Shown: positions 1-39,317 of the stretch, one piece after another
How the letters are laid out: each line of letters starts with the position of its first letter
Position numbering within the stretch: the first letter of the stretch is position 1
Origin: an uncultured Ruminococcus sp.
Lineage (GTDB): Bacteria > Bacillota > Clostridia > Oscillospirales > Ruminococcaceae
Assembly: GCA_902786975.1 (NCBI GenBank)
Contig: CADAES010000021.1
Location: 1 to 39,317 of the forward strand
Direction of reading: 5' to 3'
DNA: 39,317 bases
Made by a program: the position numbers and the translations under genes
Notes under the pieces: model-generated
The model's database searches: none
What the model was told of the DNA's origin: nothing
Seen by the model: only the letters and a program-made list of their open reading frames with translations

Positions 1-20
1 TCTCTTTTTCTTCTTGCCAT
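1..20 (-). CDS. 5' end of an off-window gene (start codon and 6 codons)
   Basis: On the minus strand an ATG at position 20 opens a frame reading M-A-R-R-K-R before the window ends. A strong ribosome binding site AGGAGG lies about 10 nt upstream (complement of 31-36). Too little protein is visible to name it; a basic N-terminus is all that can be said. The start codon directly follows the U-run of a large hairpin (21-76), which suggests control of this gene at its leader. Confidence 0.6.
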
Positions 21-76
21 AAAAAATCAGCCTCCTGTGATATTAATTCTATTTTATCACAGTTAGCTGATTTTTT
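21..76 (-). promoter_or_regulatory. Large hairpin covering the ribosome binding site of the left-edge gene
   Basis: Positions 21-31 (AAAAAATCAGC) pair perfectly with 66-76, and 35-42 (CTGTGATA) pair with 55-62. A 3x3 internal loop lies between the two stems and a 12-nt loop closes the end. Read on the minus strand, the 3' arm contains the AGGAGG Shine-Dalgarno and ends in six T's immediately before the ATG at 20. The structure could hide the ribosome binding site, act as an intrinsic terminator/attenuator, or be a two-part protein-binding palindrome. The pairing is seen directly; the role is inferred. Confidence 0.6.
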
Positions 77-160
77 ACAGACTTTTTTTCAGAGGCTCAG
101 CAGGACGACGACGAAGGCTGTGCGCATATATGGATGAAGAAAGAATTATGAAATTTCAAA

Positions 161-190
161 GGAGAGCAGATGATGTCTGCTCTCCTTTTT
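161..190. terminator. Intrinsic terminator, probably bidirectional
   Basis: A perfect 10-bp stem (GGAGAGCAGA at 161-170, partner at 176-185, loop TGATG) is followed by a T-run at 186-190 on the plus strand and a shorter T-run on the minus strand. It lies downstream of the minus-strand ATPase gene, which it probably terminates. No plus-strand gene ending here was found. Confidence 0.65.
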
Positions 191-221
191 GGTGTGCTTC
201 ATGACCTCATTTGTTTCAAAG

Positions 222-263
222 CTTCTCTTTTCTCTTACCTCTTACCTCTTATCTCTTACCTCT
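222..263 (-). repeat. Six tandem heptamers (AGAGRWA-like) across a stop codon
   Basis: Read on the minus strand, positions 263 to 222 are six consecutive 7-mers: AGAGGTA, AGAGATA, AGAGGTA, AGAGGTA, AGAGAAA, AGAGAAG. The array covers the last four sense codons and the stop of the ATPase gene and continues downstream. Seven is not a multiple of three, so gain or loss of one unit in the coding part would change the C-terminus. Confidence 0.7.
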
Positions 264-1322
264 AAAAGCTATTTCCCCGGAAATGCTTTCGCATACTCTG
301 TCAAGCCCGTCAAAGTCCATTGCTTTGATATAATAGCTTTCAAGCTCGTCGTGCTTTGCTTTTGCCTGCTTCATAGTTTTGGCGGTCAGCTCTGAAAGCT
401 GTCTGATAAGCGATGCGTTGGCTGTGAAAAGCCCTCGGTGCTCCTTGAGCGCTTCACGGTCGTAGAAGCGGGACATATTTATACTCCCGGCGTTTCTGAC
501 AGTGAGCCTGTTAAGAGGCGCAGAGGTTATCAGCGCAGTGCCCGCACCGTCTATAAGCAGATGTTCATAAACGGTGTCCTCAAATATCAGATACGGTGAC
601 ACGCTGACATCATAGCCCTTTCGCACCGCCTGCTCTGCAACGAGGCTCAGCAGTCTGCCTGCGGCACAGAATCGGTCGTCACGCAGACAATAGATACTGT
701 CAAATCTGTCGAGCGTTTCTGTAAAGGTCATATATCCGTACTGCGTCATAGCGCTGAGCTGTCTTGTTGAAACTGACGCCTCGCTGCTGCGCTTTCTGCC
801 GAGTATCTTCCTGCACAGTCGCTGTGCGAAAGCTTCGAGCTTTTCTGTGTCAAGGCAATATGATCCGAGTGAAAAGGTATCCTCGCAGATACGCCCAAGT
901 GCCTTTGCGCTGTTTGAGGCATCAAGGAGAAGCTGTTTGTTGCTGTCGGAAGCCTTTATTATCCTATCGCTGTTTTTCGCAAGCATATTCTTATCCCAGT
1001 AAAATCCGAGGTCAATTATCTTCTGACAGACGCCCGGGTACTTGGGGTCAAAAACGTGAGGTGCTGTTCCGTCTATTATCACTGCTTTGGACGAGTGCAG
1101 GACGACCGCATCAAGAGAATCGGGGTCGGACGAACAGAAATACCTTGTGACATCCTCAGTGTTTGCGAACCTTTCGGCTATGCGCTTCATCAGCGTAGAT
1201 TTGCCCGTGCCTGCGCCGCCTTTTAAAATGTAAGTAAAGTAGTCTTTGCTGTTGACATATTTCCCGAGATCAGTGAAAAAACCGTTCGGCGTTACGCCGC
1301 CGAGAAAGAACTTATCAGACAT
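249..1322 (-). CDS. P-loop ATPase, PRK06851-like family
   Basis: A 357-residue cytoplasmic nucleotide-binding protein of unknown cellular role. A Walker A motif GGAGTGKST lies near residue 35, after the N-terminal segment MSDKFFLGGVTPNGF. Sequence and length resemble the PRK06851-type ATPases of Firmicutes, which have been given no firm function. A frame extends upstream to 1391, but the start at 1322 is preferred: AGGAGG sits 7 nt before it (1330-1335), and the longer version would run into the conserved structured element at 1350-1505. The same element precedes isocitrate dehydrogenase at 22743, so the two genes may share post-transcriptional control. The C-terminal codons lie in a heptamer repeat. 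Family assignment is by recognition of overall sequence and is moderately sure. Confidence 0.75.
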   Translation of the reverse strand: MSDKFFLGGVTPNGFFTDLGKYVNSKDYFTYILKGGAGTGKSTLMKRIAERFANTEDVTRYFCSSDPDSLDAVVLHSSKAVIIDGTAPHVFDPKYPGVCQKIIDLGFYWDKNMLAKNSDRIIKASDSNKQLLLDASNSAKALGRICEDTFSLGSYCLDTEKLEAFAQRLCRKILGRKRSSEASVSTRQLSAMTQYGYMTFTETLDRFDSIYCLRDDRFCAAGRLLSLVAEQAVRKGYDVSVSPYLIFEDTVYEHLLIDGAGTALITSAPLNRLTVRNAGSINMSRFYDREALKEHRGLFTANASLIRQLSELTAKTMKQAKAKHDELESYYIKAMDFDGLDRVCESISGEIAFRGKR

Positions 1323-1349
1323 ATTCCGCCCTCCTGAAAAGGTCTGTTC

Positions 1350-1505
1350 AATAAGGGGCATCGCCCCGTCATTCAAGCCACGACAAGCCAAGCTTCGCTT
1401 GCTGCAGCGTCAGCCGCTCAGGTTTCGGCGGGTAGACTCATTACCACCGCCGAAAGACTAAGATGACCGCCGCCTAAAAAGCGTGGGTCATCGGTCGTGG
1501 TTATT
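1350..1505 (-). promoter_or_regulatory. Structured leader element, copy A (upstream of the ATPase gene)
   Basis: On the minus strand this 156-nt element folds as follows. An outer pair AATAA (1505-1501) matches TTATT (1354-1350). The closing stem CCACGAC (1500-1494) pairs with GTCGTGG (1384-1378). Hairpin 1 is GATGACC (1492-1486) with GGTCATC (1468-1462). Hairpin 2 is CTTAG-TC-TTTCGGCGG with CCGCCGAAA-C-CTGAG (1462-1417). An extra CAAGC-GAA-GCTTG hairpin is specific to this copy. A linker CTTGAATGAC leads to the hairpin GGGGC-GAT-GCCCC (1367-1355). The AGGAGG of the ATPase gene follows 14 nt later. Copy B lies at 22581-22719. Whether it acts as an RNA switch or is a folded mobile repeat is not decided by sequence alone. 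Confidence 0.65.
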
Positions 1506-1552
1506 CAGACCGTATTTTCTACATACTATGTAAAACGCTTGTACAGGGTCAC

Positions 1553-1587
1553 AAAAAAGCACCGCAGGCTTTTTCGCTCACGGTGCT
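1553..1587 (-). terminator. Intrinsic terminator of the VanY-like gene
   Basis: On the minus strand AGCACCG (1587-1581) pairs with CGGTGCT (1564-1558) and is followed by a run of T's. It lies directly downstream of the VanY-like gene that ends at 1595. The ATPase gene beyond it therefore probably has its own promoter within 1506-1552, where no clear consensus is visible. Confidence 0.7.
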
Positions 1588-1594
1588 GTATGTC

Positions 1595-2668
1595 TTATTC
1601 TGTTTTTTCGGGCTGAGTTTGTGTCGTTTGCTGATCCTGCCTGGGCTGTGTGCCGCTTGGGACGCCTGCGCAGACGTAGAGGATGCCGTCTCCGACTCCT
1701 GTTGCGCAATACTCTGTACTGCTGCCGTCGGGCTGTGACGGAACGGGTATTGTTGTTCCCGACTTTTCTTTATCGGCTTTTACGCAGTAGGCTATATGCT
1801 CTGAGCCGTCGTCAAGAATGACGGAAAGCGGCTGTTCGTAGCTGTATTTCTGCAAAAATGCGTATATCTCCTCAAGCGCAAGGTCGTTGTCGTGCATTAT
1901 CTTTGCAAAGACCCGACCGACATATCTGAAATGGTCAGCCTTGGCTTCAACGCCGGTGACCTGCTGCTTTGCTGCGGTATATCTTTGCACAAAGCCGTAT
2001 TTATAGCAATTCTCAACTATCCAGCTGTACTGCCCTTCTCCTGTGAACTGCGGATATGCTCCCTTATCAGCTTCATACAGCTGAAGGTCTACCGCAAGTC
2101 CCGAGAGGTGTTCATAGCAGCCGTCGGAGCTTACCGTTCCCTTATCGGTCACAGCGGTCTTTTCGTCTTTTTTGTCCTCTACGTCGAACTGCGAAGGGTA
2201 AAGCTTATCGTTGGTCTTGAACGATGCGTTGCGCACCATTATAGTTTTGAGCCCTGTCTGTGCGGAAAAGTCACTTACCATTTTGTTGAGCTGGGTGAGC
2301 ATTTCCTTTTCTCCGCAGACAGACGTACTGCTGGTGGTCATTATCTGGTCACCCTTGTCGTTGAACAGATACGGATAGATAGAATCAAAATCGGTACCCT
2401 CGGACGCATAGCGGCTGTCCTTGCTGTCAAGTGCAAGAAGCCCCGAGTTTTCTTCAAAGGCGCTGTTGTTCATCTGCTCGTATCTCGTATCGTACTTTAT
2501 AACGGGAGCCTGCGAGGATGACTCGGCCGCAGAGGAACTGTCATTTTCGTCCGAAGCCCTGCTTTTGGAAACGGCGGTCGAAAGTGCGATAACGAAAAGC
2601 AAAAGTGCTGCAAGGGATAATCCTGCTTTTCTGCAGAGGCTGTTTGTCCAGCGGATATCAATTTTCAT
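1595..2668 (-). CDS. VanY-like (peptidase M15B) exported D-Ala-D-Ala carboxypeptidase homologue
   Basis: A 357-residue protein with one N-terminal membrane segment (about residues 14-34), a Ser/Asp-rich linker (about 38-53), then an M15B/VanY-type domain. It probably acts outside the membrane on peptidoglycan stem peptides. Zinc-site motifs are EHLSGLAVDL (H187, D194) and DHFRYVG (H246). Both differ from the usual SxHxxGxAxD and ExWHxRYVG: the Ser two before H187 is Tyr, and the Glu three before H246 is Lys, although E241 and D245 are nearby. Catalytic ability is therefore uncertain. The C-terminus is a Gln/Thr/Pro-rich tail. The ATG at 2668 is chosen because AGGTGG lies 8 nt upstream; a GTG at 2680 is in frame but lies inside that site. 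Confidence 0.75.
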   Translation of the reverse strand: MKIDIRWTNSLCRKAGLSLAALLLFVIALSTAVSKSRASDENDSSSAAESSSQAPVIKYDTRYEQMNNSAFEENSGLLALDSKDSRYASEGTDFDSIYPYLFNDKGDQIMTTSSTSVCGEKEMLTQLNKMVSDFSAQTGLKTIMVRNASFKTNDKLYPSQFDVEDKKDEKTAVTDKGTVSSDGCYEHLSGLAVDLQLYEADKGAYPQFTGEGQYSWIVENCYKYGFVQRYTAAKQQVTGVEAKADHFRYVGRVFAKIMHDNDLALEEIYAFLQKYSYEQPLSVILDDGSEHIAYCVKADKEKSGTTIPVPSQPDGSSTEYCATGVGDGILYVCAGVPSGTQPRQDQQTTQTQPEKTE

Positions 2669-2835
2669 TTGCTGCACCACCTTTTAATTGATGAGTGTGA
2701 TCCGTACAAGGTTATTGTACCACATTTGTCAAAGATAGTACACAGTATTTAAGCACATCGTCATTGTTTTTGTAGACTTAAACAAAACTAACGTTCTTAA
2801 CTTGTGCATTAGTGCAAATACAGGCGGCAGCAGGG

Positions 2836-2864
2836 TTGATTATTCTAACAGGATATGGTATCAT
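2836..2864 (+). promoter_or_regulatory. Promoter of dprA
   Basis: TTGATT (2836-2841), 17-nt spacer, TATCAT (2859-2864), about 32 nt before the dprA start codon. A moderate match to the sigma-A consensus. Confidence 0.5.
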
Positions 2865-2896
2865 AATCAGTAACACAGCGGGAAGGAGTTGGGAAA

Positions 2897-3712
2897 ATGG
2901 ATCGTTTTGCAGAGCTTGCGGCGTGGATAAAATGCTCACTGGTATTCAGCGGCCACGAAACTGAGTTTTCAGCGCTTTTGAAAAAACACGGAAGCGCTGA
3001 AGGCGTGCTTGCAGGCATATCACGCCGACGCTTTGACGATACTGCGGTACAGAGCATAATTGACGAGTGTGCTGCTGAAGGCATAGAAATACTTACCCAG
3101 CAGGACGAAAAATTCCCCCGCTGTTTCTTTGAGACTTTGCCTCCCGTTGTGGTCTATGTAAGGGGCGACACAACGGCGCTTTCGGAAGAAAGCAGTATAG
3201 GCATTATCGGTGCAAGGCGTGCGAGCGAATACTCTCTCGGGGTATGCAGGCGCTTCTCCGGTGAGCTTGCGGCAAGGGGGAAGGTCATCGTCAGCGGGTT
3301 TGCGCTCGGCACGGACCAGACTGCGCATTGTGCCTGTCTGAACAGCGGCGGCAAGACTGTTTCCGTTCTCGGATGCGGCATCGGGTACGATTATCCGCAC
3401 GGCTGTCTTGAGCTTCAGAGGCGCATAGCCCGACAAGGTGCGGTAATATCGGAATTCGCTCCGAAAACAAAGCCTGTCCCCGAGAATTTCATTCGCAGGA
3501 ACAGGCTTATAGGTGCATTGTCTCAAAAGCTCCTTGTTATTGAGGCGTCGGACAAAAGCGGCTGTCTTAACACGGTATCGCATGCTCTGGAGCTTGGACG
3601 GGAGGTATTTGTGATTCCTCCGCACAGCATCGTTCAGAAGCGTTATGCGGGACAGTGCGGTCTTATCCGTGACGGCGCGGATATTGCTTTTCAGCCCTCG
3701 GACTTGATATAA
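2897..3712 (+). CDS. dprA: DNA-processing protein DprA (Smf)
   Basis: A 271-residue cytoplasmic protein that binds incoming single-stranded DNA and loads RecA during natural transformation. The Rossmann-type DprA core is clear: GIIGARRAS (102-110), SGFALGTDQTAH (about 133-144), and RNRLIGALS (201-209) followed by LLVIEASDKSG. The protein stops soon after the core, so the C-terminal winged-helix domain found in many homologues is absent. AAGGAG lies 8 nt before the ATG. The gene is alone on its strand, converges on glgB, and ends 3 nt before the glgB stop. Other competence genes are not in the window, so a role in transformation here is inferred from the family only. Confidence 0.92.
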   Translation: MDRFAELAAWIKCSLVFSGHETEFSALLKKHGSAEGVLAGISRRRFDDTAVQSIIDECAAEGIEILTQQDEKFPRCFFETLPPVVVYVRGDTTALSEESSIGIIGARRASEYSLGVCRRFSGELAARGKVIVSGFALGTDQTAHCACLNSGGKTVSVLGCGIGYDYPHGCLELQRRIARQGAVISEFAPKTKPVPENFIRRNRLIGALSQKLLVIEASDKSGCLNTVSHALELGREVFVIPPHSIVQKRYAGQCGLIRDGADIAFQPSDLI

Positions 3713-3728
3713 AGCCTAGGGCTTTTTT
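3711..3728 (+). terminator. Compact terminator at the dprA/glgB convergence
   Basis: AAAGCC (3711-3716), loop TAG, GGCTTT (3720-3725) and more T's. The hairpin overlaps the stop codon of dprA and the stop codon of the convergent glgB, so the two genes are packed end to end over one terminator. Confidence 0.6.
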
Positions 3729-5515
3729 CTCAGCATAACGGCGGACAGCGGTGCAAGGTTGATATTGAGCTTATAGCTGCTTGCAAAGCAATGCTCGTTG
3801 AGGCAGTTGGAGCCGCTGTAAATATCCCTGTCGGAATTGATAAGCTCCTCGAACTCGCCGTTGACGTTGACGTTAAGAGCATAATTCTGCCTGCTCGCCG
3901 AGAAGTTGAAAACGCAATAGATAAGGTGGCCTTCGAGGTCGTTGCGCTGGAACGCAAATATGCTCCTGCCACGGTTATCGGCATCGACCCAGCGGAACGA
4001 TGCGGCGTTGTAATCAAACTTATAAAGCGCAGGCTCGGACTTATAGATGTGATTGAGGTGCTTTACGAACTCGTGCAGGGAGTCGTGCGAGGGGTATGTC
4101 AGCAGGTTCCAGCCAAGCTCCTTGTCCTCACGCCACTCCATATACTCCCCCAGCTCGTTGCCCATAAAGCTGAGCTTTTTGCCCGGGTGGGTCATCTGCC
4201 ACATATAAAACGCCCTTATAGTTGACATTTTCTGTTCGTGGCTGCCCTGCGCCTTGTCGAGCATTGTCATTTTGCCGTGGACGACCTCGTCGTGAGAATA
4301 CGGCAGGATAAAAAGGTCACTGTAAAAATAGCTCATCGAGAAGGTCATTTTGTTGTGGTGCTTGGGTCTTTCGTTAGCAGGGGTCTTGATATAGTTTATG
4401 GTATCGTTCATAAAGCCGAGGTCCCACTTATAGTCAAAGCCGAGCCCGCCGTATTCGACAGGTGCGGTGACCTTTGCGTAGTCGGTCGAATCCTCGGCAA
4501 AGAGCATAACGTCGGGGTGGAGCTTTTGCATAGTATAGTTCGTATCTCTGACGAACCACAGTCCGCTGTCGTTTATCGGCATATCTTTTCTGCCGTGGCG
4601 GTAGATAAGGTTTGCAACTGCGTCAAAGCGGATACCGTCGATATGGTACTTTTCTATCCAGAAATTGACCGCCGATTTCATAAAGCTGAGAACGTGCGGC
4701 TTGGAGTAATCGAACAGAGCCGTGTTCCACTCGCTGTATCGCTCGTTTTCATTTTCACTTTCAAAAACATAGCCGCCGTCGTAGATATGAAGTGCAAAGA
4801 AGTCTCTTGCGAAATGCACGGGAACGAAGTCGAGTATTACGCCGATACCCGAAGCGTGGCAGCGGTCGATAAAGGTTTTCAGACCGTTTGGGTCGCCGTA
4901 GCGGCTGGTGGCGGAATAGTATCCGGTCACCTGGTAGCCCCACGAGCCGTCGAAAGGATGCTCGGTAAGCGGAAGAAGCTCGATATGGGTATAGCCCATT
5001 TCCTTTATATACGGGATAAGGATATCCGCCATTTCTTCGTAGCGGTAAAAACGCTCTGTTTCGTACTTGCCTTCCTTGATGCGCCAGCTGCCGAAATGCA
5101 TCTCGTAAATGTTCAGAGGCTTTTCGTAATTCTTGTCACGACAAGCGAGCCAATCGCCGTCGCCCCACTGATAGCTGTCCATATCATAAAGGATAGACGC
5201 ATTTTTCGGGCGCACCTCGCTGTAAAATGCAAACGGGTCGGAACGGTAATGCTTTTCCAGCGTTTTCGTGGTGATGATGAACTGGTAGATATCCCCCTGC
5301 CCTGCCCTTTCACGGAAACAGCTCCAGATACCACGGTCGTCACGTTGCATCTCAAACACCGAGCCGTTAAGCATAAGCTCAACATTGACCGCATTGGGCG
5401 CATAGGTCACGAATTCGGCACCGCCGTCGGAAAGATGCGCACCCATACTTTCGTATGCGTTATAGCTCAGACCGTTCAGATACTCGCTTATCCTGTCATT
5501 ATTCAGGCTCATCAT
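3716..5515 (-). CDS. glgB: 1,4-alpha-glucan branching enzyme GlgB
   Basis: A 599-residue GH13 enzyme that transfers alpha-1,4-glucan segments to make alpha-1,6 branches in glycogen. An N-terminal CBM48-type beta domain (about residues 20-110) is followed by the catalytic barrel. The GH13 residues are visible: nucleophile D298 in DGIRFDAV, acid/base E341 in LFAEDS, and D409 in YSHDEV. It is shorter than many branching enzymes (620-730 residues), consistent with one N-terminal beta domain instead of two. The start overlaps the yfhO stop by 4 nt (ATGA) and AGGAAG lies just upstream, so translation is probably coupled. It is the last gene of the galT - PIG-L - yfhO - glgB operon. No other glycogen gene is present in the window. 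Confidence 0.93.
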   Translation of the reverse strand: MMSLNNDRISEYLNGLSYNAYESMGAHLSDGGAEFVTYAPNAVNVELMLNGSVFEMQRDDRGIWSCFRERAGQGDIYQFIITTKTLEKHYRSDPFAFYSEVRPKNASILYDMDSYQWGDGDWLACRDKNYEKPLNIYEMHFGSWRIKEGKYETERFYRYEEMADILIPYIKEMGYTHIELLPLTEHPFDGSWGYQVTGYYSATSRYGDPNGLKTFIDRCHASGIGVILDFVPVHFARDFFALHIYDGGYVFESENENERYSEWNTALFDYSKPHVLSFMKSAVNFWIEKYHIDGIRFDAVANLIYRHGRKDMPINDSGLWFVRDTNYTMQKLHPDVMLFAEDSTDYAKVTAPVEYGGLGFDYKWDLGFMNDTINYIKTPANERPKHHNKMTFSMSYFYSDLFILPYSHDEVVHGKMTMLDKAQGSHEQKMSTIRAFYMWQMTHPGKKLSFMGNELGEYMEWREDKELGWNLLTYPSHDSLHEFVKHLNHIYKSEPALYKFDYNAASFRWVDADNRGRSIFAFQRNDLEGHLIYCVFNFSASRQNYALNVNVNGEFEELINSDRDIYSGSNCLNEHCFASSYKLNINLAPLSAVMLRKKP

Positions 5516-8058
5516 TTCACTTCCTGTTTTTCATTCTTCTTTTTGCAAAGGCACTCAAACACGATAAGCACCGCAAGCACCACAGCTCCGCCTGCTGACA
5601 TCAGCAGGCCTTCTTTTTTCAGCGGTGCGGTAAAGGTTATCTTTATATCATGGTGACCCTCGGACAGTGGGAAACCGATAAATGCGGTATCCACACATTC
5701 CACTTCGGTCTTTTCGCCGTCAACGAAGGCGGTGAAGCCCTCTGAATACGGAACGCTCACTCTGAAATATCCGTCCTTTTTAACGTCGATGCTGCCGGCG
5801 ATATCGTCGCCCTTTGTCTTTTCCTTGTCAAAGACAAATCTGTCGATGTTTTTGCGCTGTGAGAGCTTCATTATATAGCAGCGTATATTTCTTATATCGT
5901 AGTTGCCCTTCATGAATTTCATTTTAAGCTCTGTGACGGGAACGTTATCGTGCGGGGAAACCACATATTCAAAGGTGGTATTGTTGTTGTAGTATTTCCA
6001 CCCGGGGTCTGTAAGGTTGTTCTTTATGCCGTCGATGAACACCTTTGCATCTCCTGCGGACAGCCCCTTGTCACGCAGGTCGTTGTCAACGTCAAAAGAG
6101 ATAAGCAGTATCTCGTCGGAAGCAACGGGCTTTTTCAAAGCGACGTCGAAGCTGATAGTCTTTTGGAGTCTGACATTGTAGCCGTCGCTGCTTTCGGTTA
6201 TACCGTCGATGTCCTTTATCACGGGGGCATCGGCCGGAGTGATCCTGTCACTTTCAAAGCTGTCGCTTCCGCCCTGTGAAACGACTGTCCTGCTCATAAG
6301 CGCATCGAGGCAGTAGGGGTACTTAATATCGAGATAAGCCTTTTCGTTGAGCAGGTCGCTCGAGCAGTAGGCTATCGGCATTGCGGCATCACACTTGTAA
6401 AGCGTGATATCTCCTTTTTGTGCAGCAGGCTCGTAAAGCGATGATGGCTTTGTCCTGCCGTCAGACAGCAGATACTTTTCGCCCATATAAAGCTGGTGGA
6501 TAATGCTTTGTGACTGGGTAGTAAGGGCAGGATTTCTGAACTCGTTTTCGTTGTAGATGCCCTCAAAATAGAATCTGTTGTAATTCTTGTTATGAACAGA
6601 GGAATAGATAGTGCTTGTCAGGTGGCTGTTGTTGTAGACGGTGTTCGGAGTATCGCAGCGTTCGATAAGGTTAGCTGTGCGAACGACATCGGGGTCGTCC
6701 TCAACAGTCTGCATAACAGAATACATATCGCTGCCGTAAAGGTGCTCAAGCTTCGAAAGCTCGGTGAGCTCATCATTATAATTGGCAACGAAGCCTGCGA
6801 TAACGGCTATCGTCATAACCCCTGTCTGAATGACTATCCTCTTTTTCGCAAACAGATATACCGCTATTACGACAGCCAAAGCGATAACGTCTATAAGCAT
6901 TATCCTTTTAACGAGCTGGTTTGCGGACACGAACAGAACAAATGAGCCTGCGAGCAGCGCTGTAACGGGAAATGTCAGCTTCCACGAAAAGCTCCTGTCC
7001 TGTATCTGCTCGGACATTCTTCCGACAAGCAGCAGGCAAAGCGGCATAAACGGGATAAGCACCTTTGAGTCGATATACAGCGTGCCGTTGAGTGCGAAAA
7101 CGAACACAGGCAGCATAAGCAGGGCAAGCATAGTTATCCCGAGAAATCTTATATGCTTTTTGTTTTTGGAAACGACTGCGGAAACGACAGCTATCAGCGC
7201 TGTGAGGGTAAGACCCATTCCGTAGGTATCGTAGCAGAAAAAGCTGATATCGGGTTTTGGGAACAGCGACGAAAGCTCTATTGAACTGTTGCCCGCATCA
7301 CGCCCGCTGAGCAGGCAGTAAAGCGTAGGCAGCAGGAGTATCCCAGACAGCATAACTGCGGTAATTATCCTGCCCGCAAAGTGCGAGCCTTTTTTCCAGA
7401 GGCCTCTGAGCGTTACTTCCGGAGTCGTTCGCAGGTACTCGTATACGCCGTATACGGCTATCGCCGCACAGGCTGAAACGCCGAAAAAGTAGCAGCACAT
7501 TATACACAAAAACGTATAGATGACCAGCATATACTTTCTTCTGCCGAGGAAATAATCCTCGACTGCGTTGAATGCGAGCAGAAGAAACGGCATATAGCTC
7601 ACAAACATTATGTGTCTGTGGCTGTGCAGAGAAAAGCTTGTCGAAAACTCAAACAGCACCGTGAGCACGAACGCCGTGCGGCTGTCGAATTTGCGCAGCG
7701 TCCACCTGTAAAACAGGAAGATGCTGACTATAACGCCGAGCACCGATACAGCCTGTATGTAGATATACATCGGCACGAACGGGAAAAGATAGCTAAGAAG
7801 AATTATAGGCGAAAACAGCCCGTAATACGAAAGGTCGTATATGTTCTCCCCTGCTCCGATATTGAAAAGGAAGCTCGGGAAAAGGTTTCCCGTCCGGTAG
7901 AATTCTCTGCGGAAATTATCCGGTATAGCAAAGTGCTGTGCCGACCAGTCAAGGTCGGAGCCGTAAGCATACTTGAAGCCCGTTATCGCAAGCACCATTG
8001 CAAGATACATAAGCGTAAGCACGGCAAGATGTATCCAGTTGTTCTTTTTCAGTTTCAT
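5512..8058 (-). CDS. YfhO family multi-pass membrane protein
   Basis: An 848-residue polytopic membrane protein. The N-terminal half carries about a dozen hydrophobic segments (from residue 10 onward), then comes a large extracellular domain (about 430-810), and last a C-terminal transmembrane helix (about 818-835) with a Lys-rich tail. Early residues GSDLDWSAQHF and the general layout match the YfhO family, a GT-C-like fold. YfhO proteins in Bacillus and Listeria have been linked to glycosylation of lipoteichoic acid and related surface polymers. It stands between a PIG-L deacetylase and glgB and overlaps glgB by 4 nt. Substrate cannot be read from sequence; transfer or flipping of a sugar for a surface glycan is inferred from the family. 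Confidence 0.82.
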   Translation of the reverse strand: MKLKKNNWIHLAVLTLMYLAMVLAITGFKYAYGSDLDWSAQHFAIPDNFRREFYRTGNLFPSFLFNIGAGENIYDLSYYGLFSPIILLSYLFPFVPMYIYIQAVSVLGVIVSIFLFYRWTLRKFDSRTAFVLTVLFEFSTSFSLHSHRHIMFVSYMPFLLLAFNAVEDYFLGRRKYMLVIYTFLCIMCCYFFGVSACAAIAVYGVYEYLRTTPEVTLRGLWKKGSHFAGRIITAVMLSGILLLPTLYCLLSGRDAGNSSIELSSLFPKPDISFFCYDTYGMGLTLTALIAVVSAVVSKNKKHIRFLGITMLALLMLPVFVFALNGTLYIDSKVLIPFMPLCLLLVGRMSEQIQDRSFSWKLTFPVTALLAGSFVLFVSANQLVKRIMLIDVIALAVVIAVYLFAKKRIVIQTGVMTIAVIAGFVANYNDELTELSKLEHLYGSDMYSVMQTVEDDPDVVRTANLIERCDTPNTVYNNSHLTSTIYSSVHNKNYNRFYFEGIYNENEFRNPALTTQSQSIIHQLYMGEKYLLSDGRTKPSSLYEPAAQKGDITLYKCDAAMPIAYCSSDLLNEKAYLDIKYPYCLDALMSRTVVSQGGSDSFESDRITPADAPVIKDIDGITESSDGYNVRLQKTISFDVALKKPVASDEILLISFDVDNDLRDKGLSAGDAKVFIDGIKNNLTDPGWKYYNNNTTFEYVVSPHDNVPVTELKMKFMKGNYDIRNIRCYIMKLSQRKNIDRFVFDKEKTKGDDIAGSIDVKKDGYFRVSVPYSEGFTAFVDGEKTEVECVDTAFIGFPLSEGHHDIKITFTAPLKKEGLLMSAGGAVVLAVLIVFECLCKKKNEKQEVK

Positions 8059-8080
8059 TTTGTTTACCCCTTATTCCCCG

Positions 8081-8869
8081 CTATCTGTTTTTGTACTGCG
8101 GGTTTTCCGAATACTGCTCGTACTGTGTCCACATTTCGTAAGCAAGCATATGATAGAACTTGTTTACGGCATAGTCCTGCGACTCGTAGACCTTTACGAG
8201 CTCACACTTATAGCTGTAATCGTCATCGCTTATCCTTGTCATTTCGCTCTCAAATTCGGGCAGCTTCTTTTTGGAATGGTATGTACCGAAATTGTAAAGC
8301 GGCGGCTTCAGCGACTCCTTATCGTATATCCCTGTGACTATACTGTGAGTGTAGATATGATGCTGATGACCGTACTCGCCCTCTTTATTGTGGGTGACGA
8401 TAAGCTCCCAGTCCTTACAGGTCATAAGCCTTTCAAGGTCGTTCTCGATCTTGTCACGCACCTGCGTCCATTCGTCACGGATACCTGCGACCTTGTCGGG
8501 ATATTCCAGGATATATCCGCTGTTGCCCGTAATGGACAGCATTTTTTCAAACTCGGCTTTTCGGGTGTCGTTTCTTGCGTTGGTGATGCAGACGATAAAA
8601 TAGTCTCCCGACCTTATATGTGCCCCGCCCCAGATAGTATCGTCGTCGGGGTGGGCGACTATCATCAGCTTTTTAGCCTTTGTATCGTTCTTGACCGTCT
8701 GTATCTGCTCTACCGTCAGAGGCTTGACATCGTAGGCTTTTTTTCTTGCGCTGCTGATGATGAGCTGTCGGATGACGAAAAACAAAAACGTCCCCACAGC
8801 TGCGGCTATGGGCAGTATCATAATGACGGTGAGTTTTTTTTTCTTTTTGCAGTTCTCCTTGGAAATCAT
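8081..8869 (-). CDS. Membrane-anchored PIG-L family deacetylase
   Basis: A 262-residue protein with a Lys-rich N-terminus and one transmembrane segment (about residues 13-34), followed by a PIG-L (LmbE-like) zinc-dependent N-deacetylase domain. The zinc-binding motif AHPDDD (near residue 72) followed by TIWGG is clear, as is the second metal motif HQHHIYTHS. Family members remove acetyl groups from N-acetylglucosamine in glycolipids, mycothiol-type thiols and antibiotics. With the Lys-rich end inside, the catalytic domain would be outside the membrane. AAGGAAG near the galT stop serves as its ribosome site; galT ends 12 nt upstream. Action on a GlcNAc-containing surface glycan is inferred from the yfhO and galT neighbours. 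Confidence 0.82.
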   Translation of the reverse strand: MISKENCKKKKKLTVIMILPIAAAVGTFLFFVIRQLIISSARKKAYDVKPLTVEQIQTVKNDTKAKKLMIVAHPDDDTIWGGAHIRSGDYFIVCITNARNDTRKAEFEKMLSITGNSGYILEYPDKVAGIRDEWTQVRDKIENDLERLMTCKDWELIVTHNKEGEYGHQHHIYTHSIVTGIYDKESLKPPLYNFGTYHSKKKLPEFESEMTRISDDDYSYKCELVKVYESQDYAVNKFYHMLAYEMWTQYEQYSENPQYKNR

Positions 8870-8881
8870 TTTTACGCTTCC

Positions 8882-10387
8882 TTACTCTTCTTTGTTCACT
8901 GCAGCGGCAAACCGTTCAAATGCCTTGCGTCCCTGTTCGTCACGCTTGAAAACGCCTGCGTGTTCAAGGACCTTTGCAAAGACGATGCCTATTTCTTTTC
9001 TGATTATTTCGGTCACGTTATCCTCGGTGAAGGTGTACTTTTTGCAAAGCTCCCTTGCCCAGTCGGCGTGCTTGGAAAGCGTGCTGTCTGCTTCAAGTCC
9101 GTCGGCGGTGTTTTTAACGAGCTGCTGTGCGAGCTGCTGCATTTCTGTTTTAAGTCTTGCAGGCAGAACGGCAAGTCCCATCACCTCGATAAGACCGATG
9201 TTTTCCTTCTTTATATGGTGAAGCTCTGCGTGCGGGTGGTAAACGCCCAGCGGGTGCTGCTGCGTAGTGATATTGTTTCTGAGCACCAGGTCAAGCTCAT
9301 AGTTTCCGCCGTTCATTCTTGCTATCGGGGTTATGGTGTTGTGCGGTTGCGCATCAGTCTTTGCAAAAACGAAAACGCTCTCGTCGGTATAGCCTCTCCA
9401 GCATCTGAGTATCTTATCGGCAAGCTCGACAAGGCTGTTCCTGTCGGGCGAACTAAGCCTTATAACGGACATCGGCCATCTGACTATGCCGGCTTTTACG
9501 TTTTCAAAGCCCTTGAAGACAAGCTCCTTCTCAACGGGTGCTTTTGCCATAGGGAACTCATAATTACCGCCCTGGAAATGCTCGTGTGAAAGTATCGAGC
9601 CGCCGACTATCGGAAGGTCAGCATTGGAGCCTATGATGTAATGCGGGAACATATCTATAAAGTCAAAAAGCTTATTGAACACGCTTTTGTCGATGACCAT
9701 AGGCGTATGGAGCTTGTTGAAAACGATACAGTGCTCGTTGTAATACACATAAGGAGAATACTGAAAGCCCCAGTCCTGTCCGTCTATCTTCAGCGGGATA
9801 ACACGGTGGGTCTGTCTTGCGGGCGAATCTGCTCTGCCCGCATAGCCGACATTCTCATAGCACAGCAGGCACTTGGGATAGCCCGACTGCTTTGCGAGCT
9901 TAGCGGCGGCGATAGCCTTGGGGTCTTTTTCGGGCTTAGAAAGGTTTACGGTGATATCTATCTCCCCGTACTCGGTCTGAGCCTTCCACCTTATATCCTT
10001 TTTTATGCGGTAGCGGCGGATATAATCGGTATCCTGCGAGAATTTGTAAAAATAGTCGGTCGCTTTCTTCGGGGACTGCTCATAAAGGTTGAAAAATACA
10101 CGCTCGACCTCACTCGGGCGCGGCGCAAGCGCCGACATCAGCTTTGTATCGAACAGGTCACGGTATGCTATACTGTCGGGGCAAAGCCCTTTTTCACAGG
10201 CAAAGTCAAGAAGCTGTGCAAGTGTGCTTTCAAGATCGACATCGGTATAATCCTGCGGCGGCTCCTCGTAATCGTCAAGACCGAGTATCTCCAGCAGGCG
10301 GTTTGTCGCATAGACCCTGTCACCCGGGGCGATAAGTCCTGTTGAAAGTCCGTAGCAGACAAGTTTTTTTATGCTTTCGTATATCAT
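8882..10387 (-). CDS. galT: UDP-glucose-hexose-1-phosphate uridylyltransferase, Gram-positive type
   Basis: A 501-residue Leloir-pathway enzyme that exchanges UMP between UDP-glucose and galactose-1-phosphate. Length and sequence fit the long GalT form of Firmicutes rather than the roughly 350-residue E. coli form. The uridylylation centre is seen as SHEHFQGGN in the middle of the protein, with a second His-rich stretch HPHAELHHIKKE further on. AAGGAG precedes the ATG. It heads the minus-strand operon with PIG-L, yfhO and glgB, driven by the promoter at 10437-10465. galK and galE are not adjacent. Confidence 0.93.
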   Translation of the reverse strand: MIYESIKKLVCYGLSTGLIAPGDRVYATNRLLEILGLDDYEEPPQDYTDVDLESTLAQLLDFACEKGLCPDSIAYRDLFDTKLMSALAPRPSEVERVFFNLYEQSPKKATDYFYKFSQDTDYIRRYRIKKDIRWKAQTEYGEIDITVNLSKPEKDPKAIAAAKLAKQSGYPKCLLCYENVGYAGRADSPARQTHRVIPLKIDGQDWGFQYSPYVYYNEHCIVFNKLHTPMVIDKSVFNKLFDFIDMFPHYIIGSNADLPIVGGSILSHEHFQGGNYEFPMAKAPVEKELVFKGFENVKAGIVRWPMSVIRLSSPDRNSLVELADKILRCWRGYTDESVFVFAKTDAQPHNTITPIARMNGGNYELDLVLRNNITTQQHPLGVYHPHAELHHIKKENIGLIEVMGLAVLPARLKTEMQQLAQQLVKNTADGLEADSTLSKHADWARELCKKYTFTEDNVTEIIRKEIGIVFAKVLEHAGVFKRDEQGRKAFERFAAAVNKEE

Positions 10388-10436
10388 AGCATTCTCCTTT
10401 TTTTAGCGGTTATAATTCACTAACATACTCCTATTT

Positions 10437-10465
10437 ATTATATAACAAATATAAAGATATGTCAA
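10437..10465 (-). promoter_or_regulatory. Promoter of the galT operon
   Basis: On the minus strand TTGACA (10465-10460), 17-nt spacer, TATAAT (10442-10437). A perfect consensus pair about 50 nt upstream of galT and divergent from the leuA promoter. Confidence 0.85.
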
Positions 10466-10517
10466 CGCCTGCGATGCGAGGGCAGATATAAACAAAGTGT
10501 TAAATTTGAAAAAGTGC

Positions 10518-10546
10518 TTGACAAGGAGTGACTGGGTGGCTATAAT
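10518..10546 (+). promoter_or_regulatory. Promoter of leuA
   Basis: TTGACA (10518-10523), 17-nt spacer, TATAAT (10541-10546), both perfect consensus. Transcription would start near 10553, giving a leader of about 320 nt that contains the T-box. Confidence 0.88.
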
Positions 10547-10552
10547 GGTTAT

Positions 10553-10835
10553 ATATACTAAATGCTTTGAAAGGAAGAAAAGCAGGTGCGTACTGCACAG
10601 AGAGCTGCCGGGCGGTGTAAGGCAGCGTGTACGGTCTGTAATAGCTCGTCCTTGAGCAGATGCGGTGAAACGGCTTTTGCTACGGTAGCTGCATTCGGGT
10701 TTCCGCCGTTAAAAGGAACACACATTGTTAAGATGTGGCTGAGGTATACAGTGTGAGCTGTATGCGAATGAGAGTGGTAACACGGGTAAACTCGTCTCTC
10801 CTGTTAATCGGGGGAAGACGATTTTTTATTTCCCC
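10553..10835 (+). promoter_or_regulatory. T-box leader, leucine specifier (CTC)
   Basis: The stem I distal part AGAGAGCTGCC...GGCAGC (about 10599-10626) is typical of T-boxes. The specifier is read as CTC (10645-10647), just before the conserved-like CCTTGAG, which fits tRNA-Leu. The T-box sequence proper is AGAGTGGTAACACGGGTAA (about 10771-10789), able to pair with an uncharged acceptor end. It is followed by the terminator at 10792-10830. By established T-box logic, uncharged tRNA-Leu stabilises the antiterminator and turns on leuA when leucine is short. Confidence 0.88.
10792..10830 (+). terminator. Regulated terminator of the leucine T-box
   Basis: TCGTCT-CTCC (10792-10801) pairs with GGGG-GA-AGACGA (ending 10821), followed by six T's (10822-10827). 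Its 5' arm overlaps the downstream part of the antiterminator region. Confidence 0.8.
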
Positions 10836-10876
10836 GTACAACGATTTTTAAATCAAAAGAGAAAGGAATTGTTAGT

Positions 10877-12550
10877 ATGGAAAACTACAAGAAGTATTCG
10901 GTAGGATATTTCCTGCCGCCCGAAAGATGTATGGAATGGACAAAGAAGGACAGCGTTGAAAAAGCTCCGGTATGGTGCTCTGTTGACCTTCGTGACGGCA
11001 ACCAGGCGCTGGTTATCCCGATGAGCCTTGAGGAGAAGCTGGAGTTCTTCGAGCATCTTGTAAAGATAGGCTTCAAGGAGATAGAGATAGGCTTCCCTGC
11101 CGCTTCGGAAACGGAGTATGAGTTCTGCCGCACGCTTATCGAGAAGGATATGATACCGGACGATGTTACGATACAGGTGCTCACGCAGTCAAGAGAGCAT
11201 ATCATCAAAAAGACATTTGAGGCTCTCAGGGGCGTAAAGAACGCTATCGTACATCTTTACAACTCGACCTCCGTTGCTCAGAGAGAGCAGGTGTTCAGAA
11301 AGAGCAAGGAAGAGATAATCAAGATAGCTACCGACGGCGCAGAGCTTCTCAACAAATACAGAGAGATGTACAAGGGCGAATCCAATTTCAGATTTGAATA
11401 CTCTCCCGAGAGCTTCACGGGTACGGAAATGGAATTTGCAAGAGATATCTGCAACGCTGTCATCGACATATGGAAGCCGACTCCCGAGGACAAGGTAATA
11501 ATCAATCTGCCCGTTACGGTGGAGGTATCAATGCCGCACGTTTACGCTCAGCAGATAGAATATATGTGCAAGACGATGCACAACAGAGAGAACCTTATCG
11601 TTTCGCTTCACCCGCACAACGACAGAGGCTGTGCTGTTGCGGACTGTGAGATGGGACTGCTCGCAGGCGGCGACAGGATAGAGGGCACATGCTTCGGAAA
11701 CGGCGAGAGAACAGGCAACGCAGATATCGTTACTGTCGCTATGAATATGTTTTCCCAGGGCGTTGACCCGAAGCTCGATTTTTCGGATATGCCTACTCTG
11801 GTCGAGCTTTACGAGAGGGTAACAAGAATGACTGTAAGCCCGAGAAGCCCGTACTCCGGTGCGCTGGTGTTCGCCGCATTCTCCGGCTCGCATCAGGACG
11901 CTATCGCAAAGGGTATGAACTGGCGCAAGGAAAAGAGCATCGACGCATGGACAGTACCGTATCTTCCTATCGACCCGCACGACGTCGGCAGAGAGTACGA
12001 TGCGGACGTTATCCGTATCAACTCGCAGTCGGGCAAGGGCGGCATAGGCTTCGTGCTCCAGACACAGTTCGGCTACGACCTGCCCAAGAAGATGCGTGAG
12101 GATTTCGGCTACAAGGTAAAGAGCGTTTCGGATCACCTTCACAAGGAGCTCAAGCCAGATGAGGTCTACGACATCTTCAAGAAGGAATACCTCAACAAGG
12201 CTACCTATGTCAATGCGACGCAGGAGCACTACACTCAGCTTGAAGGCGACAGAATAAGAGCTAAGGTGACCGCATCGGTAAACGGCGGCGAGGCGCAGAT
12301 TTACGAGGGCGAGGGCAACGGACGTCTCGACTCTGTGGCAAACGCTTTGCGCAAGGCTATCGGATTTGAGTTCTCCCTTGAAACATATCAGGAGCACGCA
12401 CTTGAAAGAAAGACAAACTCCGAAGCCGTTTCCTACGTTTCTATCTCAAAGGACGGAAAGACCTTCTGGGGCGCAGGCAGGCACTCGGATATCATCGTAT
12501 CCTCTATAAGAGCACTGCTGTCGGCTATCAACAACGCAAACGAAGGATAA
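10877..12550 (+). CDS. leuA: 2-isopropylmalate synthase
   Basis: A 557-residue enzyme that condenses acetyl-CoA with 2-oxoisovalerate in the first committed step of leucine synthesis. The HMGL-like barrel shows the Arg/Asp site VDLRDGNQAL (near residue 37), the metal-binding SLHPHNDRG, and GNGERTGNAD. The C-terminal third is the LeuA dimer/allosteric domain that normally senses leucine. Length and the N-terminal Trp-rich region match the long LeuA form (yeast/actinobacterial type) rather than the roughly 510-residue E. coli-like form. A weak AAAGGAA site precedes the ATG. It is controlled by the Leu T-box upstream, which confirms the assignment. Other leu genes are not in the window. Confidence 0.95.
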   Translation: MENYKKYSVGYFLPPERCMEWTKKDSVEKAPVWCSVDLRDGNQALVIPMSLEEKLEFFEHLVKIGFKEIEIGFPAASETEYEFCRTLIEKDMIPDDVTIQVLTQSREHIIKKTFEALRGVKNAIVHLYNSTSVAQREQVFRKSKEEIIKIATDGAELLNKYREMYKGESNFRFEYSPESFTGTEMEFARDICNAVIDIWKPTPEDKVIINLPVTVEVSMPHVYAQQIEYMCKTMHNRENLIVSLHPHNDRGCAVADCEMGLLAGGDRIEGTCFGNGERTGNADIVTVAMNMFSQGVDPKLDFSDMPTLVELYERVTRMTVSPRSPYSGALVFAAFSGSHQDAIAKGMNWRKEKSIDAWTVPYLPIDPHDVGREYDADVIRINSQSGKGGIGFVLQTQFGYDLPKKMREDFGYKVKSVSDHLHKELKPDEVYDIFKKEYLNKATYVNATQEHYTQLEGDRIRAKVTASVNGGEAQIYEGEGNGRLDSVANALRKAIGFEFSLETYQEHALERKTNSEAVSYVSISKDGKTFWGAGRHSDIIVSSIRALLSAINNANEG

Positions 12551-12563
12551 TACAGGGATTTAT

Positions 12564-13592
12564 ATGATAAAGAATATTGCGGTCGTAAGCCTGTCGTGCG
12601 GTCTTGCTGGCGAGCCGTTCGTCAAGTTTGAACTTGATATAGGTCTGTGCAGGCTCAAAGAGCTTGGCCTGAACGTTACGTTTATGCCGAATGCTCTCAA
12701 AGGCATGGAATATACATTCGCACACCCGGAAAAAAGAGCGGAAGATCTGCTTTTGGCATACAAAGACCCGAATTTAGATATGATACTTTGTGCTATCGGC
12801 GGTGACGATACCTACCGCCTGCTGCCCTATCTGTTCGATAACGGCGAGCTTGCCGGCGCTGTAAACGACAAGGTGTTCCTCGGGTTTTCCGACACGACGC
12901 TCAACCACTTTATGCTTCACAAGCTCGGAGTTCGTTCATTCTACGGTCAGTCATTCCTGTCGGATATCTGCGAGCTGAGCGACGAGATGCTGCCGTATAC
13001 AAAGAAGTATTTCGAGGAACTTGTCACCACCGGAACGATCAGCGAGATAACACCGTCTGATGTCTGGTATGAGGAAAGAAAGGCTTTCACCCCCGATCAG
13101 GTCGGGAAGCCGCTCGTATCGCACCAAAACAGCGGATTTGAGCTTTTGCAGGGCGCATCTGTCTTTTCGGGACAGATACTCGGCGGCTGCATCTGCTCGA
13201 TGTACGATATGTTCTGTGATGATCGCTATGCAGATATGCCGCAAATGTGCCAAAAGTATAAGCTGTTCCCTGATAAGGACGACTGGAAAGGAAAGATATT
13301 GCTGCTCGAATCGAGCGAAGAAAAGCCTTCGCCGGAAAAATACCGCAGGTCGCTTGAATATCTCAGGCAAACAGGCGTGTTTGAGCAAGTCTCGGGCGTT
13401 CTGGTCGGCAAGCCCATGGACGAGGCATTTGCAGATGATTATAAAAAGCTGCTTGTTCAGGTGATAGACAGGCCCGATCTGCCGATCGTTTGTAATTTAA
13501 ACATCGGTCACGCAATGCCACGATGCATAATCCCGTTCGGAACGGATGCCGTGGTAGACGCCGAAAATCAGATCATACGCTTTAATAATTAA
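12564..13592 (+). CDS. S66 family peptidase (LD-carboxypeptidase / MccF-like)
   Basis: A 342-residue cytoplasmic Ser peptidase. The S66 triad can be assigned: Ser109 in GFSDTT, Glu249 in LLLES, His316 in NIGHAMP. Family members remove the terminal D-Ala from L,D-linked peptidoglycan tetrapeptides (LdcA) or cleave microcin C-type nucleotide peptides (MccF). The C-terminal architecture does not separate the two. It starts 14 nt after leuA and ends at a strong terminator, so it is probably the second gene of the leucine T-box transcript. No obvious reason links it to leucine synthesis. Confidence 0.85.
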   Translation: MIKNIAVVSLSCGLAGEPFVKFELDIGLCRLKELGLNVTFMPNALKGMEYTFAHPEKRAEDLLLAYKDPNLDMILCAIGGDDTYRLLPYLFDNGELAGAVNDKVFLGFSDTTLNHFMLHKLGVRSFYGQSFLSDICELSDEMLPYTKKYFEELVTTGTISEITPSDVWYEERKAFTPDQVGKPLVSHQNSGFELLQGASVFSGQILGGCICSMYDMFCDDRYADMPQMCQKYKLFPDKDDWKGKILLLESSEEKPSPEKYRRSLEYLRQTGVFEQVSGVLVGKPMDEAFADDYKKLLVQVIDRPDLPIVCNLNIGHAMPRCIIPFGTDAVVDAENQIIRFNN

Positions 13593-13611
13593 AATGACAG
13601 ATAATAAGCAA

Positions 13612-13650
13612 AGGCTGCTGTACAAAAAAATGTACAGCAGCCTGTTTTTA
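13612..13650. terminator. Bidirectional terminator between convergent genes
   Basis: A perfect 13-bp stem AGGCTGCTGTACA (13612-13624) with its complement (13631-13643) and an A-rich loop, followed by TTTTT on the plus strand. It serves the leuA transcript and lies just past the stop codon of ydcF on the other strand. Confidence 0.85.
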
Positions 13651-14439
13651 TGTTCCGAGTATAAAGAATTTTGTGAGAGCCATCCACTCTCTTACCCAAT
13701 GCGAAGCGATGTGTCTGAACTCGGTATCTGCGCTGTATGACGTTACCTCGCCTGCGCCCTGTTCCTTTGCGATAAGGTTTGCACGGTACTGGTGGTAGCC
13801 GTCGGTGACTATGGTTATATCCCTGCTTATGCCAAGCTCGTCGAGCTTTTCAAACGTGAATTTGATGTTTTCAAATGTCGTTTTGGACTTGTCCTCGACG
13901 ATTATCCTGTCGGCAGATATACCGTTTTCAACGAGGTAGTTTTTCATACACTCGGCTTCGGTCATTTTCTCGTCGCTGCCCTGTCCGCCCGAAACTACGC
14001 ACGGCACCTCGGGGTGCTCGTCGAGCAGTTCCTTTGCGGCATCAAGTCTGCGGCGAAGCATTTTTGAAGGTCTGTCGCCTCTGACCTGGCAGCCGAGAAC
14101 GACGACCACGTTAGGCTTTTCGGGCTTATTGAAAGCAGCCGTAAGCATCATTATATTCAGCAGGACGATATACAAGACCGCAGCTGCGAGAATTACCGAA
14201 ACTGTGATTACCACAGCTTTTCCGCCTCCTGCTGCCCATAGTTTTTTCAGCAAGCCCTTGAAGCTGCTCCAGCCGACTGTTACAGCCATAAACGCAGCAC
14301 AGGCTGCCAATCCGACGACCGTTCCTGCGTTGACGAACGGGACAGCGGCAATAAACCACGCAGCGAGCAGAAGCTCGAGCGCAAGCAGCACCCAGCGTAC
14401 AGCAGACATCTGACCTGCGATCTTTTCTGCAATACTCAT
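13648..14439 (-). CDS. YdcF family (DUF218) membrane protein
   Basis: A 263-residue protein with three N-terminal transmembrane segments (about residues 14-36, 38-57 and 73-100) and a DUF218/YdcF domain. Conserved stretches are VVVVLGCQV, the Arg-rich RPSKMLRRRLDAA, VVSGGQGSDE, EDKSKTTFEN and TDGYHQYRA. Members such as SanA/ElyC are connected to envelope integrity, but the reaction is unknown. The ATG at 14439 shares one base with the argS stop codon (TGATG); a GTG at 14442 is also possible. It is the last gene of the ddl-murI-DUF1934-argS operon, consistent with an envelope role. Confidence 0.8.
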   Translation of the reverse strand: MSIAEKIAGQMSAVRWVLLALELLLAAWFIAAVPFVNAGTVVGLAACAAFMAVTVGWSSFKGLLKKLWAAGGGKAVVITVSVILAAAVLYIVLLNIMMLTAAFNKPEKPNVVVVLGCQVRGDRPSKMLRRRLDAAKELLDEHPEVPCVVSGGQGSDEKMTEAECMKNYLVENGISADRIIVEDKSKTTFENIKFTFEKLDELGISRDITIVTDGYHQYRANLIAKEQGAGEVTSYSADTEFRHIASHWVREWMALTKFFILGT

Positions 14440-16208
14440 CACATCGACTCCGGACAGGTTATCTTGAGCATATCAAGGATATTTGAGATGACCTGCTTAA
14501 CAGCAACGGACAGCGACAGCCTTGCCTGCATAATTCCTTCCTCCTCGCCGATTATGCGGCAGGCGTTATAGAACTTATGGTACAGGGTCGCCAGGTCGAT
14601 AGCATACTTGGTGACCTTTGCGGGGTCGTAATTCCTTGCGGCATCGTTGATGACCTCGGGAAGATTAGCAAGAAGCTTGATTATCGCTTTTTCCTCAGCG
14701 CTGTCAAGAAGCTTTGCGCTTTGAGTATCAAACGGTTTTAACGTGATGTTTTCCTCTGCTGCCTTTTTGAGAACGGAGCAGATCCTTGCATGTGCATACT
14801 GAACATAGTAAACGGGGTTCTGGCTTGACTCGGAGACTGCAAGGTCAAGGTCGAAGTCGAACTGTGAATCCGGCTCACGCAGATTGAAGAAAAATCTTGC
14901 TGCGTCTATCGGAATCTCGTCGAGCAGAGTGTTGAGCGTGATAGCCTTGCCCGAACGCTTGGAGAGCTTGTACACCTCGCCGTTTCTGACGAGTCTTACC
15001 ATCTGCATTATAACGATATCGAGCTTTTTCTCGTCAACGCCGAGTGCGGTCATGGAAGCCTTTATCCTTGCGATATAGCCGTGATGATCTGCGCCGAAGA
15101 TATCGACAGCCTTGTCGAATTTTCTGACGGCGAGCTTATTGTAGTGGTAGGCGATATCGGGAACAAGGTATGTAGGAATGCCGTTCTCACGCACGAGAAC
15201 TCTGTCCTTCTCATCGCCGAAATCGGTCGTTCTGAACCACAGAGCGCCGTCCTTTTCGTAGGTATGACCGCTTGCTTTGAGCTTTTCGATGATATCCTTC
15301 ACGGAGCCGTCGTTGTGGAGCGTGCTCTCTCTGAACCAGGTATCGTAGACGATGCGGTACTTTTCAAGGTCTCTGTGAAGACCCTCGATATTTATCGGCA
15401 GAGCAAAGTCAACGAGCGCCTTTCTTCTGTCCTCCTCGGACATTTCGCCTGCGGCTTTGCCGAACTTGTCGTAGTAGCTTTTAGCGTGGGCAATAATATC
15501 CATTCCGAGATAAACGTCCTCGGGCATCGGGAACTCGGGTCTGTTTCCGTCCTCGCCGTAAACTTCCTTACAGAAATCCTCTATGCCGAGGTTTTTGTTC
15601 ACAACAGCCTGTCCGGCATCGCTGAGTATCTGCATATATCTTAATGAAAGTGATTTTCCGAACTTTTCTATCTGATTGCCCGCATCGTTCACATAGAACT
15701 CTCTTTCAACGCCGTAGCCCGCTTTTTCAAGCACAGCTGCAAGGCAGTCGCCGATAGCTCCGCCTCTTGCATTTCCGATATGCATAGGTCCTGTCGGGTT
15801 TGCCGAGACAAATTCAACGAGAACTCTTTTGCCCTTGCCCATATCGGTCGAGCCGTAGCTCTCCTTTTCGCTGTTGACAGCATTGACAACGCTGCTGTAC
15901 CACTCGGGCGAGAAGAAGAAGTTTATAAATCCGGGTCCTGCGACCTCGCACCTTTCAAAGCAGCTGCCGTCAAGTCTGATCTTTTCGGCTATGCTCTGAG
16001 CTATCGCTCTTGGGTTGCTCTTGAACGGTCTTGCGCAGACCATCGCAGCGTTGGTCGAGATGTCGCCGTTCTTCGGATCGGCAGGTATCTCGGCTATAAA
16101 AGCAGGGATAGGCTCGGCGGGGAAAGTACCCTCTGCCACTAGCTCTCCCAGAGCCTGCATAACAAGCTCCTTGGTCTGTGAATAAGCTTGGTTTACCAGA
16201 TCTGTCAT
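14439..16208 (-). CDS. argS: Arginyl-tRNA synthetase
   Basis: A 589-residue class I synthetase that charges tRNA-Arg. The N-terminal ArgRS additional domain is followed by the HIGH-type motif in NPTGPMHIGNARGG (near residue 135) and a KMSKS equivalent KLSKRSG. A C-terminal anticodon-binding DALR domain with YVQYAHARICSV follows. Length is normal. It starts 14 nt after the DUF1934 gene, with AGAGGA as ribosome site. No T-box precedes it; expression seems to depend on the ddl promoter. Confidence 0.95.
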   Translation of the reverse strand: MTDLVNQAYSQTKELVMQALGELVAEGTFPAEPIPAFIAEIPADPKNGDISTNAAMVCARPFKSNPRAIAQSIAEKIRLDGSCFERCEVAGPGFINFFFSPEWYSSVVNAVNSEKESYGSTDMGKGKRVLVEFVSANPTGPMHIGNARGGAIGDCLAAVLEKAGYGVEREFYVNDAGNQIEKFGKSLSLRYMQILSDAGQAVVNKNLGIEDFCKEVYGEDGNRPEFPMPEDVYLGMDIIAHAKSYYDKFGKAAGEMSEEDRRKALVDFALPINIEGLHRDLEKYRIVYDTWFRESTLHNDGSVKDIIEKLKASGHTYEKDGALWFRTTDFGDEKDRVLVRENGIPTYLVPDIAYHYNKLAVRKFDKAVDIFGADHHGYIARIKASMTALGVDEKKLDIVIMQMVRLVRNGEVYKLSKRSGKAITLNTLLDEIPIDAARFFFNLREPDSQFDFDLDLAVSESSQNPVYYVQYAHARICSVLKKAAEENITLKPFDTQSAKLLDSAEEKAIIKLLANLPEVINDAARNYDPAKVTKYAIDLATLYHKFYNACRIIGEEEGIMQARLSLSVAVKQVISNILDMLKITCPESM

Positions 16209-16222
16209 TTTACTCGTCCTCT

Positions 16223-16642
16223 CTATTTAACTTCTATGGAAATATCAAAATCGCCGACATAGCTCGAATTTACGTCGATAACGTATTTGAAATCGAGCTT
16301 TCCGCCGTTGTCGTCAAGTTCGGAGTGGATATAGTTGGCATTGACGCCTACCATAAGGTCGCCGTAGGGCGTTCCGTAGACGCAGTGGTGCTTTTTGCCG
16401 AGCTCGACTATAAGATTGGAGATAACGCTGCCCGTTCTTGACATAACGACCTTCTTGCCGTCAAAAAGCTCTATCGTGGTAGTGCTCCCTTTGAAGCCCG
16501 TAGCCTCGGACTCGTCATAGGTCAGCTTATATCCGCTGTTCGTTTTTTCGTAAACAGCTCTTGAAAGAAGCTCTGTCGATTCCTTCTGCTCTCCGTCAGA
16601 CTGACTGCTGACAAGCTTCATTGAAACGTCCTGTTTTAACAA
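16223..16642 (-). CDS. DUF1934 (YwiB-like) beta-barrel protein
   Basis: A 139-residue protein of the DUF1934/YwiB family, predicted as a small calycin-like beta barrel; function unknown. TTG at 16642 is chosen as start because a perfect AGGAGG lies 7 nt upstream. An ATG seven codons later is the alternative but has no such site. In this family the gene often sits directly before argS, as it does here (14-nt gap). It follows murI by 12 nt. Confidence 0.8.
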   Translation of the reverse strand: MLKQDVSMKLVSSQSDGEQKESTELLSRAVYEKTNSGYKLTYDESEATGFKGSTTTIELFDGKKVVMSRTGSVISNLIVELGKKHHCVYGTPYGDLMVGVNANYIHSELDDNGGKLDFKYVIDVNSSYVGDFDISIEVK

Positions 16643-16654
16643 TTCTTATCCTCC

Positions 16655-17473
16655 TTAAAATTTAAGGGTGCATTTTGATATCTTTGCATTTATATCTCTG
16701 CTCATCAGCTTTTCAACGTTCTCGCTGAAAAGCTCCTCGCTGTCGGTGCAGTAAAGCTCAAGCTTCCCCTGCTGCTGCGGCGAGCAAAGTGCGTCGTTAT
16801 AGCTGAGTGTTTTGAGTGCGTGCTTTGCAAGCTCTGCACCCGACGAGATAAGCGTTACGCCGTCGCCCATTATATCGCTTATCAAAGCGCTGAGGTGCGG
16901 ATAATGGGTACAGCCCAGAATAAGCGTATCGACCTGCTCTTTTTTCATTATCTCGAGATATTCTCTTGCGAAATAGCGTGCAGGCTCACAATCCTTTGCG
17001 GTATAGCCGTTCTCGACAAGCGGAACGAACATCGGACAAGCCATTCCCACTACCTTTACGTCAGGCATTATCTCATGTATCACTTTGCCGTAGCTTCCGC
17101 TTTTTATGGTGGCGCTGGTCCCTATTACGCCGATGCGCTTGTTCTTGGTCGCTGCGCAGGCTGCGTGTGCCGCAGGAACGACAACGCCGCTTTTCAGCTC
17201 TGTCCTGCTGTCCTCAAACACGGGCATAGACATCATTACCGACGACACCGTGCCGCAGGCAACAAGTATCATCTTGACATCGTGCTGTTCGAGAAATGCG
17301 ATATCCTGCTTGGCGTAGGAATATATCGTATCCTTGCTCTTTGTACCGTAGGGAATCCTTGCGGTGTCGCCGAGATAGACGATATTCTCACCGGGCATGA
17401 GCTTTCTCAGCTCGTCTACGCAGGTCAGTCCGCCGACGCCCGAATCGAAAACTCCGATAGCAGAATTATTCAT
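16655..17473 (-). CDS. murI: Glutamate racemase
   Basis: A 272-residue enzyme that makes D-glutamate for peptidoglycan. Asp10 in FDSGVGGL, Cys73 in VACGTVSS and the second catalytic Cys in LGCTHYPHL are present. The first Cys motif reads ACGTVSS where most glutamate racemases have ACNTAS, so the Asn next to the catalytic Cys is Gly. That may mark a subfamily or shift substrate handling. The ATG lies inside the end of ddl (8-nt overlap), implying coupled translation. The pairing of D-Glu and D-Ala-D-Ala supply in one operon supports the assignment. Confidence 0.9.
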   Translation of the reverse strand: MNNSAIGVFDSGVGGLTCVDELRKLMPGENIVYLGDTARIPYGTKSKDTIYSYAKQDIAFLEQHDVKMILVACGTVSSVMMSMPVFEDSRTELKSGVVVPAAHAACAATKNKRIGVIGTSATIKSGSYGKVIHEIMPDVKVVGMACPMFVPLVENGYTAKDCEPARYFAREYLEIMKKEQVDTLILGCTHYPHLSALISDIMGDGVTLISSGAELAKHALKTLSYNDALCSPQQQGKLELYCTDSEELFSENVEKLMSRDINAKISKCTLKF

Positions 17474-18545
17474 AGTCTACCCCTGCTCTTTCGAGTGCAA
17501 GCTTTATCAGCCTGTCCTCCTGCTCCTCAAATTCCATTCCGTCATATTTCATAAGCTGCGGATACATACTGATAGGCGTATGACCCGGCATTGTGTTGAT
17601 CTCGTTGAGTATTACCTCACCATCGGTGCAAAGGAAGAAGTCTACCCTTGCAAGTCCGCAGCAGCCCATAGCTCTGTATGCTCTGACTGCTGTATCTCTG
17701 ATAGCATTCATGCTCTCCACAGGTATCCTTGCGGGGATATATGTCTTTGATTCGCAGTTGCAGTATTTTGCATCAAAGTCATAAAAATCGTTTGCAGCGC
17801 TTATCTCGCCGACTGATGAAGCCATAGGCTTTTCGTTGCCAATAACGGCACACTCGCACTCGATGCCGTCGATGCCTTCCTCGACGATGACCTTCTTGTC
17901 GTGTGCGAAAGCCATTTTGATACCGTTTCTGAGGCTTTCAAGGTCAGTTGCCTTGGTGATCCCGACAGACGAGCCGCAGTTCACGGGCTTGACGTACATA
18001 GGATATTTCAGCGATTTTTCCATAAGGGCGCACTTTTCGTCAAGTTGTGCAAGCTCGTAGAATCTGATGGGTATATATTTTGCGGTCTTGATGCCGTTTG
18101 AAGCAAGTACGATGTGCGTAAGCTCCTTATCCATACAGTTTGCGGAGCTTATAAGGTCGCAGCCGACAAAAGGCAGCTGTGCCAGCTCCAGCAGTCCCTG
18201 TACAGTTCCGTCCTCGCCGTTTTTGCCGTGCAGGACAGGGAAAACGCAGTCTACTTTAAGATGGCTGACCTCGCCGTCAGCGTTTATCGCAAGGAAGCCC
18301 TTATCGACAGGATCGGGGCTGAGCACGCAGGGGACGTTGTCGGGATGAGTCTCCCACTTGCCGGCAGGGATATCGTCGATATCACCTATGTATTTCAGCC
18401 AGTGTCCTTTCTTGGTGATGCCGATGCAGACAACATCATATTTATCCTTGGGTATGCTCTTGATGATATGAGCAGCCGAAACTCTGGAAATGTCATGTTC
18501 GTTGGACTTACCGCCGAACAGTACCGCTACACGCAGTTTAGACAT
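17466..18545 (-). CDS. ddl: D-alanine--D-alanine ligase
   Basis: A 359-residue ATP-grasp enzyme joining two D-Ala for the peptidoglycan stem. The N-terminal VLFGGKSNEHDISRVSA, the ATP-grasp segment YVKPVNCGSSVGITKA, and the C-terminal metal site NEINTMPGHT are typical. A frame extends upstream to 18644, but the start at 18545 gives the normal N-terminus and has AAGGGAAG upstream. It is the first gene of the ddl - murI - DUF1934 - argS - ydcF operon. The sequence alone does not show whether D-Ala or D-Lac is preferred. Confidence 0.93.
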   Translation of the reverse strand: MSKLRVAVLFGGKSNEHDISRVSAAHIIKSIPKDKYDVVCIGITKKGHWLKYIGDIDDIPAGKWETHPDNVPCVLSPDPVDKGFLAINADGEVSHLKVDCVFPVLHGKNGEDGTVQGLLELAQLPFVGCDLISSANCMDKELTHIVLASNGIKTAKYIPIRFYELAQLDEKCALMEKSLKYPMYVKPVNCGSSVGITKATDLESLRNGIKMAFAHDKKVIVEEGIDGIECECAVIGNEKPMASSVGEISAANDFYDFDAKYCNCESKTYIPARIPVESMNAIRDTAVRAYRAMGCCGLARVDFFLCTDGEVILNEINTMPGHTPISMYPQLMKYDGMEFEEQEDRLIKLALERAGVDYE

Positions 18546-18615
18546 AAAACCGCTTCCCTTCACATTTTTTCCGTCGGGACCGTGTCCCCTGTATGTGCAA
18601 AAAGCACACCAATAT

Positions 18616-18644
18616 ATTATACCACGAAATCGCACGGATTGCAA
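18616..18644 (-). promoter_or_regulatory. Promoter of the ddl-murI-argS operon
   Basis: On the minus strand TTGCAA (18644-18639), 17-nt spacer, TATAAT (18621-18616). The leader of about 65 nt contains two small hairpins (TGTGC/GCACA and GGGAC/GTCCC) before the ddl start. Confidence 0.75.
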
Positions 18645-18706
18645 ACATTTTTCTTACAAATACAGCCGGAAATACGCAGTATTATTGTTGCTTTTGTCCA
18701 ATGCTG

Positions 18707-19480
18707 TCATTTTCCGAACGACACGGTGCGCTCAAAGCTCATGCTGCCGCCGAAGATATCCAGTGCCGAGCCGACGGTAAAGTCTATCTTTCCCTTGCCG
18801 AGCACCTTCAGCTTTTCAAGGTCGTCAAAGCCGGAAATACCGCCTGCATAGGTCGCAGGTATCGGAGAATGCTCACCGAGCAGCTTTGCGACGCTGTCCT
18901 GTATGCCTTTTGCTCTGCCCTCGACGTCGGCTGCGTGGACAAGGAACTCATCGCAGCTGTCCGAAAGCATCTCAAGCGTTTTTTCATTCAGCTCGACATC
19001 GGTGAACTTCTGCCAGCGGTCGGTCACGATATACAGCTTTCCGTCCCTTTCACGGCAGGACAGGTCGAGCACGAGGCGCTCTCTGCCGACGGCTTTTATA
19101 AGCTTTCCGAGATTATCCCAAGCTACCTCGCCGTTTCTGAAAACAAAGCTGGTGACGATAACGTGGCTCGCACCCTTGTCAAGAAACAGTCCCGCATTCT
19201 CGTCGGTTATACCGCCGCCGAGCTGCAGACCGCCCTCCCAGGCTTTAAGCGCTGAAAACGCCTGCGCCGTATCGGCTTCATAGTACGGGCTGGTCCTGGG
19301 GTTCAGTATTATTATATGCCCTCCTCTGAGGTCATATTTTCTGTACAGCTCCGAATAATACGCTGCATCATATCCCGAAACGAAATTGTCAACGGCAAAA
19401 TCTCCTTTATCGGCAAGACTTCCGCCGACTATCTGCTTGACACTTCCGTTGTGTATGTCGATACAAGGTCTGAATCTCAT
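18707..19480 (-). CDS. hisA: Phosphoribosylformimino-5-aminoimidazole carboxamide ribotide isomerase, eukaryotic type
   Basis: A 257-residue TIM-barrel histidine-biosynthesis isomerase. The N-terminus RFRPCIDIHNGSVKQIVGG, LQLGGGITDENA and YAGGISGFDDL fit HisA. Features such as HIIILNP and VLDLSCRERDGKLYIVTDRWQ resemble the eukaryotic HIS6-type branch rather than the common bacterial HisA. It stands alone, with its own perfect promoter and no other his gene beside it. Possible explanations are that it replaces a missing his-operon copy or that it came by transfer. AAAGGGG lies before the ATG. Confidence 0.88.
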   Translation of the reverse strand: MRFRPCIDIHNGSVKQIVGGSLADKGDFAVDNFVSGYDAAYYSELYRKYDLRGGHIIILNPRTSPYYEADTAQAFSALKAWEGGLQLGGGITDENAGLFLDKGASHVIVTSFVFRNGEVAWDNLGKLIKAVGRERLVLDLSCRERDGKLYIVTDRWQKFTDVELNEKTLEMLSDSCDEFLVHAADVEGRAKGIQDSVAKLLGEHSPIPATYAGGISGFDDLEKLKVLGKGKIDFTVGSALDIFGGSMSFERTVSFGK

Positions 19481-19515
19481 AACAAGCCCCTTTCCCTATC
19501 AGCTTAGCTTTACTT

Positions 19516-19544
19516 ATTATATATTATACTGCCTGTCCTGTCAA
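19516..19544 (-). promoter_or_regulatory. Promoter of hisA
   Basis: On the minus strand TTGACA (19544-19539), 17-nt spacer, TATAAT (19521-19516). A second TATAAT overlaps the spacer (19528-19523). Confidence 0.8.
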
Positions 19545-19553
19545 GAAATGCAC

Positions 19554-19574
19554 GTTTGTCAACTTTGGACAAAC
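19554..19574. promoter_or_regulatory. Inverted repeat between divergent hisA and aconitase promoters
   Basis: GTTTGTC (19554-19560) and GACAAAC (19568-19574) form a 7-bp inverted repeat with a 7-nt spacer. It lies 66 nt upstream of the aconitase -35 box and just behind the hisA -35 box. An operator is possible; no regulator could be assigned. Confidence 0.35.
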
Positions 19575-19639
19575 TCAGCCAACATTTTGACCCCGCCGCT
19601 GTGAATTGTGCAAATCGTTGTTTTAAGAGGTCATATTCC

Positions 19640-19668
19640 TTGACAAACAAGGGTTTTTGGGTTAAAAT
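19640..19668 (+). promoter_or_regulatory. Promoter of the aconitase-icd cluster
   Basis: TTGACA (19640-19645), 17-nt spacer, TAAAAT (19663-19668). It lies about 38 nt before the aconitase start codon. Confidence 0.8.
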
Positions 19669-19706
19669 AGTATTGTATGAATTTATACAGGAAGGTGTTT
19701 TGATTT

Positions 19707-21647
19707 ATGGGACTTACATTGACTGAAAAGATACTGAAGGCTCACCTCGTTGACGGCGAGTTCGTCAAGGGCGGCGAGATCGGTATCCGTATCGACCAGA
19801 CACTTACACAGGACGCTACCGGCACTATGGCTTACCTCGAGTACGAGGCTATGGGCGTTCCCCGTGTAAAGACCGAAAAGAGCGTGGCTTACATCGACCA
19901 CAACACTTTGCAGTCAGGCTTTGAGAATGCCGACGACCACAGATTCATCGGTTCTGTCTGCAAAAAGCATGGCATCTATTTCTCACGCCCGGGCAACGGT
20001 ATCTGCCACCAGGTACATCTTGAAAGATTCGGCATTCCCGGAAAGACTCTTATCGGTTCGGACAGCCACACCCCGACTGGCGGCGGTATCGGTATGATCG
20101 CTATCGGTGCGGGCGGACTTGACGTTGCGGTCGCTATGGGCGGCGGTGCTTATTACATCACCTATCCGCAGATAGTCAAGGTAAACCTCACAGGCAAGCT
20201 CTCACCGTGGGTCTCCGCAAAAGACGTTATCCTTGAAGTGCTCAGACGCATCTCCGTCAAGGGCGGCGTCGGCAAGGTAATGGAATACTGCGGCGAAGGC
20301 GTTAAGACTCTTTCAGTTCCCGAAAGAGCGACTATTACCAATATGGGAGCAGAGCTTGGCGCAACAACATCTATATTCCCGTCGGACGAGATAACTCAGG
20401 CTTTTCTCAAGGCTCAGGACAGAGGAAGCGTATGGACAGAGCTGAAGGCTGACGACGACGCTGTTTACGACGAGGTCATCGACATCGACCTTTCAAAGCT
20501 CGTTCCTCAGGCTGCATGCCCTCACTCTCCCGACAATGTAAAGAACATGGAGGAGATAGGCAAGCTCAAGGTAGACCAGGTCTGCATCGGCTCATGCACC
20601 AACTCGTCATTCGTTGATATGATGAAGGTCGCTTACATACTCAAGGGCAAGACAGTTGACCCGAGCGTTTCTCTGGCTATCGCACCAGGATCAAAGCAGG
20701 TGCTGAATATGCTGGCCTCAAACGGCGCTCTGGCAACGATGATAGATGCCGGCGCAAGGATACTTGAATCTGCATGCGGTCCTTGTATCGGCATGGGACA
20801 GGCTCCCAACTCGAGCGGAGTTTCGCTGAGAACATTCAACAGAAACTTTCTCGGCAGAAGCGGAACAAAGGACGGACAGATATACCTTGTATCACCCGAG
20901 ACAGCTGCGGCTTCCGCACTCACAGGCTACCTCACTGACCCGAGGACTCTCGGCGAGATGCCCGATATCAGAGTTCCCGAGCAGTTCAAGATAAACGATA
21001 ATATGGTAGTTCCGCCAGCAAGCGTTGAGGAAATGGACAGCGTCGAGGTGCTCAGAGGTCCGAACATCAAGCCTTACCCCGAAACAGCTCCGCTGGTGGA
21101 GAGCATAGAGTGCCAGATATCTCTGAAGGTCGGCGACAACATCACCACAGACCACATCATGCCGGCAGGCGCAAAGATACTCCCGCTCAGGTCGAATATC
21201 CCCGCTATCTCGCAGCACTGCTTCACAGTCTGCGACGAGGAGTTCCCAAGGCGTGCAAAGAATATGGGCAAGTCGATAATCGTCGGCGGCTCAAACTACG
21301 GACAGGGTTCTTCAAGAGAGCATGCAGCACTTGCTCCGCTTTATCTCGGTATCAAGGCTGTGCTCGTAAAGAGCTTTGCAAGGATACACAGAGCTAACCT
21401 TATCAACGCAGGAATTCTCCCGCTGACATTCGTAAACGAGAACGACTACGACAAGATCAGCCAGGGCGACGAGATAACAATAGAAAACGTGCGTGCTGAT
21501 ATCGAAGCAGGCAAGACCCAGCTCACGGTCACAAACAAGACAACAGGTGACGAGATACCCGTACTGTGCGAGCTTACAGGAAGAACGAGGGATATTATCC
21601 TCGCAGGCGGTCTTCTCGACTACACAAGAGAACAGCTTTCAAAATAA
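19707..21647 (+). CDS. Aconitate hydratase
   Basis: A 646-residue iron-sulfur enzyme that isomerises citrate to isocitrate. The 4Fe-4S ligands are seen in IGSCTNSS and SACGPCIGMG. The substrate-loop regions GSDSHTPTGGG and the C-terminal swivel domain with GGSNYGQGSSREHAAL are present. Length and sequence fit the shorter aconitase type (Aquifex/mitochondrial-like, about 640-660 residues) rather than the roughly 900-residue AcnA. AAGGTG precedes the ATG. It shares a transcript with an unknown membrane protein and isocitrate dehydrogenase, giving the oxidative route from citrate to 2-oxoglutarate for glutamate synthesis. Citrate synthase is not in the window. Confidence 0.93.
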   Translation: MGLTLTEKILKAHLVDGEFVKGGEIGIRIDQTLTQDATGTMAYLEYEAMGVPRVKTEKSVAYIDHNTLQSGFENADDHRFIGSVCKKHGIYFSRPGNGICHQVHLERFGIPGKTLIGSDSHTPTGGGIGMIAIGAGGLDVAVAMGGGAYYITYPQIVKVNLTGKLSPWVSAKDVILEVLRRISVKGGVGKVMEYCGEGVKTLSVPERATITNMGAELGATTSIFPSDEITQAFLKAQDRGSVWTELKADDDAVYDEVIDIDLSKLVPQAACPHSPDNVKNMEEIGKLKVDQVCIGSCTNSSFVDMMKVAYILKGKTVDPSVSLAIAPGSKQVLNMLASNGALATMIDAGARILESACGPCIGMGQAPNSSGVSLRTFNRNFLGRSGTKDGQIYLVSPETAAASALTGYLTDPRTLGEMPDIRVPEQFKINDNMVVPPASVEEMDSVEVLRGPNIKPYPETAPLVESIECQISLKVGDNITTDHIMPAGAKILPLRSNIPAISQHCFTVCDEEFPRRAKNMGKSIIVGGSNYGQGSSREHAALAPLYLGIKAVLVKSFARIHRANLINAGILPLTFVNENDYDKISQGDEITIENVRADIEAGKTQLTVTNKTTGDEIPVLCELTGRTRDIILAGGLLDYTREQLSK

Positions 21648-21688
21648 ACGAACATAAATAAAAAAGAAAGATAGGGGAACAAAATACT

Positions 21689-22561
21689 ATGAAAGATTCT
21701 TACGACCCGCTGGACTGGAACAAGGGCGGCACGTCAGGAGGCAGCGTAAAACAGTATTCGTCCGCAGATTACGACAACTTTGCCAAAAATCCGACATACC
21801 GCAGTGATGCGCTCGGTGCCGACGAGTTCCAGGGAGACTTTCAGTCAGGCGCTGCGCAGCAAGCCGAGAGTTTCACTCAGGCTGACTACGACCGCTATGC
21901 ACAGAACCCGACCTACCGAAGCGACTACTATGAGGGCGCTCCTGCCGATGACGGCGCTTATCAGCAGGACTACTATCAGGACGGCTATTATCAGGACGGT
22001 CAGCAGGACTACTATCAGGACGGCTATTATCAGGACAACAGCTATCAGGATGCCTACGTACAGCAGGACAGCACGGGTGCGAACAGCTATCAGACCTACG
22101 GACAGGCTCAGCCCACCAAGTATTCGCAGGAGGACTATGACAACATGGCTAAAAACCCGTCATATCTGAGCGAGAATAACCCTAACAGGATGGGCGACGA
22201 CGAGTTTCATAATATGATACTCAAGCAGAAAAAGAGAGAGTTCTGGCGTGACCAGAGGGATAATCTCCTTATCAGAGGCTCTTTCAGCGCTCGTTCTGCC
22301 GACAGTGTGGACATAAGCAAGGATTCGCTTCTGTATATCCTCTCGCTCGGCTTCGGTGCGGCTCTGGCAAGGCTTCTCAGTCTTCCGTTTTGGGTGTATC
22401 CCATTTTTGCAGCAGGCATCGGACTTGCCGTGACCGCCTTCAAAGCTTTCATAATCGACAGCGAGGGCAAGGAGGACGCATTGAAAAGGTGCATCACACC
22501 GGGAGTAATACTGGGTATCGCTATAGGTCTTTCGGTATACATGAAAAGCAAGGGATTCTGA
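21689..22561 (+). CDS. Tyr/Gln/Asp-rich repeat protein with C-terminal membrane segments, unknown function
   Basis: Not recognised as a known family. The 290-residue protein has a long hydrophilic N-terminal half, poor in hydrophobic residues and rich in Tyr, Gln, Asp and Gly. Three copies of a 17-residue motif, roughly (S/T)xxDYDxxAxNPxYxS(D/E), lie near residues 24-40, 62-78 and 145-161. Between the second and third copies are short YYQDG-type repeats. The C-terminal part has about three hydrophobic helices (about 215-235, 238-260 and 270-285), so the repeat region probably hangs from the membrane. It sits 41 nt after aconitase and upstream of icd. A disordered, self-associating or protein-binding segment is inferred from composition only. 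Confidence 0.7.
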   Translation: MKDSYDPLDWNKGGTSGGSVKQYSSADYDNFAKNPTYRSDALGADEFQGDFQSGAAQQAESFTQADYDRYAQNPTYRSDYYEGAPADDGAYQQDYYQDGYYQDGQQDYYQDGYYQDNSYQDAYVQQDSTGANSYQTYGQAQPTKYSQEDYDNMAKNPSYLSENNPNRMGDDEFHNMILKQKKREFWRDQRDNLLIRGSFSARSADSVDISKDSLLYILSLGFGAALARLLSLPFWVYPIFAAGIGLAVTAFKAFIIDSEGKEDALKRCITPGVILGIAIGLSVYMKSKGF

Positions 22562-22580
22562 TATCACTGTGACAGTATGA

Positions 22581-22719
22581 AATATAACCACGACCTATGT
22601 CCCCCGCCTCTTTGGCGGCGGTCATCTTAGTCTTTCGGTGGTGAGAATAAATCTCCCACCGAAACCCTAAGTGGCTAACGCCCGGTCGTGACTTGAATGA
22701 CGGGGCGATGCCCCATATT
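22581..22719 (+). promoter_or_regulatory. Structured leader element, copy B (upstream of icd)
   Basis: The outer pair AATAT (22581-22585) matches ATATT (22715-22719). The closing stem CACGACC (22589-22595) pairs with GGTCGTG (22684-22690). Hairpin 1 is CCGCC (22604-22608) with GGCGG (22614-22618), extended by ATG-CC/GG-CAT. Hairpin 2 is CTTAG-TC-TTTCGGTGG (22626-22641) with CCACCGAAA-CC-CTAAG (22656-22671). Linker CTTGAATGAC leads to hairpin GGGGC-GAT-GCCCC (22702-22714). AGGAGG of icd follows 9 nt later. Compared with copy A at 1350-1505, the T-A pair in hairpin 2 becomes C-G and a pair in the outer stem is swapped, so pairing is kept while sequence changes. Confidence 0.68.
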
Positions 22720-22742
22720 GAATATTCGAGGAGGAAACCAAA

Positions 22743-23960
22743 ATGGACAAAATTCAGATGAAAACACCGCTGGTCGAAATGGACGGCGACGAGATGACAA
22801 GGATCATCTGGCAGGAAATAAAGGATATCCTGCTGCTGCCTTACATCGACCTTAAAACAGAGTACTACGACCTCGGGCTCGTTCACAGAAACGAGACCAA
22901 CGACCAGGTAACTATCGACTCTGCAAATGCTACAAAGAAATACGGCGTTGCAGTCAAGTGCGCAACTATTACGCCTAACGCTGCAAGAATGCCCGAGTAC
23001 AACCTCAAGGAGATGTGGAAATCCCCTAACGGCACTATCAGAGCGATGCTGGACGGAACTGTTTTCAGAACACCTATTCTCGTCAAGGGCATCACACCTT
23101 ATATCCCGACCTGGACCAAGCCGATAACTATCGCCCGTCACGCCTACGGCGACGTTTACAAAAACGTTGAGATGAAGTGTCCCCAGGGCTCAAAGGCTGA
23201 GCTTGTGCTCACCGACAAGGACGGCAATGAGTCAAGAGAGACTATCTTTGATTTTGAAAAGACACCCGGCATTATCCAGGGTCTGCACAACAGAGAGGAT
23301 TCTATCGGCTCGTTCGCAAGAGCTTGCTTCAACTTTGCTCTTGACACCAAGAAAGACCTTTGGTTTGCAACAAAGGACACTATCTCCAAGAAATACGACC
23401 ACACCTTCAAGGACATCTTCCAGGAGATATTCGACAAGGAATACAAGGAGAAATTCGAGGCAGCAGGCATCGAGTATTTCTACACGCTCATCGACGACGC
23501 AGTGGCAAGAGTTATCCGTTCAAACGGCGGCTACATCTGGGCTTGCAAGAACTACGACGGTGACGTTATGAGTGACATGGTCGCTACCGCTTACGGCTCG
23601 CTGGCTATGATGACATCGGTGCTCGTTTCGCCCGACGGCATCTACGAGTACGAGGCTGCACACGGCACGGTACAGCGCCACTACTACAAGCACCTCAAGG
23701 GTGAGGAAACATCTACGAACTCGGTAGCTACGCTGTTTGCGTGGACAGGCGCACTGCGCAAGAGGGGCGAGCTGGACGAGCTGCCTGAGCTTATGAACTT
23801 TGCCGATGCTCTTGAAAAGGCAACGATACAGACTATCGAGGACGGCATAATGACAGGTGACCTTTATCTGCTCTCGACACTTGAAAACAAGCAGAAGGTC
23901 AACACCGAGGATTTCCTCAAAGCCGTAAACGAGAGACTTGTAAAGCTTCTGGGTAAATAA
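22743..23960 (+). CDS. icd: Isocitrate dehydrogenase (NADP-dependent type)
   Basis: A 405-residue enzyme oxidising isocitrate to 2-oxoglutarate and CO2. The N-terminus [13 protein letters not shown], the substrate segment around [14 protein letters not shown], the metal-site region [30 protein letters not shown] and the [10 protein letters not shown] region are typical. They resemble the eukaryotic-like NADP isocitrate dehydrogenase group rather than the E. coli Icd form. AGGAGG lies 8 nt before the ATG. It is the third gene of the aconitase cluster and carries the structured leader element just upstream. NADPH and 2-oxoglutarate for glutamate synthesis are the likely products needed in an anaerobe. 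Confidence 0.95.
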
Positions 23961-23974
23961 TTGGACATATAAAC

Positions 23975-24007
23975 AGAGAACCTCCCATTTGGGAGGCTCT
24001 CTTTTTT
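23975..24007 (+). terminator. Terminator of the aconitase-icd cluster
   Basis: AGAG-A-ACCTCCC (23975-23986) pairs with GGGAGG-C-TCTCT (23991-24001), followed by a T-run to 24007. The next gene converges on it. Confidence 0.85.
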
Positions 24008-24025
24008 GTACATATTTTCGGACAG

Positions 24026-24970
24026 TTACTTTCTTTTGAACGTTTCGCCCATTATTTCAATGGCTTCAACACTGTCAATATCTATAAACGTCTTGAAATC
24101 CAAACTGATTCCCGTATCCTGTTTTTTGCCAAGACCGAGTCCTGCACCGTAATTTGATATCTCGTCCACATTGACTTTCCTGCCGTCCTTGTATATTATT
24201 CTGCCGCTCCAGAATGAACCGTTTTCGGGATATTTGACCAGTGCAACAAAACCAAACTCCGACAGATACAGTTCCTTGCCGCTTTCCGAATACAGTCTTG
24301 TGCTTTTGACCTCATTGTATCCGTCGATCTTTATCTCAATGCCGCTGAAAAGACTCGGCTCGTTTACCGAACCGTCAATTCTAAAATTCTTTCCCTCGGA
24401 TAGCTTGATCGTAAGCGGTCTGTTTACATCAAGCTTGTTGTTGTGGGAGATAAACGGTATATCCAGCTTCATACTGAATTTGTCATCACCCTTTTTGAAC
24501 AGATCACGTGCAACACACGTTACATTACTATTTACATATTCCTTTGTATCGGAATAGTATGTCATAGGATACGGCATCTCACCGCTGTCGGCAAGATAAT
24601 CCTCTGCCTGTTTATCCAGCGGTTCTATCGTTATGATAGGCAGCATCTTGTAATCATCTTTCAGTACGGTTTCAAGAGTGATGCGGAAATGCTCGTTTTC
24701 ACTAACCGAGCCGTTTACATATCCCCTGTTTTCTATCCTGCTCACAGTACTGCTGTCGTAGAAATCTTCAACGCTGTCCTTATTCGACAGTTTTGCAACA
24801 GCAACTGCGCCTGCGGTGACGGTCATTACCGCTGCGGCTGCTGCGACAGCGGCTATCTTTGCCGATATCCTGCGGCTGTGTTTAGTCTGCTTCATCATCG
24901 GCTTGCCTTCTGCTTCACGCAGATACTTTTCGTCTGCAAGTCCTATAACATCTAGCATTTTATCATTCAT
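24026..24970 (-). CDS. Putative anti-sigma factor, DUF4179-like membrane protein
   Basis: A 314-residue protein with a short cytoplasmic N-terminus (about residues 1-37), one transmembrane segment (about 38-60, Ala/Val-rich), and a long extracellular domain rich in beta-strand-like sequence. This layout, and its position directly after an ECF sigma gene with an ATGA overlap, fits a membrane anti-sigma factor of the type found with Clostridial ECF sigma factors (DUF4179-like). The cytoplasmic part would hold the sigma factor; the outer part would sense a signal that cannot be told from sequence. The family call is moderate; the role is inferred from context. Confidence 0.68.
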   Translation of the reverse strand: MNDKMLDVIGLADEKYLREAEGKPMMKQTKHSRRISAKIAAVAAAAAVMTVTAGAVAVAKLSNKDSVEDFYDSSTVSRIENRGYVNGSVSENEHFRITLETVLKDDYKMLPIITIEPLDKQAEDYLADSGEMPYPMTYYSDTKEYVNSNVTCVARDLFKKGDDKFSMKLDIPFISHNNKLDVNRPLTIKLSEGKNFRIDGSVNEPSLFSGIEIKIDGYNEVKSTRLYSESGKELYLSEFGFVALVKYPENGSFWSGRIIYKDGRKVNVDEISNYGAGLGLGKKQDTGISLDFKTFIDIDSVEAIEIMGETFKRK

Positions 24971-25524
24971 AACAATCCCTCTCTTTCTAACATTTTCTTC
25001 AGTTTGTTTCTTGTTCGGTGAAGACTGACCTTGACCTTGCTCTCGCCTATACCGAGCTTCTGTGCGATCTCCCCGACAGTATCCATATACCAGTAGCGAA
25101 GCAGAAAGATACGTCTTTGCTCCTTTTTCAGCGAGCCGAGGAATGTGTTGAAGGCTTCTTTCAGCGCAACGGTATCTTCAAGCTGTTCAAACCTGTCCTC
25201 GGAAGCGGCTGCATCCGAAAGCTCCTCCAGCAGCAGTTCCATATGTCCGCTGCCACGCTTCCCTGCGTGCTTTTTTCGCCAAAGCCCGATCGCAGCGTTT
25301 CTTGCTGCGCCTGCTACATACATTTTCAGATCGTCGGGCTTTGCCGGCGGGATACTGTTCCAGACACCAAGGTAAGCGTCATTGAGGCACTCCTCTGTGT
25401 CCTGTCTGTTTCGCAGGATATTATCAGCTATACTTTTGCAATAAGCACCGTACTTATTCTCAAGCTCGACAAGAGCGTTTCTGTCCTTGACCTCAAGCAA
25501 TGCGATAAGCTCATCATCGGTCAT
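24967..25524 (-). CDS. ECF-type RNA polymerase sigma factor
   Basis: A 185-residue sigma-70 family protein with region 2 (about residues 20-90, including RQDTEECLNDAYLGVWNSIPP) and region 4 (about 125-180, with DTVGEIAQKLGIGESKVKVSLHRTR as helix-turn-helix). It lacks regions 1 and 3, as expected for an ECF sigma. The stop codon overlaps the start of the putative anti-sigma gene by 4 nt. An ECF-like promoter (25567-25593) lies upstream, so the pair is probably self-activating. GGAG before the ATG serves as ribosome site. Confidence 0.88.
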   Translation of the reverse strand: MTDDELIALLEVKDRNALVELENKYGAYCKSIADNILRNRQDTEECLNDAYLGVWNSIPPAKPDDLKMYVAGAARNAAIGLWRKKHAGKRGSGHMELLLEELSDAAASEDRFEQLEDTVALKEAFNTFLGSLKKEQRRIFLLRYWYMDTVGEIAQKLGIGESKVKVSLHRTRNKLKKMLEREGLL

Positions 25525-25566
25525 CTGCCCTTCTCCTTTCTTTGGTTCTGAAGCGCTTCACTTATA

Positions 25567-25593
25567 TAGACGCACATTTCTGCGGAAAGTTAC
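25567..25593 (-). promoter_or_regulatory. ECF-type promoter of the sigma/anti-sigma genes
   Basis: On the minus strand GTAAC (25593-25589), 16-nt spacer, CGTCTA (25572-25567), about 40 nt before the sigma start codon. A GTAAC/GAAC -35 with a CGTC -10 is typical of ECF promoters, while no TTGACA/TATAAT pair at the right spacing was seen. This suggests autoregulation. Confidence 0.6.
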
Positions 25594-25604
25594 ACTTTTA
25601 CACA

Positions 25605-25635
25605 CAAAAAAGCTGCCGCAAAACTGCGGCAGCTT
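25605..25635 (-). terminator. Terminator of the lipoprotein gene
   Basis: A perfect 11-bp stem AAGCTGCCGCA (25610-25620) and its complement (25625-25635) with loop AAAC. On the minus strand it is followed by six T's. It separates the lipoprotein gene from the sigma operon downstream. Confidence 0.85.
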
Positions 25636-25652
25636 TATAAAGATACTTAAAT

Positions 25653-26120
25653 TTAAGAAAATGCAGATGTTTTGGTATCGCACCACTGACCCGATTTGGT
25701 CTGAACAAGGCTTATCTCTTTATACTGAGCCTTGCCGGGGTCGGAAGCATACACCTTGTTGAAATCTGCCGAAACAGCAATATCAGCGATCTGTGAAGTC
25801 TGCTCCTGCTGTGTCTCGAATACGCTGAAGCAATAACATTCAGAGCCGTTCACGCTGCTTTTGCCCATATAACCGAAGGATCTGTTTTCATCTGCCGAAG
25901 GATAAGCCTTCTTTGAACCTTCGCCGGCAAGGTCGAGCGCTTTCTTTGCGTTGTCCGGAAGCACCTTGAAACCGGTGCTGCCTGCTGATGCAGATGCCGT
26001 CTGCTGCTGTGATGCAGTTGTAAGCTTTGAACCGCTGTCTTGTTCTTTATCTGTAAGACCGCAGCCTGCTGTAAGAGCAATAGTCAAAGCTGTGACTGTC
26101 ACGAGTAAAAACTTTTTCAT
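25653..26120 (-). CDS. Small lipoprotein, unknown function
   Basis: A 155-residue protein with a lipoprotein signal peptide: MKKFLLVTVTALTIALTAGC, lipobox LTAGC with the lipidated Cys at residue 20. A Ser/Gln/Ala-rich linker (about 28-50) leads to a roughly 100-residue folded part ending in a conserved-looking QTKSGQWCDTKTSAF segment. No family was recognised. It is a single-gene unit with its own promoter, a palindrome over the -35 box, and a strong terminator. It lies upstream of the ECF sigma genes on the same strand, which may or may not be a functional link. Confidence 0.78.
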   Translation of the reverse strand: MKKFLLVTVTALTIALTAGCGLTDKEQDSGSKLTTASQQQTASASAGSTGFKVLPDNAKKALDLAGEGSKKAYPSADENRSFGYMGKSSVNGSECYCFSVFETQQEQTSQIADIAVSADFNKVYASDPGKAQYKEISLVQTKSGQWCDTKTSAFS

Positions 26121-26186
26121 GTCCCCTATATCCCTCTTTTTTCAAGAGGTTCTCCTTTCTGCTATATTTATTTTATTCTATTATGG

Positions 26187-26215
26187 ATTATAGCACACCG
26201 ATTTTTTTGTGTAAA
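26187..26215 (-). promoter_or_regulatory. Promoter of the lipoprotein gene
   Basis: On the minus strand TTTACA (26215-26210), 17-nt spacer, TATAAT (26192-26187) with an extended TGC before the -10 box. Confidence 0.78.
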
Positions 26216-26225
26216 CACTTTACAC
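26209..26225. promoter_or_regulatory. Perfect palindrome over the lipoprotein -35 box
   Basis: GTGTAAA-CAC-TTTACAC (26209-26225) is a perfect 7-bp inverted repeat with a 3-nt centre. It covers the -35 element, the usual place for a repressor to block RNA polymerase. Related TTACAC/TACAC sequence also occurs beside the ECF promoter (25590-25604). The regulator is unknown. Confidence 0.5.
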
Positions 26226-26236
26226 CAAATTTTCAT

Positions 26237-26272
26237 AAAAAATGCCGATAGTGAACAGATTTCACTACCGGC
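26237..26272 (-). terminator. Terminator of the kinase-fold gene
   Basis: GCCGATAGTGAA (26244-26255) pairs with TTCACTACCGGC (26261-26272) with one mismatch. On the minus strand the stem is followed by ATTTTTT. It lies 120 nt beyond the stop at 26394. Confidence 0.65.
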
Positions 26273-26393
26273 GAAGAATGGTTTTATGCAATAATGCACA
26301 AAAAGTAATTACTGATTTATTACAAATCAACAATACAACTTTTGTGAAAATTATTACTCAAATCAGAAACGATACACAATATATGCTGTTTTG

Positions 26394-27152
26394 TCAGGAG
26401 TAGTCCACAACATCTATCCATTTCATCAACAGGTCCTTTTCCTCGGGCTTGCCCTTGATGAGCTGTGCGGCAGCCACGATAGGCAGCCAGGCCTGGACAT
26501 ACTGCTTTGATGTACCGCTCTTCAGACAATACTTATCAAGATAAGGCTCAGCGAGCGAAGGGTTATTGAGGCAAAGCAGCAGATACGTCCTTGCAACATC
26601 GGCAGAGGCGTTGCCCTGTCTTGCGGAGCCCCAGTTTATAACGTACGTTCCCTCGTCGTTGATGATGATGTTCTTGGGTGCAAAATTGCCGTGGCAGAGC
26701 TTGATATGCTTTGGCATGGAATCAAGCCTTGTGAGCAGTTCGTATTTCTTTATCTCGTCGATCTGACCGAGGCTCTTTATCTGCCTTGTCATCTTATCCT
26801 TGAGTTTGGAAAGCAGCGGCATATACTGAGCATGTATCTCGGTCTGTATGTCGATGAACTGGCTGAGGTACTTGTCGATATTGGACGGGTCCTCATCCAT
26901 AAGCTGCTGCATGGTCTTGCCCTTGACAAAGTCCATTGTGATAGACCATCTTCCGTCTACCACAGAGACCTCGTGGAGCGTAGGTATCTTTATAAATGAA
27001 TTAACAAGCGTCGTTTCGACCCTTGCGTGAGTAAGTGCGGCATAAAGGCACTTTTCCTTGTAGGCGTTGTCGTTGTACTCTCTGACAGCATAGCCGTCAC
27101 GCTCATAAACATCGTAGATGTCGCTGGAAGCCAGCAATCTCTTTTCACTCAT
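26394..27152 (-). CDS. Aminoglycoside phosphotransferase-fold protein, probable pseudokinase
   Basis: A 252-residue protein with the APH/choline-kinase fold common in Firmicutes. The catalytic loop reads CHGNFAPKNIII (154-165), where active members have HGDxxxxN. The metal-binding segment reads YVINWGSARQGNASADVARTY (from about 170), where active members have IDW. Both key Asp residues are Asn here (N156, codon AAT; N173, codon AAC), while the surrounding motif, including the GNASADVARTY stretch, is kept. Loss of both suggests a protein that binds ligand or nucleotide but does not transfer phosphate in the usual way. It has its own promoter (27221-27248) and terminator. It does not look like an antibiotic-resistance gene. 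Confidence 0.78.
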   Translation of the reverse strand: MSEKRLLASSDIYDVYERDGYAVREYNDNAYKEKCLYAALTHARVETTLVNSFIKIPTLHEVSVVDGRWSITMDFVKGKTMQQLMDEDPSNIDKYLSQFIDIQTEIHAQYMPLLSKLKDKMTRQIKSLGQIDEIKKYELLTRLDSMPKHIKLCHGNFAPKNIIINDEGTYVINWGSARQGNASADVARTYLLLCLNNPSLAEPYLDKYCLKSGTSKQYVQAWLPIVAAAQLIKGKPEEKDLLMKWIDVVDYS

Positions 27153-27220
27153 TGATCATCATTCCCTTCAGGTTTTCCCGAAACATTCGGAAGGCTGCGG
27201 AAAACACTCCCGCTGTATAC

Positions 27221-27248
27221 ATTATACACTGATTTTTAACATTGTCAA
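27221..27248 (-). promoter_or_regulatory. Promoter of the kinase-fold gene
   Basis: On the minus strand TTGACA (27248-27243), 16-nt spacer, TATAAT (27226-27221), about 70 nt before the start codon. Confidence 0.78.
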
Positions 27249-27365
27249 GAGCAATTTCGTTATTTTCACAAATGTCTATATTTTAATAAGTATTTGTTCA
27301 TTATTTGTTTTAATTTAGACTTTGGAAGGTGAAAAATAAAGAATAAATGAACAGGTCAGACCATA

Positions 27366-27386
27366 AAAATGACCAATCGTCATTTT
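27366..27386. promoter_or_regulatory. Inverted repeat upstream of the adhE promoter
   Basis: AAAATGAC (27366-27373), spacer CAATC, GTCATTTT (27379-27386), a perfect 8-bp inverted repeat ending 47 nt before the adhE -35 box. The position suits an activator or distal operator. The binding protein is unknown. Confidence 0.4.
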
Positions 27387-27433
27387 GCATAATAAAGTCT
27401 GAAAAACAGCGTAAAAGATGTATCAGATTAAAA

Positions 27434-27462
27434 TTGACAAAATACCGCTTTTCCTGTATAAT
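27434..27462 (+). promoter_or_regulatory. Promoter of adhE
   Basis: TTGACA (27434-27439), 17-nt spacer, TATAAT (27457-27462), a perfect consensus pair about 73 nt before the start codon. Confidence 0.85.
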
Positions 27463-27535
27463 AAAATCAGTTCGGAGAATACTTGTTTCTGACGGCACCA
27501 AGCCGCCGGCAGCAGAATAAAACGGAGGTATTTTT

Positions 27536-30148
27536 ATGGCTAATGCGGAAAACAAAGCTTATCTTGTAGACACCGTCGAAGCGCTTGAAAAAAGGCTTGC
27601 TGAGCTGAGAAAGGCGCAGGAGGAATTCTCCGCATACTCTCAGGAGCAGGTCGACAGGATTTTCAGGGCGGCTGCACTGGCAGCAAACAAAGCAAGGATA
27701 CCTCTTGCTAAGCTTGCCGTGGAAGAAACGGGCATGGGCATAGTTGAGGACAAGGTCATCAAGAACCACTATGCAAGCGAATACATCTACAACAAATACA
27801 AAAACGTAAAGACCTGCGATGTCATTGAGCGTGACGAGGTGTACGGGACAACTGTGCTCGCCGAGCCTATTGGCGTTATCGCTGCGGTCATACCTACGAC
27901 CAACCCGACATCGACAGCTATCTTCAAGGCTCTTTTGTGCCTCAAAACAAGAAACGGTATCATAATCTCGCCTCACCCGAGGGCTAAGAAGTCAACAATA
28001 GAGGCTGCAAAGGTTGTTCTCGACGCTGCCGTAAAGGCGGGCGCTCCCGAAGGCATAATCGGCTGGATAGATGTCCCGTCGCTGGAGCTTACACAGACTG
28101 TTATGCGTGAGGCTGACTGCATACTTGCTACGGGCGGCCCGGGAATGGTAAAGGCTGCTTATTCAAGCGGAAAGCCTGCTATCGGTGTGGGTGCGGGCAA
28201 TACGCCTGCTGTTATCGACTCGTCGGCTGATATTCTGCTTGCAGTTTCCTCGATAATCCACTCAAAAACGTTTGACAACGGTATGATATGCGCTTCGGAG
28301 CAGTCGGTCATCGTTGACAGGAGCATTTACAGCGATGTCAAAGCCGAGTTCAAGGCTCGTGGCTGTCATTTTCTCACCAAGACTGAGACAGAAAAGGTCA
28401 GAAAGACCATTATCATAAACGGCTCGCTCAACGCTAAGATAGTCGGACAGTCGGCTCACAGGATAGCCGAGCTTGCCGATGTGAAAGTTCCCGAGGATAC
28501 CAAGATACTCATTGGAGAGGTAACGAGCGTTGACATAAGCGAGGAATTCGCACACGAAAAGCTCTCCCCTGTTCTTGCGATGTACAAGGCTAAGGATTTC
28601 GACGACGCTCTGGACAAGGCGGACAGGCTTGTGCGTGACGGCGGTATCGGTCACACGTCCTCGCTGTACTGCGACACGGTAACTCAGCAGGATAAGATAG
28701 AAAAGTTCAGAAACAGAATGAAGACCTGCCGTATCCTTATAAACACGCCTTCCTCTCACGGCGGCATCGGCGATCTTTACAACTTTAAGATGACCCCTTC
28801 CCTTACGCTCGGCTGCGGCTCGTGGGGCGGCAACTCGGTATCGGAGAATGTGGGAGTCAAGCATCTGCTGAACATCAAGACCGTTGCGGAGAGGAGAGAG
28901 AATATGCTTTGGTTCAGAACGCCCGAAAAGGTATATTTCAAGAACGGCTGTCTGCCTGTGGCTCTTGAGGAGCTAAAGACCGAGCTTGGAAAGAAACGAG
29001 CATTTGTCGTTACCGACAAGTTCCTTTACAAGAACGGCTACGCTAACTGCATTACCGACAAGCTCAGCGAAATGGGCCTGGCATACCACGTCTTCTCCGA
29101 CGTTCAGCCTGACCCGACGCTCGCAAACGCTCAATCAGGCGCAAGGGAAATGGCAGAGTTCGAGCCTGATGTGATAATCGCTCTCGGCGGCGGCTCGGCT
29201 ATGGACGCCGCAAAGATAATGTGGGTGCTGTATGAGCATCCCGACGCTGACTTTGAAGATATGGCTATGGACTTCATGGACATACGCAAGAGGATATACA
29301 AGTTCCCGAAAATGGGCGAAAAAGCATACTTCGTTGCAGTTCCGACATCTGCGGGAACAGGCTCGGAGGTAACTCCGTTCGCTATCATCACCGACCAGGA
29401 GACAGGTACAAAGTATCCGATAGCAGACTACGAGCTGCTGCCGAACATGGCTATCGTCGATGCGGATATGATGATGAACGCACCTAAGGGGCTTACCTGT
29501 GCTTCGGGAATCGACGTTCTGACCCACGCTCTTGAAGCCTACGCTTCTGTTATGGCTTCGGACTACACAGACGCAATGGCTTTAAAGGCTGCAAAACTTG
29601 TGTTTGAATATCTGCCGTCGGCATACAAAAACGGTGCAAAGGACCCTGTTGCAAGAGAAAAAATGGCTAATGCTGCCTGCATGGCTGGTATGGCTTTTGC
29701 AAATGCTTTCCTCGGCGTTAACCACTCGATGGCTCACAAGCTTGGTGCTTACCACCACCTGCCGCACGGTATCGCAAACGCTCTGATACTCACAAGGGTA
29801 ATGAGATACAATGCCGACCCGACGCCCAAGAAAATGGGCACGTTCTCTCAGTATCAGTACCCGCACACGCTTGAAAGATACGCAGAGGTCGCAAGATACT
29901 GCGGCTTCGGCGGAAAGGACGACAAGGAGTCGTTTGAGAACCTTATCAAGGCGATAGAAAAGCTCAAGAAGGCTATTGAGATCAAGCCGACTATCGCAGA
30001 TTATGGCGTAAAGGAGGAGGACTTCCTCGCAACGCTGGACGAAATGGTGGAAAACGCATTCAACGACCAGTGCACGGGCGCAAACCCGAGATACCCGCTG
30101 ATGAGCGAGATCAAGGACATCTACCTCGCAGCATACTACGGAAAATAA
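27536..30148 (+). CDS. adhE: Bifunctional acetaldehyde-CoA/alcohol dehydrogenase
   Basis: An 870-residue fusion enzyme that reduces acetyl-CoA to acetaldehyde and then to ethanol, reoxidising two NADH in fermentation. The N-terminal aldehyde dehydrogenase half (about 1-440) has the catalytic Cys252 in GMICASEQ and the GVGAGNTPAV region. The C-terminal iron-dependent alcohol dehydrogenase half (about 450-870) has GGGSAMDAAKIMW, PTSAGTGSEVTPF and the metal-binding HSMAHKLGAYHHLPHG. Length is normal and both halves appear intact. GGAGG precedes the ATG. It is a single-gene transcript with a consensus promoter and strong terminator, as expected for an abundant fermentation enzyme. Confidence 0.97.
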   Translation: MANAENKAYLVDTVEALEKRLAELRKAQEEFSAYSQEQVDRIFRAAALAANKARIPLAKLAVEETGMGIVEDKVIKNHYASEYIYNKYKNVKTCDVIERDEVYGTTVLAEPIGVIAAVIPTTNPTSTAIFKALLCLKTRNGIIISPHPRAKKSTIEAAKVVLDAAVKAGAPEGIIGWIDVPSLELTQTVMREADCILATGGPGMVKAAYSSGKPAIGVGAGNTPAVIDSSADILLAVSSIIHSKTFDNGMICASEQSVIVDRSIYSDVKAEFKARGCHFLTKTETEKVRKTIIINGSLNAKIVGQSAHRIAELADVKVPEDTKILIGEVTSVDISEEFAHEKLSPVLAMYKAKDFDDALDKADRLVRDGGIGHTSSLYCDTVTQQDKIEKFRNRMKTCRILINTPSSHGGIGDLYNFKMTPSLTLGCGSWGGNSVSENVGVKHLLNIKTVAERRENMLWFRTPEKVYFKNGCLPVALEELKTELGKKRAFVVTDKFLYKNGYANCITDKLSEMGLAYHVFSDVQPDPTLANAQSGAREMAEFEPDVIIALGGGSAMDAAKIMWVLYEHPDADFEDMAMDFMDIRKRIYKFPKMGEKAYFVAVPTSAGTGSEVTPFAIITDQETGTKYPIADYELLPNMAIVDADMMMNAPKGLTCASGIDVLTHALEAYASVMASDYTDAMALKAAKLVFEYLPSAYKNGAKDPVAREKMANAACMAGMAFANAFLGVNHSMAHKLGAYHHLPHGIANALILTRVMRYNADPTPKKMGTFSQYQYPHTLERYAEVARYCGFGGKDDKESFENLIKAIEKLKKAIEIKPTIADYGVKEEDFLATLDEMVENAFNDQCTGANPRYPLMSEIKDIYLAAYYGK

Positions 30149-30159
30149 TACACAAAGAC

Positions 30160-30188
30160 AAAGCGGTGCTTTTCGGCACCGCTTTTTT
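30160..30188 (+). terminator. Terminator of adhE
   Basis: A perfect 10-bp stem AAAGCGGTGC (30160-30169) with GCACCGCTTT (30176-30185) and loop TTTTCG, followed by T's. The convergent gene ends five bases later. Confidence 0.88.
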
Positions 30189-30192
30189 GTGT

Positions 30193-31314
30193 TCATACCG
30201 CTATCCTGTCTATGCACTCGCCAGTATTGTCATCAAATACGAAAACATACTCACCGCAGGCTTCAAATGTATACTTTCCGCCGTCTTTTATCTCGTCTGC
30301 TTTCTTTTCATCTGTGACTTTCCAATCATCAGTTGAATAAGTAATATACTTGCCGTTATAATAGGTCACGACCTTTTTATCATCGGCATATATTATTCGT
30401 TCAAACTTTCTCGTTTTATGCTGCAAAAGCTTGAAATCATCAGTATTGACTTTAACATATGTATCGTGGTAATGGTATTCCAACTGCGGAAGGTAATGGT
30501 GGTCACCACTCATTGAAAAAGGTTGATCTATTGCCACGATTACTGCAAAAGCATTATTTCCTTTTATTGTTGTTTCGCCGGTCTGCCGTGTTTCTTGCCG
30601 CAAATGAACGCTTTTGACCTCTGTTCTGTCGCTTTTGAGATAATCGAAATCGAAACAATCACCGTTGGTCTCAACTTTAAGAAGTTCATTGTCCTTTTCA
30701 ACAAATCCAGCAGTGCTTTTATAGTGCGGACGTGCAAACAACCGACTCATATCGTTTTTTGCAATCTCAAATGAATATATCTCACTTTCTCTTATATCCG
30801 CTATTATCCACTTATCGTCTGAAAACCTTTGCTTATGAAAACCTTCACTCTTGTCATTCAAAAGCTCAATTGCATCTTTTGTCTCGCCGGTCTTTATATC
30901 TATACACTTTAGCGGCTCACTACTGATCTCATAGAACAGGAATCCGTTGTCTGCATTGATATACCAAAGACTTTCTTTTTTGACATTTAAGATAGTTCTG
31001 CTCTTCCCGCTTTTCAAATCCACACAAATGATGCCGTTGTCGCAGACATACAGATACTCCTTATCAGCACATATCCTGTATGGCTCTGCACCCTCGTAAA
31101 CGGTCTTTTCTTCATCATTGTTCAAACGCTTTACACTTTTGCCGCTGATATAATAATAATCGTCATCGACCCTTTGACACATAGAGCTATTAAATACTTT
31201 GGTATTGACATCAGCCTTGACCTTTGGCTTATTCCATACAAGTATATAGAAAAGCACTGCCGCCAATATCAGCAAAAACGCCAAAAGAAATATATGTTTT
31301 TTGTTCACTTTCAT
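30193..31314 (-). CDS. Membrane-anchored extracellular protein, beta-propeller-like (DUF5050-like), unknown function
   Basis: A 373-residue protein with a single N-terminal membrane anchor (about residues 8-27, positively charged ahead of it), so the rest is probably extracytoplasmic. The body repeats short strand-like units of the kind DDDYYYISGKSVKRLN, KEYLYVCDNGIICVDLKSGK and GFLFYEISSEPLKCIDIKTGE. These recall the blades of DUF5050/YncE-like propellers. No catalytic motif is visible. The gene has its own promoter and stands alone. Its A+T content seems higher than that of adhE and nadB on either side. The family link is tentative. Confidence 0.68.
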   Translation of the reverse strand: MKVNKKHIFLLAFLLILAAVLFYILVWNKPKVKADVNTKVFNSSMCQRVDDDYYYISGKSVKRLNNDEEKTVYEGAEPYRICADKEYLYVCDNGIICVDLKSGKSRTILNVKKESLWYINADNGFLFYEISSEPLKCIDIKTGETKDAIELLNDKSEGFHKQRFSDDKWIIADIRESEIYSFEIAKNDMSRLFARPHYKSTAGFVEKDNELLKVETNGDCFDFDYLKSDRTEVKSVHLRQETRQTGETTIKGNNAFAVIVAIDQPFSMSGDHHYLPQLEYHYHDTYVKVNTDDFKLLQHKTRKFERIIYADDKKVVTYYNGKYITYSTDDWKVTDEKKADEIKDGGKYTFEACGEYVFVFDDNTGECIDRIAV

Positions 31315-31349
31315 ACTCTCACCACCGCATATTGTTTTATTTTTTACAC

Positions 31350-31377
31350 ATTATAGCACTTATCTGCAAAAATGCAA
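31350..31377 (-). promoter_or_regulatory. Promoter of the propeller-like gene
   Basis: On the minus strand TTGCAT (31377-31372), 16-nt spacer, TATAAT (31355-31350), about 36 nt before the start codon. Confidence 0.7.
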
Positions 31378-31642
31378 TTACAGCTGCATTACAATTAATT
31401 ACTTGGCTGTAACAGCAAAAAAACGCTATGCTTTTTAGTTGTCTGTAATTACCGCTATCATCTGCCAGCATAGATACTCTTCTGATATATATACGAATCA
31501 AAACGGCAAATTTGTGCGCCAAAAATGAAAGTTTGTAATCTTGAACAAACTGCCGCAGCGCCGTTTGTGAAAAGCGTACAAGCCCACACCCGAAGTGCCG
31601 TTGCCGATTGATGAAAAAAGTTGAAAAACTGCACGTTTTCTG

Positions 31643-31671
31643 TTGAATTTTGAAATGAGATGTGCTATAAT
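31643..31671 (+). promoter_or_regulatory. Promoter of the nadB-nadC operon
   Basis: TTGAAT (31643-31648), 17-nt spacer, TATAAT (31666-31671), with an upstream TGC extension, about 70 nt before the nadB start. Confidence 0.75.
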
Positions 31672-31739
31672 GAAATAAGTATATATTTTTACAGAAATAA
31701 TGGCTGAAACCGATTTTTAATTACAAGAGGTTTTGAGAT

Positions 31740-33240
31740 ATGAACAGAAATTTTGACGTTATCATCGCAGGCTGCGGCGCAGCAGGTCTGTACGGCGCAC
31801 TCAATCTTCCAAAGGAGCTTAAAGTCCTTGTGCTGTCTGTCTAAAATGGAAAAAGACCTTTGCAACACGGCTCTTGCACAGGGCGGTATCGCAGGCGTTT
31901 ACAACAGTCCCGAGGACAAGCCCGAATACCACAAGCACGACACCTTCGTTGCAGGCGGTTTTGAAAACGACCCCGAATCGACAGACGTTCTTGTGAACGA
32001 GGCTAAGATAGACATTGCAAGGCTCATCGAGCTTGGGTGCGACTTCGACAAGAAGCCGGACGGCGACTATCACAGAACGCTCGAGGGCGGTCACGGCATG
32101 CACAGGATATTCCACCACAAGGATTCCACAGGCGCAGAGATAGAACGCACTCTGCTTGCAAGCGTCAATGCTCTTGACAATGTGACTGTGCTTGAAAATG
32201 CAGTTATCTGCGATGTGAAGAAAACAGGCACGGGCTTTTCGTTCCTTGTGCTGAAAGACGGCGCCTTCACGACCTACAACTGCCACTGCACGATATTTGC
32301 AACCGGCGGTATCGGCAGAGTCTACGAGTTCACCACCAACTCACCGATAGCAACGGGCGATGGTATAACAATGGCTTACAATATGGGGGCTGAGATCAGG
32401 CACCTCAGCTATATCCAGTTCCACCCCACCGCTTTTAACGACGAGCACACAAGGCAGTGCTTTCTCATCTCCGAAGCAGTCAGAGGCGAGGGCGCTTACC
32501 TTCGCAACTGCGATAAGGAACGCTTTATGCACAACTATGACAAGAGGCTGGAGCTTGCTCCGAGAGATGTCGTTTCACACTCGATAATCTTTGAAGCTAA
32601 GAGAACAGGCTCTAATAAATTCTATCTCGACATAACCCACAAGGATCCCGATTTCATCAGAAACAGATTCCCGATGATATACAAAAATCTGATGAACGCT
32701 GGTATCGATATGACAAAGGACCTTATCCCTATCTTCCCTTGCCATCACTATCTTATGGGCGGCATAAACGTTGACACCTATGCCCGCACGAACATTCCGG
32801 GGCTTTATGCCTGCGGCGAGTGCTCGCACACAGGCGTTCACGGCAACAACAGGCTCGCAAGCAATTCCCTGCTTGAAGCACTCGTATTCTCAAGACGTGC
32901 CGCAGGCGATATTGCCAACAGGCTCGCAGACTGCAAGGACGGCTTTGAGGAGTATCCGTTCAGTGTTGACCCCGATGCACCGGAAATGCCCAAGGGGCTT
33001 CGCACACAGATAAGAGCGATAATGCAGAAGGCTTACTTTGTTCTTCCCAACATAGCCGAGCTCGGGCCGGGACTTAAAAAGGTGACAGAAATAAAAGATA
33101 TGCTTTACAACGGCAATTTCAGGACAGACAAGGACTATGTCGAGGCAAAGTCGCTTGCAACGGTGGCATACATCGTTTTATCGGAGGCGTGGAAGATAGC
33201 GACCGAAAATGCCGAGATAACTAAAAGCAAGCACCCATAA
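31740..33240 (+). pseudogene. nadB: L-aspartate oxidase, broken by a 4-nt tandem duplication
   Basis: NadB oxidises aspartate to iminoaspartate, the first step of de novo NAD synthesis. The frame opens at ATG 31740 and reads a normal FAD-binding start (FDVIIAGCGAAGLYGALN) for 34 codons, then stops at TAA 31842-31844. The rest of the enzyme continues to 33240 in the +1 frame, from KMEKDLCNTALAQGGIAGVY onward. At the junction the sequence reads CTGTCTGTCTAAA. Removing one CTGT unit gives LSKMEKD and joins both parts into a 498-residue protein. Downstream motifs are intact: GGHGMHRIFHH, TGGIGRVY, the substrate loop near HPTAF, and ACGECSHTGVHGNNRLASNSL. A restart at ATG 31846 would lack the dinucleotide-binding motif. 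The break may be a real mutation, a switch, or a sequencing error. Confidence 0.85.
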
Positions 33241-33267
33241 GCTTGCAGTACCGAAAGGATTGATAAG

Positions 33268-34107
33268 ATGAAGCTGATGCAGTTTCGCATAGATGACATC
33301 ATAAAGTCTGCTCTGGCAGAGGATATAAACTATATAGACGTAACGACCGACTACCTTATCGACGAGGACTCGGTATCGACAGCAAGGTATGTTTCAAAAG
33401 ATGAGGGCGTGCTTTGCGGTATCGAGATCGCTCTGAGGGTGTTTGAGCTTCTGGATAAGGACGTTAAGACTGAAATACTAATCCACGACGGCGAAAAGGT
33501 GAAAAAGGGCGACATCATTGCAAGGATAACAGGCTCGACGAGAGCTTTGCTCAAGGGTGAGAGGACAGCGCTCAACATCGTTCAGCACATGTCTGGAATA
33601 GCTACGGCGACAAACAGATGCGTTGAGCTTGTTAAGGGCACCGGAGCTTCTATCGCCGACACAAGAAAAACTCTCCCGGGGCTGAGAGAGCTTCAGAAAT
33701 ACGCTGTGACCGTCGGCGGCGGCAAAAACCACAGGTACAACCTTTCAGACTGTGCTATGCTCAAGGACACTCACCTTGACGCTTACGGCTCGATGACGGG
33801 AGCAGTGAATGCTCTGCGTGAAAAAATGGGTCACACGGTAAAGATAGAGGTCGAGGTATCTGACCTTGAACAACTGAAAGAGGCTCTTGACCTTGGCGTT
33901 GAGATAATAATGCTTGACAATATGAGCTGTGAGGATATGACAAAAGCTGTGCAGATAACAAAAGGCAGAGCTAAGCTTGAGGCTTCGGGAAACGTTACCG
34001 AAAAGACTATCACATCTATCGCTCAGACAGGCGTGGATATAATCTCGCTCGGTGCGCTGACCCACTCGGTCAAGGCTTTTGACATATCAATGAAAATGGA
34101 TAAATAA
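33268..34107 (+). CDS. nadC: Nicotinate-nucleotide pyrophosphorylase (carboxylating)
   Basis: A 279-residue enzyme that makes nicotinate mononucleotide from quinolinate and PRPP. The N-terminal ALAEDINYIDVTTDYL, GERTALNIVQHMSGIAT, the substrate-binding DTRKTLPGLRELQKYAV with GGGKNHRYNLSD, and EVEVSDLEQLKEAL / LDNMS in the barrel are all typical. It follows nadB by 27 nt with AAAGGA as ribosome site. It is intact, whereas nadB in front of it is broken. nadA is not next to it. Confidence 0.95.
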   Translation: MKLMQFRIDDIIKSALAEDINYIDVTTDYLIDEDSVSTARYVSKDEGVLCGIEIALRVFELLDKDVKTEILIHDGEKVKKGDIIARITGSTRALLKGERTALNIVQHMSGIATATNRCVELVKGTGASIADTRKTLPGLRELQKYAVTVGGGKNHRYNLSDCAMLKDTHLDAYGSMTGAVNALREKMGHTVKIEVEVSDLEQLKEALDLGVEIIMLDNMSCEDMTKAVQITKGRAKLEASGNVTEKTITSIAQTGVDIISLGALTHSVKAFDISMKMDK

Positions 34108-34108
34108 A

Positions 34109-34561
34109 ATGAAATGGTACACAGATAAGTATTACGATCTGCAAAACGCAAAGCCAATAATCTCGCTGTGCGGAGACGACTGTGCGGTATGTCCGAGATT
34201 CCTTGCAAAAACAGACGACGAGCTTCACCAGACGGCTGTATTCTGGGAAAAAGCAGGCTGGCGTGACAGGGTCGTTTCAAATGAGGAGATAAGCTGCACA
34301 GGCTGCGCAAGCAAAGGAGTCTGCGCATTCGGACTGCTGGAATGTGTGAAAAGTCACGGTGTCAGCAGATGTCAGCAGTGCAGGGAGTTTGTATGCGAAA
34401 AGATAAAGAAAGCTATGGAAAACTCCGATGCAAAAAAAGCAACTTGCAAAAATGCCTGCGAGTCGGAAAAAGAATTTGAACTGTTTTGCAGGTCATTTTA
34501 CGAGAAAGAAAAAAATCTGAACATCCATAATCAACACAATAAAACCAGAGATCGAAAATGA
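34109..34561 (+). CDS. DUF3795 Cys-rich protein
   Basis: A 150-residue protein with the DUF3795 Cys pattern: CGDDCAVCPRF (near residue 22), CTGCASKGVCAFGLLEC (about 68-84), and CQQCREFVCEKI. The spaced Cys pairs suggest binding of zinc or an iron-sulfur cluster; function is unknown. It begins one base after the nadC stop and has no clear Shine-Dalgarno, so it probably depends on translation of nadC. It overlaps the next gene by 4 nt. Confidence 0.78.
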   Translation: MKWYTDKYYDLQNAKPIISLCGDDCAVCPRFLAKTDDELHQTAVFWEKAGWRDRVVSNEEISCTGCASKGVCAFGLLECVKSHGVSRCQQCREFVCEKIKKAMENSDAKKATCKNACESEKEFELFCRSFYEKEKNLNIHNQHNKTRDRK

Positions 34562-34779
34562 AAACAGTTTTAAAAGTACTGTACTATATCTCAATAGCAA
34601 TCTACATGTGCAGCGGCGCCTTTTTTATAGTACTGGAATTTATGCCTGATGTTTCGGTCATTCCTGAAACGGTCAGAAAAACAGTCCTTATCATCGGGCT
34701 GATATTCCTTGCGTATGCAATAGTTTATTATGCCGTGCAACAGCGCAAAAAAACATTAAAACCAAAAATGAGGAGATGA
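34558..34779 (+). CDS. Small two-helix membrane protein
   Basis: A 73-residue protein with two hydrophobic segments (about residues 7-27 and 42-63) and a very basic C-terminus. No family was recognised. Its start overlaps the DUF3795 stop (ATGA), and its own stop lies in the ribosome-site region of the nucleoside phosphorylase. The tight packing supports it as real. Confidence 0.68.
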   Translation: MKTVLKVLYYISIAIYMCSGAFFIVLEFMPDVSVIPETVRKTVLIIGLIFLAYAIVYYAVQQRKKTLKPKMRR

Positions 34780-34784
34780 CAGAT

Positions 34785-35591
34785 ATGTCAAGCCTTATCG
34801 ATACCGAAAGACAGTTTCACATAGCAACACTTCCAAGTGAGGTGGGCAGATATGTCATATTGCCGGGCGACCCGTTCAGAGTGCCAAAGATAGCCGAGTA
34901 CATCGACGGGGCTGTCCAGGTTGCGCACAACAGAGAGTTCAACGTTTACACGGGCACTCTCGGCGGCGAAAAAGTAACGGTCTGTTCCACAGGAATCGGA
35001 GGACCGTCAGCGGCTATCGCTGTAGAGGAGCTTGTTAAGTGCGGAGCTGACACATTCATTCGCATAGGCACCTGCGGAGGCATGAACGACTGCGTGTATG
35101 CAGGCGACCTTATAATTGCTACGGCTGCGGTCAGAGGCGAGGGCACTTCGTATGAATATATGCCGTCCACTTATCCTGCAGCGGCTGATTTCACGGTGGT
35201 ATCGGCAATCGTTGAAGCTGCACAGACGCTCAGCGATGATCGCAGGGGCAACGGCTTCCACGTCGGGGTCGTTCACAGCAAGGACAGCTTCTACGGTCAG
35301 CTCGAACCGGACAACTCCCCTGTCAGCGACGGCGTTAAAAGCCGCTGGGATTCGTATGTAAGACTGGGCTGTCTGGCTTCAGAAATGGAATGTGCGGCGC
35401 TGTTCTCGGTCGGACAGGCAAGGAATGTCCGCTGCGGCGCAGTGCTTGCGAGCCTTTGGAACTGTCAGAAAAATCTAAACGAGGGTGCTGACGAGAGCAT
35501 CACTCTTGACACAGACAGAGCTATAAGATGCAGCGTTAAGGCTATAGAGATTCTGATAAACGAGGATAAGCTCAGACAAGGGGGAAAATAG
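34785..35591 (+). CDS. udp: Nucleoside phosphorylase (uridine phosphorylase-like)
   Basis: A 268-residue phosphorylase that splits a nucleoside with phosphate into base and ribose-1-phosphate. The phosphate-binding start VILPGDPFRVPKIAEY, VCSTGIGGPSAAIAVEELVKCGADTFIRIGTCG, and EMECAALF in the C-terminal part fit the NP-1 family, closest to uridine phosphorylases. The ATG at 34785 is chosen because AGGAG ends 9 nt before it. An in-frame ATG at 34776 overlaps that site and the previous stop. Uridine as substrate is likely but not proven. It lies in the nadB-nadC transcript, which suggests nucleoside salvage. Confidence 0.87.
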   Translation: MSSLIDTERQFHIATLPSEVGRYVILPGDPFRVPKIAEYIDGAVQVAHNREFNVYTGTLGGEKVTVCSTGIGGPSAAIAVEELVKCGADTFIRIGTCGGMNDCVYAGDLIIATAAVRGEGTSYEYMPSTYPAAADFTVVSAIVEAAQTLSDDRRGNGFHVGVVHSKDSFYGQLEPDNSPVSDGVKSRWDSYVRLGCLASEMECAALFSVGQARNVRCGAVLASLWNCQKNLNEGADESITLDTDRAIRCSVKAIEILINEDKLRQGGK

Positions 35592-35592
35592 C

Positions 35593-36225
35593 GTGGACAG
35601 ATTCAACGGTGCTTGGGAAGAAAAAGGCGTTATAGGTCCGAGAGTAGAGATACAGGGCAACAGGCTCATTCGGCTGTGGAACGCTAACATTGTGCTCGAG
35701 ACGGATTTTGAGACCTTTGAAGAGGGTGGAAAGACCGTGCTGAAGCTTGTACACAGCGGGCTCAGAGATTCAAGCTCGATAGATCCGTATGCCACCATAA
35801 AGGAATGTTACTACGACGGTGCGGCGCTTGTATTCATCGACGAATACAGGTTTGCGGGCGAGACTGTGCTAAGAATGACTCCCACGTCAAACAGCCGCTA
35901 CGGCAACGTAACGATAGTCAGCGACGAAGTAATGCCGCAGCTTCAGGGCAAGTGGGAATCCAAATACACCGACCTGCTGTTTGAGGGAAGCTTTCTGAGC
36001 ATCAGCGGTCACGGACTGAACAAGCCCGAGAGCGTAACCCAGGTAGTCGCTGTAAAGCACAACAGCCAGGGCAGCGATGAGATATTCATAATCGACAAGG
36101 ACCCCGCGAAGAAGTCTATCGGGACATACACAAGCATTATATTCTGCGGCGGCTCTTTGAAGGCGTACGTCAGAGTGAGCGACACTCAGTCTATGGAGGT
36201 CGCCTTTACAAAACTACCAGATTAA
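35593..36225 (+). CDS. Unknown two-domain beta-rich protein
   Basis: Not recognised. A 210-residue protein starting at GTG 35593, one base after the phosphorylase stop, with AAGGGGG upstream. Two similar openings are visible, NGAWEEKGVIGPRVEIQGNR at the N-terminus and QGKWESKYTDLLFEGSFLSIS near residue 120. This pattern recalls duplicated lipocalin-like small beta barrels. No signal peptide or membrane segment is seen, so it is probably cytoplasmic. It is the last gene of the nad cluster. Confidence 0.65.
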   Translation: MDRFNGAWEEKGVIGPRVEIQGNRLIRLWNANIVLETDFETFEEGGKTVLKLVHSGLRDSSSIDPYATIKECYYDGAALVFIDEYRFAGETVLRMTPTSNSRYGNVTIVSDEVMPQLQGKWESKYTDLLFEGSFLSISGHGLNKPESVTQVVAVKHNSQGSDEIFIIDKDPAKKSIGTYTSIIFCGGSLKAYVRVSDTQSMEVAFTKLPD

Positions 36226-36262
36226 AAAAAGGCCTCGGAGAACAATCAAGCTCTCTGAGGTC
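36224..36262 (-). terminator. Terminator of the AI-2E family transporter gene, at a convergent junction
   Basis: GGCCTCGGAGA (36231-36241) pairs with TCTCTGAGGTC (36252-36262). On the minus strand the stem is followed by seven T's. Those bases overlap the stop codon of the plus-strand gene. It may also slow plus-strand transcription. Confidence 0.72.
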
Positions 36263-36269
36263 TTATCGT

Positions 36270-37586
36270 TTATTCGCCTATTTTGTATTCCTTCACATCG
36301 TCGTCGCTGTCTTCATATTGAAGCTCGTTGACCTCATCGGCAGCCGGGATAACAAAGTTTTCAAGCTGCTCGGCGGTCATTGGCGGCTTCTTTTCGGGTT
36401 TGGAATAAAGATGCTCGATATCCTGCCTGTAGTATTCGGTCGTAACGGGAAGCTTTTTCTTTTTCAGCTTATTTTCGATGAACGACCTGGTGAAGCTGTA
36501 GATAAGTGCGAACATCGGCACAGCGAGCACCATGCCCACAAATCCGAACAGTCCGCCGCAGACGATGAGCGAGATGAGCACCCAGAAGCCGGGCAGTCCC
36601 GTTGAATCACCGAGTATCTTAGGTCCGAGGATATTACCGTCAAACTGCTGGAGGATAAGGATAAAGATGAAAAGCAGTATTGCCTTTTTCGGGTCGACTA
36701 TGAGCATCAGCAGCGTTGACGGAACAGCACCGATGATCGGTCCGAAGAAAGGTATGATGTTGGTCACGCCTACGATAACTGCGATAAGGATATTGTAGGG
36801 CATATTCATCAGCGTAAGTCCGATAAAGCAAAGCAGACCTATGATTATAGAGTCTATTATCTTGCCCATTATAAAGCCGGAGAACACCTTGTTTGCCTGA
36901 GATGCAACGCCCATTATCTTTGCGCAGGTGGATTTTCTGGTGATCGCAACGATAGTCTTTTTTATCTGCGCAAGCAGAGTTTCCTTATTGCACAGCATAT
37001 ATATCGAAACGATAAAGCCGAGGAGGAAGTCCTTTATAAAGGAGATTACGCCCCAGGCGCCCGAGACAAGGTCATCAAGCACAGGCTGGATCTTCTCAAA
37101 GATAACAGAGGCGTCCTTTGTGAAGGCATCAATCTTTTCGTTCACAGACTTTACAAGGCTTGGATAGCTGCTGAAAGTCTTGCTTATCCAGCCCTCAAGA
37201 TTTTCTCTCATCTCGCCCATATTATCAAACAGCAGCTTTATCGACTTGACAAGTTCGGGGACAACTATCGCTATCAAGCCTGCAACGATGCCCAGAAAGA
37301 CTATCGCCGACACGGTCACCGACAGCGCCCTTAGCAGCTTGTTCTTCCCTTTTGCCTTTTTGACCTTGCTGGAAAACAGCTTTTCAACATTCACCATTAT
37401 CGGATTCATCAGAAAAGCGATAACAAGACCCCAGATAATAGGCATCAGTACCGTTGTGAGCATCCCGAAAAAGCTCGTGATCGAGCTGAATTTCAGTATC
37501 GCAACGATGAGCAGCACGTTAGCAGCTATTACGATCGACGCATAAAGTGCGATGGTATTATATTTTTTGTTTGGCATTATCTTCAT
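36270..37586 (-). CDS. AI-2E family transporter (PF01594-like)
   Basis: A 438-residue polytopic membrane protein of the AI-2E/PerM family. Hydrophobic segments begin near residue 14; the family signature VTNIIPFFGPIIGAVPSTLLMLI lies in the central part, followed by ILQQFDGNILGPKILGD. The C-terminus (about 380-438) is acidic and cytoplasmic. Members export small molecules or act as Na+/H+ or Li+ antiporters; the cargo here is unknown. The start at 37586 is chosen for the GGAG about 9 nt upstream; a longer frame to 37667 would begin in the promoter. Confidence 0.85.
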   Translation of the reverse strand: MKIMPNKKYNTIALYASIVIAANVLLIVAILKFSSITSFFGMLTTVLMPIIWGLVIAFLMNPIMVNVEKLFSSKVKKAKGKNKLLRALSVTVSAIVFLGIVAGLIAIVVPELVKSIKLLFDNMGEMRENLEGWISKTFSSYPSLVKSVNEKIDAFTKDASVIFEKIQPVLDDLVSGAWGVISFIKDFLLGFIVSIYMLCNKETLLAQIKKTIVAITRKSTCAKIMGVASQANKVFSGFIMGKIIDSIIIGLLCFIGLTLMNMPYNILIAVIVGVTNIIPFFGPIIGAVPSTLLMLIVDPKKAILLFIFILILQQFDGNILGPKILGDSTGLPGFWVLISLIVCGGLFGFVGMVLAVPMFALIYSFTRSFIENKLKKKKLPVTTEYYRQDIEHLYSKPEKKPPMTAEQLENFVIPAADEVNELQYEDSDDDVKEYKIGE

Positions 37587-37638
37587 CAGATCACTCCAGT
37601 ATGCCTTACTATTATTGCACATATACAATATATAGATT

Positions 37639-37667
37639 ATTATACACCTATTTTTCCGAGATTGCAA
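37639..37667 (-). promoter_or_regulatory. Promoter of the AI-2E family transporter
   Basis: On the minus strand TTGCAA (37667-37662), 17-nt spacer, TATAAT (37644-37639), about 53 nt before the start codon. Confidence 0.72.
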
Positions 37668-37763
37668 CCGCTTTTTTTAATTATTTTATCATTTTATTGT
37701 CGCTGTATCGTACACGTTCACATAATATTGATTTTTAGTTCATTTTACGGATATACACACTTG

Positions 37764-37792
37764 TTGACAAAAGCTGCAAAAGCCTATATAAT
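37764..37792 (+). promoter_or_regulatory. Promoter of trpS
   Basis: TTGACA (37764-37769), 17-nt spacer, TATAAT (37787-37792), perfect consensus. The start near 37799 gives a leader of about 277 nt. Confidence 0.88.
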
Positions 37793-37799
37793 TGTTTTA

Positions 37800-38060
37800 T
37801 GAATAATACAAATCCTGTGAACAGGGGTAAGTAGCCAAAGGTAGCTTTTCAGAGAGCTGTCGGTTCGGTGTGAGACAGCAGGCGGACTTTGAGTGAATGG
37901 ACCTGTGAGGAGCAGCGGGAAAGCTCACAAGACCGAGCAAGTATCGTTCGCCGTGTTCCCTGCGTTAATGCGGACGGATATGTATGTATCCTCAGAGCCA
38001 TTGGGTGGCAAAGCGATGTTCTATCGTCCCATAGCGGAGATAGGACTTTTTTATTTTTTA
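37800..38060 (+). promoter_or_regulatory. T-box leader, tryptophan specifier (TGG)
   Basis: The stem I distal part AGAGAGCTGTC...GACAGC (about 37852-37880) matches the usual T-box form. The specifier TGG (37898-37900) follows GAA and precedes ACCTGTGAG. The T-box sequence is TGGGTGGCAAAGCGATG (about 38001-38017). The downstream terminator completes the switch. A Trp specifier before a tryptophanyl-tRNA synthetase gene is the expected match. Confidence 0.92.
38018..38060 (+). terminator. Regulated terminator of the tryptophan T-box
   Basis: GTTCTATC-G-TCC (38018-38029) pairs with GGA-GATAGGAC (38036-38046), followed by TTTTTTATTTTTT. It ends 15 nt before the trpS start codon. Confidence 0.82.
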
Positions 38061-38075
38061 TCGGGAGTGAAAACT

Positions 38076-39152
38076 ATGCAAAACAATATCATACTTACCG
38101 GTGACAGACCGACAGGGTCGCTTCACCTCGGACACTATGTCGGCTCTCTGAAAAAAAGAGTCGAGATGCAGAACACCGGAAAATATCAGACCTTTGTTAT
38201 GATAGCCGACCTGCAGGCGCTCACGGACAACGCTGACGACCCGCAGAAGATAAGGGACAACATAATGGAGGTAATGCTCGACTATCTTGCGGCAGGACTT
38301 ACCCCGGACAAGACTACTTTCCTCGTACAGTCGCATATCCCTGCGCTGTATGAGCTTCCGATGTACTATTCTAATCTCGTGACGATGTCAAGACTGGAGC
38401 GCAACCCGACTATCAAAAACGAGATAAAGATGCGTAAATTCGAGCGCAGTATCCCTGTGGGATTTATGACCTACCCTATCAGCCAGGCTGCTGACATCAC
38501 TGCTTTCAAGGCTAAGTATGTTCCCGTCGGCGAGGATCAGCTGCCGATGCTTGAACAGGCAAGAGAGATAGTAAACAGCTTCAACAGAGTTTACAACTGT
38601 GATATCCTCGTTGAGCCCGAGGCTGTACTGCCCGATTCGGACAGCTGCAACAGGCTTGTCGGAACAGACGGAAACGCTAAGATGAGCAAGTCGCTGGGCA
38701 ACTGCATTTACCTCAAGGATGACGAAAAGACGATAAAGACAAAGATAATGTCGATGTTCACCGACCCGACGCACATCAACATAACAGACCCCGGTCACAC
38801 CGAGAACAACCCTGTGTTCCTGTACCTCGAAGCGTTCTCGACAGACGAGGACTTCAAGAAGTACCTGCCCGAGTATGCAAATCTTGCCGAGATGAAGGAG
38901 CATTACGAGCGCGGCGGACTTGGCGATATGAAGTGCAAAAAGCTGCTCAACAGCGTTATGCAGGAGTATCTTGCGCCGATAAGAGCAAGGCGTGAGGAGT
39001 ACGCAAAGGATATGGGCGAGGTGCTCAATATGCTGAAAAAGGGCACTCAGCACGCTGTCGAGGTATCCAACGAAACGGTCAACGAGGTGCGCAACGCTAT
39101 CGGCATCAATTATTTCAACGACAAGACCTTTATGGACAAGATATTCAAGTAA
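38076..39152 (+). CDS. trpS: Tryptophanyl-tRNA synthetase
   Basis: A 358-residue class I synthetase that charges tRNA-Trp. TGDRPTGSLHLGHYVGS holds the HIGH motif near the N-terminus, and AKMSKSLGN is the KMSKS motif. An open frame runs back to 37893, but that part is the T-box RNA. The start at 38076 has GGGAG about 6-12 nt upstream and gives the normal N-terminus and length. It is the only gene on this transcript. Confidence 0.97.
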   Translation: MQNNIILTGDRPTGSLHLGHYVGSLKKRVEMQNTGKYQTFVMIADLQALTDNADDPQKIRDNIMEVMLDYLAAGLTPDKTTFLVQSHIPALYELPMYYSNLVTMSRLERNPTIKNEIKMRKFERSIPVGFMTYPISQAADITAFKAKYVPVGEDQLPMLEQAREIVNSFNRVYNCDILVEPEAVLPDSDSCNRLVGTDGNAKMSKSLGNCIYLKDDEKTIKTKIMSMFTDPTHINITDPGHTENNPVFLYLEAFSTDEDFKKYLPEYANLAEMKEHYERGGLGDMKCKKLLNSVMQEYLAPIRARREEYAKDMGEVLNMLKKGTQHAVEVSNETVNEVRNAIGINYFNDKTFMDKIFK

Positions 39153-39157
39153 TTTGC

Positions 39158-39189
39158 AGGCTGCGTATCATGCGCAGCCTTTCTTGTTG
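39158..39189 (+). terminator. Terminator of trpS
   Basis: AGGCTGCG (39158-39165) pairs with CGCAGCCT (39173-39180), followed by TTTCTTGTT. The tail is imperfect but the stem is perfect. Confidence 0.72.
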
Positions 39190-39215
39190 ACATAACCACG
39201 CAGGTGTATTATAAT
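39187..39215 (+). promoter_or_regulatory. Promoter of a transcript leaving the right edge
   Basis: TTGACA (39187-39192), 17-nt spacer, TATAAT (39210-39215), perfect consensus. Its -35 box touches the trpS terminator tail. Confidence 0.82.
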
Positions 39216-39221
39216 AAGATA

Positions 39222-39317
39222 AATCAGAATTTAGATTATTATCAAATTAATAGTTGTGCACCCGAAGGGGTTATAGGGGGCGATCGGAAAGCCCCCTAAA
39301 GAGTATAATAATAAATA
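39222..39317 (+). promoter_or_regulatory. Start of a leader RNA with a G/C-rich hairpin, cut by the window
   Basis: After the promoter come about 30 A/T-rich bases, a small CCC-GAA-GGG hairpin (39261-39269), and a strong stem AGGGGGC (39275-39281) with GCCCCCT (39291-39297). No T-run follows, so it is not a plain terminator. No start codon with a ribosome site is visible before the edge. A leader regulator or small RNA is possible; the identity is unknown. Confidence 0.4.

Follow-up and report, generated by a model that had tools for sequence, protein, structure and literature searches.

We identified two copies of a structured repeat, here called A and B, in a window of 39,317 nucleotides (the whole stretch of DNA analysed) from an uncultured Ruminococcus sp., and both are very probably members of a family of non-autonomous mobile repeats. 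The repeat is of an ordinary kind, a non-autonomous mobile element, in an unusual form: it is order-wide, multi-hairpin and modular, and has a TATAA target. Copies A and B are not a regulator. The original prediction, which favoured selection on RNA folding ahead of two genes, had named a folded mobile repeat as its alternative, and it is this alternative that is supported by the orientations of the copies, their absence from sister genomes and a base-exact empty site.

Copy A occupies positions 1347-1500 on the minus strand (154 nt; CCACGAC...TTATTGAA), upstream of an ATPase gene, and copy B occupies positions 22588-22722 on the plus strand (135 nt), before icd. The two were recovered as inverted repeats (I1, 98 nt, 80%; I2, 38 nt, 95%), with model matches of 166.3 bits over 1347-1505 and 169.2 bits over 22583-22722, respectively. 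Both copies had been located correctly at the outset, with ends (1505-1350, minus; 22581-22719, plus) that were wrong by 3-7 bases. In copy A, the predicted fold comprises an outer stem, P1 (5' arm 1494-1500, 3' arm 1384-1378; see the complementarity test below), hairpin 1 (1462-1492) and hairpin 2 (1418-1461), both also backed by pair counts, and hairpin 3 with an optional extra hairpin (GCAAGCGAAGCTTGG; 1386-1417). The right end (1347-1376), a highly conserved module, consists of TTGAATGAC, the terminal hairpin (1367-1355) and TTATTGAA. The corresponding parts of copy B, likewise assigned from the fold, are P1 (22589-22595 with 22684-22690), hairpin 1 (22597-22625), hairpin 2 (22626-22671), which holds the key pair covarying between G-C and A-T among copies, a short form of hairpin 3 (22673-22682) and the right end (22693-22722) with TTGAATGAC, the terminal hairpin (22702-22714) and ATATTGAA. 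The difference in hairpin 2 between GGTGG/CCACC and GGCGG/CCGCC is a real compensating one, and the CTAAG or CTGAG partner, the CTTGAATGAC linker and the GGGGC-GAT-GCCCC hairpin are as first described; the extra hairpin of copy A is also genuine, and the same hairpin was found in other copies. The proposed outer A/T pair did not survive, given that its left half lies outside the element and belongs to the host target, so that the swap of A-T for T-A does not count as compensating; a coupling of these left bases to the right end was rejected for the same reason.

Two genes next to the copies deserve a brief description. The gene following copy A (252-1322, minus strand), matched in 27 of the 29 genomes of the genus, encodes a P-loop protein whose matches to NTPase families are weak (NPHP3_N at 27.1 bits, over the cut-off; nSTAND_NTPase5, below it). 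The gene upstream of copy B encodes a protein of 290 amino acids with no Pfam match, possibly a membrane protein judging from its sequence, and contains in-frame repeats around QQDYYQDGYYQDG at positions 21946-22066.

Of 59 sites, 47 have TATAA at the left flank of the element, 50 have ATAA and 52 have AA, and several of the non-TATAA sites are misplaced element starts. These sites were found with patterns free of the target, two tandem second copies among 61 being excluded, whereas an earlier count (46 of 54) used patterns containing TAA. The host target is AATAA for copy A (1501-1505, minus strand) and, from the flank sequence, TATAA for copy B (22583-22587, plus strand). Head-to-tail copies, in which TTATTGAA is followed directly by CCACGAC (L006, L012, L203) or by CTCACGAC (L197), have no TATAA between them, and the element is therefore bounded as C...TTATTGAA; for copy A, these bounds agree with the empty site described below. 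No terminal inverted repeat was found in the family. The target duplications that had been expected of a mobile repeat are absent, save for an ambiguous AA common to the target and the right end, with which a 2-bp AA duplication is compatible. In copies A and B, the right hairpin lies 8 nt from the tip and hairpin 1 lies 8-9 nt from the left tip, and the 3' arm of P1, complementary to the 5' arm, stops some 31 nt short of the right end. On inspection by eye, the foot of hairpin 1 lacks a conserved tetranucleotide; the right-end TTAT is complementary to the target ATAA, and variants of the two do not visibly change together, again as judged by eye.

The clearest evidence for movement is a 134-bp element in genome G022 (L203/L049), located right after TATAA, at a site that is empty in genome G008 (L055). 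The flanks align without a gap or an unaligned base (98.5% identity over 264 bases on the left, 96.5% over 257 on the right), and 60 of 60 bases are identical on each side of the element. The AAC present at both junctions leaves an ambiguity of 2-3 bases, with which a short duplication is compatible. Copy A itself splits a native hairpin, GGTCTG (1511-1506)/CAGACC (1346-1341), spanning 1341-1511 on the minus strand: the orthologous site in G022 reads GGTCTG-TTTTGGG-CAGACC, against GGTCTG-AATAA-element-CAGACC in the genome of the window (G000). The evidence from empty sites is limited to this one high-identity site plus copy A. The element is also absent from the position of copy A in G016, G021, G028 and G018, and a divergent copy in G006 (C4:78983-79117, L054), in the same intergenic region at another position, is apparently an independent insertion. 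A preference for hairpin loops as targets, as suggested by copy A, found no support, joined empty sites being no more stable than permuted sites (178 of 200 permutations were at least as stable).

Sister loci were searched with R1, a covariance model built from 10 copies, over at most 1.5 kb of flank each, leaving out the icd of G021, which a contig end truncates, as well as a second G024 gene. No copy was found at any of 27 icd loci, 14 of whose leaders were also inspected as sequence, and only one at 26 ATPase loci, namely the differently placed copy in G006. Some copies are nevertheless inherited, since L057 (G016) and L062 (G022) share the same insertion site. In G151, two identical copies lie at different places, with a median identity of 95.5% among nine copies, which suggests that movement was recent; the eleven copies compared in G000 have a median identity of 77.9%.

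The genome of the window contains 17 matches to a 23-base right-end pattern with at most 3 mismatches, against none for a control pattern, and 36 matches to R1 at E <=0.1, some of which are antisense readings of the same copies. Nineteen copies, including A and B, score at least 72 bits, and the copies in this genome include head-to-tail pairs (C38, C31), nested modules (C31, C41, C12, C4), core deletions (C9, C18) and cuts at contig ends. With the own genome counted at each level, R1 matches were found in 9 of 29 genus genomes, in 14 of 247 family genomes sampled (10 of 126 genera) and, some of them weak, in 17 of 394 order genomes sampled (13 of 169 genera, seven family labels); the family and order scans used stricter filters, with which weak matches are lost. 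The exact right-end pattern was found in 55 stretches of species genomes, in records labelled Ruminococcus, Oscillospiraceae, Clostridia and Clostridiales. Whole units measure about 135-220 bp across the family. Distant members retain TATAAC at the left, ATGTCC-CCGCC..GGCGG, TCAGTGGGG..CCCCACTGA, and TTGAATGACGGGGCnnnGCCCCTTATTGAA or near variants, with another sequence in P1, for example GGCAAG/CTTGCC. Some members (L211, L223, L227, L228 and L229) have a different right end, and L220 has both ends in a row. Spread through phages, plasmids or viral contigs finds no support in the collections searched at the sensitivity used, with no exact match of the right-end pattern in viral contigs and no BLAST match to the repeat in phage and plasmid collections. 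Among the entries listed in searches of the open-access literature, we saw no description of such repeats in Ruminococcus or Oscillospiraceae.

A second structured repeat was observed in G021 (L060:1501-1612 and L065:1501-1617, both minus strand). Its hairpins 2 and 3 are similar and its ends are different; TATAAT lies six bases ahead of its first stem, a long hairpin (GCCGATG..CATCGGG) lies on the 3' side, and no Rfam family matches it.

The fold itself is robust. When compared with dinucleotide shuffles, copies A and B reached z scores of -5.1 and -6.7, respectively, folded as RNA, and -4.9 and -7.5 folded as DNA, with none of 200 shuffles as good in each case. In an alignment of 45 copies, 89.9% of cells are paired, whereas a slid partner gives at most 49.2%, and in 24 of 36 pairs both sides have changed; shuffles predict 8.0 such pairs, and none of 500 shuffles reached 24. 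Covariation in a larger alignment, the test named in the original prediction, thus holds. The clearest covarying pair is G-C in 20 copies, A-T in 24 and C-G in one. These 45 copies, used for both the covariation and the wobble counts, were picked by eye from 100 model matches; most are full-length and of type I, and copies that were truncated or had nested modules or other ends were left out, as were various near duplicates. The P1 sequence differs between lineages while the fold persists: over 30 distinct left windows, 4 of them only 3 nt complementary, the mean longest perfect helix is 5.73, against a permuted mean of 4.38 and a highest value of 5.10 among 500 permutations. Because of this covariation and the complementarity of P1 above all permutations, we conclude that the fold is under selection at the level of the family.

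Mismatched pairs tell whether individual copies look maintained as RNA. Outside the CTTAG/CTAAG helix, the 45 copies hold 34 G-T and 35 A-C cells (68 versus 50 with the helix included), and the helix alone leans to G-T (34 versus 15). With near copies collapsed into 18 clusters, the counts are 26 G-T versus 32 A-C without this helix, 37 versus 37 with it, and 11 versus 5 in the helix alone. As a control, the acceptor stems of 23 of 26 tRNAs at the same loci, unclustered and read in the better of two registers with 4 Watson-Crick pairs required, gave 13 G-T versus 1 A-C. Since G-T and A-C are about equal overall, unlike in the tRNA stems, neither strand of a single copy looks as if it were maintained as RNA; only the CTTAG helix hints at the opposite. 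There may be active source copies that act as RNA, with which the wobble result is compatible.

These observations bear directly on the reading first proposed, a cis-regulatory RNA (riboswitch or attenuator) in the 5' UTRs of the ATPase and icd genes. Such a role would agree with the strong fold and its compensating changes, with the lean of the CTTAG helix to G-T, and with the position of both window copies ahead of a gene that has a good ribosome site; the AGGAGG noted downstream of both is real, but the gene contexts of 105 copies show that it is not a rule of the family. These 105 distinct copies (from 107, after 4 antisense matches were left out and 11 further loci added) have both neighbours sense in 34 cases, both antisense in 18, convergent in 16 and divergent in 16, with one neighbour missing from the locus in 21. 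The right-hand gene is sense in 60 and antisense in 39 of 99 copies, a mild bias also expected of a 5' UTR role. Scatter in both orientations and after genes, which had been named in advance as the mark of a mobile repeat, is what these copies display; none of the 105 lies inside a gene as called by a simple greedy ORF caller. The copies therefore do not hold the conserved 5' UTR position ahead of functionally related genes that characterises a riboswitch, nor do they show, overall, the excess of G-U over A-C that such an RNA would have. Rfam yielded nothing over the gathering threshold for copies A and B, and nothing credible when matches with E up to 10 were allowed (four matches at E 1.1-8.5, far under the cut-off), and only tRNAs at eight further loci. 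Together with the absence of the repeat ahead of the same genes in sisters and the precise insertion into an empty site, this makes a regulator extremely improbable, and we regard that reading as largely refuted: the fold and its compensating changes stand, and the regulatory role drawn from them fails. The case calls for caution, in that multi-copy folded elements can be misread as riboswitches and compensating changes can stem from a mobile element's own fold.

The interior of the mobile repeat is modular, with exchangeable hairpins, nested modules and core deletions. A hairpin-1 module, GTGTCC-GGT-GGACAC..TATGCGCAGCATA..CGACCGAGGCGACAG, is present in the element sense in copies of G000, G016 and G006 (L007, L030, L034, L070 and L071; 89-100% identical) and reversed in L157, L162, L166 and L194 (JAJQIG records, matching G151 by coordinates; 85-91%). 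It looks, from the sequences, as if a second small mobile element targeted that loop. A related module, GGTCTCC..GGAGACC, lies near hairpin 3 in G000 and G028 (L031, L032 and L052, with the L031 locus judged by eye).

Several known classes of mobile element resemble the TATAA repeat in part. REP/BIME elements form alternating arrays; the TATAA repeat is longer, multi-hairpin and found in head-to-tail pairs, and no Y1 gene was seen beside its copies. Both are extragenic palindromic repeats, those of the REP/BIME type being tied to Y1-type transposases (RAYT), as described in the cited passages of PMC2817692. In Streptococcus pneumoniae and S. suis, the BOX elements are likewise short, modular and strongly structured, with variable inner modules and mutual nesting, and are judged parasitic (cited passages of PMC3049150); according to the same passages, BOX has terminal inverted repeats and target duplications, and the TATAA repeat has neither.

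Closer parallels are found with IS200/IS605 elements, which are described as inserting 3' of a tetra- or pentanucleotide, with no terminal inverted repeats, no target duplication and subterminal hairpins (cited section of PMC7290912), and with PATEs, which carry IS605-type ends without a transposase and are known from Haloquadratum and Halanaerobium (cited sections of PMC3119063 and PMC7290912). The repeat shares with the former the insertion 3' of a pentanucleotide, the missing terminal repeats and duplications and the hairpins near its ends, and its end-to-end junctions would fit movement of that type; it differs in that no tnpA lies inside it and the inspected resident IS200 copies have other ends. 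Like PATEs, as these are portrayed in the cited sections (PMC3119063, PMC7290912), it lacks inverted terminal repeats, has near-terminal palindromes at both ends, inserts 3' of a short fixed target (4-6 bp in PATEs) without a duplication beyond the 2-bp AA ambiguity, and includes core-deleted copies and copies with other small elements within their palindromes; the nested hairpin-1 module resembles SMR-A, which inserts into PATE palindromes in Haloquadratum (PMC3119063, cited section). Unlike PATEs, it has a conserved, P1-enclosed multi-hairpin interior, it resides in hosts of the Ruminococcus/Oscillospiraceae type and not in archaea or Halanaerobium, and the loci searched contained no IS605-type transposase sharing its ends. 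A P1 stem around a multi-branch fold is not among the features of IS605 ends given in the cited sections. As no TnpA-encoding IS605-type element shares its ends, we describe the repeat as working like a PATE and do not claim membership.

We infer that an enzyme acting in trans would recognise the folded single strand (the P1-enclosed hairpins and the terminal hairpin) and would move the element as DNA, cleaving the target 3' of TATAA and the right end 3' of TTGAA, in the manner of the ends-only, IS200/IS605-derived PATEs. An influence on icd or on the ATPase gene would then be a by-product or a later exaptation, and copies directly upstream of genes, such as that before icd, could be raw material for new 5' UTR structure. 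With the ends, the target and an empty site defined, the question of the mobiliser is directly testable.

Candidate enzymes were sought in the carriers; many of these are draft genomes, so that the absence of a gene is soft evidence. Y1_Tnp had a match in 6 of 9 carriers (missing from G016, G021 and G027) and, in a second set, in 6 of 12 (missing from G254, G188, G170, G033, G443 and G539). R1 searches of Y1 loci (17 of 19 and 8 of 11) found no element at the gene ends, with L257 containing one copy (31.8 bits) some 1.3 kb away from a broken Y1 fragment. Resident IS200 copies were rejected as relatives, the inspected Y1 genes of G000, G018 and G022 having other, IS200-type ends, and a weak partial match in L089 (16.6 bits) was not accepted as an element end. 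TnpB (PF07282) was detected in 2 of 9 carriers, once over the cut-off, and IscB (RRXRR) in 2 of 12, also once over the cut-off, neither of them in G000. The IS110 transposase (PF02371) was detected in 4 of 14 carriers, G000 not among them, and in 2 of 6 genomes without R1 matches; 4 of 12 IS110 loci were searched with R1 and contained no element. TnpB, IscB and IS110 were rejected as partners, each being missing from some carriers.

For an HUH enzyme as the mobiliser, we see about an even chance. Since AA stands at both junctions, as the last two bases of the left flank at 52 of 59 sites and of the consensus right end, a cut after AA cannot be told from a crossover at AA, and a recombinase with a two-base core (a serine recombinase or an IS110-like enzyme) might act in place of an HUH transposase; the head-to-tail junctions would also fit a circle, and Y1 is missing from several carriers. 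We consider such a recombinase unlikely, though worth keeping in mind, given that the target signal of five bases exceeds a two-base core and the IS110 transposase is missing from 10 of the 14 carriers searched. The RNA-like appearance of the P1-enclosed, multi-branched fold, its persistence as the P1 sequence changes between lineages, and the TATAAT before the first stem of the related G021 repeat would suit a SINE-like element, in which a structured non-coding RNA would be copied into DNA by reverse transcription and inserted at TATAA. However, there is no target duplication, no source gene was found, and there is no overall wobble excess, although decay after insertion could mask an excess in the source gene; we hold this origin to be improbable. 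Guide RNAs of IS605 elements have a short fixed motif by the insertion and a fold that extends to the element end. The repeat is similar in both respects and might be an OMEGA guide RNA element (TnpB reRNA or IscB omega RNA) deserted by its nuclease, but the scarcity of TnpB and IscB among the carriers, their absence from G000 and the lack of an Rfam match render this highly improbable. A more far-reaching possibility, which we put forward only tentatively, is a new transposition system in Ruminococcus-like Clostridia, with a mover outside the Y1 HUH enzymes, the TnpB/IscB partners and IS110 that would recognise a P1-enclosed multi-hairpin DNA fold and target TATAA. G151, a 98% complete genome with the two identical copies and only a broken Y1 fragment, points in this direction. 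Two points speak against it: genes can be missing from draft genomes, and the copies inspected in G254 (99% complete in 7 contigs) are diverged, with no recent movement visible.

Additionally, we observed several minor relatives of the mobile repeat. Three very short copies, in L164 (3925-3966, plus strand), L217 (minus) and L177 (plus), comprise scarcely more than the right-end hairpin, those in L217 and L177 lying directly before a gene start, and Ruminococcus sp. FC2018 carries a single short copy (L160). A divergent relative of 84 bases in G000 (C7:12470-12553, plus strand; L016/L042; 30.7 bits) lies immediately upstream of a gene whose product, judged by its N-terminus, resembles a sugar-phosphate mutase.
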